Source: Streptomyces longwoodensis (GTDB taxonomy: Bacteria; Actinomycetota; Actinomycetes; Streptomycetales; Streptomycetaceae). Taken from it: a stretch of 64,000 bases of DNA. A program made the translations under genes and the position numbers. Location of the stretch: contig NZ_KQ948551.1 in the NCBI RefSeq assembly GCF_001514125.1, positions 62,001 to 126,000 of the forward strand, given 5' to 3'. The notes under the pieces are model-generated. The model worked only from the letters and a program-made list of their open reading frames with translations. It did no database searches and was not told the origin of the DNA. Below, one piece after another: positions 1 to 64,000 of this stretch (position 1 is its first letter; each line of letters opens with the position of its first letter).

Positions 1-561
1 GCGGTCGCGCCCGACGGCTCGCTCTGGGCGGGCACCATGCGCTACGACGAGGCGCCGGGCGGGGGTTCGCTGTCCCGGTTCACCGGGGACGGCTCCGTAC
101 GGACCGTCCTCGACGACGTGGCGGTGAGCAACGGCACCGGGTGGAGCCCGGACGGGCGGCTGATGTACTACATCGACTCGCCCACCCGACGGGTGGACGT
201 CCTCACCTACGAGGCCGACGCCGACGGTGGTGGCCGGGTGAGCGGCCGGCGGCCCCTGGTGGAGATCGAGGACGGCGCCGGCTTCCCGGACGGGCTCACG
301 GTGGACGCCGACGGCTGCGTCTGGGTGGCCCTGTGGGACGGGGGCGCGGTGCGCCGCTACACCCCGGCCGGTGAGCTGGACCAGGTGGTCGAGCTGCCCA
401 CCCCACGGGTGACGGCGTGCGCCTTCGGCGGCCCGGACCTGACGGACCTGTACGTCACGACGGCCCGGGTGGGCCTGGCCGACCCGCACCCCTTGGCGGG
501 CTCGCTGCTGGTGGTGCCCGGGGCGGGCAAGGGCCAGGTGCCGACGGCGTTCGCCGGGTGA
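1..561 (+). CDS. SMP-30/gluconolactonase/LRE family protein (5' truncated)
   Basis: The reading frame is open from base 1, so the N-terminus lies outside the window; 186 residues are visible. Members are six-bladed beta-propeller, metal-dependent lactonases that hydrolyse sugar lactones. The visible part has the blade motifs of the family: PDGSLWAGTM at the left edge, SNGTGWSPDG, YYIDS, and FPDGLTVDADGCVWVALW. The Asn of SNGTGW and the Asp of PDGL match positions that bind the metal in regucalcin. About 100 residues seem to be missing. The gene converges on the FAD enzyme gene, with a hairpin between them. The substrate cannot be read from the sequence. Confidence 0.85.
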   Translation, partial: AVAPDGSLWAGTMRYDEAPGGGSLSRFTGDGSVRTVLDDVAVSNGTGWSPDGRLMYYIDSPTRRVDVLTYEADADGGGRVSGRRPLVEIEDGAGFPDGLTVDADGCVWVALWDGGAVRRYTPAGELDQVVELPTPRVTACAFGGPDLTDLYVTTARVGLADPHPLAGSLLVVPGAGKGQVPTAFAG

Positions 562-574
562 GGGAGCCGCCGCC

Positions 575-596
575 GGCCCCCTGGGCTCAGGGGGCC
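575..596. terminator. Bidirectional terminator hairpin
   Basis: A perfect 9-bp stem (GGCCCCCTG / CAGGGGGCC) with loop GGCT lies between two convergent genes and overlaps the stop codon of the minus-strand gene. There is no T-tract, as is common in streptomycetes. Confidence 0.6.
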
Positions 597-2014
597 AGCA
601 GCGACCGCTCGGCCGCCGTCAGCGGGGCCCCGGCCTGCGGCGGCAGCAGGGGCCCCAGGGCGACGGACAGCAGTGTGCCGGGCGCGAACAGCCGGGCCGG
701 CGGGGCCAGCAGGCTGGTCACCTCCCACAGCGCGGCCGCCGCCCCGTGGGCCCCGGTCGCCGCCCTCGTCAGACGGCGCGAGTACCCCGTGACCAGCCGG
801 TCCGCCGGCGTCGGCCGCGCCCCGCGGGTCTGCGGGTACCACACGTCCTGCCCCACCGCCGCCCGCCACGCCGCGTCCACCCACGGCACCACCCCGCGCT
901 GCACCCGCGCCGCGAGCCCGGCGGAGCCCGGCCCGTCGCCGGCCCGCCGTACCTCCTGAGCCAGCAGCCGCGCCCCGAGCGCCGCCACCGACATCCCCTG
1001 TCCGTACGCCGGGTTGAACGTCGCCAGCGCGTCGCCCAGCACCACCAGGCCCTCGGGCCAGTCCCGCACCTTCTCCAGGTACCGCCGGTGGTTGTGGGTG
1101 CTGCGGCTGATCCGCACGTCCGTCAGCGGCTCGGCCCGCGCGATGAACCGCCCGACGAGCGGGTCGGCCAGCTCCATGGCGTAGCGCAGGAACCCGTCCG
1201 CGTCGGCCGGCGGCTCCGCGCCGCGCGTCCCGGCCAGGCTCACCATCCACCGCCCGTCCTCGACCGGCAGGATCATCCCGCTGCGCCCGGGCCGCCCGAC
1301 GTACGGGTCGGCCTGCACCATCGTCACCGGGAACCGCCCGGCCCCCTCCGGCGCCCGGTACAGGCGCGTGGCGTTCACCAGCCCGGTGTCCACGGTGCGT
1401 TCGCGGACGCCGGTCACCCCGAGGGCGGCCAGCCAGTGCGTCACCCGCGACCCCCGGCCGCTCGCGTCGACCACGAGGTCCGCGGTCAGCTCCCGGTCCT
1501 CGCCGCCGTCGCCGTTCCCGCCGTCGCCGCCCTCCCGGCCGTCGTGGAAGCGCACCCCCGTCACCCGGCCCGCCCCGCCGAGCAGCCCCGTCACCCGGGT
1601 GCCGGGCCGCACCTCCACCCGGACCGGCGCCTGGGTCACCACGGCGTCCCGCACCGTCCAGTCGAGCAGTGCGCGGGTGCACGCGAGCAGGGCGGGCCCC
1701 TCGTCGCGCCAGCGGCGGAACCAGCCCTCCGGCGTGAGCACCACCATGTCCCGGCCGAGGGAGAGTTCATGGGCGCCGGCCGCCAGCAGCCGCTTGCGCA
1801 CGCCCGCCCCCGGCACCAGCTCCTCCATCGCGGCGAGGCCCCCGGCCATGAGGATGTGCGCGTGCCGGCCCTGGGGGAGTCCCTTGCGGTGTTCCGGGCC
1901 GTCGGGCAGCGCGTCGCCGTCCAGCACGACCACCTCGTCCGCCGCTCCGGCCAGCGCGGCGGCGGCCAGCATGCCGGCCAGCCCGGCACCGATGACGACA
2001 GCTCTGCGGGGCAT
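587..2014 (-). CDS. FAD-dependent monooxygenase/oxidoreductase
   Basis: The 475-residue protein has the group A flavoprotein monooxygenase layout: Rossmann motif VIGAGLAGML at residues 7-16, DASGRGS at 183-189, and the second FAD motif GDALATFNPAYGQG at 327-340. A Gly/Asp/Glu-rich loop sits near 160-173. It probably uses FAD and NAD(P)H on an unidentified hydrophobic substrate; a reductase role is possible. The start is the ATG preceded by GAGGAG. It begins 22 bases after the stop of the DUF6545-type gene upstream and looks like the last gene of that operon, which is the only hint to its role. Confidence 0.8.
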   Translation of the reverse strand: MPRRAVVIGAGLAGMLAAAALAGAADEVVVLDGDALPDGPEHRKGLPQGRHAHILMAGGLAAMEELVPGAGVRKRLLAAGAHELSLGRDMVVLTPEGWFRRWRDEGPALLACTRALLDWTVRDAVVTQAPVRVEVRPGTRVTGLLGGAGRVTGVRFHDGREGGDGGNGDGGEDRELTADLVVDASGRGSRVTHWLAALGVTGVRERTVDTGLVNATRLYRAPEGAGRFPVTMVQADPYVGRPGRSGMILPVEDGRWMVSLAGTRGAEPPADADGFLRYAMELADPLVGRFIARAEPLTDVRISRSTHNHRRYLEKVRDWPEGLVVLGDALATFNPAYGQGMSVAALGARLLAQEVRRAGDGPGSAGLAARVQRGVVPWVDAAWRAAVGQDVWYPQTRGARPTPADRLVTGYSRRLTRAATGAHGAAAALWEVTSLLAPPARLFAPGTLLSVALGPLLPPQAGAPLTAAERSLLAP

Positions 2015-2036
2015 GGGACTCCTCGGTGTCGGCGGG

Positions 2037-3212
2037 TCAGCGGGGGGTGGCCCTCACCGTACCTTCACAAGCGCCCGTGACGAGGGGAGATCGGGCGAAC
2101 TCCCGTGCCAGGTCGACGAGTCCACTGGTGCCGGACACCTCCGTGGCGTACAGCCGGTACCCGCTGGGCGGGTCCGTCGGCACGGCCCCGGCGGCGGCCC
2201 GCCGCGCCGCGTCGGCGACCATCGCGGCCTCGGCGGCGACCCGGGCGCCGTGGGCGTCCCGGCCCTCCTCCAGCGCGGCGGCCAGGGCGCGTTCGCGCAC
2301 CCCGTCGTCGAAGTACGGCGCGAGCGCCAGCAGGGCGTCGTGGATGGACACCTCGCGCCAGTGCAGCCGTGCCCGGGGCGGCCGCCACCAGGTGCGCGGC
2401 TGCCTCGGCGCGGTCGAGGCGAACCGCACGCCGTCCCACAGCACGCCCAGCACGCGGTAGTCGCCGATGCTGTGCCAGTGGGCGGCGACCAGGGGCGCCA
2501 GCCGGGGCAGGACGTAGCCCGCGGCGCACAGCAGCGCGGCGAGCGAGGCCAGCGGAGGCGCGACGACCGTCGACAGCACGTCGAGGTCGTGGCCGGTCCA
2601 CCGGGCCGCCACCGCCGTGTACTTGGTGAGCTGGAAGCCCACCACGTCCAGCAGCACGCCGGCCATGATGAGCCGCAGCCCGGTGCGCAGCAGCCCGGTG
2701 ACCTCGCGGGCCCACCGGCGGCACATCACGCTCATCACCAGCGTGGCGGCGCTGTGCCCGAGCAGGTACAGCACGATCATCTCGCGCATGCCGGGCGTGT
2801 CGGCGTAGTAGGTGTCGAGGTCGGTCAGCCGCTCGGTGTCCGCGTCGGCGAGCGCGAACAGCACGACGATGGCGACGATCAGCGCCGCGTAGGCGGCGAC
2901 GGCCCGCCCCACCCGCCGCCGGACCACCTCGCGGGAGCCGCCGCGCCAGTTGATGAGCAGGATGACCAGCGAGCAGCTGTACGCCGACATCACGCCGTAC
3001 GTCAGCGGGGCGCCGAAGTTGGGGACGCCGGTGAGGCGGTTGACGGCGGACAGCGTGGGCGGGGCGGCGCACGCGAAGACCAGCGCGCCGAGCGCGACGG
3101 CCGCGCAGGTCGACATGGCCAGCGGGTCGCGCCGCCCGGGGCCGGGCCGGCGGAACAGCAGCAGCCAGGCGAGCGCCAGCACCAGGGCCGCGAGGTAGAC
3201 GACGAGACTCAT
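2037..3212 (-). CDS. DUF6545/MAB_1171c-type seven-TM membrane protein, paralogue 1
   Basis: The 391-residue protein starts at MSLVVYLAAL; an upstream extension exists only as an out-of-context reading of the next gene. I count seven hydrophobic segments in the first 230 residues, then a soluble C-terminal part of about 160 residues. Blocks shared with the two paralogues upstream are LTGVPNFGAPLTYG, DLDTYYADTP, TKYTAVAARWTGHDLD and REVSIHDAL. From memory, this family is called MAB_1171c putative transporter or DUF6545 and often lies beside ImmA/IrrE-like and HTH genes; no transport activity is known to me. The upstream paralogue ends 13 bases before this start, so co-transcription is likely. 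Confidence 0.75.
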   Translation of the reverse strand: MSLVVYLAALVLALAWLLLFRRPGPGRRDPLAMSTCAAVALGALVFACAAPPTLSAVNRLTGVPNFGAPLTYGVMSAYSCSLVILLINWRGGSREVVRRRVGRAVAAYAALIVAIVVLFALADADTERLTDLDTYYADTPGMREMIVLYLLGHSAATLVMSVMCRRWAREVTGLLRTGLRLIMAGVLLDVVGFQLTKYTAVAARWTGHDLDVLSTVVAPPLASLAALLCAAGYVLPRLAPLVAAHWHSIGDYRVLGVLWDGVRFASTAPRQPRTWWRPPRARLHWREVSIHDALLALAPYFDDGVRERALAAALEEGRDAHGARVAAEAAMVADAARRAAAGAVPTDPPSGYRLYATEVSGTSGLVDLAREFARSPLVTGACEGTVRATPR

Positions 3213-3225
3213 CACGCGCCCCCGC

Positions 3226-4422
3226 TCACGCCGTGCCCGACGCCGCCGTGCCCCGCGGGGCCAGCCGGGCGGCGGTGACGTACGGGGAGGTGGTGAGGGC
3301 GGCGGCGACGCGGACCAGGAGGGCCGGGTCGGGCGTGCGGTCCTGGAGCAGGTCGCTGACGTCGGGGACGGGCACCGGGCGTTCCGGTCCGCCGGCCCGT
3401 TCCCGCTCCTCGCGCACGGCGGCCGCCACGACCGCCGCCCAGGCCGTCGCCTCGGCCCGCGCCGGGTCACCGGTGTCGCGCAGCACGGCCTCGTGCGTCC
3501 GGTCGTACAGGGTCCGGTCAAAGAGGGCGTCGAGGTGGCCGAGCGCGTTGTGGATGCTGGTCTGGCGCCACACCAGCCGGGTGCCCGGCGACGCCCAGCG
3601 CGGCCGGGGCAGCCGCAGCGCGCGCCGGGTGAGCAGCTCGTCCAGTTCGCGCTCCAGGGGCTCCAGGCGGCCGTACGTCCGCAGGGCGCGCAGGCACGCG
3701 GCGGCCCGGGGCCCGGCGAGCGGGATCAGCACACCGGTCACCGTGACGAACGCGCCCAGCCCCGCGGCCACCGGCGAGATCGTGGTGCCGAGCGCCGACC
3801 AGTCCCGTCCGCACCAACGGGCCACCACCGCGACCAGCTTGGAGATGCTGTACCCGGCGTTGCACAGGGTGCCGACGCCGAGCGTGACCAGGCCCGCGCG
3901 CAGCCAGCCGTCGACCTGGCGGGCCCAGCGCAGCGCGGAGACGGTGGTGACGGCGACCGCCGCGAGGTGCCCGACCAGGTACAGCACGATCATCTCGGCG
4001 ACGAACGGCGTGGTCGCGTAGTAGGTGTCGAAGTCGGTGCGCCGTTCCACGGGCGCGTCGCCCAGCCCGAACGTCACGGCGATGCCCAGCAGCACGAACG
4101 CGTAGGTGACGATCCAGCGCCGGGTGACCCGGTGCACGTGGGGGCCGCCGCGCCAGTAGACGATGAGCACCTGGGAGGCCGCGCTGTACGCGGTGATCGA
4201 CGCGTACGTCAGGGGCGCGGCCAGGTTGGGCGTGCCGCTGAGGTGGTTGACCGCGCCGACGGTCGGCGGGGCGCCGAGGAAGAAGCACGCGCCGGCCAGG
4301 CCCAGGACGGCGCAGATGGCCCGCAGGTAGGGGTCGTGCCGGTGGCGCACCAGGTCGGGGGCCCGCACGATCAGGCCGAGCCAGAGCAGTCCGCAACTGA
4401 GGTAGTTGATCAGGCCGTTCAT
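3226..4422 (-). CDS. DUF6545/MAB_1171c-type seven-TM membrane protein, paralogue 2
   Basis: A 398-residue protein starting at MNGLINYLSC. The ATG overlaps the stop of the peptidase gene upstream in an ATGA, which fixes the start and implies translational coupling. It has the same architecture as its neighbours, with seven TM segments and a soluble tail. Shared blocks read LSGTPNLAAPLTYA, DFDTYYATTP, SKLVAVVARWCGRDW and RQTSIHNALGHL. The tail carries DLLQDRTPDPALLVRVAAAL near residue 370, which resembles short helical segments in XRE-associated proteins; this last point is only an impression. Function unknown. Confidence 0.75.
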   Translation of the reverse strand: MNGLINYLSCGLLWLGLIVRAPDLVRHRHDPYLRAICAVLGLAGACFFLGAPPTVGAVNHLSGTPNLAAPLTYASITAYSAASQVLIVYWRGGPHVHRVTRRWIVTYAFVLLGIAVTFGLGDAPVERRTDFDTYYATTPFVAEMIVLYLVGHLAAVAVTTVSALRWARQVDGWLRAGLVTLGVGTLCNAGYSISKLVAVVARWCGRDWSALGTTISPVAAGLGAFVTVTGVLIPLAGPRAAACLRALRTYGRLEPLERELDELLTRRALRLPRPRWASPGTRLVWRQTSIHNALGHLDALFDRTLYDRTHEAVLRDTGDPARAEATAWAAVVAAAVREERERAGGPERPVPVPDVSDLLQDRTPDPALLVRVAAALTTSPYVTAARLAPRGTAASGTA

Positions 4423-4919
4423 CTGCGTGTCCCGCGGTAGTTGAGGGCCGCGCCGATGCGGCGGGCGAGGTCCGCTTCGCCGTCGCCGGGTCCGTCGGGG
4501 CCGGGTTCGGGCGGTGCGTCGAGCCAGTCGCGCAGCCGCTGGCCCATCAGCATGCCGAAGCGGTCCGCCTCCTGCTCCTCGGCGAGGTCGAAGTCGGTGC
4601 GCGCGGCGGCGGGCACCAGCCGACCGGGTGCCGGCGCGGGGGCGGCCGACTCCCGCCGGTGCATGTGCCAGACCTCGTGGCAGAAGATGACGACCTGGTG
4701 CCAGGCGGCGGCGCGGCGGTCGACGACGACCACGTCGTGGTCGTCGCCCTCCAGCCACAGGCCGCTGGCGGTGTGCGGCGGGAACACCTCGCGGCGCACG
4801 ACGACGGGGCGCCCGCGCCACCGGCTCACGGAGGCCACGAGCGCGTCGAACAGGGCCTCGGGATCGTCGGGGACCGGCCCCCGCAACGGCTCGACGAGGA
4901 TGTCCGCCAGCCGTCGCAT
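4419..4919 (-). CDS. ImmA/IrrE-like zinc metallopeptidase
   Basis: A 166-residue protein with the gluzincin motif HEVWH at residues 81-85 and a downstream acidic segment, EEQEADRFG at 114-122, that would supply the third zinc ligand. This is the layout of ImmA/IrrE peptidases, which cleave repressors or antitoxins. The chosen ATG follows AGGAAGAGGG at good spacing; an alternative ATG at 4946 would overlap the upstream gene. The gene sits between two DUF6545-type genes and is translationally coupled to the second. No HTH partner or antitoxin lies next to it, so its target is unknown; a neighbouring membrane protein's soluble tail is one possible substrate, by inference. Confidence 0.75.
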   Translation of the reverse strand: MRRLADILVEPLRGPVPDDPEALFDALVASVSRWRGRPVVVRREVFPPHTASGLWLEGDDHDVVVVDRRAAAWHQVVIFCHEVWHMHRRESAAPAPAPGRLVPAAARTDFDLAEEQEADRFGMLMGQRLRDWLDAPPEPGPDGPGDGEADLARRIGAALNYRGTRR

Positions 4920-4929
4920 CTCCCTCTTC

Positions 4930-6261
4930 CTACGCACCGTTCGCATGGTACTCACGCCCCGATCGCTCGTGCCCCGACCGTTCCCGGGCGGACCCCTCGT
5001 GCACCGGGCGGCCACCCCTGGTGCGTTCGGGTGCCGGCCGCCCGGATCCCCTGCGCCGGAGCCCCTCCAGGGCCCGTGTCCTCCGCCCGCCCCGGCGACC
5101 CGTGCCCTCGCCCCCGGTCGCCCGGGCCCGGACCGCCGCGAGCGCGTCGGTGTCGCGCAGGGCCCGGGAGATCGGGCCGATCTCCCGCAGCAGGGCGGTG
5201 GTGTCGCGGTCCGCGCCGGTGCCGTGCGCGGGCCTGCGGTCCCCGGCGGCGACCGCGTCCAGGACGGCCACCGCGGCGGCCAACGCCCGGGCGCGGGACG
5301 GGGGATGGCCGAGCGCGAGGGCCGCGTCGTGGGCGCGGGCGTGCAACTCCTCGTCGAGGCGCCGGGCCAGCGGCAGCAGCGCGTCGCGGATGTACGTCTC
5401 CCGGCGGGTCAGCCGCAGTTCGGCGGACGCCCGCAGCAGCAGCGGCGCGCGCCCCCCGCCCGCGGACCGCATCAGGGCGTACAGGGGCCGCAGGTGCCGG
5501 TGGGCGCGGCGCAGCAGCCACCGCTCGTGCAGGTACTGGCCGGCGTGCGGCAGGATGAAGCCGACGGCGATGAGCACGGCGGACAGGCAGGCGGCGGGCG
5601 GGGCCGCACGGGTGCTGAGCCAGTCCAGGTCGTGGCCGGTCAATCGGGCGCCCACGGCGGTGAACTTGCAGGCGTCGAAGCACAGGTTGAGCGCGTACCC
5701 GGCGCCGAGCGAGGTGAGCCCCCAGCGCAGCCAGGCGTCGAGGCCGTCGGCGCGGACCCAGTTCCACACCAGCCGGCCGGTGACGAGCACGGCGACGGTG
5801 TGCGCGAGCAGGTAGAGCAGGATCTCCTCGCGCAGGAACGGCGTGGTGGCGTAGTAGGTGTCGAGGTCGCGCACGCGCTCCACGGGGGCGTCGGCGAGGG
5901 CGAAGAGCACCCACAGGGCGACGACGACGGCCGCGTAGCCGCACACGACCCGGCGCATGGCGCGGCGGGTGGCGGCCGAGCGTCCCGCCAGGCCGTCCCG
6001 CCAGGCGAGGATGAGCAGCAGGCCCGAGCCGCTGAACGCGGTGAGCAGCGAATACACCAGCGGCGCCGAGAAGTTGGGCACACCGGTGACGCGGTTGGTC
6101 CAGCGGATGGTGGCCGGGGTGACGAAGACGAAGACCGCGCAGGCGAGGAGCAGCAGCCCGCCGACGGCCCGCAGCAGCGGGTCCTGCCACAGCCGGACGA
6201 TCGTGGGCAGCTTGATGACGAGCGCCGCGAGAAGGACCGCGGTCGGGAGGACGTACATCAT
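4930..6261 (-). CDS. DUF6545/MAB_1171c-type seven-TM membrane protein, paralogue 3
   Basis: The longest of the three paralogues at 443 residues and the first gene of the operon. It has seven TM segments in the first 240 residues, with the family blocks VTGVPNFSAPLVYS, DLDTYYATTP, CKFTAVGARLTGHDLDWL and RETYIRDALLPL. The last 80 residues are a basic, Arg/Gly/Glu-rich extension (for example SARERSGHERSGREY) not found in the others, probably disordered. It ends 10 bases before the peptidase start. The region upstream is shared with the divergent arabinofuranosidase gene. Function unknown. Confidence 0.75.
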   Translation of the reverse strand: MMYVLPTAVLLAALVIKLPTIVRLWQDPLLRAVGGLLLLACAVFVFVTPATIRWTNRVTGVPNFSAPLVYSLLTAFSGSGLLLILAWRDGLAGRSAATRRAMRRVVCGYAAVVVALWVLFALADAPVERVRDLDTYYATTPFLREEILLYLLAHTVAVLVTGRLVWNWVRADGLDAWLRWGLTSLGAGYALNLCFDACKFTAVGARLTGHDLDWLSTRAAPPAACLSAVLIAVGFILPHAGQYLHERWLLRRAHRHLRPLYALMRSAGGGRAPLLLRASAELRLTRRETYIRDALLPLARRLDEELHARAHDAALALGHPPSRARALAAAVAVLDAVAAGDRRPAHGTGADRDTTALLREIGPISRALRDTDALAAVRARATGGEGTGRRGGRRTRALEGLRRRGSGRPAPERTRGGRPVHEGSARERSGHERSGREYHANGA

Positions 6262-6394
6262 CGGGCCCCTCCGTCCGCCGGCCCTGGCAGCTCGTCCGAG
6301 GTTACGCGTCCGGAGGTGTCCACGTCAGGCGAGTTCGCAGAAGGCGACGACGGCGAGTGCTTCCGGGACGCTTCCGTGAGTCCCGCCGGAACCA

Positions 6395-6423
6395 TTGACG
6401 CCCACGCGTCACGAATCTACCTT
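6395..6423 (+). promoter_or_regulatory. Candidate promoter of the arabinofuranosidase gene
   Basis: TTGACG (6395-6400), a 17-base spacer and TACCTT (6418-6423) fit a housekeeping (HrdB-type) promoter about 100 bases upstream of the ATG. Confidence 0.5.
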
Positions 6424-6452
6424 CCCGTTCGAAGCCACGAGCGTGATCCGAT

Positions 6453-6462
6453 ATGTCGAACA
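6453..6462 (+). promoter_or_regulatory. Candidate operator ATGTCGAACA
   Basis: Differs by one base from ATCTCGAACA, which occurs (reading with the genes) before the enolase-superfamily gene and the U32-like gene of the sugar operon. It lies just downstream of the predicted promoter, a repressing position. A TTCGAA hexamer lies at 6428-6433, and the enolase promoter region has a similar TTCGAA. Confidence 0.4.
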
Positions 6463-6523
6463 GTCAGGAGAAGGGGACGGCAACCGCACCCGAGGGCCGC
6501 GCCCCGTGTCCCGGAAGGTCCCC

Positions 6524-8044
6524 ATGAGCCACCGCCCCGCCCGCTTCACCCTCGACCCCGCCTTCACCGTCGGCACGGCCGGCCCCCGGCTCTTCGGGTC
6601 CTTCGTCGAGCACCTCGGCCGCTGCGTCTACACCGGGATCTTCGAACCGGGCCACCCCACCGCCGACGACCAGGGCCTGCGCCAGGATGTCCTGGAGCTG
6701 GTGCGCGAACTCGGTGTCACCACGATCCGCTACCCGGGCGGCAACTTCGTCTCCGGCTACCGCTGGGAGGACTCCGTCGGCCCCGCCGCCTCCCGCCCGC
6801 GCCGCCTGGACCCGGCCTGGCACTCCACCGAGACCAACCGCTTCGGCCTGTCCGAGTACATGGGCTTCCTGCGCAGGCTCGGCCCCGGGGCGGAGCCGAT
6901 GATGGCCGTCAACCTCGGCACCCGCGGGGTGGCCGAGGCGCTCCAGCTCCTGGAGTACGCCAACCACACCGGCGGCACCGCCCTGTCGGACCTGAGGATC
7001 GCCCACGGCGACGAGGACCCCTACGGCATCCGGCTGTGGTGCCTCGGCAACGAGATGGACGGCCCCTGGCAGACCGGCCACAAGACGGCACGGGAGTACG
7101 GCCGCCTCGCCGCCGAGACCGCCCGCGCGATGCGCCAGCTCGACCCCGGCGTCGAACTCGTCGCCTGCGGCTCCTCCAGCCAGGCCATGCCGACCTTCGC
7201 CGCGTGGGAGGCGACGGTCCTGGAGGAGACGTACGACCTCGTCGACCACATCTCCCTGCACGCCTACTACTGGCCCGAGGACGGCGACGTGGACTCCTTC
7301 CTCGCCTCCGCCGTCGACATGGAGGCCTTCATCGCCCGCGTCGTGGCGACCGCCGACCACGTGGGCGCCCGACTGAAGTCGGAGAAGAGGATCACCCTCT
7401 CCTTCGACGAGTGGAACGTCTGGTACCTGCCCGAGTGGGAGGCGCGGTCCCAGGAGTTCGCGCGGGACGACTGGCCCGAGGCGCCCCGGCTGCTGGAGGA
7501 CCGGTACAGCGTGACCGACGCCGTCGTCCTCGGCTCGCTGCTGATCGCCCTGCTCCGGCACGCCGACCGGGTCGCGGTGGCCTGCCTCGCGCAGCTCGTC
7601 AACGTGATCGCCCCGATCATGACCGAGCCGGGCGGCCCCGCCTGGCGCCAGACGACGTTCTTCCCCTTCGCCCAGGCGGCCCGCCACGGCCGCGGCCAGG
7701 TCCTGGACGTACGGGTGGACTCCCCGACGTACGAGACGCGCAAGTACGGCGAGGCCGACCTGCTGCACGCCACGGCCGTGCGGGCCGAGGACGGCTCGGT
7801 GACCGTGTTCGCGGTCAACCGGGACCGTACGGCGCCGCTGCCGCTGGAGGTCGCCCTCGGCCGGCTCGGCGTCACCCGGGTCACCGGGCACAGCGCGCTC
7901 GCCGACGCCGACCCGGACGCCCGCAACACGCTCACCGAACCGGGGCGGGTCGTCCCGCACGAGGTGACGGGCACGGCGGTGGCCGACGGCACGCTCACCG
8001 CCACGCTGGAGCCCCTGTCCTGGAACGTGATCCGGCTGGCCTGA
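6524..8044 (+). CDS. GH51 alpha-L-arabinofuranosidase
   Basis: A 506-residue enzyme without a signal peptide, so probably intracellular, releasing terminal L-arabinofuranose from arabino-oligosaccharides. The GH51 TIM-barrel features are clear: FGSFVEHLGRCVYTGIFEP near residues 24-42, RYPGGNFVSGY, the acid/base Glu177 in GNEMDG and the nucleophile Glu296 in SFDEWN. Length matches intracellular GH51 enzymes. The ATG follows GGAAGG by 5 bases. It diverges from the DUF6545 operon and shares an operator-like motif with the sugar transport operon at 11.9-20.4 kb, which could import the released sugar. Confidence 0.92.
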   Translation: MSHRPARFTLDPAFTVGTAGPRLFGSFVEHLGRCVYTGIFEPGHPTADDQGLRQDVLELVRELGVTTIRYPGGNFVSGYRWEDSVGPAASRPRRLDPAWHSTETNRFGLSEYMGFLRRLGPGAEPMMAVNLGTRGVAEALQLLEYANHTGGTALSDLRIAHGDEDPYGIRLWCLGNEMDGPWQTGHKTAREYGRLAAETARAMRQLDPGVELVACGSSSQAMPTFAAWEATVLEETYDLVDHISLHAYYWPEDGDVDSFLASAVDMEAFIARVVATADHVGARLKSEKRITLSFDEWNVWYLPEWEARSQEFARDDWPEAPRLLEDRYSVTDAVVLGSLLIALLRHADRVAVACLAQLVNVIAPIMTEPGGPAWRQTTFFPFAQAARHGRGQVLDVRVDSPTYETRKYGEADLLHATAVRAEDGSVTVFAVNRDRTAPLPLEVALGRLGVTRVTGHSALADADPDARNTLTEPGRVVPHEVTGTAVADGTLTATLEPLSWNVIRLA

Positions 8045-8080
8045 CGCGGGGCGGCCGCACCGCTGCCCCACAATGGGCGC

Positions 8081-8542
8081 ATGAGGATCTCGGCACGGGC
8101 GGACTACGCGGTGCGGGCGGTACTGGAGCTCGCCGTACGGCAGGGCGGGGGCGACCCGGTGAAGGCGGAGTCGATCGCCGCCGCGCAGGACATCCCGCAC
8201 AAGTTCCTCGAGGGGATCCTCGGCGACCTGCGCCGCGCCGGTGTCGTCGACAGCCGGCGCGGCGGCGGGGGCGGCTACCGGCTGGCCCGGGCCGCCGAGG
8301 CGATCACGGTCGCCGACGTCATCCGCGCCGTCGACGGGCCCATCGTGTCCGTGCGCGGGGTCCGCCCCACCGGCCTGTCCTACGCCGGCTCGGCCGAGCC
8401 GCTGCTCCCGCTGTGGATCGCGCTGCGCGCCAACGTGCGCCGCATCCTGGAGGGCGTCACCGTCGCCGACATCGCGGCGGACGCCCTCCCGGAGCCGGTC
8501 CGTGCCCTGGCCGCGGAACCGGCGGCCTGGGAGAACCCCTGA
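8081..8542 (+). CDS. Rrf2 family transcriptional regulator without cysteines
   Basis: A 153-residue winged-helix protein with the Rrf2 N-terminus MRISARADYAVRAVLELA and the wing segment RRGGGGGYRLAR near residues 60-75. Many Rrf2 members (IscR, NsrR, RirA) bind an Fe-S cluster through three Cys in the middle of the protein. This one has no Cys at all, so it must sense something else, as do the cluster-free members such as CymR. It begins 36 bases after the arabinofuranosidase stop and may be co-transcribed, though a link to arabinose is not supported by anything else. Confidence 0.88.
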   Translation: MRISARADYAVRAVLELAVRQGGGDPVKAESIAAAQDIPHKFLEGILGDLRRAGVVDSRRGGGGGYRLARAAEAITVADVIRAVDGPIVSVRGVRPTGLSYAGSAEPLLPLWIALRANVRRILEGVTVADIAADALPEPVRALAAEPAAWENP

Positions 8543-8564
8543 CCCACGCGCGGGGCATTCAGCC

Positions 8565-8595
8565 CCCAACTCACTTCGTTTTCAACGGAGTTGGG
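8565..8595 (+). terminator. Terminator-like hairpin after the Rrf2 gene
   Basis: CCCAACTC / GAGTTGGG (8 bp) encloses a second stem CGTT / AACG with loop TTC. It stands 22 bases after the Rrf2 stop codon. The AT-richer sequence is unusual here, so a regulator-binding site is an alternative. Confidence 0.5.
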
Positions 8596-8753
8596 ATGTG
8601 AAAGGCGGGAAGCGAATGGCTTGAGTTCCCCCTGACCGGGGTGCGGGGCCCTTCCTACGATGCCAACGCCCCGGCCTCCACAGGAAGCACACACGTCCTC
8701 CACAGGCCGCCGGGCGAGAGGTCCACCCCCCACTCCCACCCCCTGGAGGGGCC

Positions 8754-9410
8754 ATGCCTGCCGGACTCCTGCTGAGCGGCGCGACCGCCGCCCTGCTCGC
8801 CACGGCCGTGACACCCGCGAACCCGTCGTCGCCGGTGTTCGACGACCCGCCCCCGGACAAGATCGTCATCAACCTCGCCACCGTGAACGGCTCCGGCTGT
8901 CCCGCGGGTACCACCGCCGTCGCCGTCTCCGAGGACAACACCGCCTTCACCGTCACCTACAGCGACTACCTCGCGCAGGCCGGCGGTACCTCCGACCCGA
9001 CCGCCTTCCGCCGCAACTGCCAGCTCAACCTGGTCGTCCACGTCCCCCAGGGCTTCACCTACGCCGTCGCCAGCGCCGACTACCGCGGCTTCGCCGCACT
9101 CCAGCCCGGCGCGACCGGCCTGCAACGGGCCTCGTACTACTTCCAGGGCTCCTCGCAGACGGCGTACAAGAGCCACACCTTCACCGGCGCCCTCAACGAC
9201 AACTGGCAGGCCACGGACACCACCGACTGGGCCCAGCTGGTCTGGGCCCCCTGCGGGGTCCAGCGCAACTTCAACATCAACACGGAACTCCGCGTGACGG
9301 CGGGCAGCCAGTCACCGGGCAAGGTCAGCTTCATGACGATGGACTCGACGGACGGGGACATCAGCACGGTCTACCACCTGGCGTGGAAGGAGTGCCCGCC
9401 GCGCACGTGA
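8754..9410 (+). CDS. Secreted DUF4360 family protein
   Basis: 218 residues. The N-terminus (MPAGLLLSGATAALLATAVTP) is a short Sec signal peptide, then the mature part has the DUF4360 hallmarks NGSGCPAGTTAV, DNTAFTVTYSDYLAQAG and a late MTMDSTDG block. Four Cys in the mature part (GSGCP, RNCQL, APCGV, KECPP) could form two disulfides. GGAGGGG precedes the ATG. The family is common in actinomycetes and fungi, secreted, and of unknown function. Confidence 0.85.
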   Translation: MPAGLLLSGATAALLATAVTPANPSSPVFDDPPPDKIVINLATVNGSGCPAGTTAVAVSEDNTAFTVTYSDYLAQAGGTSDPTAFRRNCQLNLVVHVPQGFTYAVASADYRGFAALQPGATGLQRASYYFQGSSQTAYKSHTFTGALNDNWQATDTTDWAQLVWAPCGVQRNFNINTELRVTAGSQSPGKVSFMTMDSTDGDISTVYHLAWKECPPRT

Positions 9411-9423
9411 CGGGCGCGCGCAC

Positions 9424-10101
9424 CTACGCCGCGCGGACCGGCCCGCTCCCGTCGTCCGGCTCGCGCCTCCACAGGACCAGGTCGCTGCTCGTCGCCACGG
9501 CCAGGGTCCGTCCCGAGGGCGAGAAACCCGCCGCGCGGAACGTGGAGTACGAGCAGTGGTGGACGTGCCACCACTGCTCCGCGTGCGGGCCGGCGTGGGG
9601 CAGTCCGCCGTCGCGGGACAGCAGGACGCGTTCGTGCGGCCAGGCCGGGGTGACGACCTCCAGGGTCCAGCCGTCCCCGGTGGTGGTGTGCAGCCCGCCG
9701 CCGAAGAGCCCCGCGATGCGCACCCGGCTCCCGGCGACCGGTCCGAGCCCCGGGCAGGACAGGTCGGGCACCGCGTCGGGGGTGCTGTCCTCGGGGTCGG
9801 GGTCGCGCTCCCTGGCGATCCGGTCCCCGGTGACGGCGTCGAAGAGGCCGTGACCGGCGGAGGAGACGACCATCACCAGGTCACGGCCGCTGTCGGGGTG
9901 CGTCGCGAAGCCGATCCCGAGCAGACCGCCGACGGCGGCGCCGCGGGTGTGCTCGAAGACCGGCTGCCAGGGGTCGGGCGCGGGCACCACGGGTGCAGCG
10001 AGCAGCCGGTCCCGCAGGGTCCGCTGGTACTCCGTCAGCTCGGGCAGGGGACCGTGCTCCGGCTGCCCGCCCGGCCCCGTCTTCCTCGTCCACCTGTTCA
10101 C
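9424..10101 (-). CDS. Hypothetical protein
   Basis: 225 residues, soluble, no signal peptide. I do not recognise a family. It has isolated blocks that look like beta-strand repeats: GIGFATHPDSGRDLVMVVSSAGHGLFDAVTGDRIARE near the middle and FSPSGRTLAVATSSDLVLW at the end, the latter resembling a propeller or WD-type blade. A Trp/His-rich segment, EQWWHVHHCSYSTF, lies near residue 178. It converges on the DUF4360 gene with a 13-base gap and follows the aminotransferase gene by 28 bases, possibly in one transcript. Confidence 0.6.
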   Translation of the reverse strand: MNRWTRKTGPGGQPEHGPLPELTEYQRTLRDRLLAAPVVPAPDPWQPVFEHTRGAAVGGLLGIGFATHPDSGRDLVMVVSSAGHGLFDAVTGDRIARERDPDPEDSTPDAVPDLSCPGLGPVAGSRVRIAGLFGGGLHTTTGDGWTLEVVTPAWPHERVLLSRDGGLPHAGPHAEQWWHVHHCSYSTFRAAGFSPSGRTLAVATSSDLVLWRREPDDGSGPVRAA

Positions 10102-10129
10102 GCGTCCATGATCCCCGCCCGCCGCACCG

Positions 10130-11770
10130 TCAGCCCGCCGCCGCGGGCCACGCCCCCGCGTTCGGCCAGCCCGTCGCCGGGGCCGGGGTGAGGCCGTTCG
10201 TGCCGCGGACCTGCGCCGCCGTCAGGCCGCCCCGCGCCGGGACACCGGGCGGCGTGGGGCCCGCCGGCATCGCGGCGGCCGGGGCCATCGGGGGCACGGG
10301 CGCCGCGACCGGCTGCGGCATCGGCGCCGGGATCGGGGGAGGAGCGGGGGTCGGTATCTGGGCCGGTATCGGTGCTGGTGCTGGTATGGATGCCGCCACC
10401 GGTTGCGGGTACGACTGCGCGGCGGCCGCCGCGGGCAGCGGCACGCCCGCGCCGTGCGACGCGGCGGCCGGCAGCGGAGCCGACGCCGGAGCCGACGCCG
10501 GAGCCGACGCCGGAGACGGAGCCGGCGTGGCCATCGCCTGCGCCGCCAGCCCCCGCACCCCCGCCCCGTTCGTCGCGCCCACCAGCCGGTCCACCGCCGC
10601 CGTGCCCGAGCTGTAGCCGGTCACGGCCCCCGGCTCGGGCACGGCGGCTCCCCTCCTGGTCCCGTAGAGCACCTGTTCCAGGCCGGACACCAGGCGACGC
10701 ACGTCCACCTGGGGGCGCACCACGAGCCGCAGGAAGCGGCTGGACGAACCGATCTTGTTGCCGCACTCCCGCACCAGGATCCGGTGCTCGGTCAGCAGGC
10801 GGTCCCGCACGACCGTGCCCTCCGCCCCGACGGGCAGCCGTACGAAGAGGAAGTTGCCCTGCGAGGGGTACACGGTCAGCCCCGGCAGCGCCGACAGCTG
10901 CGAGGCCATGTCCAGCCGGTCCCGCCGCACCTGCTGGAGGCTCAGGGCGTACTCCTCGCCGTGTTCCCTCAGCATGAACACCACGTGCTCGGCGAAGGAG
11001 TTGAGGTTCCACTTGGGCAGCATGGACCGCACCCGCCCGGCCAGCGCCGGGTTGGCGACCAGGTAACCGAAACGGATGCCGTGCAGGCCGAAGTTCTTGC
11101 CGAGGCTGCGCAGCACGATCACGTTGGGCCGCAGCATCGCCTCCTGCACGACGCTGGGCTCGGCCTCCGCGTCCGCGAACTCCAGGAACGACTCGTCGAT
11201 CACGATGAGGTCCAGGTCGGCCATCGCGTCCATGAACTGCACGAGCGCGTGCCGGTGCAGGAACCCGCCGTCGGGGTTGTTCGGGTTGCAGACCACCGCG
11301 ACGCGCGTCCCGCGGGCCCGGATGAACTCGGCGTACGCGGCGAGGTCCAGGGCGAAGCCGCTGGACTCCTGGAGCGGGAACATGTCGACGCGCTTGCCGG
11401 TCTCCATCGGCTGGTCGGTCCACCGCCCGAACGTGGGCACCGGGACCGCGAGGGACTCCCGGACCAGCAGGTGGTCGATCCAGGTGATCAGCTCGGTCGA
11501 GCCGTTGCCCATCGCCACGGCCTGCGGGGGCAGTTGCAGCAGGGTGCACAGCTCGGCCGTGATGGTGTCGGCGCTGCTCGGGTAGTACGTGACGATGTCC
11601 CGCAGCCGCGCGGCCATCTCCTCGAACATCGCCGGGGTGGGGAAGTACGGGTTGCAGGGGATGCAGAAGTCCACCGGGCCGGCTCCGTCGCCGCCCTCGC
11701 GGGTCAGCGCCGCCATCGACGGGCTGTGCGCCGCCGTGCTGCGGAACAACGAGGTGACGTTGTCGGCCAT
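10130..11770 (-). CDS. PLP-dependent class I/II aminotransferase with Pro/Ala-rich tail
   Basis: 546 residues. The first 370 form a fold type I aminotransferase of the histidinol-phosphate/threonine-phosphate decarboxylase kind: CNPNNPDGGF at 161-170, IDESFLEF at 191-198, and the PLP lysine K225 in SLGKNFGLHGIRFGY. The last 170 residues are low-complexity Ala/Pro (PASAPASAPASAP, then PIPAPAPIPAQIP runs), with no catalytic role expected. GGAGG precedes the ATG. The substrate is not evident. The tail contains a 12-base tandem repeat and probably varies among strains. Confidence 0.85.
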   Translation of the reverse strand: MADNVTSLFRSTAAHSPSMAALTREGGDGAGPVDFCIPCNPYFPTPAMFEEMAARLRDIVTYYPSSADTITAELCTLLQLPPQAVAMGNGSTELITWIDHLLVRESLAVPVPTFGRWTDQPMETGKRVDMFPLQESSGFALDLAAYAEFIRARGTRVAVVCNPNNPDGGFLHRHALVQFMDAMADLDLIVIDESFLEFADAEAEPSVVQEAMLRPNVIVLRSLGKNFGLHGIRFGYLVANPALAGRVRSMLPKWNLNSFAEHVVFMLREHGEEYALSLQQVRRDRLDMASQLSALPGLTVYPSQGNFLFVRLPVGAEGTVVRDRLLTEHRILVRECGNKIGSSSRFLRLVVRPQVDVRRLVSGLEQVLYGTRRGAAVPEPGAVTGYSSGTAAVDRLVGATNGAGVRGLAAQAMATPAPSPASAPASAPASAPLPAAASHGAGVPLPAAAAAQSYPQPVAASIPAPAPIPAQIPTPAPPPIPAPMPQPVAAPVPPMAPAAAMPAGPTPPGVPARGGLTAAQVRGTNGLTPAPATGWPNAGAWPAAAG

Positions 11771-11788
11771 CGAACCTCCGTATGAGGC

Positions 11789-11854
11789 GGGCCCGGTGGG
11801 GAGGGCCGGGCCCGTCGTGTGTGGGCGGCCCGCGCGGGGGAGCGCGGGCCGCCC
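11789..11854 (-). terminator. Double terminator after the sugar transport operon
   Basis: Two perfect hairpins: GGGCCCGG / CCGGGCCC (11789-11813) and a 13-bp stem, GGGCGGCCCGCGC with its complement, around the loop GGGGGA (11823-11854). They lie downstream of the aldose epimerase stop and before the aminotransferase start on the minus strand. Confidence 0.75.
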
Positions 11855-11908
11855 TTCCATACGGACGCGGGTGGAGCCGTGTTCAACCCGCGGTCGGACG
11901 GCGCGCGG

Positions 11909-13057
11909 TCAGCGGCCGAAGGTGTGCACCGTCGACGTCCGGTACGTCTGCCCCGGCCGCAGCACGGTCGACGGGAACGACGGCTGGTTCGGCGAGTCCG
12001 GGAAGTGCTGCGTCTCCAGGCAGAGCGCGTCGCCCTGCCGGTAGGTGCGCCCGCTGGTCCCGGTCAGCGTGCCGTCGAGGAAGTTGCCGGAGTAGAACTG
12101 CAGCCCCGGCTGGTCGGTGGCGATCCTCAGGGTGCGGCCGGAGCGCGGGTCGCGCAGCGTCGCCACGTGCACCGGGGTGGCCGTGACGCCCTTGTCCAGG
12201 ACCCAGTTGTGGTCGAAGCCCTTGGCCAGCACCTGCTGCTCGTGGCCGGCGCGGATGTCCCGGCCGACCGGCTTGGCCCGGCGGAAGTCGAAGGGCGTGC
12301 CGGCGACCCCGGCCAGCTCGCCGGTGGGGATCAGGCCCGCGTCGGTCGGCGTGAAGCGGGAGGCGGCGATGGTCAGTTCGTGGTCCTCGATGCTGCCGCT
12401 GCCCTCACCCGCGAGGTTCCAGTACGTGTGGTTGGTGAGGTTGACGACCGTGGCCCTGTCGGTGGTGGCCGTGTAGTCGATGCGCCAGTCGCCGTGCCGG
12501 TTCAGCGTGTAGGTGACCTTCGTGCGCAGCGTGCCGGGGTAGCCCATCTCGCCGTCGACGCTGGTGTAGTACAGGTGCAGCCCGACGTCCGAGCCGTGGG
12601 TGAACGGCTCGACGTCCCACACCCGCTTGTCGAAGCCCTTGGCCCCGCCGTGCAGGCTGTTCTCGCCGTCGTTCACGGACAGCTGGTACGCCGTGCCGTC
12701 CAGGGTGAACCGGCCCTTGCCGATGCGGTTGCCGTAGCGGCCGATCAGCGCACCGAAGTACGGGCTGCTCGCGACGTAGTCCTCCAGGGCGGCGAAGCCC
12801 GCGGAGACGTTGGCGTAGCGGCCGTGCTTGTCGGGGATCTCCAGGGACTGCACGATCCCGCCGTAGGACAGCACCTTCAGGCGGGTGCCGCCGTTCTGGA
12901 GGGACCAGCGGTGGACCTTGGTGCCGTCCGCGAGAGTGCCGAAGAGCTCCTTGACCGGGCCCCTGCCCGTGGCGGCTCGGGCCGTGCCGCCGAGTGCGGT
13001 GGCGGCCACCCCCGCGGCCGCGGCGCCCGCGATGACCGTGCGTCTGTTCAGTTCCAT
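11909..13057 (-). CDS. galM: Aldose 1-epimerase (mutarotase), Tat-exported
   Basis: 382 residues. The chosen ATG (MELNRRTVIAGAAAAG) has GGGAG six bases upstream and gives a twin-arginine signal ending near ARAATG. The mature part is a galactose mutarotase-like beta-sandwich with the family blocks YGGIVQSLEIPD, GRYGNRIGKGRF, NSLHGG, VNLTNHTYWNL and PNQPSFPSTVL. It interconverts alpha and beta anomers of free sugars outside the cell. It is the last gene of the chvE-mmsA-mmsB operon; a hairpin in the gap suggests lower expression than the permease. A cytoplasmic paralogue is at 29522. Confidence 0.9.
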   Translation of the reverse strand: MELNRRTVIAGAAAAGVAATALGGTARAATGRGPVKELFGTLADGTKVHRWSLQNGGTRLKVLSYGGIVQSLEIPDKHGRYANVSAGFAALEDYVASSPYFGALIGRYGNRIGKGRFTLDGTAYQLSVNDGENSLHGGAKGFDKRVWDVEPFTHGSDVGLHLYYTSVDGEMGYPGTLRTKVTYTLNRHGDWRIDYTATTDRATVVNLTNHTYWNLAGEGSGSIEDHELTIAASRFTPTDAGLIPTGELAGVAGTPFDFRRAKPVGRDIRAGHEQQVLAKGFDHNWVLDKGVTATPVHVATLRDPRSGRTLRIATDQPGLQFYSGNFLDGTLTGTSGRTYRQGDALCLETQHFPDSPNQPSFPSTVLRPGQTYRTSTVHTFGR

Positions 13058-13078
13058 GTGCGGCTCCCGGAAGGGAAG

Positions 13079-13102
13079 GGGCCCCACCGTCCGGTGGGGC
13101 CC
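13079..13102 (-). terminator. Hairpin between mmsB and galM
   Basis: A perfect 11-bp stem GGGCCCCACCG / CGGTGGGGCCC starts 8 bases after the mmsB stop codon. Since galM continues on the same strand, it is probably a partial terminator or an mRNA-stabilising structure. Confidence 0.5.
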
Positions 13103-13109
13103 AGCTGAC

Positions 13110-14350
13110 TTACGAACCGGACTTGCGCTTGTTCCACACGTCGAAGCCGACCGCCGCGAGCAGGGCGAAGCCCTTGATCACCTGCTGCCAGTCGGTACCG
13201 ACGCTGAGGAGGTTCATGCCGTTGTTCAGCACACCGAGGACGAGACCGCCGATGATCGCGCCGAGGACGGTGCCCACACCGCCGCTCATGGACGCGCCAC
13301 CGATGAACGCCGAGGCGATCGCCTCGAGTTCGTAGTTCAGGCCCGCCTTCGGGGAGGCCGCGTTCAGCCGGGCGGCGATCGCCAGACCCGCCAGGGCCGC
13401 GAGCGCGCCCATGTTCAGGAAGACGAAGAAGGTGACCTTCTTGTCCTTCACGCCGGACAGCTTGGCCGCCGGCAGGTTGCCGCCGATCGCGTAGATGTGC
13501 CGTCCGAACACCGAGTTGCGCATCACGTAGCCGTAGCCCACGACCAGCGCGCCGAGGACCAGCAGCACGATCGGCGCGCCCTTGTAGCTGGCCAGCAGCA
13601 TCGTCACCACGAGGATCGCCGCGACGATCGCCACCAGCTTCAGCAGGAAGATGTTGCGCGGCACCACGTCCAGCGAGAACTCCTGCTGGCGCTTGCGGTC
13701 CCGGAACTCCTGCACCACCACGAACACGATCAGCGCGAGGCCCAGCAGCAGGGTGATGTTGTGGTAGTTGGTGCTCGGGCCGGCCTCCGGCAGGAAGCCG
13801 TTGCCGATCTTCTGCAGGCCGTCGGGGAACGGGCCGAGGGTCTGGCCCTGGAGCAGGATCTCCGTGAAGCCGCGGAAGATCAGCATGCCGGCCAGGGTGA
13901 CGATGAACGACGGTATGCCGAGGTAGGCGATGAAGAAGCCCTGCGCCGCGCCCGCCAGGGCCCCGGCGGCCAGGCACAGCACCACCGCCACCGGCCAGGG
14001 CACGTGGTGCTCGACGGTCAGCACGGCCGCGAAGGCGCCCACGAACGCCGTGACCGAGCCGACCGACAGGTCGATGTGCCCGGCGATGATCACCAGCATC
14101 ATGCCGATCGCCAGGACCAGCACGTAGCTGTTCTGCAGGACCAGGTTGGAGACGTTGCGCGGCAGCAGCAGGTCGCCGTCGGTCCACACCGCGAAGACGG
14201 CGACGATCAGGCCGAGCGCGAGCAGCATGCCGTACTGCCGCATGTTGCGGCGCAGGCCGTCCAGCACCAGCCGGAGCAGGCCGTCGCCCGCCGCGCCGCC
14301 GCCCTTGCCCGGCGGGGCGGCGGCCGGGCTCTTGTCGGTCACATCGGTGC

Positions 14351-14354
<4 letters not shown>
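13110..14354 (-). CDS. mmsB: Multiple monosaccharide ABC transporter permease MmsB
   Basis: 414 residues with a cytosolic N-tail of about 40 residues and ten or so TM segments. It has the XylH/RbsC permease signature [17 protein letters not shown] and the conserved end [19 protein letters not shown]. It is the membrane channel for the sugar bound by ChvE. The ATG overlaps the mmsA stop in ATGA, so the two subunits are coupled in translation. Confidence 0.92.
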
Positions 14355-15901
<1,547 letters not shown>

Positions 15902-15951
15902 GGTCGTGCCTTCCAATCCGTGAGGTTCGACGGTTGCTGGGGCCGGGTCCG

Positions 15952-17064
15952 CTACTTGAGCTGACCGGCCGTGTAGAACCCGCCGCCGACCAGGACCTTC
16001 TCGTAGTTCGTCTTGTCGACGCTGACCGGCTCCAGCAGGTACGCCGGGACGACCTTGCTGCCGTTGTCGTAGGTCTTGGTGTCGTTGACCTCGGGCTTCT
16101 TGTCGTTGAGCACCGCGTCGACCATGTTCGCGGCGACCTTGGCCAGTTCGCGCAGGTCCTTGTAGACGGTCTGGGTCTGGTCGCCCGCGATGATCGACTT
16201 CACCGAGGCCAGCTCGGCGTCCTGGCCGGTGACCACCGGCAGCGGCTTGTTCGCGGAGCCGTAGTTGTCCGACTTCAGCGCGGACAGGATGCCGATGGAG
16301 ATGCCGTCGTACGGCGAGAGCACCGCGTCGACCTTCTCGCTCTTGTACGACTTGGTGAGGATGTCGTCCATGCGGCGCTGCGCGGTGGCGCCGTCCCAGC
16401 GCAGGGTGGTGACCTGGTTGAGCTGCGTCTGCCCGGAGCGCACCACCAGCTTCTTGCTGTCGATGTACGGCTTGAGCACGGTCATCGCGCCGTTGAAGAA
16501 GTACTTGGTGTTGTTGTCGTCGTTGGAGCCGGCGAACAGCTCGATGTTGAAGGGGCCCTTGCCGCTCTTCAGGCCCAGCTTGTCGACGATGTAGTTGGCC
16601 TGGAGCTCGCCGACCTTCTCGTTGTCGAACGACGCGTAGTAGTCGACGTTGGGCGTGCCCAGGATGAGGCGGTCGTAGGCGATGACCGGGATGTCCGCGT
16701 CCTTGGCCTGCTGCAGGACGTTGTTCAGCGACTTGTTGTCGATGGCGGCGACGATCAGCGCCTTGACGCCCTGGGTGATCAGGTTCTCGATCTGCGAGAC
16801 CTGCTGGTCGGGGTCGTCCTCGCCGAAGACCAGCTTGGTCTTGTAGCCCTTGGCCTGGAGGTTCTTGACGACGTTGTTGCCGTCGGCGATCCAGCGCTCG
16901 GAGGACTTCGTCGGCATCGCGATGCCGATGGTGCCGCCCTTGCCGGAGTCCTTGTCCTCCTTGCTGCCGCCCTCCCCGCTCTGACCGCACGCGGTCAGGG
17001 TGAGCGCGAGGGAGGCGGCTCCGGCTATGGCGGCGAGGGCGCTTCTGCGAGTGCGCATGGTCAT
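15952..17064 (-). CDS. chvE: Multiple monosaccharide-binding lipoprotein ChvE
   Basis: 370 residues. The lipobox LTAC places the lipidated Cys at residue 26, anchoring the binding protein outside the membrane. The mature protein is a periplasmic-binding-protein type I domain ([66 protein letters not shown]), closest to ChvE/GguABC systems that take up several pentoses and hexoses. A second ATG at 17058 is possible. ATCTCGA, part of the motif found before other genes of this locus, lies upstream at 17085-17091. Confidence 0.93.
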
Positions 17065-17170
17065 CGTCCCTGTTCTTCTCTTCGTCGAGATGGCTGGCGG
17101 GGTCGGCGGAGGTGCCCCGGAGGGCGGGGGAGCGGCGCGAGCGGTCCCGGGGGGCCCGCTGCCGCGTCGG

Positions 17171-18148
17171 TCAGTCGGTGGCGTTCCCGGTGGGGAACCG
17201 GTTCAGGGTCCCCGGCGAACGGGAGCCGAGCGGCGCCATGTCGGCGTCCGCGCCGTGCCGGGCGAGCAGGTCCAGGGCGAGCCGGCCGCGCCGCACCCGC
17301 TCACGGGCGGTGTCCAGGGTCACGTCCCGCAGGTGGGTGCCCCACGGGTAGATGCCGGGCGCCTTGGACAGGCCGAACTTCAGGTAGAGCGGGGCGCCGC
17401 GCCGGATCAGCTCGGCGACCTCGTACATCCGCACGTAGCCGCCCAGGTCGTCCGGGGCCTCGATGTACATGTCCATCGGGGCGGCCGACACCCGCCGGAT
17501 CTCCGTGAGGTGGTCCAGCGTCAGGTCACTGGGCACGTTGACGGAGTCGGCGCCGAGCCGCTCGTACACCGCGTAACTCGCGGGGTTCACGGGCCCGATG
17601 AGCGCCGACACCTTCAGCGTGGTGTCGGCCGGGAGGATGCCCGCCTCGCGGGCCCGGTGCAGCGTCCACAGCACGCCCTCGTCGGCCACCAGCAGGCACT
17701 TGACGCCCAGTTCGGTGGCGCGCAGGGCGTCCTCCACGCAGCCGGCCACGGCGTCGTGGCCACGGGCGCGCAGACCGGCCCCCCGCGAGTCGCTGCGCAC
17801 CGAGCCGCCGATGTCCCAGGTGCCGCGCGGGCCGGTGAACAGGCAGAGCTCGATGTCCCGCGCGGCCGTCGCCTCGACCATCTCGGTGATCTCGGCGTCG
17901 GTCAGCATCCACACCCCGCTGCCCTGGCTGATCCGGTGGATCGGCACGTCCAGCCGCGAGGACTCCTTCAGGACGACGGCCAGCGCCTCGGGCCCCTCGC
18001 ACGAGGGGATCTCGGTGCGCCAGCGGCCGCCGCCGGGGAAGGAGTGGGCGGAGGCGTCGGAGGGGTCGAGGGCGGGCGCGCCCAGGCCGAGCGCGGCGAG
18101 GGCCTGCTCACCGGGCCTGCGGGCTGCCGTGGCGGAAGCGTCGGTCAC
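17171..18148 (-). CDS. U32-peptidase-like TIM-barrel protein
   Basis: 325 residues starting at GTG (AAGGAC 7 bases upstream). Segments such as [38 protein letters not shown] look like the N-terminal barrel of U32 family proteins (in which collagenase, tRNA and ubiquinone hydroxylation factors occur), but the Cys-rich U32 signature is not evident, so peptidase activity should not be assumed. Its place between a sugar-acid dehydratase/dehydrogenase pair and a sugar importer suggests an enzyme of the same catabolic route, by context only. Confidence 0.55.
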
Positions 18149-18161
18149 AAGCTGTCCTTAG

Positions 18162-18171
18162 TGTTCGAGAT
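18162..18171 (-). promoter_or_regulatory. Candidate operator ATCTCGAACA (copy 2)
   Basis: Exact copy of the 10-mer found before the enolase-superfamily gene, 13 bases upstream of the U32-like start codon. Confidence 0.4.
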
Positions 18172-18252
18172 GTCGGACGGAGTTCGCGGCTCAAGGCGTG
18201 GGGGGCTCGGGGTGCGCCGGTACGGAAACCGCCGGGTCGCCCCGGCGCACGT

Positions 18253-19257
18253 CTACGGGCGGAGCAGCACCTTGCCCACCGTGGGATCGCCGGACCCGAC
18301 CAGCTCGATCGCCTCGGTGAAGCCGGCGAGCGGCAGCTCGTGGGTGACCAGCGGCAGCGGATCGAGCAGCCCGGCGCCGAACACCCGCACCGTGTGCGAC
18401 CAGGCGTCCGGCGGCGCCCCGAAGACGGAGTGCACCTCCAGCTGCCGTACGACGAGGTCGGTCGGGTCCAGCCCGTCCGCGCCCGGCGCGGGGATGCCGG
18501 TCAGCACCAGCCGGCCGCCACGGCGCAGCAGGGAGGCGGCGGTGCGGGCGGCCGACGCCGACCCGGCCGTCTCGATCACCACGTCCAGGTCGTGGGGCAG
18601 CTCCTCGTCCCGGGTGCGGAAGTCGCTCGCCCCAAACCGCCTGGACAGCTCCTCCCGGTCCCGGCGGGTGCCCACCACCAGCAGCTCGGCCGGCGAGCCC
18701 GCCTTCAGGAACTGCACGGCGAACATCCCGAGCGTGCCCGTGCCCACCACGCCGACCCGCTCGCCCGGCAGGGCGCGGGCCTTCACCGCGGCGGCCGCGA
18801 CGCAGGCGGCGGGCTCCAGCAGGGCGGCCGCGGTCAGGTCCGCGTCGTCCGGCAGGACGTGCAGCAGCCGGGCCGGCAGCGTGAGCGTCGGGGCCATCGC
18901 CCCCGGCTGGGTGAACCCGGTCTCCTCGTACCCGTCCGTGCACAGCGTGGTCTCGCCCGCGTGACAGCGGTCGCAGACCTGGCAGTTGCGGAAGCCCTCG
19001 CCGACGACCTTGCGGCCCACCAGCGCACCCGGCACCCCCGCGCCGACCGCCTCCACCGTGCCCGACCACTCGTGGCCGGGGGTGAGCGGGTAACGGACGT
19101 ACCCCTCGGGCCGGTTGCCCTGGTACAGCTCACGGTCGCTGCCGCAGATGCCGACCGCGTGCACCCGGACCAGGGCCTCGCCGGGCTCCGGACGGCGCGG
19201 CTCGTGCGGGACGAGCCGGTGCGCGCCGGGTGCCTCGACGACGACCGCCGTGCTCAC
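18253..19257 (-). CDS. Zinc-binding medium-chain alcohol dehydrogenase
   Basis: 334 residues, starting at a GTG that overlaps the upstream stop codon (GTGA), so coupled to the dehydratase. It has the catalytic zinc motifs GICGSDRELY and GHEWSG, the four-Cys structural zinc loop CQVCDRCHAGETTLC, and the NAD(P) motif VGVVGTGTLGMFAVQ. The family includes L-idonate, sorbitol and galactitol dehydrogenases. Next to a sugar-acid dehydratase it probably oxidises a polyol or sugar acid; the exact substrate is unknown. Confidence 0.88.
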   Translation of the reverse strand: MSTAVVVEAPGAHRLVPHEPRRPEPGEALVRVHAVGICGSDRELYQGNRPEGYVRYPLTPGHEWSGTVEAVGAGVPGALVGRKVVGEGFRNCQVCDRCHAGETTLCTDGYEETGFTQPGAMAPTLTLPARLLHVLPDDADLTAAALLEPAACVAAAAVKARALPGERVGVVGTGTLGMFAVQFLKAGSPAELLVVGTRRDREELSRRFGASDFRTRDEELPHDLDVVIETAGSASAARTAASLLRRGGRLVLTGIPAPGADGLDPTDLVVRQLEVHSVFGAPPDAWSHTVRVFGAGLLDPLPLVTHELPLAGFTEAIELVGSGDPTVGKVLLRP

Positions 19258-20417
19258 CGGCCGGCCTTCGGCTTGCGCTGCTCCCAGCCCTCGGCCCACA
19301 GGTCGAACCGGGCCTGCTGCTGCGGGAACTCGGCCGCCGCGTCGACGTCCAGCTCGACGCCGAGGCCCGGGGCGTCGGACAGGTGGAAGCAGCCGTCCTC
19401 CGGGTCGACCTGCGGGGCGCCCTTGACCACCTTCTTGATCTCGGCGTCCGCGAAGTCGTTGAAGTGTTCCAGGATCTTGAAGTTCGGCGCGGTGAAACCG
19501 ACCTGGAGGGAGGCGGCGGTCAGCACGGACCCGCCCACGTTGTGCGGTGCGACCAGCACGTAGTGGGTCTCGGCGGTGGCGGCCAGCTTGCGCGTCTCCC
19601 AGATGCCGCCGAGGTGGCCGACGTCGGGCTGGATGATGTCCACGGACTGGCTGTCGAACAGCTCGCGGAACTCGATCCGGTCGTGGATGCGCTCACCGGT
19701 CGCGACCGGCAGGTCCACCTTGGCGGCGACCTTCTCCAGCGCCTTGAGGTTCTCCGGCGGCACCGGCTCCTCCAGCCAGGCCGGCTTGAACGGCGCCATC
19801 TCCTTGGCCAGCCGGACGGCGGTGGCGGGGGAGAAGCGGCCGTGCATCTCCAGCATCAGCTCGGCGTCCGGCCCGATGGCGTCGCGCACGGCCTCGATGA
19901 GGGAGACGGCGTACAGCGTCTCCTCGTGGTCCAGCTCGAAGTGCCCGGTGCCGAACGGGTCGATCTTCAGCGCCCGGTACCCGCGCTCCATGACCCCTTG
20001 CGCGGCCTTGTGGTACGCCTCCGGGGTCCGCTCGGTGGTGTACCAGCCGTTGGCGTACGCCTTGACCTTGTCGCGGACCTTCCCGCCGAGCAGCTGCCAC
20101 ACCGGCACGCCCAGGGCCTTGCCCTTGATGTCCCAGCAGGCCATCTCGACGACGGCGATGCCGGACATCACGATCTCACCCGCGCGGCCGTAGTCGCCGT
20201 ACTTCATCCGGCGCACGAGGTCTTCCACGGCGAACGGGTCCGAGCCGAGAATGTGGTTGGCCTCGGCCTCCCGGAGGTAGCCGATCAGCGCGTCGGTGTG
20301 GCCCAGCATCCGGGTCTCACCGACTCCCGTGATGCCCTCGTCGGTGTGCACCTGGACGTAGGTCAGGTTCCGCCACGGCGTTCCCACCACGTGGGTGCTG
20401 ATTCCGGTGATGCGCAC
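19254..20417 (-). CDS. Enolase-superfamily sugar-acid dehydratase (mandelate racemase/galactonate dehydratase type)
   Basis: 387 residues from a GTG. Metal ligands are Glu190 (MLEMH), Glu216 (WLEEPVP) and Glu242 (ATGERI). Lys151 in ALKIDPFG and His292 in APHNVGG are candidate acid/base residues. His192 right after the first ligand is reminiscent of galactonate-type dehydratases. It would remove water from an aldonic acid to give a 2-keto-3-deoxy acid. First gene of the operon, 8 kb long in total, with its own promoter. Confidence 0.88.
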   Translation of the reverse strand: MRITGISTHVVGTPWRNLTYVQVHTDEGITGVGETRMLGHTDALIGYLREAEANHILGSDPFAVEDLVRRMKYGDYGRAGEIVMSGIAVVEMACWDIKGKALGVPVWQLLGGKVRDKVKAYANGWYTTERTPEAYHKAAQGVMERGYRALKIDPFGTGHFELDHEETLYAVSLIEAVRDAIGPDAELMLEMHGRFSPATAVRLAKEMAPFKPAWLEEPVPPENLKALEKVAAKVDLPVATGERIHDRIEFRELFDSQSVDIIQPDVGHLGGIWETRKLAATAETHYVLVAPHNVGGSVLTAASLQVGFTAPNFKILEHFNDFADAEIKKVVKGAPQVDPEDGCFHLSDAPGLGVELDVDAAAEFPQQQARFDLWAEGWEQRKPKAGR

Positions 20418-20434
20418 GGTGATTGCCCCTCAGC

Positions 20435-20463
20435 TGTTCGAGATTTCGTCACACGTTCGAAAT
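20435..20463 (-). promoter_or_regulatory. Candidate operator region of the sugar-acid operon
   Basis: Reading with the gene: ATTTCGAAC (reverse complement of 20455-20463) then ATCTCGAACA (20435-20444). ATTTCG and CGAAAT also form an inverted repeat with a 9-base spacer. Located between the predicted promoter and the start codon, as expected for a repressor. Confidence 0.45.
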
Positions 20464-20472
20464 GCTGGCGTG

Positions 20473-20502
20473 ACAGTAAGGACGGGGTGCCGGGAGTGTC
20501 AA
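20473..20502 (-). promoter_or_regulatory. Strong candidate promoter of the sugar-acid operon
   Basis: On the minus strand TTGACA (20497-20502), an 18-base spacer and TACTGT (20473-20478): a near-consensus housekeeping promoter. Confidence 0.65.
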
Positions 20503-20675
20503 TGGGTCGAACGCAGAGAACGCAGAACGGTTTCGACAGTTTCGACGGCGGCTTTCGGGCCGGTTGGTGGTTCCCTGCGGCTTGGGGGGTGGCTCGCACC
20601 CGTTCCTGCACCTGAACGGCCGCTCTCCCACACAACTTTCACAGGCGACCCTAGGAACGTCACCCTCCGGGAACT

Positions 20676-20681
20676 TAGTCT
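20676..20681 (+). promoter_or_regulatory. -10-like TAGTCT close to the ATG of the SCO2400-type gene
   Basis: TAGTCT ends 9 bases before the ATG and there is no ribosome-binding site in between, which suggests a (nearly) leaderless mRNA. The -35 region is weak. Confidence 0.35.
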
Positions 20682-20690
20682 TCCGGCGTC

Positions 20691-21548
20691 ATGGACTACT
20701 GCACCCCGTGCCGACGGCACCTGAACGGCGCCCTCGCCTGCCCGGGCTGCGGCGCCCCCGCCGACCGGACCCACGCGTACGCGCGGGCGCCCGAGGGGTA
20801 CGCGGGCCAGGCGTACCAGGGCCAGGCGTACGAGGGGCAGGCCCACCCGGCCGGCCCCGCCCCCGAGCCCACGGCGCCCGTCGTGCGCGTCCCGCACCAG
20901 CGGCCCGCCCCCGAGGAGACCGCACCCGGGGACGCCGCCTTCGAGGAGCCCCCCGCGACCGCGCCCGCCCCCGCGCTGCCCGGCACGGCGGAGGAGCCCC
21001 CCGAGAGCGCGTCCGCCCGGCTCAGCCGTCGCGACCGCAAAGCCGCCGTGCACCGCAGGCGCCGCCGCCGCACGGTGCTGGTCGTGGCCGGGTTCGTCCT
21101 CGCGGCCGGGGGCCTGAGCCTCGCGGAACTCGGCATCGACGCCCCGGGTTTCTCCTCGTCCGACCCGGCGGCGGCCGGCGGCGAGTCGGCGGAACTGACC
21201 GACGGCGCCGGCCCGTCCCCGGGCGGCTCGGACCACCCCGAGGACGGCCCCCGCGGCACCGACGGCCCCTCGGCCTCCCCGAGCACCTCCGCCTCCGCCT
21301 CCACGTCGGCCTCGCCCTCCGCGTCGGCCAGTGCGTCGGCGTCCCCGTCCGGCAGCACCGCCCCGGACCCCCAGTCGGCGACGGCCCCCGGCACGGTCCC
21401 GGACACCCCCGGCACGGACCCGGAGCAGGGCACGGACCCCGCCCCCGACCCCACCCCCACCACCGCACCGACCACCGCGGACCCCACCCCGAAACCGTCC
21501 CCGTCCCCGACGAAGTCCTGCGACCGCTTCCTGTGGTGGTGCACGTAG
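20691..21548 (+). CDS. SCO2400-type membrane protein with N-terminal zinc ribbon
   Basis: 285 residues. N-terminal Cys4/Cys7 and Cys17/Cys20 (CTPC, CPGC) form a zinc ribbon; a disordered Pro/Gly/Ala stretch leads to a basic patch (RRDRKAAVHRRRRRR) and one TM helix near 127-150. The outside part is Ser/Thr/Pro/Ala-rich (SASASTSASPSASAS, then PTPTTAPTTADPTPKP), like a wall-spanning stalk, and the protein ends in CDRFLWWCT, a short loop probably closed by a disulfide. The name is recalled from a Streptomyces family; function unknown. Long minus-strand frames over the gene are shadows. Confidence 0.8.
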   Translation: MDYCTPCRRHLNGALACPGCGAPADRTHAYARAPEGYAGQAYQGQAYEGQAHPAGPAPEPTAPVVRVPHQRPAPEETAPGDAAFEEPPATAPAPALPGTAEEPPESASARLSRRDRKAAVHRRRRRRTVLVVAGFVLAAGGLSLAELGIDAPGFSSSDPAAAGGESAELTDGAGPSPGGSDHPEDGPRGTDGPSASPSTSASASTSASPSASASASASPSGSTAPDPQSATAPGTVPDTPGTDPEQGTDPAPDPTPTTAPTTADPTPKPSPSPTKSCDRFLWWCT

Positions 21549-21578
21549 CCCCACGGCATCCGTAACCGGCCCGGGGCC

Positions 21579-23396
21579 TCAGGGAGTCACGATGGCGAAG
21601 CCGGGATCGGGTTCGTCGAGGACGGACATCAGGGTGCTGAGGACGGCCGGGTCGCCGGTGTGGTCGATGCCGTCGAGGCCCTGCCCGGTGAGCGCGGCCA
21701 GGAGCTGGGGCTCGGTCAGGGTGACCGTGAGGTCGGCGCCGCCCGCGGGGGTGCCGGTGACGGGGTGGTGGACGAGGACGCCGTTGCGCAGGCTCGTCCG
21801 GTGGGTCCGGTCGAGGTCGGTGAACCGCCACAGCACGGTCAGGGTGTGGTCCCACGCCCGGGGGCCGTTGACGCGGATGGCGAGGGAGTCGAAGACCTGG
21901 TCGACGGAGAGCGCGGTGGCCATGCTGGTGGCGGCGATGGGGACGGGCCGGACGCCGGTGCGCAACTCCTGGGCGCCCATGAGGTAGTTGTTGCGCCAGG
22001 TGCCGCACTCGGCGCCGTGTCCGAGGCGTTCGAAGGTCTCGGCGAGCAGTTCCCTGGCCCGGGCGTCGTCGGGGGCGGCGAAGGTGGCGTGCTTGAGGAG
22101 CTGGGCGGCGAAGCGCAGGTCACCGGCGTCCACGTAGGAGCGGGCCTTGGCCAGGACGGAGTCGATGCCGCCCATGCAGTCGACGTAGCGCTCGGCGGAC
22201 GCGGTGGGCGGGTGCTCCCACAGGGAGGCCGGGTGGCCGTCGTACCAGCCCATGTAGCGCTGGTAGATCGCCTTGACGTTGTGGCTGACCGAGCCGTAGT
22301 AGCCGCGGGTGTGCCAGGCCCGGGCGAGGCGTGGCGGCAGCTCGATCAGCTCGGCGATCTCGGTGCCGGTGTGGCCCTGGTTGAGCAGGCGCAGGGTCTG
22401 GTCGTGGAGGTAGCCGTAGAGGTCGCGCTGTTCGGACAGGAAGGCGGTGAGGCGCTCGGTGCCCCAGGTGGGCCAGTGGTGGGAGGCGAACAGGACGTCG
22501 GAGTCGGCGGCGAACAGGTCGATGGCCTCGGTGAGGTAGCGCGACCACATCCGGGCGTCGCGGACCAGGGCGCCGCGCAGGGTCAGGATGTTGTGCAGGT
22601 TGTGGGTGGCGTTCTCGGCCATGCACAGGGCGCGCAGCTCGGGGAGGTGGAAGTTCAGCTCGGAGGGGGCCTCGGTGCCCGGGGTGAGCTGGAAGCGGAA
22701 CAGGACGCCGTCCAGGCGTTCCTCCTGGCCGGTGCGGGTGACGTCCAGGGTGGGCGGCAGGAGGCTGGGCAGGCCGTGGGAGGCGGCGAAGCCGAGGCCG
22801 ACGCCGATCAGGCCGCGCGGGCCGGGCTCCAGTTCGCCGCCGGTGTGGTACATGCCGCGGCGGAGCATCGCGGTGCCGGCGTAGACGTTCTCGGCGACGG
22901 AGTTCTCCATGAAGCCCGCGGGGGCGACGATCGGCACGTCGTCGTCGGGGCCGATGACGCCCAGCGTGCCGCCGAAGTGGTCGATGTGGGAGTGGGTGAA
23001 CAGCACCGCGGTCACCGGCCGTTCGCCCCGGTGGGCCCGGTAGAGGGCGATCCCCGCGGCGGCGCACTCCCGTGACACGAGCGGGTCGACCACCACGACG
23101 CCGTGCCGGCCCTCGATCAGGGTCATGTTGGACAGGTCGAAGCCCCGGATCTGGTAGACGCCCCCGGTCACCTCGTACAGCCCGGCGCGGGCGCACAGCT
23201 GGGACTGGCGCCACAGGCTCGGGTTCGCCGTGTCCGGGCAGTCCTCCCGCAGGAACGCGGTCGCCCCGAAGTCCCAGACCACCCGCCCGTCCTCCGCCGT
23301 GATGTGCGGGTGCGCGGGTCCGGCCACCAGGCCCCGGTCGGCGTCCTCGAAGTCGGTGCGGTCGGCGAAGTCGGGAGCGCTGTCGGCGGTGCTCAC
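21579..23396 (-). CDS. MBL-fold alkyl sulfatase (SdsA1 type)
   Basis: 605 residues from a GTG with GGAGG seven bases upstream (a GTG one codon earlier is also possible). The metallo-beta-lactamase motif THSHIDHFGG at 134-143 gives His135, His137, Asp139 and His140, and ENATHNLHNILTLRGALVRD further on holds the remaining ligands of the binuclear zinc site. The C-terminal third matches the dimerisation and SCP2-like domains of SdsA1. It would cleave alkyl sulfate esters to alcohol and sulfate. No signal peptide is seen, unlike SdsA1. Confidence 0.92.
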   Translation of the reverse strand: MSTADSAPDFADRTDFEDADRGLVAGPAHPHITAEDGRVVWDFGATAFLREDCPDTANPSLWRQSQLCARAGLYEVTGGVYQIRGFDLSNMTLIEGRHGVVVVDPLVSRECAAAGIALYRAHRGERPVTAVLFTHSHIDHFGGTLGVIGPDDDVPIVAPAGFMENSVAENVYAGTAMLRRGMYHTGGELEPGPRGLIGVGLGFAASHGLPSLLPPTLDVTRTGQEERLDGVLFRFQLTPGTEAPSELNFHLPELRALCMAENATHNLHNILTLRGALVRDARMWSRYLTEAIDLFAADSDVLFASHHWPTWGTERLTAFLSEQRDLYGYLHDQTLRLLNQGHTGTEIAELIELPPRLARAWHTRGYYGSVSHNVKAIYQRYMGWYDGHPASLWEHPPTASAERYVDCMGGIDSVLAKARSYVDAGDLRFAAQLLKHATFAAPDDARARELLAETFERLGHGAECGTWRNNYLMGAQELRTGVRPVPIAATSMATALSVDQVFDSLAIRVNGPRAWDHTLTVLWRFTDLDRTHRTSLRNGVLVHHPVTGTPAGGADLTVTLTEPQLLAALTGQGLDGIDHTGDPAVLSTLMSVLDEPDPGFAIVTP

Positions 23397-23560
23397 CACG
23401 GGACCTCCAGGTCGGGGAGGGCACGCCGGGGGCGGCGCGTGCCCGGTACCGCCATCCTGGGTGGCGCCCGGGGGGCCCGCCCGCCGGGAGTGGACCGTAC
23501 GGGTGACCGCCGGAGCCTCGTCCCCCTGAAAGCGCCGGGGAAGTGGCGGGCGTGCTCGCC

Positions 23561-24004
23561 TCAGGCCTCCAGCATGCGGCTCAACAGGTCGCGCAGGGCG
23601 AGGCGTTCGTCGTCGGCCAGGGCGGCCAGGGGCTCGCGGGCGAAGCGCAGGGACTCGCGCAGCTCGCGGGCCACGCGGCGGCCGTCGTCCGTGGCGGCGG
23701 CGAGCTTGACGCGCCGGTCCGCCGGGTCGGGGCGGCGCTCGACCAGGCCCCGCGCCTCCAGGCGGTCGACGATCCCGGTGACGTTGGACGGCTCGCACTT
23801 GAGCCGGTGGGCCAGCTTGCGCATCGGCAGCGGCTCCAGCGAGAGCAGGCCGAGCAGCTTGGCCTGGGCGCCGGTGAGGGCGTGCTCGGCCGCCGCCTCC
23901 TCGTAGTCCGCGTGGTAGCGGGCGACGACCTCGGCGATCAGCTCGACGACCTCCAGGCTCACGGGGTCGGGGCGGCGCGTCCGGTGGGGTGTGGCCATGT
24001 CCAC
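23561..24004 (-). CDS. MarR family transcriptional regulator
   Basis: 147 residues (GTG start; an ATG two codons later is an alternative). The winged helix has LTGAQAKLLGLL, the recognition helix area CEPSNVTGIVDRLEARGLV and the wing RRPDPADRRVKLAA. There is one Cys, in the recognition region and not at the N-terminal position used by OhrR. Divergent from the oxidoreductase at 24088, with two inverted repeats in the shared promoter region, so it very likely controls both. Confidence 0.92.
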   Translation of the reverse strand: MDMATPHRTRRPDPVSLEVVELIAEVVARYHADYEEAAAEHALTGAQAKLLGLLSLEPLPMRKLAHRLKCEPSNVTGIVDRLEARGLVERRPDPADRRVKLAAATDDGRRVARELRESLRFAREPLAALADDERLALRDLLSRMLEA

Positions 24005-24028
24005 CAGGGTACCCGTTTGCTTGACATC

Positions 24029-24066
24029 CTGAAATATTCAGTCGCATGGTTGTTTCAGGTACTGAA
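24029..24066. promoter_or_regulatory. Two MarR-type inverted repeats in the divergent promoter
   Basis: CTGAA-N3-TTCAG at 24029-24041 and TTCAG-N3-CTGAA at 24054-24066, centres 25 bases apart. TTGACA at 24021-24026 is a likely -35 for the plus-strand gene, so binding would cover the promoter. Confidence 0.6.
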
Positions 24067-24087
24067 CTAAATGGAAGGGCTCCACCC

Positions 24088-25086
24088 ATGATCAACCGCG
24101 AATGGCACCTGCTCAGCCGCCCCGTCGGCTGGCCGAAGCCCGAGGACTTCGCCCTGGTCGAGGCCGAGGTCCCCACCCCGGGCGAGGGTCAGGTGCTGGT
24201 ACGGAACGCCTACCTCTCGGTGGACCCGTACATGCGCGGAAGGATGTCGGCCGCCAAGTCCTACGTCGCCCCCTTCGAGCTCGGCAAGGCCATGCAGGGC
24301 GGCGCCGTCGGCGAGGTCGTCGCCTCCAACGCCGAGGGTTTCGCGGTCGGCGACCACGTCCTGCACTTCCTCGGCTGGCGCGAGTACGCCGTCCTCCGCG
24401 CGGAGAACGCCGTCAAGGTCGACCCGGCTGCCGCGCCCCTGTCCGCCTACCTCGGCGTCCTCGGCATGACCGGCCTCACCGCCTACGCCGGCCTGCTGCG
24501 CACCGCCGCCTTCGCGGAGGGCGACGCGGTCTTCGTCTCCGGCGCGGCCGGCGCCGTCGGCAGCCAGGTGGGGCAGATCGCCAAGCTCAAGGGCGCCTCC
24601 CGGGTCATCGGGTCGGCGGGCTCCGACGAGAAGGTCGAGCTGCTGGTCGAGGAGTACGGCTTCGACGCCGCGTTCAACTACAAGAACGGGCCGGTGGGCG
24701 AGCAGCTGCGGGCCGCCGCGCCCGACGGCGTGGACGTCTACTTCGACAACGTCGGCGGCGACCACCTGGAGGCGGCCATCGGCTCGCTGAACCAGGGCGG
24801 CCGGATCGCCGTCTGCGGCATGATCTCGGTCTACAACAACACCGAGCCCGCCCCCGGCCCGCGCAACCTCGCCCGGCTGATCCAGACGCGGGGCCGGATC
24901 GAGGGCTTCCTGGTGGGCGACCACTACGACCTCCAGCCGCAGTTCGTCGCCGAGGTGGGCCCCTGGGTGGCCTCGGGGGCGCTCAAGTACCGCGAGACCG
25001 TGGTCGAGGGCATCGAGCACAACCTCGAGGCGTTCCTCGGCGTCCTGCGCGGCGACAACACCGGGAAGATGATCGTCAAGCTGTAG
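24088..25086 (+). CDS. NADP-dependent oxidoreductase (MDR/LTB4 12-hydroxydehydrogenase type)
   Basis: 332 residues. Zinc-free medium-chain reductase with the family features SVDPYMRGRMS near residue 45, the nucleotide motif VSGAAGAVGSQVGQIAKLKG near 152-171 and FDNVGGDHLEAAI. Members reduce the C=C bond of enones and quinone-like compounds. GGAAGGG precedes the ATG. Probably induced when the divergent MarR protein binds a reactive electrophile. Confidence 0.92.
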   Translation: MINREWHLLSRPVGWPKPEDFALVEAEVPTPGEGQVLVRNAYLSVDPYMRGRMSAAKSYVAPFELGKAMQGGAVGEVVASNAEGFAVGDHVLHFLGWREYAVLRAENAVKVDPAAAPLSAYLGVLGMTGLTAYAGLLRTAAFAEGDAVFVSGAAGAVGSQVGQIAKLKGASRVIGSAGSDEKVELLVEEYGFDAAFNYKNGPVGEQLRAAAPDGVDVYFDNVGGDHLEAAIGSLNQGGRIAVCGMISVYNNTEPAPGPRNLARLIQTRGRIEGFLVGDHYDLQPQFVAEVGPWVASGALKYRETVVEGIEHNLEAFLGVLRGDNTGKMIVKL

Positions 25087-25201
25087 GGCGTCCCGGGCCC
25101 CCGGATCTTCCCTAGGGTTTCCGGATTGCGGTAACTTCTTTCCGAAATCCGTCGGCGATCGTGGGCGCGAGTCGCGGCGGACCGACGCGAAGGACACCCG
25201 C

Positions 25202-25621
25202 ATGCCCCTCACCGAGTCCGACGTCCTGTACACCGCCGTCGCCACCGCCGAGAACGGCCGCGACGGCCGGGTCGCCACGGACGACGGCAGGCTCGACGTC
25301 GTCGTCAACCCGCCCGTCGAGATGGGCGGCAGCGGCGCCGGGACCAACCCGGAGCAGCTGTTCGCCGCCGGGTACAGCGCCTGCTTCCAGGGCGCGCTCG
25401 CCGTCGTCGCCCGGCAGGAGGGCGCCGACGTCTCCGGCTCCACGGTCACCGCGCGGGTCGGCATCGGCCGGAACGAGGAGGGCTTCGGGCTCCTCGTGCG
25501 GATCTCGGCCGACATCCCGGGCGTCGACGCCGAGACGGCGGCGGCCCTGGTGAAGAAGGCCCACGAGGTCTGCCCCTACTCCCGGGCGACCCGCGGGAAC
25601 ATCACCGTCACCCTCGGCTGA
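25202..25621 (+). CDS. Organic hydroperoxide resistance protein (Ohr/OsmC family)
   Basis: 139 residues with the two redox Cys of Ohr: Cys61 in AAGYSACF and Cys124 in HEVCPYS. It reduces organic hydroperoxides using dihydrolipoyl partners. Conserved NPEQLFAAGYSACF and the short end NITVTLG fit the Ohr subgroup. No OhrR gene is adjacent; the MarR gene two genes away lacks the expected sensing Cys. Confidence 0.92.
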   Translation: MPLTESDVLYTAVATAENGRDGRVATDDGRLDVVVNPPVEMGGSGAGTNPEQLFAAGYSACFQGALAVVARQEGADVSGSTVTARVGIGRNEEGFGLLVRISADIPGVDAETAAALVKKAHEVCPYSRATRGNITVTLG

Positions 25622-25626
25622 CGGAT

Positions 25627-25658
25627 GCCGGGGCGCGGTCGCACCGACCCGCCCCGGC
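25627..25658. terminator. Bidirectional terminator hairpin
   Basis: GCCGGGGCG / CGCCCCGGC plus GGTCG / CGACC with a single bulged C and loop CAC, between convergent ohr and serine hydrolase genes. Confidence 0.65.
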
Positions 25659-25678
25659 CCACCCGGCGACGGGGCCGC

Positions 25679-26833
25679 TCACCGGGCCAGGGCCGCCTTG
25701 TGGACGGCCTTGACCAGGCGCCCGTTCTCCGGGGCCGCGCCGCCCGGGAAGGCGAACCGGCGCCGGGTGTAGCCGTAGGCCAGACCGCTGCGCGGGTCGG
25801 CGAAGCCCTGGCTGCCGGCCGCGCCGCTGTGCCCGAACGACCCGGCGCCCAGGAACGGGTGCCAGGTGTCGGCGGTCGCCTGGAAGCCCAGGCCGTACGA
25901 CTTGTGGCCGCGGGCCACCAGGTCGTAGCCGGCCGCGTGGATCTGGCCGAACTCCGCCACCGTGTCCTCCTTCAGCAGCGGCGCCTTGCCGTCCAGCTCG
26001 CTGAGCGCGGCCGCGTACATGCCCGCCAGACCGCGCGCGGAGGCCACCCCGCCCGCCGACGCCGGGCCCTTGGCCCGCACCACCGGGTCGTTGGGCAGCA
26101 GCTCCAGGTCGGTCGGGACCTCGACGTGCCGGTTGAAGGCGATCGCGGCCAGCGTGTGCGGCCCCTGCGGCAGCGCGTCCAGCAGCGCCTGCTGCTTCGG
26201 CGTGGGCTCCATCGGCTGCGTCGGGCGGAACCGCGGCTCGTGGGCTGCCGCCAGGCCCAGGTGGAAGTCCAGCCCGTGCGGGGCCCGGACGCGCTCCTCG
26301 TACACCTCCTGCAGCGTGCGGCCCGTGGCGCGGCGCACCACCTCGCCGGTCAACGCCCCGATCACCAGGGCGTGGTAGCCGAACGCCGTGCCGGGACGCC
26401 AGAACGGCCGCTGGTCCGCGAGGCGTTCGGCGATCTGCCGGTCGTCGGCGAGCTCCGCCAGGGAGAAGCCGGTGTCGGTGCCGATCAGGCCCGCCCGGTG
26501 GGCCAGCAGCTCGCGCAGGGTCAGCTGCCCCTTGCCCTCCGCCGCGAACTCCGGCCAGTAGTAGGTCACCTTGCGGTCCAGCTCCAGCGTGCCGTCCTGC
26601 ACCAGCAGCGCCACCACCAGGTGGGCCGCGCCCTTGGTGGAGGAGAACACCCCGTACAGCGCGTCGGGCCCGGCCACCTCGCCGGCCCACAGGTCCACCA
26701 CCCGCCGGCCGTGCACGTACGCGCACAGCTGGCCCTCGTAGTCCGGCCGTTCCGTCGCCACGAACGCGGCGAACTCCTCGCGCACCGCCTCGAACCCCTC
26801 GGCGACCGTGCCCTGGACCGCTTGCGTCGTCAT
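25679..26833 (-). CDS. Serine hydrolase, class C beta-lactamase-like (EstB type)
   Basis: 384 residues, cytoplasmic. SxxK is SSTK at 64-67, the Tyr of YxN is in FGYHALVIG, and a late GHSG replaces KTG. These residues fit EstB-type esterases and beta-lactamase-related proteins, which act on esters more often than on beta-lactams. The ATG follows GAGGAG by 6 bases. No neighbour suggests the substrate. Confidence 0.88.
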   Translation of the reverse strand: MTTQAVQGTVAEGFEAVREEFAAFVATERPDYEGQLCAYVHGRRVVDLWAGEVAGPDALYGVFSSTKGAAHLVVALLVQDGTLELDRKVTYYWPEFAAEGKGQLTLRELLAHRAGLIGTDTGFSLAELADDRQIAERLADQRPFWRPGTAFGYHALVIGALTGEVVRRATGRTLQEVYEERVRAPHGLDFHLGLAAAHEPRFRPTQPMEPTPKQQALLDALPQGPHTLAAIAFNRHVEVPTDLELLPNDPVVRAKGPASAGGVASARGLAGMYAAALSELDGKAPLLKEDTVAEFGQIHAAGYDLVARGHKSYGLGFQATADTWHPFLGAGSFGHSGAAGSQGFADPRSGLAYGYTRRRFAFPGGAAPENGRLVKAVHKAALAR

Positions 26834-27047
26834 CCCGCTCTCCTCACCCACGACCCGTGGGGGCCAGTGTCTCCTGCGTCACAGCCAGTACCCCGGAGAT
26901 CGGTACGGCGGGGCGCACCCCTTCGACTCAACTGCGGCGGCAGGCGGTCGGTGTCGCCCCTGCCCCGGATGGCGTAGGACCGGACGGGTGTGCCCCCGCG
27001 CCCGGGGGGAGCGCGCGACGGGCCCGCACAGGCGATCGAACGCCCGA

Positions 27048-27053
27048 TAGAGT
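27048..27053 (+). promoter_or_regulatory. -10-like TAGAGT placed for a leaderless transcript
   Basis: TAGAGT ends 6 bases before the ATG of the EI24 gene; there is no ribosome-binding site between them. No good -35 is visible. Confidence 0.35.
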
Positions 27054-27059
27054 TCCGGC

Positions 27060-27863
27060 ATGCGCGATCTCGGGGCGGGCCTCCGCTATCTCCTGCGGGG
27101 CCAGAAGTGGGTGGGCCGGCACGGCAGGCAGTACGGGTTCGGCCTGCTGCCGGGCCTGATCACGCTGGTCCTCTACGTCGGCGCGCTCGTCGCGCTCGGC
27201 GTGTGGGGCGAGGACGTGGTGACCTGGGCGACCCCGTTCGCCGACGACTGGTCCAGCCCCTGGGACGGCGTGTTCCGCGGCCTCCTGACCGCCGTGCTGT
27301 TCGCCCTCGGACTGCTCCTCGCCGTCGTCACCTTCACCGCCGTGACCCTGCTGATCGGCCAGCCCTTCTACGAGAGCCTCTCGGAGGCCGTCGACCGGGA
27401 CGTCTCGCCCGACGGGACCGCGCCCGAGTCGGGGCTGCCGCTCTGGCGCGAGCTGTGGATCTCGGCGCGGGACAGCCTGCGGATCGTGGTGCGGGCCGCG
27501 CTGTGGGGCGTGCTGCTGTTCGCCGCCGGGTTCGTCCCGTTCGTCGGGCAGACGGCGGTGCCGGTGATCGGCTTCTTCGTCACCGGCTTCTTCCTCACCG
27601 AGGAGCTCACCGCGGTCGCCCTCCAGCGCCGCGGGGTCGAACTGCGGGCCCGGCTCGCGCTGCTGCGCTCCCGCCGGACCTTGGTCTGGGGCTTCGGCGC
27701 GCCGCTCGCGGTGGCGTTCGTGGTGCCGTTCGTCGCGGTGTTCCTGATGCCCGGCGCGGTCGCGGGCGCCACGCTGATGGCCCGCGACCTGCTGGGCGAG
27801 GAGGACCGCGCGGACGGCGACGGGACCGACGGCGAGCAGACGGCCCAGGGCGTCACCGCCTGA
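27060..27863 (+). CDS. EI24 domain (CysZ/EtfX-like) membrane protein
   Basis: 267 residues with four hydrophobic regions near 27-50, 75-103, 145-185 and 215-240. The EI24/CysZ signature region TLLIGQPFYESLSEAVDRDV and FFLTEELTAVALQRRGV are present. CysZ of E. coli is a sulfate channel; most actinobacterial members have no assigned function. The last 30 residues are acidic. Confidence 0.8.
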   Translation: MRDLGAGLRYLLRGQKWVGRHGRQYGFGLLPGLITLVLYVGALVALGVWGEDVVTWATPFADDWSSPWDGVFRGLLTAVLFALGLLLAVVTFTAVTLLIGQPFYESLSEAVDRDVSPDGTAPESGLPLWRELWISARDSLRIVVRAALWGVLLFAAGFVPFVGQTAVPVIGFFVTGFFLTEELTAVALQRRGVELRARLALLRSRRTLVWGFGAPLAVAFVVPFVAVFLMPGAVAGATLMARDLLGEEDRADGDGTDGEQTAQGVTA

Positions 27864-27879
27864 CCGGCCGGCCCCGGCG

Positions 27880-29160
27880 TCAGCCCCCCGCCCGCTCCCT
27901 CGCACCGGCGGCCACCGCCACCGCCAGCACCGAGCGGACCTGGGCGACGATGTCGAGGCGGTTGCGGACGAACTCCGGGTCGGTGACCGTGCCGGTCGCC
28001 GGGTCGGTGTTGCCGGTGCCGAACTGCAGGACCGGGGTGTGCAGGTGGCCGCCGGGCAGGCGGTCGTGCAGCCCGAGGCGGTCGCGCAGCAGCGTGACCC
28101 GGTAGGCGATCTCGTTGGAGAGGTAGTTCCCGCCGCCCCCGGCGCGCGCCGTCGACCCCGGGGTCGGGCCGTCGGGGCGCACCACGGCCTCCGTGCCCCC
28201 GGCGGGGACCTCGGTCACGCTCGTGTTGTCGTACACCGGGAAGCGGCCCGTGTCCGCCGCCGTGACCGGCCGGTACGGCAGGGTCGTCGACGTCCACTGC
28301 GGCTGGGACGCCGGGTCGCCGACCGGGACGGTCTCCGCGCGGCCGGTGTTCTCGTTGTCCGGGGAGCCGCCCCGCCAGGCCCCGTTGGTCCGCTCGACGT
28401 CGAAGCGGCCGACGCGGCCCTGGCTCACCGTGGCGAAGAGGTCGGCCCGCGGCAGGTACGGGCGCAGCGCCCGCTCGACCGTGCCCCGCGTGAAGTCCTC
28501 CCAGCGCACCGGGAACACGACCGTCTCGACCCGGGCGGGCCCGGCCGCCGTGTGGATCACCGTGCCGTCCAGCGCGAGGGCCGCCGCCCCGGACGGGTTG
28601 GAGGTGCGCACGTCCCGGTCCAGCGTGAACGGGTCGAACCCGGTGACCAGGACCCGCCGGACGCCCTTGCCGCCCCCGTCCAGCCGCACGTCGGTGTGGC
28701 CCCGCGAAGTGCGCTCCAACTGGTCCAGCAGCGCGGCCCGCCGGGCGTCCGACAGGGCGAAGCCGGGCTGCCAGGCGCGCAGCTGGCGGGTCATCGCGAG
28801 CCGCGCCCAGTACAGCGGCCGGTCGTCGTCCCGGCTCAGGTCACCGCCCGCCGGACCGCGCCCCTGCGCCCGGTCCACGGCCCGCCGCCACAGCGCCGTC
28901 CCCTCCTGCACGACGACCCGGCGGGCCCGCGCGGGGGAGTCGGCGTCCGCCAGCCGCCGGGCGAACCGCTCGGCCAGGGCGTCGAACCCGGACCGCAGCA
29001 GGATCTCCCGCGGCACGGTCCGGTCGAGCCGCTGCTCCTCGACGGTGGGCGCGGCCCCGGTGGCTGTGGCCCCGGTGGCGGTGGCGGCCGGCGTGGTGAG
29101 GGCGGTGGCCAGGGTGAGCCCGACGGCGAGGGCGCCGGTGCGAAGGCGTACGAGGGCCAT
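27880..29160 (-). CDS. Secreted pyroglutamyl-peptidase I (C15)-like protein, catalytic Cys replaced
   Basis: 426 residues. An Ala/Thr-rich signal peptide covers the first 35. After a helical N-terminal domain, VLVTGFDPFTLDRDVRTSNPSG near residue 193 matches the start of C15 peptidases (usually TGFEPF). The position of the catalytic Cys (CNxxxY) reads LSNEIAY, with Ser348, and the His region is GHLHTPVLQFG. If the alignment holds, this is a non-peptidase or altered enzyme. The extracellular location also differs from ordinary C15 enzymes. Confidence 0.75.
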   Translation of the reverse strand: MALVRLRTGALAVGLTLATALTTPAATATGATATGAAPTVEEQRLDRTVPREILLRSGFDALAERFARRLADADSPARARRVVVQEGTALWRRAVDRAQGRGPAGGDLSRDDDRPLYWARLAMTRQLRAWQPGFALSDARRAALLDQLERTSRGHTDVRLDGGGKGVRRVLVTGFDPFTLDRDVRTSNPSGAAALALDGTVIHTAAGPARVETVVFPVRWEDFTRGTVERALRPYLPRADLFATVSQGRVGRFDVERTNGAWRGGSPDNENTGRAETVPVGDPASQPQWTSTTLPYRPVTAADTGRFPVYDNTSVTEVPAGGTEAVVRPDGPTPGSTARAGGGGNYLSNEIAYRVTLLRDRLGLHDRLPGGHLHTPVLQFGTGNTDPATGTVTDPEFVRNRLDIVAQVRSVLAVAVAAGARERAGG

Positions 29161-29397
29161 GGGGGGAGGGGTCCTTCCGTCGCAGTGGGGTGCGTGCGGG
29201 ACGGCGGAAGTATCCCGTGACGGAAGCGGCCCCCGCCACGGTGCCTCCCCGGCGCGACGGCCGCGGCGACGGGCGGGCCGGGACGGTCCGGGCGGTTGTG
29301 AAGGGTTCGTACGGAATCCGGGCCGGCCGCCCGATCGCCGGTCACCGGCCGGCACCGGGGATTACCGTCTGACCAGGGACCTGACACCCCAGGAGCA

Positions 29398-29429
29398 GCC
29401 CCGGCCCGGACCTGACCCCGGACCGGGGC
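29398..29429 (-). terminator. Terminator hairpin after the second aldose epimerase gene
   Basis: GCCCCGG-c-CCGG pairs with CCGG-a-CCGGGGC (11 bp with one mismatch), loop ACCTGACC. Confidence 0.5.
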
Positions 29430-29441
29430 TCCTCCCGTTCC

Positions 29442-29468
29442 GGGGAAGGGAGGGGAGGGGAGGGGAGG
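29442..29468 (+). repeat. G-run tract (GGGGA repeats)
   Basis: Five runs of three or four G separated by one or two A, followed by a final GG. This fits a G-quadruplex pattern on the plus strand. Confidence 0.6.
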
Positions 29469-29521
29469 AAACCGGCCGGGACCGGCAGCGACCGGCAGCG
29501 GCCACCCGGCCCCAGGCCGCG

Positions 29522-30493
29522 CTAGCGCGCCGAGAAGCCGTACACCGTCTCCGAGCGGTACACCTCGCCCGGCCGCAGCACCGTGCTCGGAAAGGCGGGC
29601 CGGTTGGGGGAGTCGGGGAAGTGCTGCGTCTCCAGGGCCACGCCCTCGCCCGGCGTGAACGGCGCGGGCAGGTGGTCCCCGGTGTACAGCTGCAGGCCCG
29701 GCTCGGTCGTCGCCACCGTCAGCACCCGCCCGGACGCCGGGTCGTGCAGCTCGGCCACCTCCTCGGCGGCCGCCGTGACGCCCTTGTCGAGCACGTAGTT
29801 GTGGTCGTAGCCCGCGCCGAGCTTGCGGGACGTCAGGAAGTCGAAGCGGGTGTCCGCCACCGGGGCGAGGTCACCCGTGGGGATGAGGTCGGCGTCGACC
29901 GGCGTGTACCGGGAGGCCGCGAGGCGCAGCTCGTGCCCGGTCGCCGTACCGCTGCCCGCGAGGTTGAAGTAGCTGTGGTTGGTCAGGTTCACCACCGTCG
30001 GCGCGTCCGTGACCGCCTCGTACGCGAACCGCAGCGCCCCCGACGCGTCCAGCGTGTACGTCGCCGTGACCTCCAGACGGCCCGGGAAGCCCTCCTCGCC
30101 GTGCGGGCTGACCCGGCTCAGCCGCAGCCCGTGCTCGACCGGCTCGACGTCCCACACCCGCTTGTCGAAGCCGCGCGACCCGCCGTGCAGCGAGTTGGGC
30201 GGGCCGTTGGGCTCCAGCGCGTACCGCACACCGTCCAGCTCGAAGCGGGCCCGCGCGATCCGGTTGGCGTACCGGCCGATCAACGCGCCCAGGAACGGCT
30301 CCGGATGGTCCCGGTAGCCGTCCAGGTCCGCGAACCCCAGCACCACGTTCGCCGTCCGCCCGTCCCGGTCCGGGACCTCCACGGACTGCACGATCCCCCC
30401 GTACGACAGCACCCGCACCCGGGTGCCCGCCCGCTCCAGGGTCCAGCGGTGGACCTCCGTGCCATCGGAAAGTGTTCCGAAGTGTTCGCTCAT
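29522..30493 (-). CDS. galM: Aldose 1-epimerase, cytoplasmic
   Basis: 323 residues without a signal peptide. The blocks YGGIVQSVEVPDRDG, GRYANRIARARF, NSLHGGSRGFDKRVWDVEP, VNLTNHSYFNLAG and PAFPSTVLRPGE closely match the Tat-exported enzyme at 11909, so this is its intracellular counterpart. His in NSLHGG and in NHSYFN and the Glu in ALETQHFPDSP are the expected catalytic residues. It ends about 100 bases before a hairpin. Confidence 0.9.
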   Translation of the reverse strand: MSEHFGTLSDGTEVHRWTLERAGTRVRVLSYGGIVQSVEVPDRDGRTANVVLGFADLDGYRDHPEPFLGALIGRYANRIARARFELDGVRYALEPNGPPNSLHGGSRGFDKRVWDVEPVEHGLRLSRVSPHGEEGFPGRLEVTATYTLDASGALRFAYEAVTDAPTVVNLTNHSYFNLAGSGTATGHELRLAASRYTPVDADLIPTGDLAPVADTRFDFLTSRKLGAGYDHNYVLDKGVTAAAEEVAELHDPASGRVLTVATTEPGLQLYTGDHLPAPFTPGEGVALETQHFPDSPNRPAFPSTVLRPGEVYRSETVYGFSAR

Positions 30494-30508
30494 GAGCGGA
30501 ACCCTAAG

Positions 30509-31393
30509 TCACGCGCCCCGGGCGACGACCTGGCGGTAGGCGATCTCCGCGAGCCTCGCCTGGCCGTTCCTGCTCGGGTGGAACCAGTCCCAGTGGCTCA
30601 ACTGGTCGGTGCCGAACCGGTACGCGTAGACCGCCCCGCCGTCGAACCGGCACCGGGCGTCCTGCGCGCAGACCTCCCGCAGCACCGCGTTGTAGTCCTC
30701 CACCCGCCGCTGCACCGTCTCGCGCCGCCGGGTCGCCGCCGCGTCCAGCGCGTCCGCGTCGCCCAGCATCGACGGGCAGATCCCCAGCCGCCAGATCTGC
30801 TTGCCCAGCGGGTTGGTGCGCCCCTCGGACCACAGCCGCTTCAGGTTCGGCACGCTCGCCACGTACACCTGTGCCTTGGGCGCCGTCCGCCGCAGCGTGC
30901 GCAGCGCCTCCTGGAAACCGGTCCGGAAGTCCGCCACCGGCGTCATCGCGTCCGCCGAGTCCCGGCAGGCGTCGTTGGCCCCGGCCATCACCGTCACCAG
31001 CGCGGGCCGCCGCTCCGCCGCCTGCGCCATCTGGCCCGGCAGGTCGGCCATCCGGGCCCCCGACACCGCGTAGTTCCAGCTGTGCGTCGCCGCCTTCGCC
31101 CGCCCCAGCAGCCGCACCGCGAGGCTGTTCACCTCCGGGGCGCTGCCCGTCGCCCACGACACCGCCGGACAGTCCTGCAGGACCGTACAGGCGTCGAAGC
31201 CGCGCGTGATGGAGTCGCCGACCGCGGCGACCGAGGCCGGGCTCACGTCCCACACCGGCGCCGTCGGCGTCGCCCGGCGCGCCTGGGTGCCCGACGTGCC
31301 GTGCGCGTCGCCGCCCATCGCGTCACAGCCCGCCACGCCGAGCACGGCCGCCGTCGTGACCGCGAGCACGGCCCGCACCCGTCGGCTTCGCAT
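30509..31393 (-). CDS. SGNH/GDSL hydrolase lipoprotein
   Basis: 294 residues. Signal peptide with lipobox VAGC puts the lipidated Cys at 23. SGNH blocks: GDSITRG with Ser61, NYAVSGARM, GANDACR, and DWFHPSRNG with the catalytic Asp and His. It resembles secreted lipases and esterases of Streptomyces with several Cys (six in the mature part) suggesting disulfides. The chosen ATG has GAGGG six bases upstream; another ATG two codons earlier is less well placed. Confidence 0.9.
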   Translation of the reverse strand: MRSRRVRAVLAVTTAAVLGVAGCDAMGGDAHGTSGTQARRATPTAPVWDVSPASVAAVGDSITRGFDACTVLQDCPAVSWATGSAPEVNSLAVRLLGRAKAATHSWNYAVSGARMADLPGQMAQAAERRPALVTVMAGANDACRDSADAMTPVADFRTGFQEALRTLRRTAPKAQVYVASVPNLKRLWSEGRTNPLGKQIWRLGICPSMLGDADALDAAATRRRETVQRRVEDYNAVLREVCAQDARCRFDGGAVYAYRFGTDQLSHWDWFHPSRNGQARLAEIAYRQVVARGA

Positions 31394-31713
31394 CCGCATC
31401 CCTCGCCGGTCCCCTCGCTGCTCGACTCCTGCTCCCGCCCGCCCGTGCCCCCGTCCACCCCGCCCGGGCGGCGCACCGGTCCACCCCTCACAACGTGCGA
31501 GGGTTCCCGGGACGCGCGCACCACCCCGCACGACACGGCGCATCCCACCCGTACAGGCGTCCTGCCGGGTGAATGGCGGACGTTTCACGGCACCGGGACC
31601 GACGGTACGTCACACTCCTTGCGCCGCCGCACGGTAGCCTCGCCCTCAACGCGGCCGTCCGGCCGCCGCCCCTGTGCCCGCCTGCAAGTCGACCCGCCTG
31701 CCCGGAGGTCCCG
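31394..31713. other. 320-bp divergent non-coding interval
   Basis: Between the lipoprotein gene (minus) and the DUF3145 gene (plus). It contains a 12-bp perfect palindrome CCGCCCGGGCGG (31460-31471) and a -10-like TAGCCT (31635-31640) about 75 bases before the DUF3145 start. No gene or clear operator seen. Confidence 0.5.
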
Positions 31714-32208
31714 GTGACGACACGTGGAGTTCTGTACGTGCACTCCGCGCCGCGCGCGATGTGCCCGCACGTCGAGTGGGCCGTCGCCGGGGTGCTCGGC
31801 ACGCGCGTCAACCTCGACTGGATCCGGCAGCCCGCCGCGCCCGGCACCTGGCGCTCGGAGTTCTCTTGGCAGGGCGAGGCCGGCACCGCCTCCAAACTGG
31901 CCTCCGCGCTGCGCGGCTGGCACCTGCTGCGCTTCGAGGTGACCGCCGAGCCCCGCGCCACCGCCGAGGGCGAGCGCTACAGCTGCACCCCCGACCTCGG
32001 CATCTTCCACGCCGTCACCGGCATCCACGGCGACATCCTCATCCCCGAGGACCGGCTGCGCGCCGCCCTGCAGCGCTCCCAGCGCGGTGAGACGGACCTG
32101 GAGGCCGAGATCGCCAAGCTCCTCGGCAAGCCCTGGGACGACGAACTGGAGCCCTTCCGCTACGCGGGCGAGGGCGCACCGGTCCGCTGGCTGCACCAGG
32201 TGGTCTGA
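31714..32208 (+). CDS. DUF3145 family protein
   Basis: 164 residues from a GTG with GGAGG five bases upstream. Actinobacterial family with MTTRGVLYVHSAP-type start, PHVEWAVAGVLG and LDWIRQPAAPGTWRSEF. The protein is soluble with no known activity. It is commonly found beside the fatty acid synthase genes in streptomycetes (recalled), and here converges on fabF with a strong terminator between. Confidence 0.9.
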   Translation: MTTRGVLYVHSAPRAMCPHVEWAVAGVLGTRVNLDWIRQPAAPGTWRSEFSWQGEAGTASKLASALRGWHLLRFEVTAEPRATAEGERYSCTPDLGIFHAVTGIHGDILIPEDRLRAALQRSQRGETDLEAEIAKLLGKPWDDELEPFRYAGEGAPVRWLHQVV

Positions 32209-32251
32209 GCCACCCCGAGCCCGGACACCTCGAACACCCCGGACACCCCGA

Positions 32252-32280
32252 AGGGCCCCCACCGCTGCGGTGGGGGCCCT
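32252..32280. terminator. Strong bidirectional terminator
   Basis: A 13-bp perfect stem AGGGCCCCCACCG / CGGTGGGGGCCCT with loop CTG between the convergent DUF3145 and fabF genes. Confidence 0.8.
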
Positions 32281-32301
32281 CCGAGCATGCTCACGGGACT
32301 G

Positions 32302-33573
32302 TCAGACCGTACGGAACGCCAGCACCACGTTGTGCCCGCCGAAGCCGAACGAGTCGTTCAGCGCGGCGATGCGGCCCTCCACGGGCAGCTTCCGCGCCTC
32401 GCCGCGCACGATGTCCGCGCTGGCCTCGGCCTCGGGGTCGATGTTCTCCACGTTGATGGTCGGCGGGGCCACCCGGTGGTACAGCGCGAGCACGGTCGCG
32501 ACCGTCTCCACGCCGCCGGCGCCGCCGAGCAGGTGCCCGGTCATGGACTTGGTCGCGGAGACCGCGATGTGGTCCGTGTCGTCGCCGAACACCTTGCGCA
32601 GCGCCTTCAGCTCGGCGATGTCACCGGCCGGCGTCGACGTCGCGTGCGCGTTGACGTGGACCACCTCGGCGGGGTCCAGGTCGGTGCGGTCCAGCAGGTT
32701 CTGCAGGGCGTGCGAGATGCCCCGCCCCTCCGGCTCCGGCTGCACGATGTCGTGCGCGTCGGCGGAGATGCCCTGCCCGACCGCCTCGGCGTACACCCGC
32801 GCACCGCGCTTGGCGGCGTGCTCGGCGGACTCCAGGACGACCACGCCGGCGCCCTCGCCGAGGACGAAGCCGTCGCGGGCGACATCGTAGGGGCGCGAGG
32901 CGCCCTGCGGGTCGTCGTTGTTCTTGGACATCGCCATCATGTTGCCGAACGCGGCGATCGGCAGCGGGTGGATGGCCGCCTCCGTACCGCCGGCGACGAC
33001 GACGTCGGCGCGGCCGGTGCGGATCATCTCGATGGCGTAGCCGATGGCCTCCGCGCCCGACGCGCACGCCGAGACCGGCGTGTGCACGCCCGCGCGGGCG
33101 CCCACCAGCAGACCCACGTTGGCGGAGGGGCTGTTGGGCATCAGCATCGGCACGGTGTGCGGGGAGACGCGGCGGACGCCCTTCTCCTTGAGCACGTCGT
33201 ACTGGTCGAGGAGCGTGGTCACGCCGCCGATGCCGGAGGCGATGACGGCGCCGAGCCGGTCGGGGTCGACGGAGCCGTCCTCACCGGCACGGCCCTCGAA
33301 CCCGGCGTCCTTCCAGGCCTCCTGGGCCGCGATCAGCGCGAACTGCGCCGAGCGGTCCAGCTTGCGGGCCTGCGGCCGCGGGATGACCTCGCCGGGCTCC
33401 ACGGCGACCGGGGCCGCGATCTTGACGGCCTGCTCGGCCGCCCACTCCTGCTCCAGGGGCTTGACGCCGGAACGACCGGCGACCAGGCCCTCCCAGGTAG
33501 AGGCTGCGTCGCCACCCAGCGGTGTGGTTGCGCCGATACCGGTGACGACCACGGTGTGATTGGTCGGGCTCAC
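32302..33573 (-). CDS. fabF: 3-oxoacyl-ACP synthase II (FabF)
   Basis: 423 residues starting at GTG (VSPTNHTVVVTGIG). The Cys-His-His triad is Cys170 (SACASGAEA), His311 (NAHATSTPAGD) and His348 (TGHLLGGAGG), with Lys343 nearby. It elongates acyl-ACP with malonyl-ACP in type II fatty acid synthesis. Last gene of the fabD-fabH-acpP-fabF operon, separated from acpP by 88 bases that include a hairpin, so its level may differ from that of ACP. Confidence 0.97.
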   Translation of the reverse strand: MSPTNHTVVVTGIGATTPLGGDAASTWEGLVAGRSGVKPLEQEWAAEQAVKIAAPVAVEPGEVIPRPQARKLDRSAQFALIAAQEAWKDAGFEGRAGEDGSVDPDRLGAVIASGIGGVTTLLDQYDVLKEKGVRRVSPHTVPMLMPNSPSANVGLLVGARAGVHTPVSACASGAEAIGYAIEMIRTGRADVVVAGGTEAAIHPLPIAAFGNMMAMSKNNDDPQGASRPYDVARDGFVLGEGAGVVVLESAEHAAKRGARVYAEAVGQGISADAHDIVQPEPEGRGISHALQNLLDRTDLDPAEVVHVNAHATSTPAGDIAELKALRKVFGDDTDHIAVSATKSMTGHLLGGAGGVETVATVLALYHRVAPPTINVENIDPEAEASADIVRGEARKLPVEGRIAALNDSFGFGGHNVVLAFRTV

Positions 33574-33631
33574 GGGAATTCTTTCTCCAACGTTTACGAG
33601 GATCAGCGGCGCCACCGCCGGGTGGCGGGGC

Positions 33632-33651
33632 GGGCCGGAAGGCTCCGGCCC
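33632..33651 (-). terminator. Hairpin between acpP and fabF
   Basis: An 8-bp perfect stem GGGCCGGA / TCCGGCCC with loop AGGC, 10 bases after the acpP stop. Probably partial termination or 3'-end protection, giving more acpP than fabF message. Confidence 0.5.
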
Positions 33652-33661
33652 AAGCAGTGGC

Positions 33662-33910
33662 TCAGGCCTGGTGCTTGAGGATGTAGTCGGTCGCGTCGCC
33701 GACGGTCTTGAGGTTCTTGACGTCCTCGTCCGGGATCTTCACGTCGAAGCGCTCTTCGGCGGCGACGACGACCTCGACCATGGACAGCGAGTCGACGTCC
33801 AGGTCGTCGGTGAAGGACTTGTCCAGCTGGACGTCCTCAACCGGGATCCCGGCGATCTCGTTCACGATCTCGGCGAGACCGGCGACGATCTCTTCCTGGG
33901 TGGCGGCCAT
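33662..33910 (-). CDS. acpP: Acyl carrier protein
   Basis: 82 residues, acidic, with the phosphopantetheine Ser41 in DVDSLSMVE. It carries the growing acyl chain. GGAG seven bases before the ATG. Lies between fabH and fabF as in other streptomycetes, where it is the fatty acid ACP rather than a polyketide ACP. Confidence 0.97.
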   Translation of the reverse strand: MAATQEEIVAGLAEIVNEIAGIPVEDVQLDKSFTDDLDVDSLSMVEVVVAAEERFDVKIPDEDVKNLKTVGDATDYILKHQA

Positions 33911-34022
33911 GTCGGCGCTCCTTCGTTGGTGTTCTTCTGGGTGTTCTTCAGGGGTGGCGCTGACCGCGGCAGCGGCAGGCCGTTGCTGTCCCGTCCCGGA
34001 CGCGTGGTCCGGCACGGAGTGC

Positions 34023-35024
34023 CTAGGGGAGAGTAACGACCGTCGCTGCGTACACGAGACCCGCCCCGAAACCGATCACGAGGGCGGTGTCGCCGCTCCT
34101 CGCCTCGCCGGTCGCCAGGAGCCGCTCCATCGCGAGCGGGATCGAGGCGGCCGAGGTGTTGCCCGTGGTGCGCACGTCGCGGGCGACCGTGACGGACTCC
34201 GGCAGCTTGAGCGTCTTCACCATCGAGTCGATGATCCGCTCGTTGGCCTGGTGCGGGATGAAGACGTCCAGGTCGGCCGGGTCGACGCCGGCCGCGTCCA
34301 GCGCCTGCTGGGCGACCTTCGCCATCTCGAACACGGCCCAGCGGAAGACCGCCTGGCCCTCCTGGGTGATGGCGGGGAACTTCTCGACGGTGCCCGAGCG
34401 GTAGTCCGTCCACGGCACGGTCTGCTTGATGGTCTCCGACTTGTCGCCCTCGGAGCCCCACACCGTCGGGCCGATCGCCGGCTCCTGGGACGGGCCGACC
34501 ACGACCGCGCCCGCGCCGTCACCGAACAGGAAGGCCGTGGCGCGGTCCTCCAGGTCGGTCAGGTCGCTCAGCCGCTCCACGCCGATGACCAGCACGTACT
34601 CCGCCGAGCCCTCGACGATCAGGCCCTTGGCGAGGGTCAGGCCGTAGCCGAAGCCCGCGCAGCCGGCCGAGATGTCGAAGGCGGCGGCCTTGCCGGTGCC
34701 CAGCTTGTCGGCGATCTCGGTCGCCACGGCCGGGGTCTGCTTGAAGTGCGAGACGGTGGAGACGATCACCGCGCCGATCTGCCCGGCGCTGATCCCGGCG
34801 TCCGCGATGGCCTTGCCGGACGCCTCGACGGACATCGCGGCGACGGTCTCCTCGTCGTTCGCCCAGTGCCGGGTCGAGATGCCCGAGCGCGAGCGGATCC
34901 ATTCGTCGGAGCTGTCGATCCGCTCCAGGATGACCTCGTTGGGCACGACCCGGGTCGGGCGGTAGCCGCCGACGCCGATGATGCGCGCGTACGGGGCGCC
35001 CTTGCTGGCCTTGATCTTCGCCAT
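34023..35024 (-). CDS. fabH: 3-oxoacyl-ACP synthase III (FabH)
   Basis: 333 residues with Cys122 (SAGCAGFGYG), His258 (FIPHQAN) and Asn289 (TTGNTSAAS) as the catalytic triad. It starts chains from acyl-CoA primers, including the branched ones that give iso and anteiso fatty acids in Streptomyces. AAGGAG lies 11 bases before the ATG. 23 bases follow fabD. Confidence 0.97.
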   Translation of the reverse strand: MAKIKASKGAPYARIIGVGGYRPTRVVPNEVILERIDSSDEWIRSRSGISTRHWANDEETVAAMSVEASGKAIADAGISAGQIGAVIVSTVSHFKQTPAVATEIADKLGTGKAAAFDISAGCAGFGYGLTLAKGLIVEGSAEYVLVIGVERLSDLTDLEDRATAFLFGDGAGAVVVGPSQEPAIGPTVWGSEGDKSETIKQTVPWTDYRSGTVEKFPAITQEGQAVFRWAVFEMAKVAQQALDAAGVDPADLDVFIPHQANERIIDSMVKTLKLPESVTVARDVRTTGNTSAASIPLAMERLLATGEARSGDTALVIGFGAGLVYAATVVTLP

Positions 35025-35047
35025 GTTCGAATCGGCTCCTTGGCGTC

Positions 35048-35965
35048 TCAGGCGTGCTCGGCGATGAGCGCGCGGGCCGTGTCGAGGTCGTCGGGGGTCT
35101 TCAGCGCCAGGGTCTGCACCCCGGGCAGGGCACGCTTGGCGAGGCCGGTCAGGGTGCCGCCGGGGCACACCTCGACCAGCGCGGTGACGCCCAGTTCCTT
35201 GAACGTCTCCATGCACAGGTCCCAGCGGACCGGGTTGGCGACCTGGCCGACCAGCCGCTCCAGCACCTCGGTGCCCGCGGTGACGGCCCGGCCGTCCTTG
35301 TTGGACACGTAGGTGACCTTCGGGTCGCCCGGCGCGACGGCCTTCGCGGCCGCGGCCAGCGTGTCGACCGCGGGGGCCATGTGGTGCGTGTGGAACGCGC
35401 CGGCCACCTTCAGCGGGACGACCTTGCGCACGCCCTCCGGCTTGTCCTCGGCCAGCGCGGCGAGCTGCTCCAGCGTGCCGGCGGCGACGATCTGGCCCGC
35501 GCCGTTGATGTTCGCCGGGGTCAGGCCCAGCTTCTCCAGGTGGGCGACCGAGGTGTCCGGGTCGCCGCCGAGCAGCGCCGACATGCCGGTCGCGGTGATC
35601 GCGGCCGCGTCGGCCATCGCCAGGCCCCGCTTGCGGACCAGGGCCAGCGCGTCGGTGTCGTCGAGGACGCCCGCGAAGGACGCGGCGGTGAACTCACCGA
35701 CGGAGTGGCCGGCGACGGCGCCGGGCGCGATGTCACCCAGTGCCGCGGCGGACAGGATCCCGGCGGCGACCAGCAGCGGCTGGGCCACGGCCGTGTCGCG
35801 GATCTCGTCCGCGTCGGCCTGGGTGCCGTAGTGGGCGAGGTCCAGGCCGATGGCGTCCGACCAGGCGGCGACGCGGTCGGCGGCACCGGGCAGTTCGAGC
35901 CAGGGAGTCAGGAAGCCGGGCGTCTGGGCGCCCTGGCCGGGAGCGACGAGTACGAGCACTCTCAC
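35048..35965 (-). CDS. fabD: Malonyl-CoA:ACP transacylase (FabD)
   Basis: 305 residues from a GTG. Nucleophile Ser88 in GHSVGEFTAA, catalytic His in AGAFHTHHM, and the substrate loop APGQGAQTPG. It loads malonyl groups on ACP and in Streptomyces also serves polyketide synthases. First gene of the fab operon, directly after fasR with an inverted repeat in the 83-base gap. Confidence 0.97.
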   Translation of the reverse strand: MRVLVLVAPGQGAQTPGFLTPWLELPGAADRVAAWSDAIGLDLAHYGTQADADEIRDTAVAQPLLVAAGILSAAALGDIAPGAVAGHSVGEFTAASFAGVLDDTDALALVRKRGLAMADAAAITATGMSALLGGDPDTSVAHLEKLGLTPANINGAGQIVAAGTLEQLAALAEDKPEGVRKVVPLKVAGAFHTHHMAPAVDTLAAAAKAVAPGDPKVTYVSNKDGRAVTAGTEVLERLVGQVANPVRWDLCMETFKELGVTALVEVCPGGTLTGLAKRALPGVQTLALKTPDDLDTARALIAEHA

Positions 35966-36026
35966 ACTCTCTCTTGGGGACGGGCACGGCCGCCCGTGGG
36001 GACAAGGACGAAGAACGGCAGGGGGA

Positions 36027-36045
36027 TTTGTGGGCCCCCGACAAA
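36027..36045 (-). promoter_or_regulatory. Candidate FasR-binding inverted repeat
   Basis: TTTGT-N9-ACAAA between fasR and fabD. FasR is known to bind this intergenic region and activate the fab operon in S. coelicolor; matching this exact repeat to its site is my inference. Confidence 0.5.
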
Positions 36046-36048
36046 AGG

Positions 36049-37254
36049 CTAGGTCTGAGGATCACCGTCGGCCAGGCGCCCCAGGATCAGCGCGATGCGC
36101 AACGTGAAGGCCGAGCGTACATCGGACGGCGACCAACCGGTGACGTCAGTCACACGTCGGAGCCGGTAGCGCACGGTGTTGGGATGGACGAACAGCATGC
36201 GCGCCGCGCCCTCCAGACTGCTCGCCTGTTCGAGATAGACGGACAGCGTCTCCAGCAGCGCCGAGCCCGCCTCCTCCAGCGGTCTGTAGATCTCCTCCAC
36301 CAACTGGTGCCGGGCGCCGGGGTCCCCGGCCATGGCGCGCTCCGGCAGCAGATCGTCGGCCAGCACCGGGCGTGGCGCGTCCTGCCAGGCCGAGCAGGCC
36401 TTGAGCCCGGCCGCGGCGGCCTGCGCGGACCGGGTCGCGGCCAGCAGGTCGGGGACCACGGGCCCGGCGACGACCGGCCCGGCGGCGAACGGCCCGATCA
36501 GCGACTTCGCCACCGCCAGCGGGTTGTCGCTGCCGCCCGCGATGACCACCAGCCGGGCCCCGAGCACCCCGGTGAGCACCTGGAGCTTGGCGTGCCGGGC
36601 GGCCCGCCGGATCGCCTCCACGGTCAGCTCGGAGTCGCCGTCCGGGGCGGTGCCGAGGACCACGCAGACGTGCTCCGGCGCGTTCCAGCCGAGGGCGGCG
36701 GCCCGGCTGACGGCGCCCTCGTCGGCCTCGCCGCTGAGCACGGCGTTCACCACCAGCGACTCCAGCCGGGCGTCCCAGGCACCGCGTGCCTCGGCGGCCT
36801 GGGCGTAGACCTGGGCGGTGGCGAAGGCGATCTCCCGGGCGTAGACGAGCAGCGCCTCGCGCAGGACGGACTCGTCGCCGGGCGCGGCGACCTCGTCGAT
36901 CGCCGACTCCATGACCTCGATGGTGGTGCGCACCATCTCCACGGTCTGGCGCAGCGTGATGGCCCGGGTCAGCTCGCGCGGGGCGGTGCCGAAGACGTCG
37001 GTGGAGATGGCCTGCGGGGCGTCGGGGTGCCGGAACCACTCGGTGAAGGCGGCGATGCCGGCCTGCGCGACGAGGCCGATCCAGGAACGGTTCTCCGGGG
37101 GCATCGCCCGGTACCACGGCAGCGTCTCGTCCATGCGCGCGATGGCCTGCGCGGCGAGCGCCCCGGAGGACTTCTCCAGCCGCTTCAGGGTCGCGGAGTG
37201 CGGGTGGACGACGTGCGCTGCGGCGGGGGGCTTGCTGGCTTCGGGTTCGGGCAC
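36049..37254 (-). CDS. fasR: FasR, PucR-type activator of fatty acid synthesis genes
   Basis: 401 residues from a GTG. The C-terminal PucR HTH reads FVHPNTVRYRLRRVTDVTGW, with the preceding LLETLSVYLEQASSLEGAA helix typical of the family; the N-terminal half holds a GGDEF-like/RsbR-like region. FasR is an essential activator of fabD-fabH-acpP-fabF in S. coelicolor, and the gene order here is the same. Its stop lies 83 bases before fabD, and read-through is possible. Confidence 0.95.
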   Translation of the reverse strand: MPEPEASKPPAAAHVVHPHSATLKRLEKSSGALAAQAIARMDETLPWYRAMPPENRSWIGLVAQAGIAAFTEWFRHPDAPQAISTDVFGTAPRELTRAITLRQTVEMVRTTIEVMESAIDEVAAPGDESVLREALLVYAREIAFATAQVYAQAAEARGAWDARLESLVVNAVLSGEADEGAVSRAAALGWNAPEHVCVVLGTAPDGDSELTVEAIRRAARHAKLQVLTGVLGARLVVIAGGSDNPLAVAKSLIGPFAAGPVVAGPVVPDLLAATRSAQAAAAGLKACSAWQDAPRPVLADDLLPERAMAGDPGARHQLVEEIYRPLEEAGSALLETLSVYLEQASSLEGAARMLFVHPNTVRYRLRRVTDVTGWSPSDVRSAFTLRIALILGRLADGDPQT

Positions 37255-37350
37255 GGGGACAAGACTGCCTCATCGGTCCGCGGGCGTGGGGTGCCGGGGT
37301 GTGCCGGTGCACCTCCGCCCGCCGGTCGCGCGGCTACCGTGGGGTGCGTG

Positions 37351-38007
37351 ATGGACGTGCGGCGCGCCGGCGGGCGCTACAGGGGCGGGGACCCGGCGGC
37401 CGGGATCGAGACCCGTCACGCCTTCTCCTTCGGCCCCCACTACGACCCGGACAACCTCCGCTTCGGCGCCCTGATCGCCTGCAACGAGGAGCGGCTCGCG
37501 CCCGGCGCCGGCTTCGACGAGCACCCGCACAGCCACACCGAGCTCGTCACGTGGGTGGTCGAGGGCGAGCTGACCCACCGCGACTCACGCGGCCACGGGA
37601 CGCTGGTGCGGCCCGGCGACGTCCAGCGGCTCAGCGCGGCCGCCGGGGTGCGGCACGTCGAGCGCAACGACGGCGCGGGGCCGCTGACCTTCGTGCAGAT
37701 GTGGCTGGCCCCGCTGGACCCGGGCGGCGACCCGGTGTACGAGGTCGTCCGCGGCATCGCCGACGCCACGCCCTACGCCGTCCCGGAGGCGGGCGCGATG
37801 CTGCACGTGCGGCGGCTGGTGGCGGGGGAGCGGACCGCGCTGCCGGACGCGCCGCGGCTGTACGTCCACGTCGTGCGGGGCACGGTGCGGCTCGGCCCGC
37901 ACGAGCTGGGCCCCGGGGACGCCGTGCGGGCCACCGACGAGAAGGGCCGCGAGCTGTCCGCGTCCGAGGGCCCGGCCGAGGTGCTGGTGTGGGAGCTGTC
38001 GGCCTGA
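37351..38007 (+). CDS. Pirin family protein
   Basis: 218 residues, double cupin. The metal site motif HPHSHTE (residues near 53-59) with a later Glu is present. Pirins bind iron; some oxidise quercetin and others modulate transcription or pyruvate metabolism. A GTG one codon upstream is an alternative start. Its stop codon abuts that of the kinase gene in a shared TGATCA. Confidence 0.9.
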   Translation: MDVRRAGGRYRGGDPAAGIETRHAFSFGPHYDPDNLRFGALIACNEERLAPGAGFDEHPHSHTELVTWVVEGELTHRDSRGHGTLVRPGDVQRLSAAAGVRHVERNDGAGPLTFVQMWLAPLDPGGDPVYEVVRGIADATPYAVPEAGAMLHVRRLVAGERTALPDAPRLYVHVVRGTVRLGPHELGPGDAVRATDEKGRELSASEGPAEVLVWELSA

Positions 38008-39822
38008 TCAGCCGTCGGTGGGCTCCTCCGCGTTGCGCCAGATCGTGAGGTCGACCGAGACGTAGTCGCTGGGGTCGCCCTTGGGCGCGGTGCCCTTGAA
38101 GGTGATCAGGGCGATGTGCCCGGACGTGGTGTGCACGCACAGGTGCGAGCCGGTGCTGACCTGCGTGAGGGTGACGCTCTTGGCGTACCGGGTGTCCTCC
38201 CGGCACGTCGTCAGCGACGCGTCCTCGGCGTTGTTCAGGAGCACGATCTTCTCGCCGGGGCTGCCCAGCGTGGCCGGGCCGCCGAAGTCGCCGCCCTGGT
38301 AGTAGAAGTCGGAGCCCTCGGCGTAGGCGGCGCCGACGTCGTCGTAGAGGGGCTTGGGCGGGGAGTCGGCGAAGCGGACGTAGTAGCCCTCGGGGATGTT
38401 GATCCCCCGGTACGTCACCGGCTTCGGGTCTGGCCGCGGCCGGGTGCCGTCCCCGGCGACCGGGGAGGAGGACGAGGAGCTCGTGGTGTCGCCGTCGTCG
38501 GCCTTGCCCGTGATGTCGAGGAGCACCGAGGCGCAGCTGCTGAGCCACACGAAGGCCGCCACCGCGGCGACGCCGATGCCGATCCACTTGCCGGCCCGGT
38601 TCCTCCTGGGCGGCAGGGGCGTGGGGCGCCAGGGCTGCTGCCCAAAGGGCGGCTGCGGCCCGGTCGGCGGGCCGTACGGCGGCCTGGGCCCGGTCGGGGG
38701 CCCGTACCCGGGGGCGGGGGCGTGCGGCACCGGCGGCGGTCCGTAGCCCGGGACGGGGGTCGACGGGACGTGCGCGGCGGTCGCCGTGGGCGCGGCGTGC
38801 GCGGGCGGCGGGGGCGTGTGGGACGCAGGGGACGCGGGAGCCGCGGAGGAGAGGTGGGTGAGCGGCGCGGTGGGCGGGGGGCCGGCCGGGGCGGGCTTCG
38901 GCGCGGCGGCCAGGGCGGCGGAGGCCGACACCCGCTGGGTGATGTCCGCGGCGATGGCCTCCGGCAGCCAGGTGCCGGACTGGCGCAGCGGCGTCGGGGA
39001 GGCCTCCTGGCACAGCTCGACGATCCGCGCCGGGGTGGGCCGCCGGGCCGGGTCCTTGGCCAGGCACTCCCGCACGAAGCGCAGCTGCTCGGGCAGCCCC
39101 TCCAGGTCCGGCTCCTCGTGGACGATCCGGTACAGCACGGCGTGCGACGGGCCGTCGCCGTAGGCGCCCTGGCCGCGCCCCGCGAAGGCGGCCACCTGGC
39201 CGAGCGCGAACACGTCCGAGGCGGGCGTGATCTCCTTGCCGGCGGCTTGCTCCGGCGACATGAACGCGGGCGTGCCGACGGAGACGCCGGTGCCGGTCAG
39301 CGCGGTGGCGTCGGCGGCGCGCGCGATGCCGAAGTCGATCACCCGCGGGCCGTCGGAGGCCAGCAGCACGTTGGACGGCTTCAGGTCGCGGTGCACGATG
39401 CCCGCGCCGTGGATCACCGACAGCGCCTCGGCCATGCCGGCGAGCAGCAGCAGGACCGACGGGGCGGGCAGCGGGCCGTGCTCGGCGACCGCCGCGGCCA
39501 GCGAGGGGCCGGGCACGTAGGCGGTGGCCAGCCAGGGCCGGGTGCCCTCCACGTCGTAGTCGATGACCGGGGCGGTGTACAGGCCCTGCACCCGCTTGGC
39601 CGCCTCGACCTCCTGGCGGAACCGCCGGCGGAACTCCGGGTCCTCGCTCAGCTCGGGGCGGATCGTCTTCAGCGCGATCGGGTGCCCGCCGGGCGTGTAC
39701 GACAGGTACACCGTGCCCATGCCGCCCGAGCCGAGCCGCGCCGCGAGCCGGTAGCTCGCCACCGACGCCGGATCGCCGCTCTCCAGCGGACGGAACTGCC
39801 CGCCCGGTCCCCCGACTGCCAT
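38008..39822 (-). CDS. Transmembrane Ser/Thr protein kinase with an extracellular domain
   Basis: 604 residues. The kinase domain (about 24-280) is complete: GSGGMGTVY at 31-39, Lys52, HRDLKPSN with Asp146, and DFG at 163-165. A long Pro/Ala/Gly linker (PYGPPTGPQPPFG type) leads to one TM helix near 410-432. The outer part of about 160 residues is a Ser run followed by a folded segment with NIPEGYYVRFADSPP and two Cys (TTCRED, HLCVHT), probably a disulfide. No PASTA repeats. The outer domain resembles nothing I can name and would be the sensor. GGGGGAG precedes the ATG. Confidence 0.92.
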   Translation of the reverse strand: MAVGGPGGQFRPLESGDPASVASYRLAARLGSGGMGTVYLSYTPGGHPIALKTIRPELSEDPEFRRRFRQEVEAAKRVQGLYTAPVIDYDVEGTRPWLATAYVPGPSLAAAVAEHGPLPAPSVLLLLAGMAEALSVIHGAGIVHRDLKPSNVLLASDGPRVIDFGIARAADATALTGTGVSVGTPAFMSPEQAAGKEITPASDVFALGQVAAFAGRGQGAYGDGPSHAVLYRIVHEEPDLEGLPEQLRFVRECLAKDPARRPTPARIVELCQEASPTPLRQSGTWLPEAIAADITQRVSASAALAAAPKPAPAGPPPTAPLTHLSSAAPASPASHTPPPPAHAAPTATAAHVPSTPVPGYGPPPVPHAPAPGYGPPTGPRPPYGPPTGPQPPFGQQPWRPTPLPPRRNRAGKWIGIGVAAVAAFVWLSSCASVLLDITGKADDGDTTSSSSSSPVAGDGTRPRPDPKPVTYRGINIPEGYYVRFADSPPKPLYDDVGAAYAEGSDFYYQGGDFGGPATLGSPGEKIVLLNNAEDASLTTCREDTRYAKSVTLTQVSTGSHLCVHTTSGHIALITFKGTAPKGDPSDYVSVDLTIWRNAEEPTDG

Positions 39823-39910
39823 CGCTCTCCCCCGAGAATCCGCGCGTGTCGTACCGCGCAAGTGTGCGTACGCACAGGGAGGTTATCCGAGCCGCACCCC
39901 CAACTGCGGC

Positions 39911-40732
39911 CTACCCCTGGGCCTCTGCCCGCACGGCGTCGGTGAACGGCGGCCAGGCCTCGACCGCCCACGGCCCGAACGCGCGGTCCGTCAGGGCCAC
40001 GCAGGCCAGCCGGGCGTCGGGGTCGATCCACAGGAAGGTGCCGGACTGGCCGAAGTGGCCGAAGGTGCGCGGCGAGGACGAACTCCCCGTCCAGTGCGGC
40101 GCCTTGCTGTCGCGGATCTCGAAACCGAGCCCCCAGTCGTTGGGGTTCTGGTGGCCGTAGCCCGGCAGCACGCCCTTGGTGCCCGGGTACTGCACGGTCA
40201 TCGCCTGCGCCACCGTGCGCGGGTCCAGCAGCCGCGGCGCCTGCACCTCGGCGGCGAACCGCAGCAGGTCCTCCACGGTCGACACTCCGTCCTTGGCGGG
40301 CGAGCCCTCCAGCGAGGTGGCCGTCATCCCCAGCGGCTCGAGCACCGCCTGGCGCAGGTACTCGGCGAACGGGATGTCCGTCGCCTTGGCGATGTGGTCG
40401 CCGAGCTGCTCGAACCCGGCGTTGGAGTACAGCCGCCGCTCCCCGGGCGGTGCCGTCACCCGGTGCTCGTCGAAGGCCAGCCCGGAGGTGTGGGCGAGCA
40501 GGTGGCGTACGGTCGCCCCGGCGGGCCCGGCCGGCTCGTCCAGCTCGACCGCCCCCTCCTCGTACGCGACGAGGGCGGCGTAGGCGGCGAGCGGCTTGGT
40601 CACCGAGGCCAGCGGGAACCGCTGTGCCACCGGGCCGTGGGTGCCCAGGACGGTCCCGTCGGCCCGGACGACGCCCGCCGCGGCGGAGGGGACCGGCCAG
40701 TTCTCGATCAGCGCGAGGCTCGTCAGCGACAT
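39911..40732 (-). CDS. Serine hydrolase, beta-lactamase/D-alanyl-D-alanine carboxypeptidase-like
   Basis: 273 residues, no signal peptide. SVTK at 43-46 is the SxxK motif, LYSNAGFE holds YxN, and FGHFGQSGT near the end is the third motif. Short, cytosolic members of this group are usually esterases. It ends 88 bases before the kinase start on the same strand. Confidence 0.88.
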   Translation of the reverse strand: MSLTSLALIENWPVPSAAAGVVRADGTVLGTHGPVAQRFPLASVTKPLAAYAALVAYEEGAVELDEPAGPAGATVRHLLAHTSGLAFDEHRVTAPPGERRLYSNAGFEQLGDHIAKATDIPFAEYLRQAVLEPLGMTATSLEGSPAKDGVSTVEDLLRFAAEVQAPRLLDPRTVAQAMTVQYPGTKGVLPGYGHQNPNDWGLGFEIRDSKAPHWTGSSSSPRTFGHFGQSGTFLWIDPDARLACVALTDRAFGPWAVEAWPPFTDAVRAEAQG

Positions 40733-40770
40733 GCGGCCGAGCCTACCTCCGGGACGGTCACCCTCCTGCC

Positions 40771-40801
40771 TTGCTTGGAGTGCACTCCAAGGCCCTAGCG
40801 T
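40771..40801 (+). promoter_or_regulatory. MerR-type promoter with perfect palindromic operator
   Basis: TTGCTT (40771-40776) and TAGCGT (40796-40801) are 19 bases apart, the lengthened spacer of MerR-controlled promoters. The spacer contains most of a perfect 18-bp palindrome CTTGGAGTGCACTCCAAG (40774-40791). The start point would be about base 40808, so the mRNA would be leaderless. Confidence 0.8.
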
Positions 40802-40808
40802 GGGGGCC

Positions 40809-41300
40809 ATGACGGTGATGCAGTCCACGCCCGTTCCCCTCGAGCACACCACCCGCCCCGCGGACGTCTGCTCCGCCCCGCCCCCGCGGCACCCCCGCCC
40901 CGACGGGGAGGACAGCTACACGATCAGCGAGGTCGTCGCCTTCACCGGCCTCACCGCCCACACCCTGCGCTGGTACGAGCGGATCGGCCTGATGGCCCAC
41001 GTGGACCGCTCCCACACCGGCCAGCGCCGCTACAGCAACCGCGACCTGGACTGGCTCGACCTCGTCGGGAAGCTGCGGCTGACCGGCATGCCGGTCGCCG
41101 ACATGGTGCGGTACGCCGAGCTGGTGCGCGAGGGCGACAGCACCTACGGCGCCCGGCGCGCCCTGCTGGAGGCCACCCGGCGCGACGTCCAGGCCCGCAT
41201 CGCGGAGCTCCAGGACACGCTGGCGGTGCTCGACCGAAAGATCACCTTCTACTCCGGGGCCACGCGCCCGTACGAAGCCGAGAGGACCCCCACCCGATGA
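40809..41300 (+). CDS. MerR family transcriptional regulator
   Basis: 163 residues. HTH at 37-61 (YTISEVVAFTGLTAHTLRWYER), then a dimerisation coiled coil and a short C-terminus without metal-binding Cys, so not a metal or SoxR-type sensor. The N-terminal 35 residues are Pro-rich and extra. Translationally coupled (ATGA) to the aldo/keto reductase, which it probably controls together with itself through the palindromic promoter. Confidence 0.92.
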   Translation: MTVMQSTPVPLEHTTRPADVCSAPPPRHPRPDGEDSYTISEVVAFTGLTAHTLRWYERIGLMAHVDRSHTGQRRYSNRDLDWLDLVGKLRLTGMPVADMVRYAELVREGDSTYGARRALLEATRRDVQARIAELQDTLAVLDRKITFYSGATRPYEAERTPTR

Positions 41301-42313
41301 CCGACTCCAGGATCCCCACCACCCGGCTCGGCGACGACGGCCCCGAGGTCGGCGTCCAGGGCCTGGGCTGCATGGGCATGAGCTTCGGCTACGGCCCCTC
41401 CGACGCCGACCAGTCGCGGGCCACCCTCGAACGCGCCCTGGAGCTGGGCGTCACCCTGTACGACACGGCCGACGCGTACGGCGCCGGCGAGAACGAGCGC
41501 TTCCTCGCGCCGTTCGTCCGGGCCCACCGCGACGAGCTGGTCATCGCGACGAAGTTCGCCCTGAGCATCCCGCCGGACGACCCGACCCGGCGCGTCATCC
41601 GCAACGACGCCCCCTACGTCCGCGACGCCGTCGAGGCGAGCCTGAAGCGCCTGGACGTCGACGTCATCGACCTCTACTACATGCACCGGCGCGACGTGAA
41701 CGTGCCGATCGAGGAGACCGTCGGCGTGATGGCCGAGCTGGTCCGCGAGGGCAAGGTGAAGCACCTGGGCCTCAGCGAGGTGACCGCCGACGAGCTGCGC
41801 GCGGCCCAGGCGGTCCACCCGATCGCCGCGCTCCAGTCGGAGTGGTCCCTGTTCAGCCGGGACATCGAGCGCCAGGTGGTGCCGGCGGCCCGCGAGCTCG
41901 GCGTGACCGTGGTGCCGTACTCGCCGCTCGGCCGGGGCTTCCTCACCGGCTCCTTCGCCAACGCCGACACGGACCTCACCGCCGACGACTTCCGCCGCCG
42001 GCAGCCCCGGTTCACCGGCGCGAACGCCGAGGCGAACGCCGCCCTGCTGGCGCCGCTGCGCTCCGTCGCCGACGCCCACGGCGCCACCCCCGGCCAGATC
42101 GCCCTGGCCTGGGTGCACCAGCGGGCCCGCGTGCACGACCTGCCGCTGGTGCCGATCCCGGGCACCCGCAAGCCCGGCCGGGTGGAGGAGAACACGGCGG
42201 CCACGGCGATCGTCCTGACCGACGAGGAGCTCGCCCTGCTGGAGCCGATCGCCGGCCGGGTGGCGGGCGACCGGTACGCCGACATGTCGTTCACCTCGGC
42301 CGGGCGCGAGTAG
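41297..42313 (+). CDS. Aldo/keto reductase
   Basis: 338 residues, TIM barrel with the catalytic tetrad Asp56, Tyr61, Lys86 and His130 (DTADAYG, ATKFA, YYMHR). NADPH-binding segment VPIPGTRKPGRVEEN near 290. Similar to plant and bacterial AKR13-type perakine/auxin-induced reductases; reduces aldehydes or ketones. Overlap with merR of four bases indicates co-expression, probably a response to a toxic carbonyl compound. Confidence 0.93.
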   Translation: MTDSRIPTTRLGDDGPEVGVQGLGCMGMSFGYGPSDADQSRATLERALELGVTLYDTADAYGAGENERFLAPFVRAHRDELVIATKFALSIPPDDPTRRVIRNDAPYVRDAVEASLKRLDVDVIDLYYMHRRDVNVPIEETVGVMAELVREGKVKHLGLSEVTADELRAAQAVHPIAALQSEWSLFSRDIERQVVPAARELGVTVVPYSPLGRGFLTGSFANADTDLTADDFRRRQPRFTGANAEANAALLAPLRSVADAHGATPGQIALAWVHQRARVHDLPLVPIPGTRKPGRVEENTAATAIVLTDEELALLEPIAGRVAGDRYADMSFTSAGRE

Positions 42314-42359
42314 CCGGGGCGGGCGCGAGGAGTCCGGGGCGAGCGGCCCGGGGACGCGG

Positions 42360-43070
42360 TCAGCGCGCCCCGCGCACCGCGGCGAGCACGGCCGCGGCGA
42401 ACGGCAGCGACTCGTGCACCACCCCGTAGCCCAGCCCGAACACCACGGCGGCCGGGTCCTGATCGGCGGGACCCGGCCGCTCGTCGGCGCCCTTGCGCCG
42501 CAGCCGCAGGTACCCCTCGAACAGCTCCGGCGACCGCCACTCCACCCCGCACAGCTCGGACACCGGGAAGCTCTGGTCGCCGGCCTTCCACTTCGCCGAC
42601 GACGCGCCCGTCCAGAACCAGCGGAAGCGCACCGTGCGCCCGTCGAAGGACGCCTTGCCGTCGTACGCCTTGAACGACAGCGGCACCTCGGGCGCCTCGA
42701 CCAGGAACCGGTCCGTCGGCCCCGACTCGGTCAGCAGCCCCTTCAGCTCGTCCGCGTAGTACTCCGCGAGCAGCTCGCGGTCGCCGGGCAGCACCAGCTT
42801 GTAGGGGTCGCACGCCTCCTTCAGCTGCCCGTCGGCGGCCTCCGTCAGCGGGTCGGCGCCGGGCCGGGGAACCGCCCGCAGGACCACGGTGCCGCGCTTG
42901 CCCTGCTCCAGCGTGACGCGCTCCAGCGCCGAGAAGGGCACCCGCCGCTCGCGCAGCGCCGAGAACAGCTTCGGGGCCCGCAGACCCCGCTCGTAGCGGA
43001 TGAGGACGGAGTCGGAATCGAACTCCCAGGCGGCATGGAATCCGGCCAGTACGTCACCCATGCGGCTCAT
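42360..43070 (-). CDS. DUF4429 domain protein
   Basis: 236 residues. MGDVLAGFHAAWEFDSDSVLIRYERG is the typical start of a Streptomyces family with two DUF4429 (PH-like) segments; PFSALERVTL and SFPVSELCGVEWRS mark the repeats. Two ATG codons are near the start. Soluble, function unknown. Confidence 0.85.
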   Translation of the reverse strand: MSRMGDVLAGFHAAWEFDSDSVLIRYERGLRAPKLFSALRERRVPFSALERVTLEQGKRGTVVLRAVPRPGADPLTEAADGQLKEACDPYKLVLPGDRELLAEYYADELKGLLTESGPTDRFLVEAPEVPLSFKAYDGKASFDGRTVRFRWFWTGASSAKWKAGDQSFPVSELCGVEWRSPELFEGYLRLRRKGADERPGPADQDPAAVVFGLGYGVVHESLPFAAAVLAAVRGAR

Positions 43071-43127
43071 CGTAAGCGGGACCCGCCCGTTCGCACCCTC
43101 CCCGCGCATGCCGCAGTTCCTCCTCTT

Positions 43128-44363
43128 CTACGCGCGTCCGACCGGCGTGGCGGCGGACAAACCCGTGCGACAGGCGTCGTCTTCGCGCGCGCACACGACC
43201 GACGGGTACGCGCCAACGCCGATGCGGGCGAAGTTGCGCAGGCTGTCGGTGCCGGGCTCGAAGTAGCCGCCGTGGCCGCGGGCCTGCTTCGCCGCGAGCA
43301 CCCGGGCGCCGAACGCCCGGGACACCGGGTCCTCGCCGTGCCCGAGCCCGCCCAGTTCCAGGTAGGGAACGTCACGCACCCAGTCGTCGGCGTCCCGCAT
43401 CGCCCACACCCGGGCGCCGGTGCGCAGCTGGGCGGCCTTCTGCACCCGCATCCCGGGGCTGCCCGCCACGGCGATGTCGGCCACCCGGCGCGGCATCGCG
43501 TGCGCGGCCACACCGCACACCACCGAGCCGTAGCTGTGGCAGAACAACGAAACCGGTGCCGCCGGTGCGGTCGGCGACGTGTCCGGCAGGGCCCGCAGCA
43601 GCGCGTTCAGCCGCACCGCCCCGTTCTCGGCGCGCAGTCCGGTGGCCGAGTCGATGCCGAGGCCGTCGGGCGAGGTGTAGTCCGCCCACGCGATCACGGC
43701 GGTGCGGGTGCCCGGGCTCGCCGTGCGCTCGGCCGCGTACAGCGCCTCGGCCATGCCGACCGGGGCCGACCAGCGGCGCGAGGTGCGCTGGAAGGTGAGC
43801 AGGTCGGTGTCGACGCCCGGGACGACCACGGAGATCCGCTGGGCGCGGTCGAGGTCGCCGAAGACCTCGGCGGCCCGCCCGGAGCCCTCGGGGTCGAAGG
43901 CGAGGATCTGCCGCCCGGGGGCGGCCATCGCCTCGAAGCGGTGCATCCGCCGGCCCGCCTCGTGCTGGCCGGCCGGGGTGAGCCGGCTGTCGTGCATCCG
44001 GGCCCGCTCGGCGCGCACCGCCTCGGCCAGCGCACGGCGGTTGGCCTGGTAGCGCAGGGTGACGGGGGCGCCGTTCATGTTGCCGACGGCCAGCGGGTAA
44101 CGGTGGGCGAGCGTGGCGCGCTGGGCGTCGCTCAGCGAGGCGAAGAAGCGGGTCAGGCGGGCCGGGGAAGCGCCGGGGTCCGGCAGGGCGTGGTCCGCCA
44201 GCCGGCCGTGCTGCCAGGAGCTGAGCGAGGTCTGCAGGGCGGTGGCGGTGCGGTGGTGGCGCAGGGCGGTCCAGCCGCTGGTCGTCAGCATCACGAACAC
44301 CACGGCCAGCGCGAGCAGGGCGCGCCAGACGTTGAGCTGCGGGGAGGTGTCGAAAGAAGTCAC
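43128..44363 (-). CDS. Alpha/beta hydrolase (DUF1023 type), membrane anchored
   Basis: 411 residues. A single N-terminal hydrophobic segment (about 13-30) looks like a signal anchor, so the enzyme part is extracellular. The nucleophile elbow is FCHSYGSVVCG, with GVDTDLLTFQRTS before it. DUF1023 members are putative lipases or esterases of actinobacteria. Near the end, GHGGYFEPGTDSLRNFARIGVG supplies the His and a family-specific motif. Follows the tetR gene on the same strand, with a hairpin between. Confidence 0.88.
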   Translation of the reverse strand: MTSFDTSPQLNVWRALLALAVVFVMLTTSGWTALRHHRTATALQTSLSSWQHGRLADHALPDPGASPARLTRFFASLSDAQRATLAHRYPLAVGNMNGAPVTLRYQANRRALAEAVRAERARMHDSRLTPAGQHEAGRRMHRFEAMAAPGRQILAFDPEGSGRAAEVFGDLDRAQRISVVVPGVDTDLLTFQRTSRRWSAPVGMAEALYAAERTASPGTRTAVIAWADYTSPDGLGIDSATGLRAENGAVRLNALLRALPDTSPTAPAAPVSLFCHSYGSVVCGVAAHAMPRRVADIAVAGSPGMRVQKAAQLRTGARVWAMRDADDWVRDVPYLELGGLGHGEDPVSRAFGARVLAAKQARGHGGYFEPGTDSLRNFARIGVGAYPSVVCAREDDACRTGLSAATPVGRA

Positions 44364-44388
44364 TGGGAGGACACACTAGGAGAACGGG

Positions 44389-44406
44389 CGGGTCTCGGGA
44401 GACCCG
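44389..44406 (-). terminator. Hairpin between tetR and the DUF1023 gene
   Basis: An 8-bp perfect stem CGGGTCTC / GAGACCCG with loop GG, 46 bases after the tetR stop. Confidence 0.55.
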
Positions 44407-44452
44407 AGTGACAGGGATCACGTTTGGATAAACGCTTTCGGGGCCCACCTTC

Positions 44453-45079
44453 TCAGAGGGCGCGCCAGTTCCCCGTGAGCGCGGGCCCCACCTGATCGAG
44501 GTACGCCGTCGTCAGCGCCCGGATCGCGGCCAGGCTGAAGTCCTCGCCGAGGCTCCACTGCCGCTCGGTCACCCGCATCACCCCGCCGAACGCGGCCACC
44601 GCGATGCGCGGGCGCGGGTCGGCGTCCACGTCCAGCCCCTCCCGCTCGGCGAGCACCCGCGCGATCCGGTCCTCCGTGTCGGCCGAGCGGCGCAGGTGGG
44701 CGGCGAGCAGCACCGGCGTCGACTCGATCAGCCGGTACATGCGCAGGTACAGCTCGACCGGTACGACGTCCTCGACGTCCTCGCTGAGCCTGTCCCAGCC
44801 CTCCGTCAGGGCGTGCCGCAGCGCCTCCAGGGGCGTCTCACCGGCCGGGCGCGCCCGCACGGCCGCCACGAACCGCTCCTCGACCAGGTCCTGCACCGCG
44901 AAGGCGGCCTCCTCCTTGCCGGCGAAGTAGCGGAAGAAGGTGCGCTGCGAGACGCCGACCGCGTCGGCGACGTCGTCGATCGTGGTGCGCTCGTAGCCGC
45001 GGGTGGTGAACAGTTCGAGCGCGGCGCGCAGCAACGCCTCCCGGGTGCGCTGCTTCTTGCGCTCACGCAGGGTTTCCAT
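44453..45079 (-). CDS. TetR family transcriptional regulator
   Basis: 208 residues. HTH at about 29-53: TTIDDVADAVGVSQRTFFRYFAGKEE, followed by a ligand domain rich in helices. Divergent from the MFS exporter with 66 bases between the starts, the classical layout of a repressor and the pump it controls. Confidence 0.93.
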   Translation of the reverse strand: METLRERKKQRTREALLRAALELFTTRGYERTTIDDVADAVGVSQRTFFRYFAGKEEAAFAVQDLVEERFVAAVRARPAGETPLEALRHALTEGWDRLSEDVEDVVPVELYLRMYRLIESTPVLLAAHLRRSADTEDRIARVLAEREGLDVDADPRPRIAVAAFGGVMRVTERQWSLGEDFSLAAIRALTTAYLDQVGPALTGNWRAL

Positions 45080-45145
45080 AATGTGTCAGTAACCGACTTG
45101 TGAATTGGTTTGTCAATTGTCAGCGGCTGTCACTAGCCTCGCGGT
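45080..45145. promoter_or_regulatory. Divergent tetR/MFS promoter region
   Basis: Plus strand: TTGTCA (45110-45115), 18-base spacer, TAGCCT (45134-45139), 6 bases before the ATG, so a leaderless mRNA for the exporter. Minus strand: TTGACA overlaps the same place. Several TGTCA pentamers (near 45084, 45111, 45118, 45129) are candidates for TetR contacts. Confidence 0.6.
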
Positions 45146-46765
45146 ATGACTAGTCAGACCACCATCGACGCGAAGGGGCCGGGGGACGGGGCACCCGCGG
45201 GCCGTTCGGACCACGGGCCCTCCGCGGGCCTGCGCGGTCACCCCTGGTTCACGCTGATCACCGTCGCCGTAGGGGTCATGATGGTGGCCCTCGACGGCAC
45301 CATCGTGGCCATCGCCAACCCGGCGATCGCGAAGGACCTGGGCGCCACCTTCGCCGAGGTCCAGTGGATCACCAACGCCTACTTCCTGGCCCTCGCGGTC
45401 TCCCTGATCACCGCGGGCAAGCTCGGCGACCGCTTCGGCCACCGCCAGACCTTCCTGATCGGCGTGGTCGGCTTCGCCGCCGCGTCCGGCGCGATCGGCC
45501 TGTCCGACAGCATCGCGCTCGTCGTCACCTTCCGGGTGTTCCAGGGCCTGTTCGGCGCGCTGCTCATGCCGGCCGCCCTCGGCCTGCTGCGGGCCACCTT
45601 CCCGGCCGAGAAGCTCAACATGGCCATCGGCATCTGGGGCATGGTCATCGGCGCGTCCACCGCCGGCGGCCCGATCCTCGGCGGCGTCCTCGTCGAGCAC
45701 GTCAGCTGGCAGTCCGTGTTCTTCATCAACGTCCCGGTCGGCGCCCTCGCGCTGGTCCTCGGCGTGCTGATCCTGCTCGACCACCGCGCCGAGAACGCCC
45801 CGCGCTCCTTCGACCTGCTGGGCATCGCCCTGCTGTCGGGCGCGATGTTCTGCCTGGTGTGGGCCCTGATCAAGGCGCCGACCTGGGGCTGGGGCGACGG
45901 CACCACCTGGCTGTTCATCGTGGTGTCCCTGGTCGGCTTCGCCCTCTTCGCCTTCTGGGAGACGCGGGTCAAGGAGCCGCTGATCCCGCTGAAGCTGTTC
46001 CGCTCCGTCCCGCTGTCCGCGGGCGTGGTGCTGATGGTCCTCATGGCCATCGCCTTCATGGGCGGCCTGTTCTTCGTGACGTTCTACCTCCAGAACGTCC
46101 ACGGGATGAGCCCCATCGACGCGGGCCTGCACCTGCTCCCGCTCACCGGCATGATGATCGTCGGCTCGCCGCTGGCCGGCGCGATGATCACCAAACTCGG
46201 CCCGCGCGTCCCGCTGGCCGGCGGCATGCTCTGCACCGCCGTCGCCATGTACGGCATGTCCACCCTGGACACCGGCACCGGCAGCGCCCTGATGTCCCTC
46301 TGGTTCGCCCTGCTGGGCCTGGGCCTCGCCCCGGTCATGGTCGGCGCCACCGAGGTCATCGTCGGCAACGCGCCGATGGAGCTGTCCGGCGTGGCCGGCG
46401 GCCTCCAGCAGGCGGCCATGCAGATCGGCGGCAGCCTCGGCACCGCCGTGCTGGGCGCCGTGATGGCCTCCAAGGTGGACGGCGACCTGCCGGGCAACTG
46501 GAAGGACGCGGGCCTGCCCCCGCTGACGCCGGGCCAGCTCGACCAGGCGTCCGAGGCGGTCCAGGTCGGTGTCGCGCCGGTCCAGCCGAACATGCCCGAG
46601 GCGATCGCCGCGAAGATCACCGACGTCGCCCACGACACCTTCATCTCCGGCATGAGCCTCGCCTCGCTCGTCGCGGCCGGGGTGGCGGTCGTCGCCGTGT
46701 TCGTCGCGCTGCTGACCAAGCGCGGCGTGAACGCGGAGGCGGGCGCGGGCGTCGGCCACATCTGA
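45146..46765 (+). CDS. MFS drug exporter, DHA2 family (14 TM)
   Basis: 539 residues with fourteen hydrophobic segments. Motif A GKLGDRFGHR, motif C-like GIWGMVIGASTAGGPILGG and the family start VALDGTIVAIANPAI are EmrB/QacA-like. Proton-driven export of lipophilic cations or antibiotics. A large loop near 430-470 separates TM13 and TM14. Controlled by the divergent TetR protein. The stop codon region is duplicated (see findings). Confidence 0.94.
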   Translation: MTSQTTIDAKGPGDGAPAGRSDHGPSAGLRGHPWFTLITVAVGVMMVALDGTIVAIANPAIAKDLGATFAEVQWITNAYFLALAVSLITAGKLGDRFGHRQTFLIGVVGFAAASGAIGLSDSIALVVTFRVFQGLFGALLMPAALGLLRATFPAEKLNMAIGIWGMVIGASTAGGPILGGVLVEHVSWQSVFFINVPVGALALVLGVLILLDHRAENAPRSFDLLGIALLSGAMFCLVWALIKAPTWGWGDGTTWLFIVVSLVGFALFAFWETRVKEPLIPLKLFRSVPLSAGVVLMVLMAIAFMGGLFFVTFYLQNVHGMSPIDAGLHLLPLTGMMIVGSPLAGAMITKLGPRVPLAGGMLCTAVAMYGMSTLDTGTGSALMSLWFALLGLGLAPVMVGATEVIVGNAPMELSGVAGGLQQAAMQIGGSLGTAVLGAVMASKVDGDLPGNWKDAGLPPLTPGQLDQASEAVQVGVAPVQPNMPEAIAAKITDVAHDTFISGMSLASLVAAGVAVVAVFVALLTKRGVNAEAGAGVGHI

Positions 46766-46817
46766 CGCCTCCCGGCCGGGCGCCGGCCACACCTGACGCC
46801 TCCCGGCCCGGCGCCGG
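46763..46817 (+). repeat. Direct repeat containing the MFS stop codon
   Basis: Two 24-base copies (46763-46786 and 46794-46817) differ at one base; period 31. The first contains the TGA stop of the MFS gene. Confidence 0.75.
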
Positions 46818-46840
46818 TCCCGACTGACGGGGCCGGCGCC
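46810..46840 (+). terminator. Terminator after the MFS gene
   Basis: A 12-bp stem GGCGCCGGTCCC / GGGGCCGGCGCC (one G-T pair) with loop GACTGAC. Confidence 0.7.
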
Positions 46841-47060
46841 GCAATTTCCCTCATCAGGGTGAGAACGCTCAAGGCCGCTCGCTCCCGGCGCGCGCCGCAG
46901 GTCACAGTGGGTCACGCCCTACGGAACGCAGGGCGGACCGGGCCGCGGCGCGCTGCCGGAGGGGGACAGCGCGCCGACGCCCCGGCCCCGGGGGCGCATG
47001 ATCCGGGCCCGTGCGGTTACCCGCTTCTGTGAACTGGTCCTCTGGTTCTGGGAGTTGACG

Positions 47061-47369
47061 ATGACGGGCTTCGGGCAGCACGGGACGCGCAGGTACCCCC
47101 GCACGCGTGGCCGGATGGGGTCACGGTCCGGGCCGGATCGCGCGACGCTCGGCATCATCGGGCTCGTCTGTGCGGTCGCGGGCTTCTTCACCCTCGGGAT
47201 CGTCCTCGGTCCCGCCGCGATCGTCTGCGGCTGGCTGGCCATGGGCCGCACCTGGGCGGGCTCCCGCCCCGTGCCGGCCCTGGTCGCCGTGGTCCTGGGT
47301 GCCATCGACACCCTGCTCGCCGTCATCTGGCTGGCCGGCGCGGCCGGCCCGGGCGGCGGCCTGCTGTAG
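47061..47369 (+). CDS. Small DUF4190-type membrane protein
   Basis: 102 residues with GGGAG six bases before the ATG. A basic, Arg/Gly-rich N-terminal 30 residues is followed by two TM helices, ATLGIIGLVCAVAGFFTLG and PVPALVAVVLGAIDTLLAV, linked by GPAAIVCGWLAMGRTW, the typical DUF4190 hinge. Function unknown. The gene overlaps the end of the K+ channel frame on the other strand; the hydrophobic pattern and RBS argue that this one is real. Confidence 0.75.
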   Translation: MTGFGQHGTRRYPRTRGRMGSRSGPDRATLGIIGLVCAVAGFFTLGIVLGPAAIVCGWLAMGRTWAGSRPVPALVAVVLGAIDTLLAVIWLAGAAGPGGGLL

Positions 47370-48209
47370 CACCGGCCGTTCCCGGCCGAGACCCCGTTCC
47401 CGGCCGAGGACCGCCGGAGCCGCCGGAACCGTCGGAACCGTCGGAACCACCGGGGCCGTCGGGGACGCCGGGACGGGCGGCCGGAGCGGCCCGGACAGCG
47501 CGGCGACCTCCGCCCGCAGCCGGCGCACCTCCTCGGTCAGCGCCTCGATCGCCTCGGTCTGCCGCCGCTCCTCCACGTCGTCCTTCTCGAAGCGCGCGAT
47601 GAACCAGGCGGCGATGTTCGCGGTCACCACACCGAGCAGGGCGATCCCGGACAGCATCAGCCCCACGGCGAGGACACGGCCCAGGCCGGTGGTCGGGGCG
47701 TGGTCGCCGTAGCCGACGGTGGTCATCGTGGTGAAGGACCACCACACCGCGTCCCCCAGCGTGCGGATGTTCCCGTGCGGCGCGTCCCGCTCGACCGACA
47801 GCACGGCCAGCGAGCCGAACATCAGCAGTCCCACCACGGCCCCGGCGACGTACGTGGTCAGCCGGATCTGCGAGGCCATCCGGGCGCGCCGCCCCACCAG
47901 CATCAGCGTCGACACCAGCCGCAGCAGCCGCAACGGCTGCAGCATGGGCAGCACCACGGCGCACAGGTCCGTCCAGTGCGACCGGACGAAGGCCCACCGG
48001 CGCGGGGCGAGGCCGAGCCGGGTCAGGTAGTCGACCGCGAAGGCACCCCACACCACCCACTCGACGACCGTGCAGACGCGGGTGAGCGCGTGCCCCGCCG
48101 AGGTGTCGACGATCGGCACGGCGTAGGCGACGGCGAAGAGCACCGCCAGCACGAACAGCGGGCGCTGGGTGGCCTGCTCCCACCGGGCCTGTGCCGTCTC
48201 TCGGTCCAT
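47121..48209 (-). CDS. Voltage-gated-type potassium channel, extended C-terminus
   Basis: 362 residues. Six TM segments, an S4-like Arg helix (RLLRLVSTLMLVGRRAR, 94-110), pore helix and selectivity filter TTVGYGD at 163-169, then a coiled coil near 208-240. This is a complete KvAP-like channel by residue 245. From residue 281 the frame runs antisense through the DUF4190 gene, and this part (acidic, Gly/Asp-rich) is probably not original coding sequence. Pro/Val/Thr repeats at 245-265 precede it. Confidence 0.85.
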   Translation of the reverse strand: MDRETAQARWEQATQRPLFVLAVLFAVAYAVPIVDTSAGHALTRVCTVVEWVVWGAFAVDYLTRLGLAPRRWAFVRSHWTDLCAVVLPMLQPLRLLRLVSTLMLVGRRARMASQIRLTTYVAGAVVGLLMFGSLAVLSVERDAPHGNIRTLGDAVWWSFTTMTTVGYGDHAPTTGLGRVLAVGLMLSGIALLGVVTANIAAWFIARFEKDDVEERRQTEAIEALTEEVRRLRAEVAALSGPLRPPVPASPTAPVVPTVPTVPAAPAVLGRERGLGRERPVLQQAAARAGRAGQPDDGEQGVDGTQDHGDQGRHGAGARPGAAHGQPAADDRGGTEDDPEGEEARDRTDEPDDAERRAIRPGP

Positions 48210-48257
48210 GCGGGCATCGTAGGGACCGCGAGGCGGCCGCCGGGGGCGCGGGGGCGG

Positions 48258-48308
48258 CGGGGGTGGCAGGGACGGCGGGGGCGGCGGGGACGGCGGGGAC
48301 GGCGGGGA
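48258..48308 (+). repeat. Imperfect GGCGGGGAC tandem repeats
   Basis: Several 6 to 9-base units of the type GGCGGGGAC in a row between aceE and the channel gene. Confidence 0.6.
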
Positions 48309-48321
48309 TCCGGTCCCCGCC
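48301..48321 (-). terminator. Terminator after aceE
   Basis: 8-bp stem GGCGGGGA / TCCCCGCC, loop TCCGG, 31 bases after the aceE stop. Confidence 0.55.
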
Positions 48322-48352
48322 ACCCCCGTCGGCCCGTCCGGCCCCGGAGCGG

Positions 48353-51100
<2,748 letters not shown>

Positions 51101-51452
51101 GCTGTTCCTTACCTGTCAGAGGGCACCGCTGGGGGCCACATTCCGGTATGCCTGCACCGCCCCCATCGTGTACCTCCGGGCGGCCGAACGGCATCTCTAC
51201 TGTGGGGTAACCAGGAGCTCGTACCCGAAGGCGGTTCCCAAACACGCAAACAGGGCAGAAAGGTGTGGGGTGTGTCACGCTCGGTGGACGGCGGGTGCCT
51301 GAAGTTGGGGCGAGACGGCCGGTATCGTCACCGTTTCGGCGGTCCGGATCGCCGGGTACTTGCGCGATCCGCCCCGCCCGTGTGGACTACGGCCAATGCT
51401 TCGCGCACGCGCGTGGCTGAGACATTCCCAAAACATGATCAGGAGGCAACCC
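51101..51452. other. 352-bp divergent non-coding interval (aceE / DUF3052)
   Basis: Holds the promoter of aceE (no clear boxes seen on the minus strand) and of the DUF3052 gene (next entry). A/C-rich direct repeats CAAACACGCAAACAGG occur near 51240. No gene seen. Confidence 0.6.
51360..51388 (+). promoter_or_regulatory. Candidate promoter of the DUF3052 gene
   Basis: TTGCGC (51360-51365), 17-base spacer, TGGACT (51383-51388), about 65 bases before the start codon. Confidence 0.4.
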
Positions 51453-51890
51453 GTGAGCGCGACCGCGGACCACGCGGAGGAGCGGACGAACCCTGCCGCC
51501 AGGCTGGGGTTCCAGCCCGGGCAGGTGGTCCAGGAGATCGGCTACGACGACGACGTCGACCAGGAGCTCCGCGAGGCCATTGAGGAAGCCATCGAGGGCG
51601 ACCTGATGGACGAGGACTACGACGACGTGGCCGACGCCGTCGTGCTCTGGTTCCGTGACGACGACGGCGACCTGACGGATGCGCTGGTGGATGCCACCAC
51701 GTACATCGAAGAGGGCGGCGCGATCCTGCTCCTCACGCCGAAGACCGGCCGTCCGGGCTACGTCGAGCCGAGCGACATCTCGGAGGCCTCGACGACGGCG
51801 GGCCTGACGGCGTCCAAGAGCGTCAGTGTCGGCAAGGACTGGAGCGGCAGCCGGCTGGCGACGCCGAAGGGTGCCGCCAAGAAGCGGTGA
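51453..51890 (+). CDS. DUF3052 family protein
   Basis: 145 residues from a GTG with a perfect AGGAGG six bases upstream. Strongly acidic N-half (EIGYDDDVDQELREAIEEAIEGDLMDEDYDDVADAVVLW) then GGAILLLTPKTGRPGYVEPSDI and a basic Ser/Thr/Lys tail. Actinobacterial family next to aceE in many genomes, with no known activity. Followed by a strong terminator. Confidence 0.9.
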   Translation: MSATADHAEERTNPAARLGFQPGQVVQEIGYDDDVDQELREAIEEAIEGDLMDEDYDDVADAVVLWFRDDDGDLTDALVDATTYIEEGGAILLLTPKTGRPGYVEPSDISEASTTAGLTASKSVSVGKDWSGSRLATPKGAAKKR

Positions 51891-51907
51891 CCCCGCCACC
51901 CCCGCGT

Positions 51908-51939
51908 ACCGGGCCGGACCCTCCCGGGTCCGGCCCGGT
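51908..51939 (+). terminator. Strong terminator after the DUF3052 gene
   Basis: A 14-bp perfect stem, ACCGGGCCGGACCC with its complement, around loop TCCC. Confidence 0.8.
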
Positions 51940-52039
51940 CCCGTCGCGGCGGTCCGGTCGCGGGGTCCCGCTGATCGCTCCGTAGGCTGTCCTCCAGCGT
52001 GTTCTCACCCGGACAGCCCACGAAAGGGATCCCACGACG

Positions 52040-52498
52040 ATGGCCATCCAGGTCGGCGACAAGGCCCCCGACTTCGAGCTCAAGGACAACCACGGCGCGA
52101 CCGTGAAGCTGTCCGACTTCCACGGCAGCAAGAACGTCGTCCTGCTCTTCTACCCCTTCGCCTTCACCGGCGTGTGCACCGGCGAGCTGTGCGAGGTGCG
52201 GGACAACCTGCCGCGGTTCGCCGACCGCGAGACCCAGGTGCTCGCCGTCTCCAACGACTCCATCCACACCCTGCGCGTCTTCGCAGAGCAGGAGGGCCTG
52301 GAGTACCCGTTGCTGAGCGACTTCTGGCCGCACGGCGAGGTCTCCCGCGCCTACGGCGTCTTCGCCGAGGACAAGGGCTGCGCGGTGCGCGGCACCTTCG
52401 TCATCGACAAGGAGGGCGTGGTCCGCTGGACCGTCGTCAACGCCCTGCCCGACGCCCGGGACCTGGACGAGTACGTCACGGCGCTCGACACCCTCTGA
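52040..52498 (+). CDS. Peroxiredoxin, AhpE type
   Basis: 152 residues, thioredoxin fold. Peroxidatic Cys46 in [11 protein letters not shown] and a second Cys at 51, with another in [11 protein letters not shown]. Substrate loop [10 protein letters not shown] is that of AhpE/BCP-like enzymes of actinobacteria, which reduce hydroperoxides and peroxynitrite. Stands between the DUF3052 gene and the ter cluster as an oxidative stress gene of its own transcript. Confidence 0.92.
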
Positions 52499-52611
52499 TT
52501 CTTCGGCGTCAGGGCCTGCGACGGGCGGGAACCCGTCACTAGGATCGACGCGTTGATCCGATATCCGACGCACGACGGGGCTCCCGCCCCCGAACACCAA
52601 TGGAGGACCCC

Positions 52612-53187
52612 GTGGGAGTCAGCCTCAGCAAGGGCGGCAACGTTTCGCTGACCAAGGAGGCCCCGGGCCTGACCGCGGTGCTCGTCGGCCTGGGCTGGGA
52701 CGCCCGCACGACGACCGGCACCGACTTCGACCTCGACGCCAGCGCGCTGCTGCTGAACAACACGGGCAAGGTCGCCAGCGACCAGCACTTCGTGTTCTTC
52801 AACAACCTCAAGAGCCCCGACGGCTCGGTCGAGCACACCGGTGACAACCTCACCGGTGAGGGCGAGGGCGACGACGAGGTCATCAAGGTCAACCTGGCCG
52901 GCGTCCCGGCGGAGGTGGAGAAGATCGTCTTCCCGGTCTCCATCTACGAGGCCGAGAACCGCCAGCAGTCCTTCGGCCAGGTCCGCAACGCCTACATCCG
53001 CGTGGTGAACCAGGCCGGCGGCGCCGAGATCGCCCGCTACGACCTCAGCGAGGACGCCTCCACCGAGACCGCCATGGTCTTCGGTGAGCTCTACCGGCAC
53101 GGCGCGGAGTGGAAGTTCCGCGCCATCGGCCAGGGCTACGCCTCGGGCCTGCGCGGCATCGCGCAGGACTTCGGCGTCAACGTCTGA
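52612..53187 (+). CDS. terD: TerD family protein 1
   Basis: 191 residues from a GTG (GGAGG five bases upstream), the standard TerD length. [18 protein letters not shown] is the classic TerD start; [11 protein letters not shown] and [20 protein letters not shown] hold the acidic residues that bind calcium in TerD structures; the end is FGVNV. Soluble sensor/effector of the Ter stress system, membrane-associated through TerC-type partners. First gene of the cluster. Confidence 0.95.
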
Positions 53188-53205
53188 GCCGACGCCCTCA
53201 CCCGA

Positions 53206-53238
53206 CCGGCGCCGACCGTTGCACACGGTCGGCGCCGG
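53206..53238 (+). terminator. Hairpin between the two terD genes
   Basis: A 13-bp perfect stem, CCGGCGCCGACCG with its complement, around loop TTGCACA. Confidence 0.7.
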
Positions 53239-53285
53239 ACGTGCAGGACAACCGAAGAAGCACCATCCAGGGGAGGACCAGCATC

Positions 53286-53861
53286 ATGGGCGTCACGCTC
53301 GCCAAGGGGGGCAACGTCTCCCTGTCCAAGGCCGCGCCGAACCTCACACAGGTGATGATCGGGCTCGGCTGGGACGCGCGCTCCACCACCGGGGCCCCGT
53401 TCGACCTCGACGCCAGCGCGCTGCTGTGCAACGGCGGACGGGTGCTCGGCGACGAGTGGTTCGTCTTCTACAACCAGCTCACCAGCCCGGACGGCTCGGT
53501 GGAGCACACCGGTGACAACCTCACCGGTGAGGGCGAGGGCGACGACGAGTCGATCCTGGTCGACCTGTCCCGGGTGCCGGCCCACTGCGACAAGATCGTC
53601 TTCCCGGTCTCGATCCACATGGCCGACGAGCGCGGCCAGACCTTCGGACAGGTCTCCAACGCCTTCATCCGGGTGGTCAACCAGGCCGACGGCCAGGAGC
53701 TCGCGCGCTACGACCTGAGCGAGGACGCCTCCACCGAGACGGCCATGATCTTCGGCGAGCTCTATCGCTACCAGGGCGAATGGAAGTTCCGGGCCGTGGG
53801 CCAGGGGTACGCGTCAGGCCTTCGGGGTATCGCTCTAGACTTCGGGGTCAACGTTTCGTAA
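53286..53861 (+). CDS. terD: TerD family protein 2
   Basis: 191 residues, a tandem paralogue of the previous gene with the same motifs ([35 protein letters not shown]). One stretch of 48 bases is identical in both genes. GGGGAGGACC lies about ten bases before the ATG. Separated from copy 1 by a terminator-like hairpin, so it may have its own promoter or be expressed at a different level. Confidence 0.95.
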
Positions 53862-53911
53862 AGCCGAGTGCGGCACGGGGGAAACCCGTACACGTACGGA
53901 TTGGGTAGCCA

Positions 53912-55060
53912 GTGCTTCTGAAAACCTTCGGCTGGTCGTTCGCGGTCACCGCGCTCGGCCTGGTCGCGGCGGTCTTTTACGGGGGGTGGGAGGCCTTCGG
54001 GATCGTGGCCATCCTCTGCATCCTGGAGATCTCGCTGTCGTTCGACAACGCGGTGGTCAACGCCGGGATCCTGAAGAAGATGAGCCCCTTCTGGCAGAAG
54101 ATCTTCCTCACGGTGGGCGTGCTCATCGCGGTCTTCGGCATGCGGCTGGTCTTCCCCGTCGTCATCGTGGCGATCAGCGCCAAGATGGGGCCGATCGAGG
54201 CCGTCGACCTCGCGCTGAACGACAAGGACCGGTACCAGCAGCTCGTCACCGACGCGCACCCGTCGATCGCCGCGTTCGGTGGCATGTTCCTGCTGATGAT
54301 CTTCCTCGACTTCATCTTCGAGGACCGTGACATCCAGTGGCTGCGCTGGATCGAGCGGCCGCTGGCCAAGCTCGGCAAGGTCGACATGCTGTCGGTCTGC
54401 ATCGCCCTGATCGTGCTGCTCATCACCGCCTTCACCTTCGCCACCCACGCCCACCAGCACGGCGGCGCGCACGTGGACAAGGCGCAGACCGTGCTGATCT
54501 CCGGCATCGCCGGTCTGATCACGTACATGGTGGTCGGCGGGCTCTCCGGCTACTTCGAGGACCGGCTGGAGGAAGAGGAGGAACGCGAGCACGAGGCCGA
54601 GGAGGAGGCCCGGCGCAGCGGCAAGCAGGCGTCGGCCGTCACCCTCGCCGGCAAGGCCGCGTTCTTCATGTTCCTCTACCTGGAAGTGCTGGACGCGTCC
54701 TTCTCCTTCGACGGCGTGATCGGCGCCTTCGCCATCACCAACGACATCGTGCTCATGGCCCTCGGCCTGGGCATCGGCGCGATGTACGTGCGGTCGCTGA
54801 CGGTGTACCTGGTCCGCCAGGGCACCCTGGACGACTACGTCTACCTGGAGCACGGCGCCCACTACGCGATCGGCGCCCTGGCCGTGATCCTGATGATCAC
54901 CATCCAGTACCAGATCAACGAGGTCATCACCGGTCTGGTCGGCGTCGTCCTGATCGCCTGGTCCTTCTGGTCCTCCGTGCGCCGCAACAAGGCACTCGCG
55001 GCGGCCGAGGGAGGAGCCGAGGGCTCGGACGACAAGGCGGAGGTCTCGTCCGGGGTGTGA
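53912..55060 (+). CDS. DUF475/TerC-like integral membrane protein
   Basis: 382 residues from a GTG. About eight TM segments in two repeated halves, each with the acidic motif of the TerC/Alx family: LEISLSFDNAVVNAG in the first and LEVLDASFSFDGVIGAF in the second. A cytosolic coiled-coil loop of Glu/Arg (LEEEEEREHEAEEEARR) separates them. TerC family members export Mn2+ or partner with TerD and TerB at the membrane. Follows terD2 by 50 bases and is probably in one transcript. Confidence 0.9.
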   Translation: MLLKTFGWSFAVTALGLVAAVFYGGWEAFGIVAILCILEISLSFDNAVVNAGILKKMSPFWQKIFLTVGVLIAVFGMRLVFPVVIVAISAKMGPIEAVDLALNDKDRYQQLVTDAHPSIAAFGGMFLLMIFLDFIFEDRDIQWLRWIERPLAKLGKVDMLSVCIALIVLLITAFTFATHAHQHGGAHVDKAQTVLISGIAGLITYMVVGGLSGYFEDRLEEEEEREHEAEEEARRSGKQASAVTLAGKAAFFMFLYLEVLDASFSFDGVIGAFAITNDIVLMALGLGIGAMYVRSLTVYLVRQGTLDDYVYLEHGAHYAIGALAVILMITIQYQINEVITGLVGVVLIAWSFWSSVRRNKALAAAEGGAEGSDDKAEVSSGV

Positions 55061-55111
55061 GACCGCGGGCACACCCGGGTGTGATCAGCTTCCGGGTGAG
55101 GAACGCTCTGA

Positions 55112-55152
55112 GCGGGGCGGCCGGTGAGGTGGAGTCCTCCCGGCCGCCCCGC
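55112..55152 (+). terminator. Strong terminator or attenuator after the DUF475 gene
   Basis: A 13-bp perfect outer stem (GCGGGGCGGCCGG with its complement), inner GAGG / CCTC, followed by GGGTTTG. Confidence 0.75.
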
Positions 55153-55183
55153 CGGGTTTGTCGTCATGACTGTGGGGGCGGGA

Positions 55184-55921
55184 ATGGGGTTGTTCGACGG
55201 GTTCTGGAGCGGGCGGGCGGCCGACTTCGACTCGGGCAGCGCGGCGAGCAACGCGATCGAGCTGACCAAACGGCACCACCAGGTGTCCCTGACGCGGCAG
55301 GGGGCCGCCACGGGCAACCTGCGGGTCAACCTGACCTGGCGGATGCGCACCTCCGACTTCGGCGGGCCGCAGCGCGAGAGCCTGCTGCGCCACCCCTTCA
55401 AGGCGCTCAGGCCGCCGGAGGTGGTGGGCCACAGCCAGAGCATGGTCAACGTCGACCTGGACCTGGGCTGCCTGTACGAGCTGGCCGACGGCACCAAGGG
55501 CGTCGTCCAGCCGCTCGGCGGCTACCTCGGCGACGTCAACGGCCCGCCGTACGTGAAGCTCAGCGGCGACGACCGGTTCGGCTCGGCGTCCGGCGAGACG
55601 ATGTACGTCAACCTCGACCACCGCGAGGACATCAAGCGGCTGCTGGTCTTCGTGTACATCTACGACCAGACGCCGGCCTTCGACCGGACCCACGCCGTGG
55701 TGACGCTGTACCCGAGCAACGGGCCGCGCATCGAGGTCGGGCTGGACGAGCGGCACCCGCAGGCCCGCTCCTGCGCCGTGGTGATGATCGAGAACGTCAA
55801 GGACGAACTCGTCGTCCGCCGCGAGGTGCGCTTCGTCTACGGCTTCCAGGCCGAGCTGGACCGGCTGTACGGCTGGGGCCTGCAGTGGGGCCGGGGCTAC
55901 AAGTCGAAGGTCGACAAGTAG
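55184..55921 (+). CDS. TerD-like protein 3 (divergent)
   Basis: 245 residues. The ATG after GGGGGCGGGA was chosen; one six codons earlier lacks a ribosome-binding site. The N-terminus MGLFDGFWSGRAADFDSGSA is not TerD-like; the C-terminal 170 residues are a TerD fold (MVNVDLDLGCLYELADGTKGV, YVNLDHREDIKRLLVFVYIY, IEVGLDER). It lacks the calcium-binding loop of TerD 1 and 2. Plus strand, converging on TerD 4. Confidence 0.88.
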   Translation: MGLFDGFWSGRAADFDSGSAASNAIELTKRHHQVSLTRQGAATGNLRVNLTWRMRTSDFGGPQRESLLRHPFKALRPPEVVGHSQSMVNVDLDLGCLYELADGTKGVVQPLGGYLGDVNGPPYVKLSGDDRFGSASGETMYVNLDHREDIKRLLVFVYIYDQTPAFDRTHAVVTLYPSNGPRIEVGLDERHPQARSCAVVMIENVKDELVVRREVRFVYGFQAELDRLYGWGLQWGRGYKSKVDK

Positions 55922-55954
55922 CCCTGTCCGGTCCGTACCGTCCCGCCGGTCCGG

Positions 55955-56734
55955 TCACCGGCCCACGAACTGCGGCCCCATCGGCGGCAGCGCGAAGTGG
56001 TCCGGGTAGGCGTAGCCGTGGGTCGGCAGCGACGACGGGTAGCCGTACGCCGGCTGCGGCTGCGGCTGCGGCTGCGGCTGCGGCTGCTGTTGCGGCTGGG
56101 CGGGGACCGGCTGGGTCGGCTGCTCCGGGGGCAGCGGCTGGGACACCACGGGCTCCCCGGCCGCCGCCCGCTCGGCCTCCTCGGACTCGTCCACCGAGAT
56201 GCCGAAGTCGGTGGCCAGGCCCTTCAGGCCGTTGCTGTAGCCCTCGCCCAGCGCGCGGAACTTCCACCCCTCGCCCCGGCGGTACAGCTCTCCGCAGATC
56301 AGGGCCGTCTCCTCGCCGGTCTCCGGGCGGATGTCGAAGCGGGCCAGCGGCTCGGCGTCCGCGGCCGAAGCGTCGTACAGCAGGATGCGCAGGTCCCGTA
56401 CGCGGTCGAAGGTGACGCCGTCCGCCGAGGCGACGAGGAGAACTCGGCCGACGGCGGACTCGACACCGGCCAGGTCTGTCTGGATCGTGTCGGTGAGGCC
56501 CTCGGCGACCCGCTTCTTGCCCAGGCGCCACACCTTCCCGGACGGGTGCCGGGGCTGGTTGTAGAAGACGAAGTCCTCGTCGGAGCGCACACGGCCGCCG
56601 GGACCGAGGAGCAGCGCGGAGGCGTCGACGTCCGGGACGCCCTGTCCGGGCGTCCAGCGCAGCACGGCCCGTACGGTGGTGGCTTCGAGCGGGACGTTCG
56701 ACCCCTTGAGCATCGCGTGCGTCATACCGGTCAT
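55955..56734 (-). CDS. TerD-like protein 4 with Gln/Pro-rich tail
   Basis: 259 residues. TerD fold with [66 protein letters not shown] and DFGISVDE. From residue 180 it changes to a low-complexity tail ([15 protein letters not shown], then Tyr/Gly/Pro). Start codons at 56734 and 56725 are both possible. Opposite in direction to the other ter genes and divergent from the lyase gene. Confidence 0.88.
56051..56099 (+). repeat. GGCTGC hexanucleotide tandem repeat
   Basis: Six or so copies of GGCTGC, encoding Gln-Pro dipeptides in TerD-like protein 4; likely to vary in number between strains. Confidence 0.75.
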
Positions 56735-56824
56735 CCTGCCCTCTCGGTCCTGGCCACGACAACGCGGGGTGTCGGGGATTTCCCCGGGGGAACGCGTCCC
56801 GTCACCGGGAATTCACGCCCTGCG

Positions 56825-56853
56825 GGAACCCCGGACACAGGGCGGTACGTACT
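56825..56853 (+). promoter_or_regulatory. Candidate ECF-sigma promoter of the lyase gene
   Basis: GGAACC (56825-56830), 17-base spacer, CGTACT (56848-56853). GGAAC...CGT fits extracytoplasmic (SigE-like) promoters better than HrdB; TACTAT nearby has no -35. Confidence 0.4.
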
Positions 56854-56911
56854 ATTACCGGCCACCCGTCCACCACATCCACCAGCCTCACCTTGCGCCA
56901 CGGGGAGCTCC

Positions 56912-58096
56912 ATGCGTCATTTCGGGCACATCGCCCCTGAGGTGCGGCGTCGCCTCTTCCACCACGAGCCGTGCACGTTCACCGCGGACTCGCCGGCCCG
57001 GCTGCTCTCCGCGGCCCTGGGCGCCACCCTGTACAGCCCCGCCACCCGGCCCCGGCTCGCCGACGACGTCGTGAAGCAGGGCGCCCACGGCGTGGTGTCG
57101 ATGGTGCTGTGCCTGGAGGACTCCATCGGCGACGAGGACGTGCCGGCCGGCGAGGAGAACCTGGTCCGGCAGTTCGCCGACCTCGACGGCCGGACCGCGG
57201 ACGGGGGCCGGCCGGGCGTCGAGCTGCCGCTGCTGTTCATCCGGGTGCGCACCCCCGAGCAGATCCCCGACCTGGTCGGGCGGCTCGGCCCGGCGGTGCG
57301 GCTGCTGTCCGGGTTCGTGATCCCCAAGTTCACCGGCGAGCGGGGCGTCCCCTTCCTGGAGGCCCTGGCGGTCGCCGAGGCCGCCTGCGGCCGCCGGCTG
57401 TTCGCCATGCCGGTGCTGGAGTCGCCCGAGCTGCTGTACCGCGAGTCGCGCGTGGAGACCCTGGAGGGCATCTTCCGGGCCGTCGACAAGTACCGGGACC
57501 GGGTGCTGGCGCTGCGCCTGGGCGTCACCGACTTCTGCTCCTCCTACGGCCTGCGCCGGGCGCCCGACATGACGGCGTACGACGTCCAGATCGTCGCGTC
57601 CGTGATCGCCGACGTGGTCAACATGCTGGGCCGGGCCGACGGCACCGGCTTCACCGTCACCGGGCCGGTCTGGGAGTACTTCCGGGTGCCCGAGCGCATG
57701 TTCAAGCCGATGCTGCGGCACAGCCCCTTCCTGGAGGGGCAGGCGGTGGAGCTGCGCGAGAGACTGATCGAGCACGCGATGGACGGGCTGCTGCGCGAGA
57801 TCACGCTCGACCACGCCAACGGCCTGCTGGGCAAGACCTGCATCCACCCGTCCCACGTGCCGGCCGTGCACGCGCTGTCCGTCGTCAGCCACGAGGAGTA
57901 CAGCGACGCGGCCGACATCCTGCGCCCCGAGCGCGGCGGCGGGGGAGTGCTCAGGTCGCAGTACACCAACAAGATGAACGAGGTGAAGCCGCACCGCGCC
58001 TGGGCGGAGCGGACCATGCTGCGCGCGGAGGTCTTCGGCGTCGCGCACGAGGACGTGAGCTTCGTCGACCTGCTCGCCGCCGGCATACCCGGCTGA
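56912..58096 (+). CDS. CitE-like C-C bond lyase (Ter-associated)
   Basis: 394 residues; the ATG follows GGGGAG by 5 bases. TIM-barrel of the HpcH/HpaI/CitE superfamily, in the branch recorded in Ter operons: TLYSPATRPRLADDV near the start, SMVLCLEDSIGDEDV with the metal-binding acidic pair, ALRLGVTDFCSSYGL and KTCIHPSHVPAVHAL. Cleaves or forms C-C bonds of a keto acid or CoA-type substrate; which one is unknown. First gene of the biosynthetic part of the cluster. Confidence 0.85.
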   Translation: MRHFGHIAPEVRRRLFHHEPCTFTADSPARLLSAALGATLYSPATRPRLADDVVKQGAHGVVSMVLCLEDSIGDEDVPAGEENLVRQFADLDGRTADGGRPGVELPLLFIRVRTPEQIPDLVGRLGPAVRLLSGFVIPKFTGERGVPFLEALAVAEAACGRRLFAMPVLESPELLYRESRVETLEGIFRAVDKYRDRVLALRLGVTDFCSSYGLRRAPDMTAYDVQIVASVIADVVNMLGRADGTGFTVTGPVWEYFRVPERMFKPMLRHSPFLEGQAVELRERLIEHAMDGLLREITLDHANGLLGKTCIHPSHVPAVHALSVVSHEEYSDAADILRPERGGGGVLRSQYTNKMNEVKPHRAWAERTMLRAEVFGVAHEDVSFVDLLAAGIPG

Positions 58097-58121
58097 ACCC
58101 CCACCCCACCCGTAGGGACGC

Positions 58122-60587
58122 ATGAACAACGCAGTGAACAACGCGGTCTGGTCCGGCAGCTGGGTCGCCGAGCGGCTCGGGGTCGAGCTCGTGGGCGACC
58201 CCGGCCTGACGGAGCTGCTGGGGCTCGCCCTGCGGCGCAACCCCAAGCGGGCGCACCTGCTCGTGTCGAACGTGCTCGGCAAGCACGTCCCGCAGTCGCC
58301 GTCCGTGGTCTACGGCTCCGGGTTCGCCCTCGGCCGCCGGGTGCGCGAGCTGCTCGGCCCCGACGAGGCGGCCCGCGCGGTCGTCCTGGGGTACGCGGAG
58401 ACCGCCACCGGCCTCGGCCACTGCGTCGCCGACGGCCTCGGCGGTGCCCCCTACCTGCACTCCACCCGCCGTCCGGTCCCGGGCGTCGCGCGGGCGGGCG
58501 GCTTCGAGGAGTCCCACTCCCACGCCACGTCCCACCTGCTGCTCCCCGAGGACCCGGCCCTGCTGGCCGGCGACGGGCCGCTGGTCCTGGTCGACGACGA
58601 GTTCTCCACCGGCAACACGGTCCTGAACACCGTCCGTGAGCTGCACGGACGGTACCCGCGGCGGCGGTACGTGGTGGTCGCCCTGGTCGACATGCGCTCG
58701 CCCGCCGACGCCGGCCGGCTGGCGGACCTCGCCCGGGAGATCGGCGCCCGAGTGGACCTCGTCGCGGCGGCCTCGGGCACGGTGCGCCTGCCGGAGGGGG
58801 TGCTGGAGAAGGGCCGGGAACTCGTGGCGCGCCACGAGGCGGCCGCCGGCCCGGAGCAGCCGGCCGCCGCGCCGCCCGCCCCCCGGACCCGGCTCACCTC
58901 CGTCGACCTGCGCTGGCCGCGCGGGCTGCCCGACGGGGGCCGGCACGGCTTCGGTCCGCACCACCGGGCCCGGCTGGAGCGCGCGCTGCCCGCGCTGGCC
59001 GCCCAGCTCGCCGAGGCGATACCCGGCGACGCCCGCCGCGTCCTGGTCCTCGGCTCGGAGGAGCTGATGTACGCCCCGCTGCGGCTCGCCCGCGAGCTGG
59101 AGCAGCTCGTCCCGGCCGAGGTCCGCTTCTCCACCACGACCCGCTCGCCCGTCCTCGCCGTCGACGACCCCGGCTACGCCATCCGCACCCGGCTGGTCTT
59201 CCCCGCTCACGACGACCCGGCCGACGGCCCGGGCGAGCGCTACGCCTACAACGTCGCCGGCGGCGGCTTCGACGCCGTGGTCGCCGTGGTCGACTCGGCC
59301 GGCGACACCCCCGCCCTGCACGCCCCCGACGGACTGCTCGCCCGGCTCGCCGCGCACGTGCCGCACGTGCTGCGGGCCGTCGTGCCGTCGTACGTCCCCG
59401 CGCCGCCGCGCCTCCCCGAAAGGACAGCCATGCTGCCCGCACCCCTCCGCGGTCCCGCCTTCTCCTCGTACGCGCCCGAGGAGGTCGGCTGGCTGCTCCA
59501 GGACCTCTCGGACGTGACGCTGGAGGCGCCGACCGAGGAGCGCGAGGAGGCCATCCAGAGCGGCGGCGCCCACTACGCCGAGTCGCTGCCGGTGGAGTAC
59601 CAGCCCACCGAGCAGTACCAGCAGCTCTTCCACACCGCCCTGGAAGCCTCCGCGGCCCGCCTCGCGCACGCCGTCGGCGTCGTCACCGAGACGGTGATCG
59701 CCGAGCGGTCCCCCCGGCCCGTCCTGGTGTCCCTGGCCCGGGCCGGCACTCCGGTCGGCGTGCTGATGCGCCGCTGGGCCCGGCACCGGCACGGCCTGGA
59801 CCTGCCGCACTACGCGGTGTCCATCGTGCGCGGGCGCGGCATCGACGCCACCGCGCTGCGCTGGCTCGCCGCCCACCACGACCCGGCCGACGTGGTGTTC
59901 GTCGACGGCTGGACCGGCAAGGGCGCCATCACCCGCGAACTGGCCGCCGCCGTCGAGGAGTTCGAAGCGGCCGGCGGGGCGAGCGGGTTCGACCCGGAGA
60001 TCGCGGTGCTCGCCGACCCCGGTTCGTGCGTGCGCACCTACGGCACCCGCGAGGACTTCCTGATCCCCTCCGCCTGCCTCAACTCCACGGTGTCCGGGCT
60101 GATCTCGCGGACCGTGCTGCGCGCCGACCTGGTCGGCCCCGACGACTTCCACGGCGCGAAGTACTACCGCGAGCTGGCCGGCGCCGACGTCTCCGGCCTC
60201 TTCCTCGACGCGGTCTCCGCGCGCTTCGACGAGGTCGCCGACGCGGTGGACGGCGCGGTCAAGGAACTGCTGGCGAGCGACCGCACGCCCACCTGGGAGG
60301 GCTGGGCCGCCGTCGAGCGGATCAGCGAGGAGTACGGCATCCACGACGTGAACCTGGTCAAGCCGGGCGTCGGGGAGACCACCCGGGTGCTGCTGCGCCG
60401 GGTGCCCTGGAAGATCCTGGCCCGGGCCGGGGCGGGCGCCGACCTGGAGCACGTGCGCCTCCTCGCCGAGCAGCGCGGGGTGCCCGTCGAGGAGGTCGAG
60501 GGACTGCCGTACACCTGCGTGGGGCTGATCCACCCCCGCTTCACGCGCGGGGCGACCGGCGCCGACGGCAAGGCGGTGGCCCTCTGA
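58122..60587 (+). CDS. Fused phosphoribosyltransferase-TRSP / phosphoribosyltransferase-Pelota protein
   Basis: 821 residues. The first half (1-436) is a Ter-operon PRTase with the PRPP loop LVLVDDEFSTGNT at 154-166 and then a TRSP-type region. The second half (437-821) is a second PRTase-like module (VVFVDGWTGKGAI at 591-603), also listed as StiP, ending in a Pelota/L7Ae-like RNA-binding segment (GETTRVLLRRVPWKIL near 745-760). In other genomes these are usually two genes. At residue 437 an in-frame ATG (59430) has AAAGGA before it. It is predicted to make a nucleoside-like metabolite. Its stop overlaps the next start (TGATG). Confidence 0.85.
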   Translation: MNNAVNNAVWSGSWVAERLGVELVGDPGLTELLGLALRRNPKRAHLLVSNVLGKHVPQSPSVVYGSGFALGRRVRELLGPDEAARAVVLGYAETATGLGHCVADGLGGAPYLHSTRRPVPGVARAGGFEESHSHATSHLLLPEDPALLAGDGPLVLVDDEFSTGNTVLNTVRELHGRYPRRRYVVVALVDMRSPADAGRLADLAREIGARVDLVAAASGTVRLPEGVLEKGRELVARHEAAAGPEQPAAAPPAPRTRLTSVDLRWPRGLPDGGRHGFGPHHRARLERALPALAAQLAEAIPGDARRVLVLGSEELMYAPLRLARELEQLVPAEVRFSTTTRSPVLAVDDPGYAIRTRLVFPAHDDPADGPGERYAYNVAGGGFDAVVAVVDSAGDTPALHAPDGLLARLAAHVPHVLRAVVPSYVPAPPRLPERTAMLPAPLRGPAFSSYAPEEVGWLLQDLSDVTLEAPTEEREEAIQSGGAHYAESLPVEYQPTEQYQQLFHTALEASAARLAHAVGVVTETVIAERSPRPVLVSLARAGTPVGVLMRRWARHRHGLDLPHYAVSIVRGRGIDATALRWLAAHHDPADVVFVDGWTGKGAITRELAAAVEEFEAAGGASGFDPEIAVLADPGSCVRTYGTREDFLIPSACLNSTVSGLISRTVLRADLVGPDDFHGAKYYRELAGADVSGLFLDAVSARFDEVADAVDGAVKELLASDRTPTWEGWAAVERISEEYGIHDVNLVKPGVGETTRVLLRRVPWKILARAGAGADLEHVRLLAEQRGVPVEEVEGLPYTCVGLIHPRFTRGATGADGKAVAL

Positions 60588-61405
60588 TGCCGGTGCTGGT
60601 GGCGAGCGACCTGGACCGTACGCTCATCTACTCCGCGGCGGCCCTGGCGCTGACCATGCCGGACGCCCGGGCGCCGCGGCTGCTGTGCGTCGAGGTGCAC
60701 GAGAGCCGGCCGCTGTCCTACCTGACGGAGGCGGCGGCGCAGCTGCTGACCGACCTCGGGGACGCGGCGGTGTTCGTGCCGACGACCACCCGGACGCGCA
60801 AGCAGTACCTGCGCATCAACCTCCCCGGGCCGGCCCCGGCGTACGCGATCTGCGCCAACGGCGGGCACCTGCTGGTCGACGGCGTGACCGACCCCGACTG
60901 GCACGCGGGCGTGCTCGCCCGGCTGGCGGACGAGTGCGCGCCGCTCGCCGAGGTGCGGGCGCACCTGGAGGCGACCGCCGACCCGCTGTGGGTGCGCAAG
61001 CACCGCGTCGCCGAGGACCTGTTCGCCTACCTGGTGGTGGAGCGGGAGCTGCTGCCCGAGGAGTGGGTCAAGGAACTGGGCGCCTGGGCGGAGAACCGGG
61101 GCTGGACGGTGTCCTTGCAGGGCCGCAAGGTGTACGCGGTGCCCAAGCCGCTGACCAAGAGCGCGGCGGTGCGGGAGGTCGCGCGGCGGACCGGGGCGGA
61201 GCTGACGCTGGGCGCGGGGGACTCGCTGCTGGACGCGGACCTGCTGCTGGCGGTGGACCGGGGGTGGCGGCCGGGGCACGGGGAGCTCGCCGAGACGGAG
61301 TGGACGGCGCCGGGGGTGACGGCGTTGCCGGAGCGGGGGGTGGCGGCGGGGGAGCGGATCCTCCGGGAGTTCCTGCGGAGCGTGCGCGGGGGGCCGTCTG
61401 CCTGA
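60587..61405 (+). CDS. HAD-superfamily hydrolase (Ter-associated)
   Basis: 272 residues, starting in the TGATG overlap. HAD motif I SDLDRTLI with Asp8 and Asp10, motif II TTTR (66-69), and motif IV GDSLLDAD at 211-218, with a Cof-type cap between. It would remove a phosphate in the predicted nucleoside-like pathway, as sucrose-phosphatase-like enzymes do. Ends the lyase-PRTase-HAD operon. Confidence 0.88.
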   Translation: MPVLVASDLDRTLIYSAAALALTMPDARAPRLLCVEVHESRPLSYLTEAAAQLLTDLGDAAVFVPTTTRTRKQYLRINLPGPAPAYAICANGGHLLVDGVTDPDWHAGVLARLADECAPLAEVRAHLEATADPLWVRKHRVAEDLFAYLVVERELLPEEWVKELGAWAENRGWTVSLQGRKVYAVPKPLTKSAAVREVARRTGAELTLGAGDSLLDADLLLAVDRGWRPGHGELAETEWTAPGVTALPERGVAAGERILREFLRSVRGGPSA

Positions 61406-61460
61406 CGGCGGCGGGGCGCGGTCCGGGGTGGGGTGTCAGGTCGGCCGGCGGCTGTCCGTG

Positions 61461-61500
61461 CGTCGTGGCCGGTCGCGCAGTTCCCCGCGCCCCTGGGGGG
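61461..61500. repeat. Streptomyces-type intergenic repeat
   Basis: GGTCGCGCAGTTCCCCGCGC followed by CCCTGGGGGG matches, from memory, a sequence very common in Streptomyces intergenic regions. Confidence 0.6.
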
Positions 61501-61525
61501 CACGGGGCCTGCGGCCCCTGCCCCC
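61496..61525. terminator. Bidirectional terminator
   Basis: GGGGGC / GCCCCC and GGGGCC / GGCCCC stems with loop TGC, between the convergent HAD and FmdB genes. Confidence 0.6.
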
Positions 61526-61526
61526 G

Positions 61527-61742
61527 TCAGCCGCAGCAGCCGCCCCCGCAGCAGCCGCCGCCTCCGCCGCCCCCGGTCGGGCGGGGGGTGGACGCCGTGC
61601 CGCCGACGGCGACCGTGGAGAGGAGCTTGACGGTGTCGTCGTGGCCGGACGGGCAGGTCGCCGGGGCGGAGGACTCCGCCATGGGACGGGACAGTTCGAA
61701 GGTGTCGCCGCAGGTACGGCAGCGGTACTCGTAGCGAGGCAT
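61527..61742 (-). CDS. FmdB-type zinc ribbon protein with Gly/Cys tail
   Basis: 71 residues. MPRYEYRCRTCGDTFELSRPM is the FmdB/CxxC start; Cys8/Cys11 pair with a later Cys-x-x-x-H (CPSGHDD), which makes the zinc site less regular than usual. It ends in GGGGGGGCCGGGCCG, a Gly run with four Cys. Probably a small regulatory or binding protein. Confidence 0.85.
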   Translation of the reverse strand: MPRYEYRCRTCGDTFELSRPMAESSAPATCPSGHDDTVKLLSTVAVGGTASTPRPTGGGGGGGCCGGGCCG

Positions 61743-61983
61743 GGCCCCAGGCTAGCCACTGGGAGACGGGTGGGACGCCCGGTACCGCAGGTGTGACGCG
61801 TTCTGCCCGGTTCCTGTGTGGAGAGTTTGCGAAGGGCGCTGGTAATTTGATTGAGCCGCGAGGACCACGAGGTCGAGGGGATTCAGGGTTTGCGGCCGCG
61901 CTGCGGCAACTGACATCAAACCCTTGTACGTCTGTACGTCTGCCTGCGCGAGCAACAACGAGTGCGGAGGGAGGCGCGCAGTC
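61743..61983 (+). other. Leader region of the penicillin-binding protein gene
   Basis: 241 bases between the divergent FmdB and penicillin-binding protein genes. It holds a tandem 8-mer TACGTCTG TACGTCTG and an AT-richer stretch (GGTAATTTGATTGAG) near 61846. No clear -35/-10 pair was found. Confidence 0.4.
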
Positions 61984-64000
61984 GTGACCCAGGCAGGGCG
62001 AGGGAAGAACGACGAGGGCGGCGACGACGAGGTTCCTCTGGAACCGGACGCCACCATGCAGTTGAAGGTCCCGTCGCCGCCGCGACCGGACGAGACCATG
62101 CAACTGCGCGTCCTCCCGCCGGACATATCCGGAACTCCGGATGAGCCGGAGATATCGGACCCGTCCCGTTCCGCGCGCGGCCGCCGCAAGGCCGCCCAGC
62201 CCTCCCCCCGTGACCGCCTCGCCGCCGCCCTCGGCCCCCACCTCGCCCGGGCCTGGGCCGCCCTCGCCCCGGCCGTCGCCTTCCTCACCCCCTACCTGCG
62301 CCGCCTGCGCCCCCAGTACCCCCGCCCCGGCCGGGACGACTGGCGCCGCTGGATACCCTCCTGGCGGCAGTGGCTCGGCGGGATCCTCGGCGCGCTGGGC
62401 CTGAGCACCTTCTTCCTCGTCGTCGCCTACGCGGCCACCGACATCCCGGACAACCTCAACTCCTACGCCACCCAGCAGGACAACGTGTTCTTCTGGGCCG
62501 ACGGCACCCCCATGGCCCGCACCGGCTGGGTGCAGCGCCAGGCCATGCCGCTGAAGGACATCCCCGAGGGCGTCCGCTGGGCCGTCCTCGCCGCCGAGAA
62601 CGAGAGCTTCTACTCCGACCCCGGCATCTCCTTCAAGGGCATCACCCGCGCCCTGTTCCGCACCGTCGGCCAGGGCGACACCCAGGGCGGCTCGACCATC
62701 ACCCAGCAGTACGTCAAGAACGTCTACCTGAACCAGGACCAGACGGTCAGCCGCAAGTTCACCGAGGCGATGATCTCCCTCAAGCTCGACAACAAGATGA
62801 GCAAGGACAAGATCCTCGAGGGCTACCTCAACACCAGCTGGTTCGGCCGCGGCACCTACGGCATCCAGCGCGCCTCCCAGGCCTACTACGGCAAGGACGT
62901 CAGCAAGCTCAACCCCTCCGAGGCCGCCATGCTCGCCTCCCTGCTCAAGGGCGCCGGCCTCTACGACCCGACCCTGGGCAGGGCCAACCACGCCCGGGCC
63001 GTGGAGCGCTGGTCCTGGATCCTGGACCGCATGGTCAAGATCGGCAAGCTGTCCCCGGCCGAGCGGGCGAAGTACCGGGCGTTCCCCGAGCCGCTCAAGC
63101 GGAACCCGCTGTACGACACCGGCCAGCAGAGCGACTACCTGGTCGAACTCGCCACCCAGTACGCCAAGAAGACCGGGCACATCTCCGACAAGGACTTCGA
63201 CCTCGGCGGCTACCAGATCTACACGACGTTCGACAAGAACCGCGAGGCGCAGCTCACCGACGCCGTCACCAAGGCCCGCAAGAAGGCCCAGCGCGACGAC
63301 CCGAAGACCGCCGCCGACGCCCACTACGGCGCCGCGTCCGTCGCCACCGACGGCCGCATCCTCGCCGTCCACGGCGGCCCCGACCACCGCAAGCAGGGCT
63401 ACAACGAGTCCAACGCCACCACCGTCCCCGCCGGTTCGGCGTTCCTGCCGTTCGTGTACGCGGCCGGGCTCGAGCACGGCGTCCACAAGACCCGCGAGGG
63501 GCCGGCGACCCCGGTGACCGGCGAGTCGCTCTACGACGGCGACGACGGCGTGCCGGTGACCACGCCCGAGGGCCCCTACTGGGACCGCAGCGGCCGCAAG
63601 GTCGCCGCCCACAACGACGGCGGCACGTCGTACGGGCAGATCTCGCTGCACCAGGCGCTCGCCAAGTCGGTCAACACGCCGTTCATGCAGCTCGGCATGG
63701 ACACCGGCCTGGCCAACGTCCGCGCCACCGCCCAGGCCGCCGGACTGCTGTCCTCCAGCCTCGGCGCGCAGGTGCCCGCGCTGTCCCTGGGCAGCTCCAC
63801 GCCCAGCGCCATCCGCATGGCCAGCGGGTACGCCACGTTCGCCGCCGACGGCAAGCACACCGAGCCGTACTCGGTCCGCAAGATCACCCACAACGGCACC
63901 AAGGTGCCCCTGGAGATCCCCTCCGCCCGGCGCGCGATCGGCGCCGACACGGCCCAGGAGGTCTCCTCCGCGCTGCGGGACGCCTTCCGCACGGCCCACC
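61984..64000 (+). CDS. Class A penicillin-binding protein, 3' truncated by the window
   Basis: 672 residues visible, open to the end. GTG with GGAGG upstream. A basic/acidic cytosolic tail of about 130 residues, TM near 131-151, GT51 transglycosylase with Glu205 (AAENESFYS) and GGSTITQQYVKN, then a transpeptidase-like domain. The SxxK motif reads GSAFLPF: Ser485 present, Lys replaced by Leu488; SVN is at 562-564; KTG lies outside the window. Glycan polymerase activity is expected, cross-linking is doubtful. The tail has two D-x-TMQL copies. Confidence 0.9.
   Translation, partial: MTQAGRGKNDEGGDDEVPLEPDATMQLKVPSPPRPDETMQLRVLPPDISGTPDEPEISDPSRSARGRRKAAQPSPRDRLAAALGPHLARAWAALAPAVAFLTPYLRRLRPQYPRPGRDDWRRWIPSWRQWLGGILGALGLSTFFLVVAYAATDIPDNLNSYATQQDNVFFWADGTPMARTGWVQRQAMPLKDIPEGVRWAVLAAENESFYSDPGISFKGITRALFRTVGQGDTQGGSTITQQYVKNVYLNQDQTVSRKFTEAMISLKLDNKMSKDKILEGYLNTSWFGRGTYGIQRASQAYYGKDVSKLNPSEAAMLASLLKGAGLYDPTLGRANHARAVERWSWILDRMVKIGKLSPAERAKYRAFPEPLKRNPLYDTGQQSDYLVELATQYAKKTGHISDKDFDLGGYQIYTTFDKNREAQLTDAVTKARKKAQRDDPKTAADAHYGAASVATDGRILAVHGGPDHRKQGYNESNATTVPAGSAFLPFVYAAGLEHGVHKTREGPATPVTGESLYDGDDGVPVTTPEGPYWDRSGRKVAAHNDGGTSYGQISLHQALAKSVNTPFMQLGMDTGLANVRATAQAAGLLSSSLGAQVPALSLGSSTPSAIRMASGYATFAADGKHTEPYSVRKITHNGTKVPLEIPSARRAIGADTAQEVSSALRDAFRTAH

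Follow-up and report, generated by a model that had tools for sequence, protein, structure and literature searches.

A Streptomyces family of class A penicillin-binding proteins with an intact transglycosylase and a probably non-catalytic transpeptidase domain

Class A penicillin-binding proteins (PBPs) that lack the SxxK motif have been recorded before in Streptomyces. Among 100 class A PBPs of this genus, 13 were found to be without SxxK (SAV_4423, SCAB_64431, SSFG_02387 and ten others), most of them with the SxN and KTG motifs kept, and it was concluded that such proteins can still function as PBPs (Ogawara, 2016; PMC6273383). Given this list, the lysine loss described here is not wholly new. 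Compared by description only, the protein studied here has in common with the listed ones a class A architecture, the genus Streptomyces, the lack of SxxK and an SxN motif that is mostly kept. That text does not describe the proteins as one clade, nor does it mention an operon, a tail motif or a second inactivated clade; clade structure, second inactivation, gene order and tail motif are what the present work adds, and our data argue against the conclusion that these are working PBPs. A literature search that covered few subscription papers found no other description of an SxxK-less PBP family.

The gene was found in a 64,000-nucleotide stretch of the Streptomyces longwoodensis genome (the window). 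The best sequence and fold matches of its product are the canonical class A PBPs, namely Acinetobacter baumannii PBP1a (3udf), Escherichia coli PBP1b (5fgz), Staphylococcus aureus PBP2 (3dwk) and Mycobacterium tuberculosis PonA1 (5crf), with which it shares a transmembrane helix, a transglycosylase (GT51) domain with intact motifs and a transpeptidase (TP)-fold domain; unlike them, it has no SxxK lysine and its KTG motif is degenerate. The AlphaFold model (mean pLDDT 59.7) was used only for this overall match to class A PBPs. The monofunctional glycosyltransferases (Mgt/MtgA) would work in a similar way, by glycan polymerisation without transpeptidation, but the window's PBP retains a TP-fold domain of 300 residues and is thus not a GT51 protein without TP; its TIGR02070 score (112.6) is below the cut-off of 182.65.

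Two domains of the window's PBP

The gene, which like all its features given below lies on the plus strand, starts with GTG at 61984 and runs uninterrupted past the window end at 64000. Its stop codon lies in the same contig (G000:C3:126227), so that the whole gene (L009 2984–5227) encodes 747 amino acids, with Pfam matches to Transgly (1.4e-58) and Transpeptidase (7e-18). A single transmembrane helix at about residues 131–150 (62374–62433) is predicted from hydrophobicity and appears as a low-confidence helix in the model. Comparison of orthologues showed only weak conservation upstream of the start codon and gave no basis for proposing a promoter. A small FmdB-type zinc-ribbon-like gene (MPRYEYRCRTCGDTFE...) lies divergently at 61527–61742 on the minus strand.

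The Transgly match defines the GT51 domain at residues 174–350 (62503–63033). Its motifs are whole, with E205 in ENESFY (62596–62598), GGSTITQQ (62686–62709) and E261, and both catalytic Glu residues are found in all 142 orthologues of the clade to which the window's PBP belongs (clade A). The protein therefore has the class A hallmark of a GT51 domain with catalytic Glu and GGSTITQQ, and the transglycosylase domain is intact, as had been proposed in an earlier note on this DNA.

The TP-like domain extends from about residue 440 to about residue 740, beyond the window (63301–64000 within it), and was recognized by sequence and fold matches; the Pfam match begins only at profile position 67. 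The earlier note had read G-S-A-F-L-P-F at residues 484–490, which is exact (codons 63433–63453). The SxxK place is thus occupied by S485-A-F-L488 (63436–63447), with L488 encoded at 63445–63447. The SxN motif is kept as S562-V-N564 (63667–63675), Ser being found in 119 and Asn in 120 of 122 orthologues, whereas the KTG site, just past the window end, reads K685-A-G-T (L009 5036–5047). Of the three transpeptidase motifs only SxN is therefore present, and reading the full gene for KTG, a check suggested in the earlier note, turned up KAG in its place.

Alignment of the orthologues, likewise suggested there, showed that the loss is general and gave none of the Lys-bearing orthologues that would have spoken against it. 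Among the 142 distinct clade A core sequences, collected from a scan of GTDB genomes and from genus and family samples, the position of the SxxK Lys is occupied by Leu (58), Thr (45), Gln (22), Met (7), Glu (5), Ala (4) or Ser (1) and in no case by Lys. The nucleophile position carries Ser in 106 sequences and Thr in 36; at the KTG site Lys is found in 141 of 142 but Thr in only 28, having been lost in the other 114. The Streptomyces galbus copy (L045), 95% identical to the window's PBP, likewise has SAFL. The chance that a sequencing error or a local pseudogene accounts for the missing lysine is close to nil: this explanation is refuted by 142 orthologues sharing the loss and further contradicted by the intact long frame and the conserved gene order, and we found no point in its favour.

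In SxxK acyltransferases the Lys activates the Ser. With this Lys missing, acylation by the stem peptide or by a beta-lactam should fail. It could be argued that the TP domain retains some activity, either weak or directed at another substrate, in which the side of the cleft with the SxN serine and the KTG lysine serves as the base, and that the protein is a low-affinity PBP engaged in beta-lactam self-resistance. The persistence of Ser or Thr at the nucleophile position and of SxN and the KTG Lys in almost all members would fit such an activity, as would the published conclusion that these proteins 'can function as PBPs', which was drawn from domain conservation alone (Ogawara, 2016; PMC6273383). 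We nevertheless regard it as unlikely, since the Lys position varies freely among seven residues so that no substitute base is conserved, Ser is replaced by Thr in a quarter of the sequences, the KTG Thr is lost in 80% and the constraint on the TP domain is relaxed relative to active paralogues. The same genome encodes four class A paralogues (L010–L013) with canonical STFK, SxN and KTG motifs, so that the cell does not depend on the SAFL protein for cross-linking.

Phylogenetic distribution and constraint

Clade A members were found in 42 of the 101 Streptomyces genomes sampled (scores of at least 690 bits, with the sequences of all 42 read) and, in the family sample, in four further genera, which indicates that the family is maintained. 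In a tree built with the motif columns left out, the Lys-less sequences all fall into a single clade (SH-aLRT 100), with one change in the state of the Lys position. As the basal members of clade A often retain SVN and KTG, the Lys was probably lost first, with the decay of the KTG motif following later and chiefly within the Streptomyces main clade.

A second group of Streptomyces class A PBPs with intact transglycosylase motifs, clade B (L137–L144, L148, L151 and L157), keeps SAFK but has GGN, SAN, GQS and similar sequences in place of SxN and RTG, ATG and similar ones in place of KTG. It is probably the sister group of clade A (support 94, in a 'quick' tree only). Both clades thus combine an inactivated TP domain with intact transglycosylase motifs and, since each retains what the other has lost, two separate transpeptidase inactivations are the simplest account of them. 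Several genomes (G036, G038, G060, G075, G081 and G093) carry both kinds of inactivated PBP.

The TP domain has diverged faster than the transglycosylase (TG) domain in the inactivated lineages, with TP/TG divergence ratios of 2.06 in the main clade, 1.80 in basal clade A and 1.68 in clade B, as against 0.91–1.14 in three active clades. This rate difference in clade A (1.8–2.1-fold, compared with 0.9–1.1 in active paralogues) lends further support to the reading in the earlier note, in which a glycan polymerase carries a non-catalytic domain at its C-terminus. The ratio of about 2, together with small insertions at the KTG region of some orthologues, could also be taken as signs of a relic TP domain, a decaying C-terminus on a protein of which only the transglycosylase matters. 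We consider this very unlikely, because none of the clade A members read is truncated or contains a stop codon, at a quarter of the TP positions (G484, F487, P489–Y492, N564, K685, G687, W696 and G699 among them) at least 98% of 122 sequences agree, and the dN/dS of the TP domain lies clearly under 1 without exceeding the values of active paralogues. In the main clade dN/dS is 0.21 for TG and 0.42 for TP, absolute values that are rough owing to simple Nei–Gojobori counting on G+C-rich DNA, and both domains are below 1. The TP domain is thus relaxed but maintained under purifying selection, as expected if catalysis has been lost while a structural, binding or regulatory job is kept.

Cytoplasmic tail and neighbouring genes

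The tail ahead of the transmembrane helix is variable, yet an octapeptide of the DETMQLRV type occurs between one and four times in 94 of 104 main-clade tails. The window's PBP has two: DATMQLKV at residues 22–29 (62047–62070), with T24 as a candidate kinase site, and DETMQLRV at residues 36–43 (62089–62112), with T38 as another. Main-clade tails hold 169 copies in all, against 0.025 expected from shuffled tails, which rules out a chance origin. Basal clade A, clade B and the active paralogues have no copy, and the genome of the window holds just two instances of TMQL[KR] with Val or Leu as the next residue, both in the PBP gene. The phospho-threonine sites that depend on M. tuberculosis PknA show a preference for an acidic residue at −1, Leu or Val at +3 and Lys or Arg at +4 (PMC7164672). 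The second copy agrees with all three preferences; the first has Ala at −1. By analogy with this mycobacterial preference, the main-clade tail probably receives Ser/Thr-kinase input at the repeated D-E-T-M-Q-L-R-V sites, although the absence of the motif from basal members means that such input was not part of the ancestral function.

The next gene begins 48 bases past the PBP stop codon in S. longwoodensis and S. galbus alike (L009 5276–7021 and L045 8302–9579, 425 amino acids in S. galbus). All 80 main and all 12 basal GTDB loci have it, as do 28 of the 30 loci from the family sample, where flanks were short, but none of the 8 clade B loci examined does. Its product gave no sequence match in Pfam, NCBIfam or PDB; the best matches of its predicted fold (pTM 0.69, mean pLDDT 64) are CE4 polysaccharide deacetylases, including M. 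smegmatis 3rxz, Bombyx chitin deacetylase 5z34, Helicobacter pylori 3qbu and Bacillus subtilis PdaC. In all 63 aligned orthologues the HxxxH pair is invariant and SWDG stands in the place of TFDD; for this first motif, the match to the canonical NodB domains of the same genome is only 18 columns long. The gene may encode a new CE4 subfamily or a pseudoenzyme. A 531-base run of N lies inside the S. longwoodensis copy (L009 6320–6850), as an assembly gap or masked sequence; the S. galbus copy is intact.

Of the 80 main loci, 79 have an Amidase_6 (PF12671) gene next, as against only 3 of the 12 basal ones. No paper on a Streptomyces operon combining a PBP with a deacetylase was found in the literature search, and three features of the family look new: the unclassified CE4-like downstream gene, the Amidase_6 gene that usually follows it in the main clade and the repeated DETMQLRV tail motif. 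On the other side of the PBP, the window carries at 58122–61405 genes for a PRTase_2/TRSP/StiP/PELOTA_1 protein (Pfam domains as assigned for the S. galbus copy) and for a small HAD hydrolase-like protein, a pair that resembles tellurite stress resistance genes. Of the 70 main-clade loci whose flanks are complete, 57 have such genes next to the PBP; none of the 12 basal loci does.

Proposed function and significance

Taken together, the absence of Lys from all 142 orthologues, the replacement of Ser by Thr in 36 and the loss of the KTG Thr in 114 best support the earlier proposal: the protein is probably derived from a class A PBP and anchored in the membrane, polymerising glycan in a penicillin-insensitive way while its TP domain is catalytically dead. 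The intact GT51 domain would polymerise lipid II into glycan strands. No acyl-enzyme should form on the TP domain, so that penicillin would not be bound covalently and the domain would be a non-catalytic module, one that probably persists because it positions or regulates the polymerase or binds a stem peptide or a partner. Almost every member retains the SxN motif and the KTG Lys, an odd outcome if the cleft had no role at all; as far as can be read from the alignment, this side of the cleft would allow non-covalent binding of peptide.

The glycan made would have to be cross-linked by other enzymes, and besides the four canonical class A PBPs the genome encodes several class B PBPs. The polymerase itself should stay unacylated, and hence working, in the presence of beta-lactams. 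A comparable division of labour is known from S. aureus, where PBP2 with its own TP domain blocked still polymerises and leaves cross-linking to PBP2a. Ser/Thr kinases may control the polymerase through the main-clade tail. The PBP is probably co-transcribed and made together with the CE4-fold protein, itself secreted or anchored in the membrane, and often also with the Amidase_6 protein; both of these may modify the new glycan.

A more far-reaching reading, which we put forward as speculative and rather doubtful, is that these genes form a dedicated Streptomycetaceae system: a kinase-controlled, beta-lactam-proof polymerase with a substrate-sensing pseudo-transpeptidase and with an unclassified CE4-fold and an Amidase_6 partner would make and modify a specialised peptidoglycan, un-crosslinked or cross-linked separately, while a sister lineage lost transpeptidation in another way.

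These proteins would be natural class A PBPs in which evolution has split polymerase from transpeptidase, apparently twice in related lineages, and would make the non-catalytic role of the TP domain for the polymerase directly testable. If our interpretation is true, a genus that contains beta-lactam producers has an intrinsically beta-lactam-insensitive polymerase, one that may be linked to signalling by Ser/Thr kinases.
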